Below are positions 1-12,523 of a stretch of 12,523 nucleotides of DNA, one piece after another. Numbering within the stretch: position 1 is the first letter of the stretch; every line of letters starts with the position of its first letter. The DNA comes from Caldifarciminota bacterium 4484_100 (GTDB lineage Bacteria; Hydrothermota; Tepidihabitantia; SM23-42). Both the position numbers and the translations under genes were made by a program. The notes below the pieces were generated by a model. The model searched no databases and had not been told where the DNA came from. It saw only the letters and a program-made list of their open reading frames with translations. The stretch spans positions 1 to 12,523 of the forward strand of contig MUKB01000013.1 in the NCBI GenBank assembly GCA_002049785.1. The letters run 5' to 3'.

Positions 1-179
1 TCCTCCCGGATGCGTTGTTTTATCGTTTTTCGAACCAGCAGGTTTATAAATTTCTGCCCGAAGAGAAGGGTAATCAGGATTGCGACGACAACGGCATAGG
101 CACTCCTGAAGGTGATATATCCGAAGAGCCTGAATGGCCCGAAGATATCTTTTAATGGATAAAGCAATAGATATAACAT
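1..179 (-). CDS. mraY: Phospho-MurNAc-pentapeptide transferase, N-terminal part (cut by the left edge)
   Basis: Only the first 59 codons are in the window. The translation starts MLYLLLYPLKDIFGPF and continues through FGYITFRSAYA into a hydrophobic stretch (about residues 27-44), then a basic segment ending KTIKQRIRE. This is the typical MraY amino terminus, with the periplasmic/membrane start and first transmembrane helix. MraY is the integral membrane enzyme that transfers phospho-MurNAc-pentapeptide from UDP to undecaprenyl phosphate, making lipid I. The ATG at 177-179 is preceded by GGAG four bases upstream. It follows the murF stop by 31 bases, and the murE-murF-mraY order is classical for dcw clusters. 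The catalytic aspartates lie beyond the edge and cannot be checked. Confidence 0.93.
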   Translation of the reverse strand, partial: MLYLLLYPLKDIFGPFRLFGYITFRSAYAVVVAILITLLFGQKFINLLVRKTIKQRIRE

Positions 180-210
180 AGGACTCCAATAATTTTTTTA
201 TAAAAACTAA

Positions 211-1491
211 TCATCTCAATTCCTTCATCAATTCGTTGACAATGAGCTCGAACTGGAGGGCCCTTGATGCCTTGAATAGAACCACCTCATTGCCTTCAAT
301 CTTTTTAAGGAGGTATTGTAATAACTTTTTTCTGTCCTTGAAGTGCTTCCCACCATAGTATTTTGCATCGGTTCCATAAGTTAATAAAAGGGCACCTATC
401 CTGTGTGCATATTCACCGATCTCTATATGAAGTTCTTTTGAATTTTCACCAAGTTCCAGCATATCACCAAGAACAACTATCTTTCTTCTCTTTATTTCGT
501 TAACGAAATTCAGTGCGTTTTTCATTGAGGCTGGATTTGCATTGTAGGTGTCATTGATGATGAGGAGATTCTTCAGCCAGAGCGGTTCCATCCTTCCCGG
601 GGTCGGAGCTGTTTCGGTTAAGGCGGTATACTGAGTTTGGTAATCGATATTGAGCATTGTTGTGACAATTATTGCAGCCAGACAGTTGTAGACATTGGCA
701 AGACCGAGAAGCGGAGTGAAGAATTTTTTTTCTTTATAGGTGAAATGGCTGCCATATTCGGTTAACCTGATATCCTTGCAGTCGTTCAAAGAGAATTTTA
801 TAAATCTTTGGCTGATTTCATCTGTAACATTTTCACCGAGAACTGCAAATCCGTTATCAGGAAGGGCGTGAATCAGGGATAGTTTCTCCTCCCGGACACC
901 TTCGAGGGATTTTAGCCCTTTGAGATGTCCTGGACCGATGTTGGTAATTACCCCAATATCGGGTCGGGCAATTTCGCATAACCGCTTTATCTCACCTGGA
1001 TTACTGGTTCCCATCTCCAGCACGAGAAATTCTTCGTTACCATTGAGCTCAATTATGGTGAGGGGTACACCGATCAAGGAGTTATAGTTCTTCTTGGTAT
1101 AGAGAATGCGGAATTTTTTTTCCAGGATTTTTGCGATAAGGTTTTTTACGGTGGTCTTGCCATTGGTACCTGTGATAGCGATGGTGCAAGGATGAAATCG
1201 GCTTCGATAGAAACGGGCGAATTCACCGAGGGCAAACAGGGTGTCGTCTACTATAATCTCTTTTTCTGTATTCATACTCTTTTCCACGACACAGCCCACC
1301 GCTCCTCTTTTCAAGGCATCATTTAGATAGAGGTGTCCATCCGTATGTTCACCCTTAAGCGCGAAGAAGAGCTCACCGGGTTTTGTTCTTCTGGAATCGA
1401 TTGATACACCACGAATCAATTCCTGACTATGGAAGCTATTTTTCGGTTTTAATATCTTTTCAAGATCATTAATCATAAATTCACAGAACAT
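211..1491 (-). CDS. murF: UDP-N-acetylmuramoyl-tripeptide--D-alanyl-D-alanine ligase MurF
   Basis: This cytoplasmic Mur ligase adds D-Ala-D-Ala to the UDP-MurNAc-tripeptide, the last soluble step of precursor synthesis. The 426-residue protein shows the N-terminal substrate domain (SIDSRRTKPGELFFAL), the ATP P-loop GTNGKTT at residues 108-114, KNYNSLIGVPLT, LEMGTSNPGEI, and the MurF signature DTYNANPASM followed by VVLGDMLELG. Length is normal for the family. Two starts are possible. The ATG at 1491 has GAGGT nine bases upstream and is preferred. The ATG at 1476 (MINDLEK) forms an ATGA overlap with the murE stop but has a weaker Shine-Dalgarno. Either way the gene overlaps the end of murE and is probably translationally coupled. 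It is followed by mraY. Confidence 0.97.
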   Translation of the reverse strand: MFCEFMINDLEKILKPKNSFHSQELIRGVSIDSRRTKPGELFFALKGEHTDGHLYLNDALKRGAVGCVVEKSMNTEKEIIVDDTLFALGEFARFYRSRFHPCTIAITGTNGKTTVKNLIAKILEKKFRILYTKKNYNSLIGVPLTIIELNGNEEFLVLEMGTSNPGEIKRLCEIARPDIGVITNIGPGHLKGLKSLEGVREEKLSLIHALPDNGFAVLGENVTDEISQRFIKFSLNDCKDIRLTEYGSHFTYKEKKFFTPLLGLANVYNCLAAIIVTTMLNIDYQTQYTALTETAPTPGRMEPLWLKNLLIINDTYNANPASMKNALNFVNEIKRRKIVVLGDMLELGENSKELHIEIGEYAHRIGALLLTYGTDAKYYGGKHFKDRKKLLQYLLKKIEGNEVVLFKASRALQFELIVNELMKELR

Positions 1492-2894
1492 TTTACAATT
1501 ACCTCAGCATCACGGAAAGGGATGGTTCTATCCTTCAGGATCTGATACTCTTCATGTCCCTTACCTGCAACCAGAACCACATCATCCTTTTTTTTCAATT
1601 TCAGGGCATAGCAGATCGCTTCAGCACGGTCTTCGATAACTTTGTAGTTATTACCCTTTATCCCCTTTATGATGTCATTGATAATCTTTTTCGGTGGTTC
1701 ACTTCGTGGGTTATCTGATGTAATGATAGCAAAATCTGCGAGCTCGGTGGCAACCGCACCCATTTTTGGTCTCTTTTCTTTATCACGATCCCCACCACAG
1801 CCGAATACGATATAGAGCTTGCCCTTAATATATTTTCTCAGTGAGGAGAGGACATTTTTTATTGCATCCGGGGTATGGGCGAAATCCACAAAGACATTTT
1901 CAACCACCTGCTCCATCCTTCCCGGGATCCGGCTTACCGCTCTGATACCTTCCGCGATGATTTCAGGGTTGATATTCATCAGGAATGCGGTGGTGAATGC
2001 AGCAAGAATATTATAGACATTATACTGTCCGAATAACCTTGAGTTTAGTTCATATTTTTTCCCCTGGTGATTTATCTGAACGGTTATTCCATTAATATCC
2101 TCATCCAGAACCTCGGCCCAGAAATTGGCATTCTTGTTCATACCAAATGTGACAATATGTTTCAAGGGACGTCGATATATATCCTTGATAATTGGATCAT
2201 CCATATTCACTACCGCGGTTCCCTTATCTTTTAAAAGATCGAAGATATGGAGTTTTGAATTTTTGTAGTCCTCAATGGTTTGATGGAAGTCCAGGTGGTC
2301 CTGGCTGAGATTTGTGAATACCACTGTATCAAATTTGAGTGTTTCGACCCGCTCTAATTTGAGGGCGTGGGAAGAGACTTCCATTACTACATAATGGATA
2401 CCTTCATTCCTGAATTTATTGAGAAGTCGATAGATATCAGGTGCCTCGGGTGTGGTCTTTTCTGCCCTGGTCTTTTCTTTTCCGATGTAGTAGATTGTGC
2501 CAATCAATCCGGTCGATATCCGGGCACGATTGAGGATTGAATGAATCAGAAACGCGGTCGTTGTCTTGCCGTTTGTTCCAGTAATTCCAATCTTTTTGAG
2601 TTCGTTGAAATCACCGTACAATTTCCTTGCCAGAATGGACATTATCTTTCGAGTATCTGGGACAACAATCTGGGGTAGATCCGTTTCAACCCTTCTCTCG
2701 GTAACCACGGCAACCGCGCCCCGGTTCCGGGCATCATCGATGAATTTGTGGCCATCGAATTTTTCTCCGGGGACTGCGATAAAGAGGGTGCCTTTTTTCA
2801 CTTTTCGGGAATCGAATTCGATATCAGAGATTGTTACATCCTGGAAATTGTAAACTTCTTTTTTAATCTCTTCAATCAGTGTTTTTAATTGCAT
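1473..2894 (-). CDS. murE: UDP-MurNAc-L-Ala-D-Glu--meso-diaminopimelate ligase MurE
   Basis: This ligase adds the third stem-peptide residue to UDP-MurNAc-L-Ala-D-Glu. From the ATG at 2894 the protein is 473 residues. It shows SDIEFDSRKVKKGTLFIAVPG (a MurE N-terminal domain signature), P-loop GTNGKTT at 106-112, TTPEAPD at 147-153, MEVSSHAL at 171-178, FTNLSQDHLDFH, a lysine-bearing YKNSKLHIF segment (the usual site of the carbamylated lysine), FVDFAHTPDAI, GCGGDRDKEKRPKM and AGKGHE. The DNPR motif at 394-397, in the form DNPRSEPP, is the established signature for meso-diaminopimelate rather than lysine. The frame stays open upstream to 2990, but the start at 2894 matches the family length. 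It has GGTGG eight bases upstream and lies inside the end of ftsI, with a 23 bp overlap. Confidence 0.97.
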   Translation of the reverse strand: MQLKTLIEEIKKEVYNFQDVTISDIEFDSRKVKKGTLFIAVPGEKFDGHKFIDDARNRGAVAVVTERRVETDLPQIVVPDTRKIMSILARKLYGDFNELKKIGITGTNGKTTTAFLIHSILNRARISTGLIGTIYYIGKEKTRAEKTTPEAPDIYRLLNKFRNEGIHYVVMEVSSHALKLERVETLKFDTVVFTNLSQDHLDFHQTIEDYKNSKLHIFDLLKDKGTAVVNMDDPIIKDIYRRPLKHIVTFGMNKNANFWAEVLDEDINGITVQINHQGKKYELNSRLFGQYNVYNILAAFTTAFLMNINPEIIAEGIRAVSRIPGRMEQVVENVFVDFAHTPDAIKNVLSSLRKYIKGKLYIVFGCGGDRDKEKRPKMGAVATELADFAIITSDNPRSEPPKKIINDIIKGIKGNNYKVIEDRAEAICYALKLKKKDDVVLVAGKGHEEYQILKDRTIPFRDAEVIVKCSVNL

Positions 2895-4506
2895 AGTGGA
2901 GACCACCAATCTGGTAGATACTCTGGGCAACATCCTTAAATACCGGAGCGGCGATTGTGCTTGCCCAGTATCCTTTCTTGGGTTCGTCAAACATTATGGC
3001 AATGAGATATTCGGGTGATTCAGCAGGAAAATATCCGATGAAGGTTGTTATAATCGCATTCCTCGAATACCTGCCGTTGACAACCTTCTGGGCGGTGCCG
3101 GTCTTACCTGCCACCCTGACACCTTCAACCGCGGCCGCGGTTCCGCTTCCCTCTTCAACAACATCGCAGAGAATTTCGGTTATGCGTCGGGCATACTCCT
3201 GTGGAATGACCCTTCTGATTCTCAGGGGTCGGCCACGATATACGGTTCTCTGGTGGTCTTTTATCGAGGATATGAGAAGGGGCTTGTTGAGCACCCCGTT
3301 GTTGGCAATTGCCTGATAGACAAAGGCAAGCTGAAGTAGATTCACTGCTACACCCTGGCCAAAAGATAATGTTGCGAATTCAACATCGTTCAATTTTCGC
3401 CAGTCTGGTATTCTACCTGTGACTTCACCCGGAAATTCGATTCCGGTCAACTCACCGAGGCCAAAATCACGCATCAACAGATAGAACCCTTCACGGTCAA
3501 ATTTCTGTGATATCTTAACCATTGCGACATTGCTTGAATGGGCAATCGCCTGTTTTAAGGTTATGATGCCGTAATTCCTAAAATCGTGGATTGTATGTCC
3601 ACGAACCGTCACCTTTCCGCCTTCGGTGTTGATGATATTGGTCTCTTTGAAGCCGTGGAGTAATGCATAGGCAAGGGTTATTACCTTGAATGTGCTGCCC
3701 GGTTCAAATTCGTCGCAGATCACATGATTCCTCTTGTCATTTTCTGCTCCTACATTTACCAGGGCGAGGATTTCACCGGTTCTGGGATTGATGATCAGAC
3801 CAGCGGCGTAGCGCGCCTCTTCTTTTAGAAGACATTGCTTTAGATGTTGATAGAGGGTTGCCTGGAGCTGGAGGTCAATCGTCAGATAGACATCACGGCC
3901 GGGCTTGGGCTCCTTTTCAGGATAGTTGGCATAGGGGATAAGTTCACCAGTGGGACATTTCTGATAGATTGTGAATCCAGATTGTCCGTTTAAAACCTCG
4001 TTCAGTTGAAGTTCAAGACCTTCGATGCCACGGTTGTCCAGACCACATCTTCCAATCAGGTTGCTGAAGATTTCGGGCATATTATAACGGCGATTGAGGT
4101 CATTGGTAAACCCGATACTTGGATCTTCGATCTCCATAAATTCCTCTTTCTTTTTATTACTTACCTTTCTCGCAACCCAGAAGAATTTATTCTGTTTGAC
4201 CAGTTTTCTGATTTCCCTTTTTCCTTTATGGGTGAGGCGGGTGAGTTCGTTTATCAGACGGGTTTTATCAGGAGAATATCTTGGTGTACAAAAAATCGAG
4301 TAACATCTTTCTGATGTTGCAAGTGGAAGTCCATTACGATCATAGATATTACCACGTGCACCCAGAACAATCATCTTCTTCTGGTGCTGTTTTTTTGCCT
4401 TGGTTTCATAATAGTTGTGGCGCAGGCACTGTATATAAAAGAGATATGAGAAGAATATCAGCGAGATGAAAAAAAGAAAGGCATTCAGGAACCGAGCCCT
4501 TTTCAT
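2872..4506 (-). CDS. ftsI: Septal peptidoglycan transpeptidase FtsI (PBP3, class B PBP)
   Basis: Class B penicillin-binding protein that cross-links septal peptidoglycan. The 544 residues contain a short basic start, one transmembrane anchor (about 7-27), a PBP dimerisation domain beginning at ARGNIYDRNGLPLA (50-63), and a transpeptidase domain. Its three active-site motifs are all intact: STFK with nucleophile S271 and K274, SSN at 324-326, and KTGT at 468-471. There is no C-terminal PASTA domain. The protein ends soon after FDEPKKGYWAS and the APVF segment, so it resembles the Gram-negative FtsI type. The start makes an ATGA overlap with the ftsL stop and has a G-rich ribosome-binding site. 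The end overlaps murE by 23 bp. Its position after an ftsL-like gene supports the division role over a SpoVD or elongation PBP2 role. Confidence 0.94.
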   Translation of the reverse strand: MKRARFLNAFLFFISLIFFSYLFYIQCLRHNYYETKAKKQHQKKMIVLGARGNIYDRNGLPLATSERCYSIFCTPRYSPDKTRLINELTRLTHKGKREIRKLVKQNKFFWVARKVSNKKKEEFMEIEDPSIGFTNDLNRRYNMPEIFSNLIGRCGLDNRGIEGLELQLNEVLNGQSGFTIYQKCPTGELIPYANYPEKEPKPGRDVYLTIDLQLQATLYQHLKQCLLKEEARYAAGLIINPRTGEILALVNVGAENDKRNHVICDEFEPGSTFKVITLAYALLHGFKETNIINTEGGKVTVRGHTIHDFRNYGIITLKQAIAHSSNVAMVKISQKFDREGFYLLMRDFGLGELTGIEFPGEVTGRIPDWRKLNDVEFATLSFGQGVAVNLLQLAFVYQAIANNGVLNKPLLISSIKDHQRTVYRGRPLRIRRVIPQEYARRITEILCDVVEEGSGTAAAVEGVRVAGKTGTAQKVVNGRYSRNAIITTFIGYFPAESPEYLIAIMFDEPKKGYWASTIAAPVFKDVAQSIYQIGGLHYAIKNTD

Positions 4507-4754
4507 TCTACCACCCCCAGAATATCTTCTTTTTTAGGAAAGATAAACCCACGCGCCTTTGCCTCGGATTCAATCCTGGCAAGGTTTGAGAATTTCATCA
4601 GTTTGAATTGAAGTTCTTTTTTTCGGTTTTTGAGTTCACTGAGGCGTGCACTCAGTTTTTCCTTACGGACTTCGAGTTTTACGAGTTCACTTTCAATGTA
4701 GACAAGGCTGAATAGATAGCCGAAGATGATAATGAGAATCAGAAAGAAGCGCAT
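4503..4754 (-). CDS. ftsL: FtsL-like cell division protein
   Basis: An 83-residue bitopic protein. The short N terminus runs into one transmembrane helix (about residues 3-20), then a charged, lysine/glutamate/leucine-rich coiled coil (about 21-56), and a tail containing ARIESEAKARGFIFPKK. That tail resembles the FtsL/DivIC end, where a conserved region follows the coiled coil. FtsL proteins scaffold FtsB/FtsQ and activate the FtsW-FtsI pair at the septum. Sequence identity in this family is low, so the call rests on size, topology and the invariant dcw slot between rsmH and ftsI. It overlaps rsmH by 16 bp and ftsI by 4 bp (ATGA). FtsB/DivIC-type proteins look alike, so those are alternatives on sequence alone. 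Confidence 0.82.
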   Translation of the reverse strand: MRFFLILIIIFGYLFSLVYIESELVKLEVRKEKLSARLSELKNRKKELQFKLMKFSNLARIESEAKARGFIFPKKEDILGVVE

Positions 4755-5635
4755 TTTTCCCCAACCCTTAATCGAGCACTCCTTGCCTGTGGATTTTTTT
4801 TGATTTCGGATTCAGCGGGGCGTATCACCTTCTTGTTCAGAATTTTCAATTTTTTGAGTAGAGATAGTTGACGCAAGAAGTTTTTGACCAGTCGGTCTTC
4901 ACCTGAATGGTAGGCGATGATAAGAATTCTGCCCCCGGGTTTGAGATTTTCAAATGCAACCCTGAGTCCGGATATGAGGTTTGTCAGTTCATCATTGGTC
5001 CATATTCTGAGTGCCTGGAACACCTTATGGAGATTTTTTTTGAGGAATCTACGGGGGATTTTCTTCGCCACCAGTTCCCTCAATTGACCGGTTGTTTCCA
5101 GGTGGCCCCGGTGTTCATATATTTCCCGTGCCAGACTTCTACTGTTTCTTACATCACCGTAGATTTTGAGGATCCTTTTGAGTTCATCCATCTTTACCTG
5201 TCGCAATTTTTTGAATAAAGGGGGGGTGTTTGGTGCCATATTCATCAAAAGGGGACCGTTGCGCTCAAAACTGAACCCCCTTTCCGGAGTGGTCAGTTGA
5301 TGATAGGATACGCCGAGGTCGAAAAGCGCACCGTCAATACCGGGAAGTTTAAGTCTTTTTAGAATAAAGCCCAGATTTGTGAAGTTTTCCTGGAAAAGTA
5401 CACAGCGGTCCTTGAAGGGGCTGAGCCTCTTTTTACTGAATGCGATGGCTTCTGCATCCCAGTCAAGGCCGATGAAATAGGCTTTTCTATTTGCCTTTAA
5501 CAACGCCATAAGGTGCCCTGCTCCACCCACGGTGCAATCACAATAGACTCCAGAAGGTCGAAGGTTCATCCATTCGATGACCTCAGCGACAAGCACCGGC
5601 TGATGAAAGACCACTTTCGGTTTGAACTCATGCAA
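4739..5635 (-). CDS. rsmH: 16S rRNA (cytosine(1402)-N(4))-methyltransferase RsmH, divergent
   Basis: S-adenosylmethionine-dependent enzyme expected to methylate N4 of C1402 in 16S rRNA. Visible family features are FHQPVLVAEV near the start, the SAM loop CTVGGAGH, FDLGVSYHQL, RGFSF, FQALRIWTNDEL, LKPGGRILIIAYHSGEDR and NPQARSARLRVGE near the C terminus. At 298 residues the length is near normal. Several family positions are changed: the usual GPLDMRM is GPLLMNM, HSLEDR is HSGEDR, and the HPATRTFQA segment reads LHKVFQA. Activity may therefore be altered. The start is uncertain. The frame is closed by TAA at 5642-5644, leaving TTG at 5635 (weak ribosome-binding site, inside the STAS gene) or GTG at 5614. 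It overlaps the downstream ftsL by 16 bp. Confidence 0.9.
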   Translation of the reverse strand: MHEFKPKVVFHQPVLVAEVIEWMNLRPSGVYCDCTVGGAGHLMALLKANRKAYFIGLDWDAEAIAFSKKRLSPFKDRCVLFQENFTNLGFILKRLKLPGIDGALFDLGVSYHQLTTPERGFSFERNGPLLMNMAPNTPPLFKKLRQVKMDELKRILKIYGDVRNSRSLAREIYEHRGHLETTGQLRELVAKKIPRRFLKKNLHKVFQALRIWTNDELTNLISGLRVAFENLKPGGRILIIAYHSGEDRLVKNFLRQLSLLKKLKILNKKVIRPAESEIKKNPQARSARLRVGEKCASF

Positions 5636-5969
5636 AGCTTTTTAGTGCTGCCCTTCGTGAGGGGTAGATTTCAAAAGGATAGAAGCCGTAGAGCCTCAAG
5701 ATATCGTAGAGATATGCAGAAACATTCACCAGCTTTATGTCACCGCCGAGTTCCTTGAATTTTTTCTGATAGTCGATTAACCAACCAACAACCTTGTAAT
5801 TTATATGACTTACCCGGGAGAGGTCGATAATAATGTTGTAGTCACCCGCTTTTATCATCTGTTTGAACTTATCTTCAATATTGGAAAATTCCTTTTCGTC
5901 GATCTCTCCAGTGGGCAAGAAAAACGAAACCTTTTTATCTTTTATTGCCTCAACGGCCTGGATTCTCAT
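5628..5969 (-). CDS. STAS-domain protein (anti-sigma factor antagonist-like) inside the dcw cluster
   Basis: The 113 residues fit a single STAS domain: a beta-rich start, then IIIDLSRVSHINYKVVGWL at about 46-64, an amphipathic helix, GGDIKLVNVSAYLYDILRLYG, and a C-terminal helix. STAS proteins such as SpoIIAA and RsbV bind anti-sigma kinases in partner-switching systems. In those the helix start reads about DSSGLG, with a phosphorylated serine. Here the aligned residues are N57-Y58-K59-V60-V61-G62, so the Asp-Ser pair is absent. The start ATG has AAGGAGG four bases upstream and lies inside mraZ (20 bp overlap). The stop overlaps the proposed rsmH start. No anti-sigma kinase, phosphatase or sigma factor is visible in the window. 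The partner and function are unknown; a division- or envelope-linked regulatory or structural role is inference. Confidence 0.8.
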   Translation of the reverse strand: MRIQAVEAIKDKKVSFFLPTGEIDEKEFSNIEDKFKQMIKAGDYNIIIDLSRVSHINYKVVGWLIDYQKKFKELGGDIKLVNVSAYLYDILRLYGFYPFEIYPSRRAALKSFA

Positions 5970-6432
5970 CTTTCCTCCTTCTTAATCTTTCAATATTTTC
6001 TGAATCCTGAGCGTAGAATTTATTTATTTCATTGACAAACTTCTCATAGTTCTCCGGTGACCATAGTTCGATGTAGTCAATCTCACCGACGATAATGACA
6101 TTCTTCTTGATATTTGAATGCTGGAGAAGAAAATCGGGGATCAGGATTCTTCCCTGGACATCCAGCTGGTCCTCTTTTATTCCGAAGGTGAAGTGTCGGC
6201 GGTAGCGCCGTGATTGAAGATAATCCATCGATAGGGTGAGGAGTTCACTCTCTTCAAACTTTTCCCAGGTTGAGAGCGGATAGACCGCAATTTCGTAGTC
6301 GTATCCAGGGGTGAGAACCACTTTGCCCCTGGATTCCTTAAGCAGGATATTACGGAATCGACTGGGTATGGCCAATCGATTCCGGTCATCTAGGGTATGC
6401 TGAAAGAATCCGCGAAACCTAATTTTCCCCAT
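5950..6432 (-). CDS. mraZ: Transcriptional regulator MraZ (first dcw gene)
   Basis: MraZ is an AbrB-like DNA-binding protein that forms ring oligomers and represses its own dcw operon by binding TGGG-type repeats. From ATG 6432 the protein has 160 residues. Each of the two SpoVT/AbrB-like halves carries the DxxxR hallmark: HTLDDRNRLAIPSRFR at 12-27 and LDVQGRILIP at 90-99. The C-terminal tail is charged and slightly longer than in E. coli MraZ. A GTG at 6447 is in frame but lies upstream of the predicted transcript start, and family alignment begins at RFRGFFQHTLD, so ATG 6432 is chosen. This ATG is the first three bases of the third operator box. The 3' end overlaps the STAS gene by 20 bp. 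Confidence 0.95.
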   Translation of the reverse strand: MGKIRFRGFFQHTLDDRNRLAIPSRFRNILLKESRGKVVLTPGYDYEIAVYPLSTWEKFEESELLTLSMDYLQSRRYRRHFTFGIKEDQLDVQGRILIPDFLLQHSNIKKNVIIVGEIDYIELWSPENYEKFVNEINKFYAQDSENIERLRRRKDENPGR

Positions 6433-6452
6433 TTTTCCCCATTTCACCCCAT
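6427..6452 (-). promoter_or_regulatory. MraZ operator: three direct TGGGG boxes at 10 bp spacing
   Basis: On the minus strand ATGGGG occurs at 6452-6447, 6442-6437 and 6432-6427, each exactly 10 bp apart, so TGGGG boxes are separated by five bases. The E. coli MraZ operator is known to be TGGGN repeats with 5-nt spacers, and the match here is exact. One helical turn per repeat places all boxes on the same DNA face. The first box abuts the -10 element. The second supplies the only G-rich Shine-Dalgarno candidate (GGGG, four bases before the start codon). The third contains the mraZ start codon and its second codon. Confidence 0.9.
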
Positions 6453-6478
6453 TTTACTCATAATTTACGATTTGTCAA
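6451..6478 (-). promoter_or_regulatory. Promoter of the mraZ/dcw operon
   Basis: A sigma70-type promoter: TTGACA (-35, perfect consensus) at 6478-6473, a 16-base spacer, and TAAAAT (-10, one mismatch) at 6456-6451. The predicted transcript start is near the A residues at 6444-6442. This gives a leader of only about 10-13 bases before the mraZ ATG at 6432. The -10 shares its last two bases with the first ATGGGG unit, so MraZ bound there would compete directly with RNA polymerase. Confidence 0.8.
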
Positions 6479-6550
6479 GTGTTAATTTAGGTTAAATTTG
6501 GGTATAAAGTCTTGAGATTTCTAAAGTTTTTTAAGCAGAATAAATATCTT

Positions 6551-6592
6551 CTTCACAAATTTTTATCTTCTGTGCAAAAATTGTTAGTGAAG
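6551..6592. repeat. Imperfect inverted repeat upstream of mraZ
   Basis: CTTCAC at 6551-6556 pairs with GTGAAG at 6587-6592. AATTTTT at 6558-6564 pairs with AAAAATT at 6576-6582, leaving an 11-base loop and a 1-versus-4 internal bulge. It lies about 75 bases upstream of the mraZ -35. It could be a protein-binding site or a weak hairpin in read-through RNA. It is not followed by a U-run on the minus strand. In such AT-rich DNA the inner arm could arise by chance. Confidence 0.35.
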
Positions 6593-6638
6593 TTATTTCT
6601 GTGAGATTGATTTTTTTTTCTATTTTCCGAGGAGGCAC

Positions 6639-7895
6639 CTACCTCAGTCTCTTCATCCGGGCCGCAAAGATACCATCGGTATGATAATCACAGGGGAGAA
6701 TCTTAAGGTACTGATCACCCAATTCGGTAAAATCGCGTGCCGGTTCCAATTCAAAATTCGGATGGTCGCGCAGGAATAGTTCAACTACCTCTTCATCCTC
6801 TTGGGGCAGGATACTACAGGTTGAATAGATGATGGAACCGCCAGGTTTCAGTAACTCAGCAGCATTATTGATTAATTCATACTGGAGCCGGGCAAGCCTT
6901 TTGACGACCTTGGGATTCACCCGGTCTTTTACCTCGGGACGCTTTGCAATTACCCCTGAATTTGTGCAGGGTGAATCGACCAGAACCTTATCCACATTTT
7001 CAATGTAGTATTTTCGACCATCGGCAATTACCGGACGGATTATTGTAATACCCAATCGAAGGGCATTTTCCACCACCATCTTCAATCTTGAGCTGTTTAC
7101 CTCAACCGCGATAATCCTTCCTTCATTTTTCATCAGTTCAGCCATATAGGTTGCTTTGCTACCTGGAGCAGAACAGAGGTCAACAATCGTCTCACCAGGC
7201 TTGGGATCGACAAGGTGGCAGATGAGTCCCTGGGCCTCATCGTGCACTGAAATATATCCCTGTTTCATCAATGGATTGTTAATCACAAGACTGAGATGGT
7301 TGACCGATTTAAATTCCGGAAACCAGTTTGCCTTTTTATATTCCAGACCACTGTCTTTTAACTTTTCTTCAGCCTCTTCGATGGTTCCCTTGAGCAGATT
7401 TATGCGAATATAAGGGGTGGGTCTGATCTTGAAAGATTCAATTATCTTCTCACCATCTAAGGGATAGGCATCGAGAATCTTTCTCAAGACCCAGGCATGT
7501 GGTTCGCGCAGGGCCTGAACCCTTTTGTTTCTAATCACTCCCCTGAGAACCGCATTTATTAAACTCTTCTCTTTGATGGTCCGACCGAAGTTCACCGCTT
7601 CATTAACGATTGCATAGATCGGAATGCGATCGAAAAATAGATACTGGTAGACCGCAATTCTCAGGACATTTTTTAACACCGGGTCGAGCGAGAGGAAATC
7701 GCCATTGAATGTTTCCCTTATTATCTGGTCAATCTCCTCGTGGTGTCTTAAGGTGCCGAAGGCGAGTTCATTTGCCAGATGGCGATCCTCTTCCCTTAAG
7801 TCGTCCTTCTCAAATATTTTACCAAGGGCATTTTTTAGATTCTTCCCCTCATCAACCTCACATAATGCATTTAATGCGGCTTCGCGTGCATTCAT
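6639..7895 (-). CDS. rsmB: 16S rRNA (cytosine(967)-C(5))-methyltransferase RsmB
   Basis: A 418-residue RNA m5C methyltransferase of the RsmB/Sun type. Residues ~1-130 form the NusB-like RNA-binding domain (NAREAALNALCEVDEG, LANELAFGTLR, IVNEAVNFGR). A Rossmann-type catalytic domain follows. It has the SAM-binding segment DLCSAPGSKA (239-248), the DSPC motif with C310, which in the family activates release, and STCS with C360, which in the family attacks cytosine C6. The C terminus ends in HTDGIFAARM, the common DGFFAA-like end. The start overlaps the fmt stop as ATGA with a purine-rich ribosome-binding site (GGAGAGG). def-fmt-rsmB is a common gene order linking translation initiation and ribosome maturation. 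It is the last gene of its unit before the mraZ promoter region. Confidence 0.93.
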   Translation of the reverse strand: MNAREAALNALCEVDEGKNLKNALGKIFEKDDLREEDRHLANELAFGTLRHHEEIDQIIRETFNGDFLSLDPVLKNVLRIAVYQYLFFDRIPIYAIVNEAVNFGRTIKEKSLINAVLRGVIRNKRVQALREPHAWVLRKILDAYPLDGEKIIESFKIRPTPYIRINLLKGTIEEAEEKLKDSGLEYKKANWFPEFKSVNHLSLVINNPLMKQGYISVHDEAQGLICHLVDPKPGETIVDLCSAPGSKATYMAELMKNEGRIIAVEVNSSRLKMVVENALRLGITIIRPVIADGRKYYIENVDKVLVDSPCTNSGVIAKRPEVKDRVNPKVVKRLARLQYELINNAAELLKPGGSIIYSTCSILPQEDEEVVELFLRDHPNFELEPARDFTELGDQYLKILPCDYHTDGIFAARMKRLR

Positions 7896-8809
7896 CCTAA
7901 CACCTCTCCTTTTTTTATATGATAACCATTAATAAAATCGATGGCCTTCATGCTCTTCTTCCCTTCTGGCTTCAGCTCTTCCAGTAATATAGAGCCATCA
8001 CCAGTTCCTGCATATAGGTTACGATTTTCGATATGGAGTTTACCTGAGGCGACATCTTTGTCTCCAGGCATTGCTTTTAGAATCATCAGAAGATGATTTC
8101 GGAAACGCGTTCTTGCGCCCGGGGATGGAGATAGGGCGCGAATCTTATTGTGGATTGTCTTTGTTGATTCATTCCAGTCTATAAACAGTTCTTCTTTTCT
8201 TATCTTCGGGGCATAGGAACTTTCATTATCGTTCTGTGGATATCGGGTGTAGGTTTTATTCTCAATCGAATTGACGATATCGACAATGATATCTCCAGCC
8301 AGTTTTGAGAGACGTGCCATTAAATCACCGTAGTTCTCATCGGGTTCAATTACGACCTCTTTCTTGTAGATGATATCGCCGTGATCTATCTTTTCATCCA
8401 TAAATATAACTGTAATGCCGGTCTTTTCTTCTCCTGACATCAGGGCACGTTGGATTGGTGCGGCACCGCGGTATTTCGGTAAAAGAGAAGGATGGATATT
8501 TATACTTCCCAGTTTCGGTATGCGGAGTAGTGGTTCTTTCAGTATGAAACCATAGGAGCTTAGAATTAGAAGTTCAGGTTGAAGTGAAGAGATTTTCTCC
8601 ACAAATGATGGGTCATTCGGGTTGTCCGGGGTAAATACTGTGATATTTTGAGATTGTGCCCACTTTATGATTTCTGGTAATTTTGTTTTCAGACCACGAC
8701 CTCCGGGCTTCGGTTTCATTGTAACAATCCCGATGAGGTCGAAATTTTCCTTGAGCTGCTGAACCACAGGTAGTGGAAATTGACCGGAACCGAAAAAGAC
8801 GATCTTCAT
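7892..8809 (-). CDS. fmt: Methionyl-tRNA formyltransferase
   Basis: Transfers a formyl group from 10-formyl-tetrahydrofolate to initiator Met-tRNA. The 305 residues show the start KIVFFGSGQFPLPVV, the hallmark INIHPSLLPKYRGAAPIQRA at about 103-122, and MDEKIDHGDI. The catalytic trio seen in characterised Fmt (Asn, His, Asp) corresponds to N104, H106 and D142. A C-terminal tRNA-binding domain of about 100 residues begins near FIDWNESTKTIHNKIRAL. Both ends overlap neighbours by four bases as ATGA, with def upstream and rsmB downstream, which strongly suggests translational coupling. Length is slightly shorter than the 315 residues of E. coli. Confidence 0.97.
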   Translation of the reverse strand: MKIVFFGSGQFPLPVVQQLKENFDLIGIVTMKPKPGGRGLKTKLPEIIKWAQSQNITVFTPDNPNDPSFVEKISSLQPELLILSSYGFILKEPLLRIPKLGSINIHPSLLPKYRGAAPIQRALMSGEEKTGITVIFMDEKIDHGDIIYKKEVVIEPDENYGDLMARLSKLAGDIIVDIVNSIENKTYTRYPQNDNESSYAPKIRKEELFIDWNESTKTIHNKIRALSPSPGARTRFRNHLLMILKAMPGDKDVASGKLHIENRNLYAGTGDGSILLEELKPEGKKSMKAIDFINGYHIKKGEVLG

Positions 8810-9315
8810 TTGACTGTTGGTTTTATCTTTTTTAGATATTTTTGTAGTATCTTTTCCTCTTCGGGTCGGATGTGGTCGATAAAGAGAACACCATTGAGAT
8901 GGTCGATTTCGTGCATCACCGCCTTGGCCAGGATTCCTGAGGTATCGAGAATATAATCCCGGTTATAATTATCCACTGCCTGAATCTTAACCCTTTCCGG
9001 TCTGCTGATCTTGAGGTAAAGTTCAGGAAAACTGAGGCAACCTTCCTCTTCAATAAATTCCTTTTCATCCTGGAAGATAATCTCGGGGTTGATGACAACC
9101 AGCGGTTCTGGAGCTTTTTTGTCGAATGAAGTATTGAGTACGAAGATTCTTTTTAAAGAACCCACTTGATTGGCGGCAAGACCTAATCCATCTGCGGCCA
9201 TCATCGTCTCAATCATATTGTCAATAAGGGCAAGTATGCTGTCGGTTATCTTCTCAACCCGTTGTGCCTTTTTTCTCAGGGTCTGATTCGGATATTTCCT
9301 GATCGGTAAAATCAA
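8806..9315 (-). CDS. def: Peptide deformylase
   Basis: Metalloenzyme that removes the N-formyl group from nascent proteins, acting after Fmt. In 169 residues all three family motifs are present: motif I GLGLAANQ (43-50), motif II EGCLS with metal ligand C93, and motif III HEIDH (135-139) with the two histidine ligands and catalytic Glu. The start is TTG at 9313-9315. No ATG or GTG is near, and AAAGGAG sits seven bases upstream, which settles the choice. The aligned family beginning ILPIRKYPN also fits. It follows yajC after 33 bases and overlaps fmt by four (ATGA). Confidence 0.97.
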   Translation of the reverse strand: MILPIRKYPNQTLRKKAQRVEKITDSILALIDNMIETMMAADGLGLAANQVGSLKRIFVLNTSFDKKAPEPLVVINPEIIFQDEKEFIEEEGCLSFPELYLKISRPERVKIQAVDNYNRDYILDTSGILAKAVMHEIDHLNGVLFIDHIRPEEEKILQKYLKKIKPTVK

Positions 9316-9328
9316 TCTATTACTCCTT
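9316..9328 (-). promoter_or_regulatory. Ribosome-binding site fixing the TTG start of def
   Basis: On the minus strand AAAGGAG is followed by seven bases and then TTG ATT TTA CCG, the codons for the conserved deformylase amino terminus. The site is strong, which fits use of the rarer TTG start codon. Confidence 0.8.
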
Positions 9329-9348
9329 TAGGTTACTTCAGAATTCTA

Positions 9349-9672
9349 TTAAGTTCTTCGGTTTTGCTCCTTGACATTCTTTAGTTTATCAATGATGTGA
9401 CTCTTTTCCATTTCAACCTTTACTCCATCCGCGATCAACAGGATTACGGAGTGGTCCTTTACATTAACGATGGTTCCGTATATGCCTGAAGAGGTAATAA
9501 CCCTGTCGCCTTTTTCCAGTTTACTCAGTAACCTCTGGTGTTGCTTCTGCCTCCTTTGCTGGGGCAGAATCAGGAGAAAATAGAAGACCACGAAGATGAG
9601 GATGAGGGGCAGAAGACCGACCAGTGGGTTACTCTGTTGACCAGAAGACTGTCCAAGCAGATATAACAGCAT
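9349..9672 (-). CDS. yajC: Preprotein translocase accessory subunit YajC
   Basis: Small membrane protein that associates with SecDF and the SecYEG translocon. The 107 residues have a short polar N terminus, one transmembrane helix (about 17-36, ending LILPQQRRQKQ, the typical YajC PQ-rich junction), and a cytoplasmic domain with LEKGDRVITSSGIYGTI and VKVEMEKSHI. This matches the family closely in length and motifs. The ATG at 9672 is preceded by GGAGAAGG, and a strong promoter sits just upstream, so yajC is the first gene of a yajC-def-fmt-rsmB unit. In many genomes yajC lies with tgt or secD/secF; those genes are not seen here. Confidence 0.95.
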   Translation of the reverse strand: MLLYLLGQSSGQQSNPLVGLLPLILIFVVFYFLLILPQQRRQKQHQRLLSKLEKGDRVITSSGIYGTIVNVKDHSVILLIADGVKVEMEKSHIIDKLKNVKEQNRRT

Positions 9673-9695
9673 TCACCTTCTCCTTTCTAATTTTG

Positions 9696-9723
9696 ATTAT
9701 ATCTATTTTTATATTAAAGTCAA
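9696..9723 (-). promoter_or_regulatory. Promoter of the yajC-def-fmt-rsmB unit
   Basis: On the minus strand TTGACT at 9723-9718 (one mismatch to the -35 consensus), a 16-base AT-rich spacer, then TATAAT at 9701-9696 (perfect -10). The predicted transcript start is near 9689, giving a leader of about 17 bases that contains the AAGGAGAAGG ribosome-binding site of yajC. The surrounding gap (9673-9757) has no visible terminator for the upstream exported-protein gene. Confidence 0.85.
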
Positions 9724-9757
9724 TAACCAATAATTATCTCCTCTGATTTCTCTACGC

Positions 9758-10027
9758 CTATTTCAGTTTAATTATCTTTTCAACACATCGATATTCTCCA
9801 GCCCTGATTTGAATAAAATAGATACCTGCGGGAAGCTCAGAATTTTGCCAGAATTTTTTATAGCAACCGGGTTTCAGTTCAGCATTCAGGATATCCTCGA
9901 TATGCCTTCCCTGAACATCATAGGCTGATATCCGCACCGACATATCCTCGGGAATCTGCAGTCTAAATCCGAATCGGTCAGAAAAGGGGTTGGTGGAGAT
10001 GAATCCAATTGCGAATTTATCAGGGAT
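9758..10027 (-). other. C-terminal T9SS-like sorting module of the exported protein
   Basis: The last ~89 residues read NPF near the start, then SVRISAYDVQGRHI, LKPGCYKKFW and LPAGIYFIQIRAGE, with a basic end VEKIIKLK. This beta-sandwich pattern (YDVxGR, LxxGxYxxxW, LPAGIYFIxI, KIIKLK) is the well-known type A C-terminal sorting module used by type IX secretion in Bacteroidota and found in related FCB-type phyla. No por/gld secretion genes are in this window. Confidence 0.78.
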
Positions 10028-12523
10028 TATTTTTTGTTCCATTATCCCTTCCACTCCGATCGTAAAGAGGCTATCGCTTAAATCAAAATCTCTATTTCCT
10101 GCAGGGTCATAGGCGGAAATTTTTATCAGACACTCATAAGATGTGGTTTCAGGAACGGCCCAGTTGTAGGTTGAATCGTTGCCGTCAATGTGGGCGATGA
10201 GCAGGGGATAGGTTTGCCCACCGTCAAGGGAGAGCTCTATATTGAGGCTGTCGATACCGACATTATCCCAGGAATACCAGCGGATTGTATGGACTTCATT
10301 CCAGTACCAGACCTCACCACCATTGGGTATAATCACCGATACCTCAGGCGGAATATTATCAACAATCGAAAAGAGAGAATCGGATATATCCTCGGCCTGG
10401 TTCCCACTCCCGTCAAATGCCTGAATACGGATTAGACAGGCTGAAGAGTATACAGACGGCACAGTCCATTCATAAAAGGTATCTGAAGGTGGAGGGCTGG
10501 CAATGGTCGTCCAGGTAGTTCCGCTGTCAGATGAAAATTCCACAGAGATTGAATCGAGCCCGATATTGTCAATTGCATACCAGTATATTGTATCAATCTC
10601 TTCCGTATAGAAGATTTCTCCACCGTTTGGCGCGTAGAGTATTACCTGGGGTGGTTCAGCATCATGAATCTCAAAGAGTGCATCAGAGATATCCTCACCA
10701 CTATTGGGGAATGGGTCAAAGGCAACAACCTTTACCAGACATTCTGTGGAGGGTGTGGCAGGGACCTGCCATATATAGGATGTATCATTGGGCAGGTTAT
10801 TTGCGATTGGGAGCCAGGTCCCACCACCATCAGTAGAATAGTATATTGAGAGAGAATCTATCGATGAATTGTCAGTAGCGGTCCATACGATTGTATCAAA
10901 TTCTCCGATATTCCATACTTCACCACCATTCGGTTTGATGACCGTAACCTGTGGGGGAATTAAGTCAGAGTGAATTTTACTTGCATAGATATCCCAGTTG
11001 CCATTTCTATCGGTCTGCCACAGAACCCAGATATTTCCTGAATCGTCTAAGGTTGTGGCGGGTAGGATGTCCTGATAACTACTGTTACTGATACAGGCAA
11101 GGTCCTGCCAGGCTCCATCTTTATAATAACGGCTGAGGATTTCCCAATCACCGTTTCGATCTGACTGCCAGATACACCAGACATAACCATCCTTGTCAAC
11201 GACGAGTTCTGAATATTCGTCATTGTTTTCATCGGAGGTGATGGCCTGGGGTGATGACCAGGAGACACCATCATAATGGCTTTCATAGATATCGGCATTG
11301 CCATTACGCCAGGTGGTCCAGGTGACCCAGATTGTTCCATTACCATCAACACAGATCCTTGGATCCTGGTCCTGGACAGGGTTTCCAGTGACTCGGTAGA
11401 TATTTTCCCAGTGTCCTGAGCTGGGGTTGTATCGTTTCACATAGATATTACGGTTATCCTGATATCGTTCACTTGACCATACGGTCCAGGCCCTGCCCGC
11501 ACTATCGGTTGCCATTCTCGGAGCATAGTCATTCGCAGAGTCGATGGTTACCGCAAACATCGATTGCCAGCCGGAATCGTCATAATAACGGCAGTAGATA
11601 TCGCCATTCAGATGATTCCACCGTTCCATTGTGACCCAGAGACGGTTGTCTCCATCAGTGGTCATTGCCGGATGCAGGGCATCGGTTGCTTTACTGCTAA
11701 CCCGGTAGGGGGTTATCCAGTTGCTACCATTGTAACGGGTGAAGTATATATCATAATTTCTTCCAAAGCATCTGGACCAGGCAAGCACCGCCTGTCCAGC
11801 GGAGTCCCTGGTCATCGCCGGGAAGAAATCCCAATAGAGATAGGGATCGATTATCTGGGTTGAGCTCCATACACCGTTTTGATGATATGCTACGCATATT
11901 TCAGTTCTGCCGTTTGATTGGGAGCGTCCTGTAACCCAGGCCGCCCAGATTCTGCCGTTGCCGTCAGAGGTGGTGGATACATAACCATCGGTCTCATCAT
12001 CGAGGTCTACAGGTTCGGGTGTGGTCCAGCTGTAAAGACTCTTTATCTCTGAGGAATGGGGGAAACCTGCAGTGAGCCTTTTTGCCGACTGTTTCGGCTT
12101 TAATGTCGGATCGCCGCAGATAATCATACCGTAGAACCAGGATGGATCCGTTATACCCCATTGAGTGAACCATTGCTTGAATGCTTCACCTACAGAATAG
12201 TCATTATTCATTGGTCCGTAAAAATCGCTGAAGTGTAGCATGCTACCGACCTTTGATGAACCGACAGATAGAAGACCATTTTCAGGACCGAATATATAGC
12301 AACCAGCGGTATAATTCTCTTCAAAGAATCTCGTGCCACTGCATTGGAATAGATTTAGAAAAAGAAATGGAGGATTGGCAAACCATATCTCAAAATTGAA
12401 TACGGTTCCGGCATAACCCCCGCTATATTTAAATGTATTGCCCCAGGGTGAGGAATGGCTACATATCTGAACCCATTCATAGGCATCGTTCAATCTCATA
12501 CGGAAATCACTTGCTACTGTAGT
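9758..12523 (-). CDS. Exported multidomain protein: C25-like (gingipain-type) peptidase end, seven-blade propeller, Ig-like repeats, C-terminal sorting module (5' end outside window)
   Basis: The frame is open to the right edge (eight more codons upstream of the ATG at 12499), so the start is missing. Numbering from that ATG, residues 1-136 resemble the end of a C25 caspase-fold peptidase: CSHSSPWG (candidate catalytic H15), LNLFQCSGTRFF (candidate nucleophile C53), LLSVGSSKVGSM, DFYGPM, GEAFKQW and GMIICGDPTLKP. Residues ~165-510 are seven ~50-residue propeller repeats, 514-814 are three ~100-residue Ig-like repeats, and ~825-913 form a T9SS-like sorting module. It is probably secreted or surface-anchored. 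Its substrate is unknown, and the missing N terminus would show a signal peptide and propeptide. It ends 85 bases before yajC and appears to be a separate unit. A non-peptidase adhesin role remains possible if the rest of the active site is degraded. Confidence 0.82.
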   Translation of the reverse strand, partial: TTVASDFRMRLNDAYEWVQICSHSSPWGNTFKYSGGYAGTVFNFEIWFANPPFLFLNLFQCSGTRFFEENYTAGCYIFGPENGLLSVGSSKVGSMLHFSDFYGPMNNDYSVGEAFKQWFTQWGITDPSWFYGMIICGDPTLKPKQSAKRLTAGFPHSSEIKSLYSWTTPEPVDLDDETDGYVSTTSDGNGRIWAAWVTGRSQSNGRTEICVAYHQNGVWSSTQIIDPYLYWDFFPAMTRDSAGQAVLAWSRCFGRNYDIYFTRYNGSNWITPYRVSSKATDALHPAMTTDGDNRLWVTMERWNHLNGDIYCRYYDDSGWQSMFAVTIDSANDYAPRMATDSAGRAWTVWSSERYQDNRNIYVKRYNPSSGHWENIYRVTGNPVQDQDPRICVDGNGTIWVTWTTWRNGNADIYESHYDGVSWSSPQAITSDENNDEYSELVVDKDGYVWCIWQSDRNGDWEILSRYYKDGAWQDLACISNSSYQDILPATTLDDSGNIWVLWQTDRNGNWDIYASKIHSDLIPPQVTVIKPNGGEVWNIGEFDTIVWTATDNSSIDSLSIYYSTDGGGTWLPIANNLPNDTSYIWQVPATPSTECLVKVVAFDPFPNSGEDISDALFEIHDAEPPQVILYAPNGGEIFYTEEIDTIYWYAIDNIGLDSISVEFSSDSGTTWTTIASPPPSDTFYEWTVPSVYSSACLIRIQAFDGSGNQAEDISDSLFSIVDNIPPEVSVIIPNGGEVWYWNEVHTIRWYSWDNVGIDSLNIELSLDGGQTYPLLIAHIDGNDSTYNWAVPETTSYECLIKISAYDPAGNRDFDLSDSLFTIGVEGIMEQKIIPDKFAIGFISTNPFSDRFGFRLQIPEDMSVRISAYDVQGRHIEDILNAELKPGCYKKFWQNSELPAGIYFIQIRAGEYRCVEKIIKLK
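10058..10960 (-). repeat. Three tandem ~100-residue Ig-like repeats within the exported protein
   Basis: Three units spaced about 101-102 codons apart (residues 514-612, 616-713, 717-814) start with PP(Q/E)V followed by PNGGE. Each continues with DTI.W or HTIRW, D...ID(S)L/GLDS, S.D(G/S)G, Y.W.VP and (C)LI/VKI..(Y/F)D, ending GEDISDALFEI, AEDISDSLFSI or DFDLSDSLFTI. The PNGGE-W opening is common in bacterial extracellular Kre9/KNH-like beta-sandwich repeats. They probably act as stalk or spacer domains. Confidence 0.8.
10970..12007 (-). repeat. Seven tandem beta-propeller blades within the exported protein
   Basis: Seven units of roughly 48-53 codons share the pattern D..P.m..D..G..W..W...R.g..diY...Y....W......I. 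Examples are DSAGRAWTVWSSERYQDNRN, DGNGTIWVTWTTWRNGNADI, DKDGYVWCIWQSDRNGDWEI and DDSGNIWVLWQTDRNGNWDI. Seven complete units fit one closed seven-blade propeller. Blades 5-7 are the most alike, and the first blade is the most divergent. Confidence 0.75.

What the first reader, a model, noticed from the sequence alone, without database searches (positions are those of the whole stretch)
6427..6478. MraZ operator, promoter -10, ribosome-binding site and mraZ start codon compressed into about 50 bp
Three ATGGGG units at exact 10 bp steps begin within a TTGACA-N16-TAAAAT promoter and end with the mraZ start codon itself. The predicted leader is only ~12 nt. The second box provides the only G-rich Shine-Dalgarno, and the third box is ATG plus the second codon. 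In characterised systems MraZ boxes lie in the upstream promoter region. Here the same repeats would serve repressor recognition, ribosome binding and start coding. MraZ binding would block the polymerase directly, and operator evolution would be constrained by translation.
Basis: partly seen in the sequence, partly recalled or inferred. Interest (0 to 1): 0.75.

Follow-up and report, generated by a model that had tools for sequence, protein, structure and literature searches.

The report
MraZ operator fused to start codon
In a group of uncultured WOR-3 bacteria, the DNA repeats that should let the cell-division regulator MraZ control its own operon also supply part of the promoter, the likely ribosome-binding site and the start codon of its gene, so one 50-base stretch does several jobs; this is an unusually compact version of a known control circuit.

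Summary
On the minus strand, TTGACA-N16-TAAAAT runs into three ATGGGG boxes at exact 10-bp steps. Box 1 overlaps the -10, box 2 is the only G-rich ribosome-binding candidate in the predicted 12-nt leader, and box 3 is the mraZ ATG plus codon 2. The gene is a genuine mraZ heading a dcw cluster in candidate division WOR-3. In all 26 mraZ loci found in the 27 genomes held of its order, the block is gap-free, with 18 nt between -10 and ATG and the ATG in box 3. A strict three-box pattern occurs once per genome in 25 of 27, always at mraZ. Codon 2 is GGG in 23 of 26, against 26 of 212 other mraZ glycines, which suggests that DNA recognition holds that base. Characterised operators already lie downstream of the -10, so the novelty is narrower than claimed: fusion with the start codon. 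Start-in-box also occurs in five more WOR-3 families and in 4 of 110 loci elsewhere, three of those doubtful. Box 2 is a weak Shine-Dalgarno. Transcript start, MraZ binding and repression are untested. Verdict: a conserved, lineage-specific variant of the MraZ autoregulatory operator.

The parts
6473..6478 (-). -35 element TTGACA
   Evidence: CTTGACAA invariant in 26 of 26 loci of the order
6451..6456 (-). -10 element TAAAAT, 16-nt spacer from the -35
   Evidence: 16-nt spacer in 22 of 22 f1 loci printed, and 18 nt between -10 and ATG in 26 of 26
6447..6452 (-). MraZ box 1 ATGGGG, sharing AT with the -10 and lying in the discriminator
   Evidence: ATGG invariant in 26 of 26, the following bases vary
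6444..6444 (-). predicted transcript start (A, 7th base after the -10); leader 6444-6433, 12 nt
   Evidence: inference from spacing; A at this position in 88% and at the next in 100% of 26 loci
6437..6442 (-). MraZ box 2 ATGGGG, also the only Shine-Dalgarno candidate in the predicted leader
   Evidence: TGGG invariant in 26 of 26; pairing -5.5 kcal/mol with the 16S 3' end, anti-SD read in L316 and L317
6427..6432 (-). MraZ box 3 ATGGGG = start codon ATG plus codon 2 GGG of mraZ
   Evidence: ATGGG invariant in 26 of 26, codon 2 GGG in 23 of 26
5950..6432 (-). mraZ coding sequence (160 aa), MraZ family
   Evidence: Pfam PF02381 1.1e-25, two stretches; NCBIfam TIGR00242 102.6 bits over cut-off 98.35
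5628..5969 (-). STAS-domain gene overlapping the end of mraZ
   Evidence: Pfam PF01740 4.4e-12; near mraZ in 28 of 30 WOR-3 loci L001-L030
4739..5635 (-). rsmH (mraW); start codon uncertain
   Evidence: Pfam PF01795 2.6e-79
4503..4754 (-). ftsL-like small protein
   Evidence: TIGR02209 8.2e-6, 25.7 bits, below its cut-off 42.45
2872..4506 (-). ftsI-type transpeptidase
   Evidence: Pfam PF00905 and PF03717
1473..2990 (-). murE (true start probably inside this frame)
   Evidence: NF001126 567.9 bits over cut-off 373
211..1491 (-). murF
   Evidence: TIGR01143 391.9 bits over cut-off 288.6

Best explanation
This is the autoregulatory operator of mraZ, which heads the dcw operon, fused with the core promoter and the translation start. 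Shown by sequence and comparison: three 10-bp-spaced boxes that begin in the -10 and end in codon 2, kept gap-free in the 26 loci of an order of WOR-3 bacteria, with a silent coding base strongly conserved. Inferred: RNA polymerase starts at about A6444 and makes a 12-nt leader; the ribosome pairs weakly with box 2 and starts at the ATG of box 3; an MraZ ring binds the three boxes side by side on one DNA face and excludes polymerase from the -10 and the start site, so MraZ limits its own operon (mraZ, STAS, rsmH, ftsL-like, ftsI, murE, murF). The arrangement may have arisen when the start codon moved upstream into a box that in the sister family f3 lies just upstream of the ATG in Shine-Dalgarno position; the old ATG position became codon 4 (mostly ATT or ATA) and the protein gained the residues M-G-x.
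For: Gap-free block in 26 of 26 loci, mean column identity 0.88 over -46..-1 against 0.55 upstream, although codons 21-140 of mraZ differ by up to 40% between pairs. Pattern found once and at mraZ in 25 of 27 genomes, reversed-pattern control 0. GGG at codon 2 in 23 of 26 versus 26 of 212 other Gly codons; the most conserved of 23 four-fold sites (0.88, next 0.69). After thinning to 19 loci under 80% identity, 16 of 19 versus 18 of 137. GGG is 13.9% of Gly codons in long frames of 355 kb of G001. MraZ family and dcw context. Same boxes in other positions in sister families. Published MraZ operators are repeats of the same kind downstream of the -10 (passages), and MraZ represses the cluster in Mycoplasma genitalium and, as cited there, in E. 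coli (passages).
Against: No transcript start, footprint or expression data for this lineage were found in my searches. In Neisseria elongata mraZ deletion lowers dcw expression (PMC9395523 passages), and in mycoplasma MraZ has been called an activator (as cited), so repression is not universal. The Shine-Dalgarno is weak. A long same-strand frame ends 98-361 nt upstream in 24 of 26 loci of the order and no terminator-like site was found in 6300-6900, so read-through transcripts with a longer leader may exist. The codon-2 test corrects for relatedness only by thinning. The distance from box to the conserved Arg codon differs by 2 nt between f3 and this order, so the start-codon move needs more than one change.
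Confidence: 0.78

Rival explanations
1. The conserved bases are only promoter plus translation signals (discriminator, Shine-Dalgarno, start); the box look is incidental and MraZ binds elsewhere or not at all.
For: Box 1 shares AT with the -10, box 2 is in Shine-Dalgarno position and box 3 contains the ATG.
Against: The invariant GG after the -10 and GGG at codon 2 (23 of 26) have no promoter or translation reason known to me. The 10-bp period is exact. The same boxes sit away from the start in sister families. The strict pattern has no second copy in any of the 27 genomes of the order.
Confidence: 0.1
2. Translation starts elsewhere: at GTG 6447 inside box 1, or at the ATT codon (codon 4) that aligns with the ATG of family f3.
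For: GTG 6447 is in frame, and 14 of 26 loci of the order have an in-frame start at -15. ATT is a rare start codon (recalled).
Against: The -15 start is absent in 12 of 26 loci and lies upstream of the predicted transcript start. Codon 4 varies between ATT, ATA, ATC and GTT while the box-3 ATG is invariant in 26 of 26.
Confidence: 0.06
3. The G-runs act mainly as a G-quadruplex, as proposed for the mraZ promoter of Staphylococcus aureus.
For: A G4 in the G-rich region downstream of the mraZ promoter is reported in PMC11796246 (passages), which also says such motifs are conserved across several bacteria.
Against: Only 2 of 26 loci of the order have four runs of three or more G within 30 nt of the ATG; 15 have three and 9 have two.
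Confidence: 0.03
4. The same operator geometry is used by MraZ to activate, not repress, the dcw operon.
For: mraZ deletion lowers dcw expression in N. elongata; activator role reported in mycoplasma (as cited).
Against: Boxes overlapping the -10 and start site would leave polymerase no room; inference from geometry only.
Confidence: 0.08

Closest known systems
E. coli Pmra / MraZ operator (Eraso et al. 2014; paper not held, seen only as cited; sequence L113)
   Same: Promoter, then three GTGGGN boxes at 10-bp steps downstream of the -10, mraZ first in the dcw cluster.
   Different: In E. coli the last full box begins 24 nt before the ATG (sequence), and transcription is reported to start 38 bp upstream of mraZ. 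Here box 1 overlaps the -10 and box 3 is the start codon.
Burkholderia cenocepacia PmraBc (PMC7761207, passages)
   Same: Direct repeats (7 nt plus 3-nt spacer, so 10 bp) downstream of the -10, overlapping the transcript start; MraZ binds.
   Different: Transcript start 100 bp upstream of mraZ, four repeats, no overlap with the start codon.
Mollicutes MraZ site (AAAGTGKN3)3 (Fisunov et al. 2016 as cited in PMC5282649 and PMC8475190)
   Same: Three direct repeats at 10-bp period in the mraZ promoter.
   Different: Box sequence AAAGTG[T/G]; relation to the start codon not stated in the passages read.
Controller protein HsdC of Mollicutes (PMC5282649) and phage PY54 Cro/CI (PMC4488713)
   Same: Precedents for compact regulation: an operator over the -10 and transcript start (passages), and leaderless repressor mRNAs beginning at AUG (passages).
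   Different: Unrelated protein families, and no operator box that contains the start codon was described in the passages read.

Membership tests
MraZ (TIGR00242 / PF02381) | Profile match above curated cut-off | tested here: met
   TIGR00242 102.6 bits over 98.35; PF02381 89.9 over 23. Five other, lineage-specific NCBIfam MraZ models match below their cut-offs.
MraZ (TIGR00242 / PF02381) | Two AbrB-like halves, each with a D...R motif | tested here: met
   Two PF02381 matches over cut-off in the genome search; D15/R19 and D91/R95 invariant in 10 aligned sequences. That these arginines contact DNA is recalled.
[quoted passage not shown]
   mraZ, STAS, rsmH, ftsL-like, ftsI, murE, murF in order on one strand
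MraZ operator | Three or more direct repeats with TGGG core at 10-bp period near the mraZ promoter | tested here: met
MraZ operator | Repeats lie wholly between promoter and gene, apart from the start codon | tested here: not met
   Box 1 overlaps the -10, box 3 is the start codon. This describes the E. coli and B. cenocepacia cases; I treat it as the variant feature, not as a reason to exclude it.
MraZ operator | MraZ binds the repeats and alters transcription | not testable with these tools
   needs purified protein
Promoter G-quadruplex of mraZ | Four or more G-tracts | tested here: not met
   2 of 26 loci of the order have four; the window shows three GGGG runs
Leaderless mRNA | Transcript starts at the start codon | tested here: inconclusive
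   18 nt between -10 and ATG, which predicts a 12-nt leader; no mapped 5' end

The most novel reading that the evidence does not exclude
In WOR-3 bacteria the MraZ operator is a movable, multi-use element: in different families it forms the discriminator, part of the promoter spacer, the Shine-Dalgarno, the start codon or codons inside mraZ, and moves of the start codon into a box have changed the N-terminus of MraZ itself. In one family (f7, three genomes) boxes appear at 10 bp and then 21 bp, the later ones inside the frame of a predicted leaderless mRNA, as if the reading frame forced two helical turns into seven codons.
Probability: 0.3. Interest if true: 0.62.

Novelty: new variant of a known kind. 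Interest (0 to 1): 0.46.

Why it matters
It looks like a clear natural case of one short DNA stretch under three kinds of selection at once: sigma-70 promoter, regulator operator and translation start. A silent codon position seems to carry an operator signal that can be measured. It gives start-codon prediction in uncultured bacteria an independent marker, and it shows that the position of a widespread division operator relative to its gene can drift while its period is kept.

Tried and rejected
Rejected: G-quadruplex as main function. An Rfam element: the two matches in 6300-6700 are far below gathering scores, E 0.049 and 0.81. Translation start at GTG 6447 or codon 4. A second copy of the strict three-box pattern in the genome (none in 27 genomes; looser copies were not sought genome-wide).

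Weaker than hoped: the claim that start-in-box is special to WOR-3. Outside the phylum 4 of 110 loci with a three-box chain also have the latest ATG/GTG/TTG start in a box (rows). Three of these (L159, L174, L290) have a CTG where the usual M stands, so their starts are doubtful, and L236 has a further box downstream. Within WOR-3 but outside the order the figure is 7 of 51 loci with a chain, in five of the other 23 families with a chain, so the difference rests largely on one order. The comparison sets are not random: one search kept the best 80 of 260 matches, and searches gave loci only for the 30 best places of each search.

Rows dropped: of 123 places, 110 were fetched and 13 were not. 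L092 was dropped because its contig ends. Loci L114-L137 were left out of counts as copies of genomes already counted, judged from titles and coordinates, not checked one by one. Six duplicates were dropped in the four extra phyla. Six loci with fallback anchors were skipped in the promoter scan, which is crude: it found no promoter in 27 of 27 loci of the phylum of G147. Chains need exact 10-bp steps, so 32 of 109 WOR-3 loci and 63 of 173 other loci, drifted or boxless, are not counted as chains. 'Latest start' counts only ATG, GTG and TTG.

Literature: in 10 paper searches (listings) and in passages of ten papers I saw no description of MraZ boxes that contain the start codon. Eraso 2014 and White 2022 were not held, so this is no proof of absence.

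Full report
WHAT IS THERE. On the minus strand of the window the order is TTGACA (6478-6473), 16 nt, TAAAAT (6456-6451), then ATGGGG at 6452-6447, 6442-6437 and 6432-6427. The promoter scan scores 11 of 12. The first box shares its AT with the -10; the third box is the start codon and codon 2 of the gene. The gene is mraZ: NCBIfam TIGR00242 102.6 bits over a cut-off of 98.35 and two Pfam MraZ stretches. Downstream on the same strand come a STAS gene, rsmH, an ftsL-like gene, ftsI, murE and murF. The closest named relatives are titled candidate division WOR-3 or Candidatus Stahlbacteria (the nearest at 84% MraZ identity).

IS IT MORE THAN CHANCE. The exact three-box pattern occurs once in the window; with up to three mismatches shuffles give a mean of 0.38. 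TGGG three times at 10 bp occurs once in 355 kb of the nearest relative, and that one is mraZ. The pattern ATGGN6ATGGGN5ATGGG was found in 25 of 27 genomes of the order, once each, every time at the mraZ start (coordinates compared with those); the backwards pattern gave none. The two misses are G015, in which no MraZ was found, and G090, whose second box begins GTGG (L023).

CONSERVATION. Of the 27 genomes of the order (families f1 and f2), 26 yielded a mraZ. In 26 of 26 the block from TTGACA to ATGGG lines up without a gap, 18 nt lie between the -10 and the ATG, and the ATG of box 3 is the latest possible start (a ten-sequence alignment). Mean column identity is 0.88 over -46..-1 and 0.55 over the 33 columns before that block. 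Box 1 is weaker: ATGG is invariant but the next bases vary; TGGG in box 2 and ATGGG in box 3 are invariant.

A CODING BASE THAT LOOKS HELD BY THE OPERATOR. Codon 2 is glycine in 26 of 26 and GGG in 23, GGA in 2, GGT in 1. Other glycine codons of the same genes are GGG in 26 of 212. Among 23 four-fold sites in codons 2-121 (first two bases shared by 24 or more loci), this is the most conserved (0.88, next 0.69). After thinning to 19 loci under 80% identity, 16 of 19 are GGG against 18 of 137 (Fisher p 5e-10; relatedness is only partly removed). In long frames of 355 kb of G001 GGG is 13.9% of glycine codons, and glycine is codon 2 in 5 of 170. I know of no translational reason for GGG there; a MraZ box explains it.

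TRANSLATION. The 16S 3' end in L316 and L317 carries the usual anti-Shine-Dalgarno. The 12-nt leader pairs at -5.5 kcal/mol in 16 of 26 loci, more strongly (-6.1 to -8.4) in 9 and at -3.9 in one. Of nine other start regions of the window tested over 20 nt, seven pair at -6.8 to -14.7 and two (the fmt and rsmH starts as taken) are weaker. Over 20 nt the mraZ region reaches -10.6 through box 1, which would count only on a transcript starting further upstream. Such transcripts are possible: a long same-strand frame ends 98-361 nt upstream in 24 of 26 loci of the order, and no terminator-like site was found in 6300-6900. The 12-nt leader is thus a prediction.

BEYOND THE ORDER. I examined 109 WOR-3 loci (110 of 123 places fetched; one dropped at a contig end). 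Of these, 77 have three or more [AGT]TGG at exact 10-bp steps, and in 33 the latest possible start is the last box: 26 in f1 and f2, and 7 in f4, f11, f21, f26 and f29, so 7 of the 25 families with a chain. In families f3 and f37 the last box begins 9-12 nt before the ATG, in Shine-Dalgarno position; in f5, f16 and f30 it begins 23 nt or more upstream. Among loci not assigned to WOR-3, 110 of 173 have a chain, and in 4 the latest start is in a box (59 mixed loci, plus 27, 29, 29 and 29 from the phyla of four genomes). Three of the four have a CTG where the usual M stands. In the remaining 106 the latest start lies 9-80 nt after the first base of the last box. The gap between -10 and start is 18 nt in the order; 20-91 nt in nearly all other WOR-3 loci with a promoter match; 6-7 in f7 and in single loci of f32 and f33.

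HOW IT MAY HAVE ARISEN. In f3 the third box is followed by an ATG directly before the conserved Arg-Phe-Arg-Gly; in the order that codon is ATT, ATA, ATC or GTT, and the protein begins three codons earlier, inside the box. The distance from box to the Arg codon also differs by 2 nt. The simplest reading is that the start codon moved upstream into the box, box 2 took over as ribosome-binding site, and MraZ gained a short N-terminus. This is inference; I built no tree.

COMPARISON WITH WHAT IS KNOWN. MraZ operators of E. coli and B. cenocepacia are 10-bp-period repeats downstream of the -10 (passages of PMC7761207; E. coli sequence L113). In Mollicutes the site is (AAAGTGKN3)3 (passages). MraZ represses the cluster in M. 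genitalium but has been linked to higher expression in N. elongata. The PDB holds MraZ chains 1n0e, 9qlr, 9qlg and 9sx6 related to this protein; I read no papers on them.

VERDICT. The feature is real, conserved and apparently under constraint, and the protein is a true MraZ. It most likely works like the known MraZ autoregulatory operator, in a form compressed onto the promoter and start codon. It is a new variant of a known kind. Binding, the transcript start and the direction of regulation remain untested.

Noticed in passing
L082, L087, L091 (family f7): mraZ predicted leaderless (-10 ends 6-7 nt before ATG). In L087 a TTGG beside the -10 is followed by ATGG at +10, +31 and +52 inside the reading frame (21-bp, seven-codon repeat); L082 is similar, L091 lacks the middle copy.
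   Followed up: partly
L050 (f33) and L051 (f32): GTGG boxes at 10-bp steps lie between TTGACA and the -10-like hexamer, which ends about 7 nt before the latest start.
   Followed up: partly
window 5628-5969: A STAS-domain gene lies between mraZ and rsmH and overlaps the end of mraZ; found near mraZ in 28 of 30 WOR-3 loci L001-L030. Its role in a dcw cluster is unknown to me.
   Followed up: partly
L044, L046, L047, L049, L059 (f37): The last box GTGGTGATT ends next to the ATG and resembles an extended Shine-Dalgarno (GGTGAT), so the MraZ box consensus itself can mimic a ribosome-binding site.
   Followed up: no
window 6461-6444: ATG AGT AAA ATG GGG TGA: a five-codon frame across the -10 and box 1, relevant only to transcripts that start further upstream.
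   Followed up: no
L236 (phylum of G149), L159 and L174 (Methylothermaceae), L290 (phylum of G150): Possible start-in-box cases outside WOR-3, all GTG; L159, L174 and L290 have a competing CTG at the usual start position.
   Followed up: partly
[quoted passage not shown]
   Followed up: no
window 9758-12499: Long protein whose C-terminus weakly matches the T9SS type A sorting domain (21.8 bits, cut-off 23).
   Followed up: no
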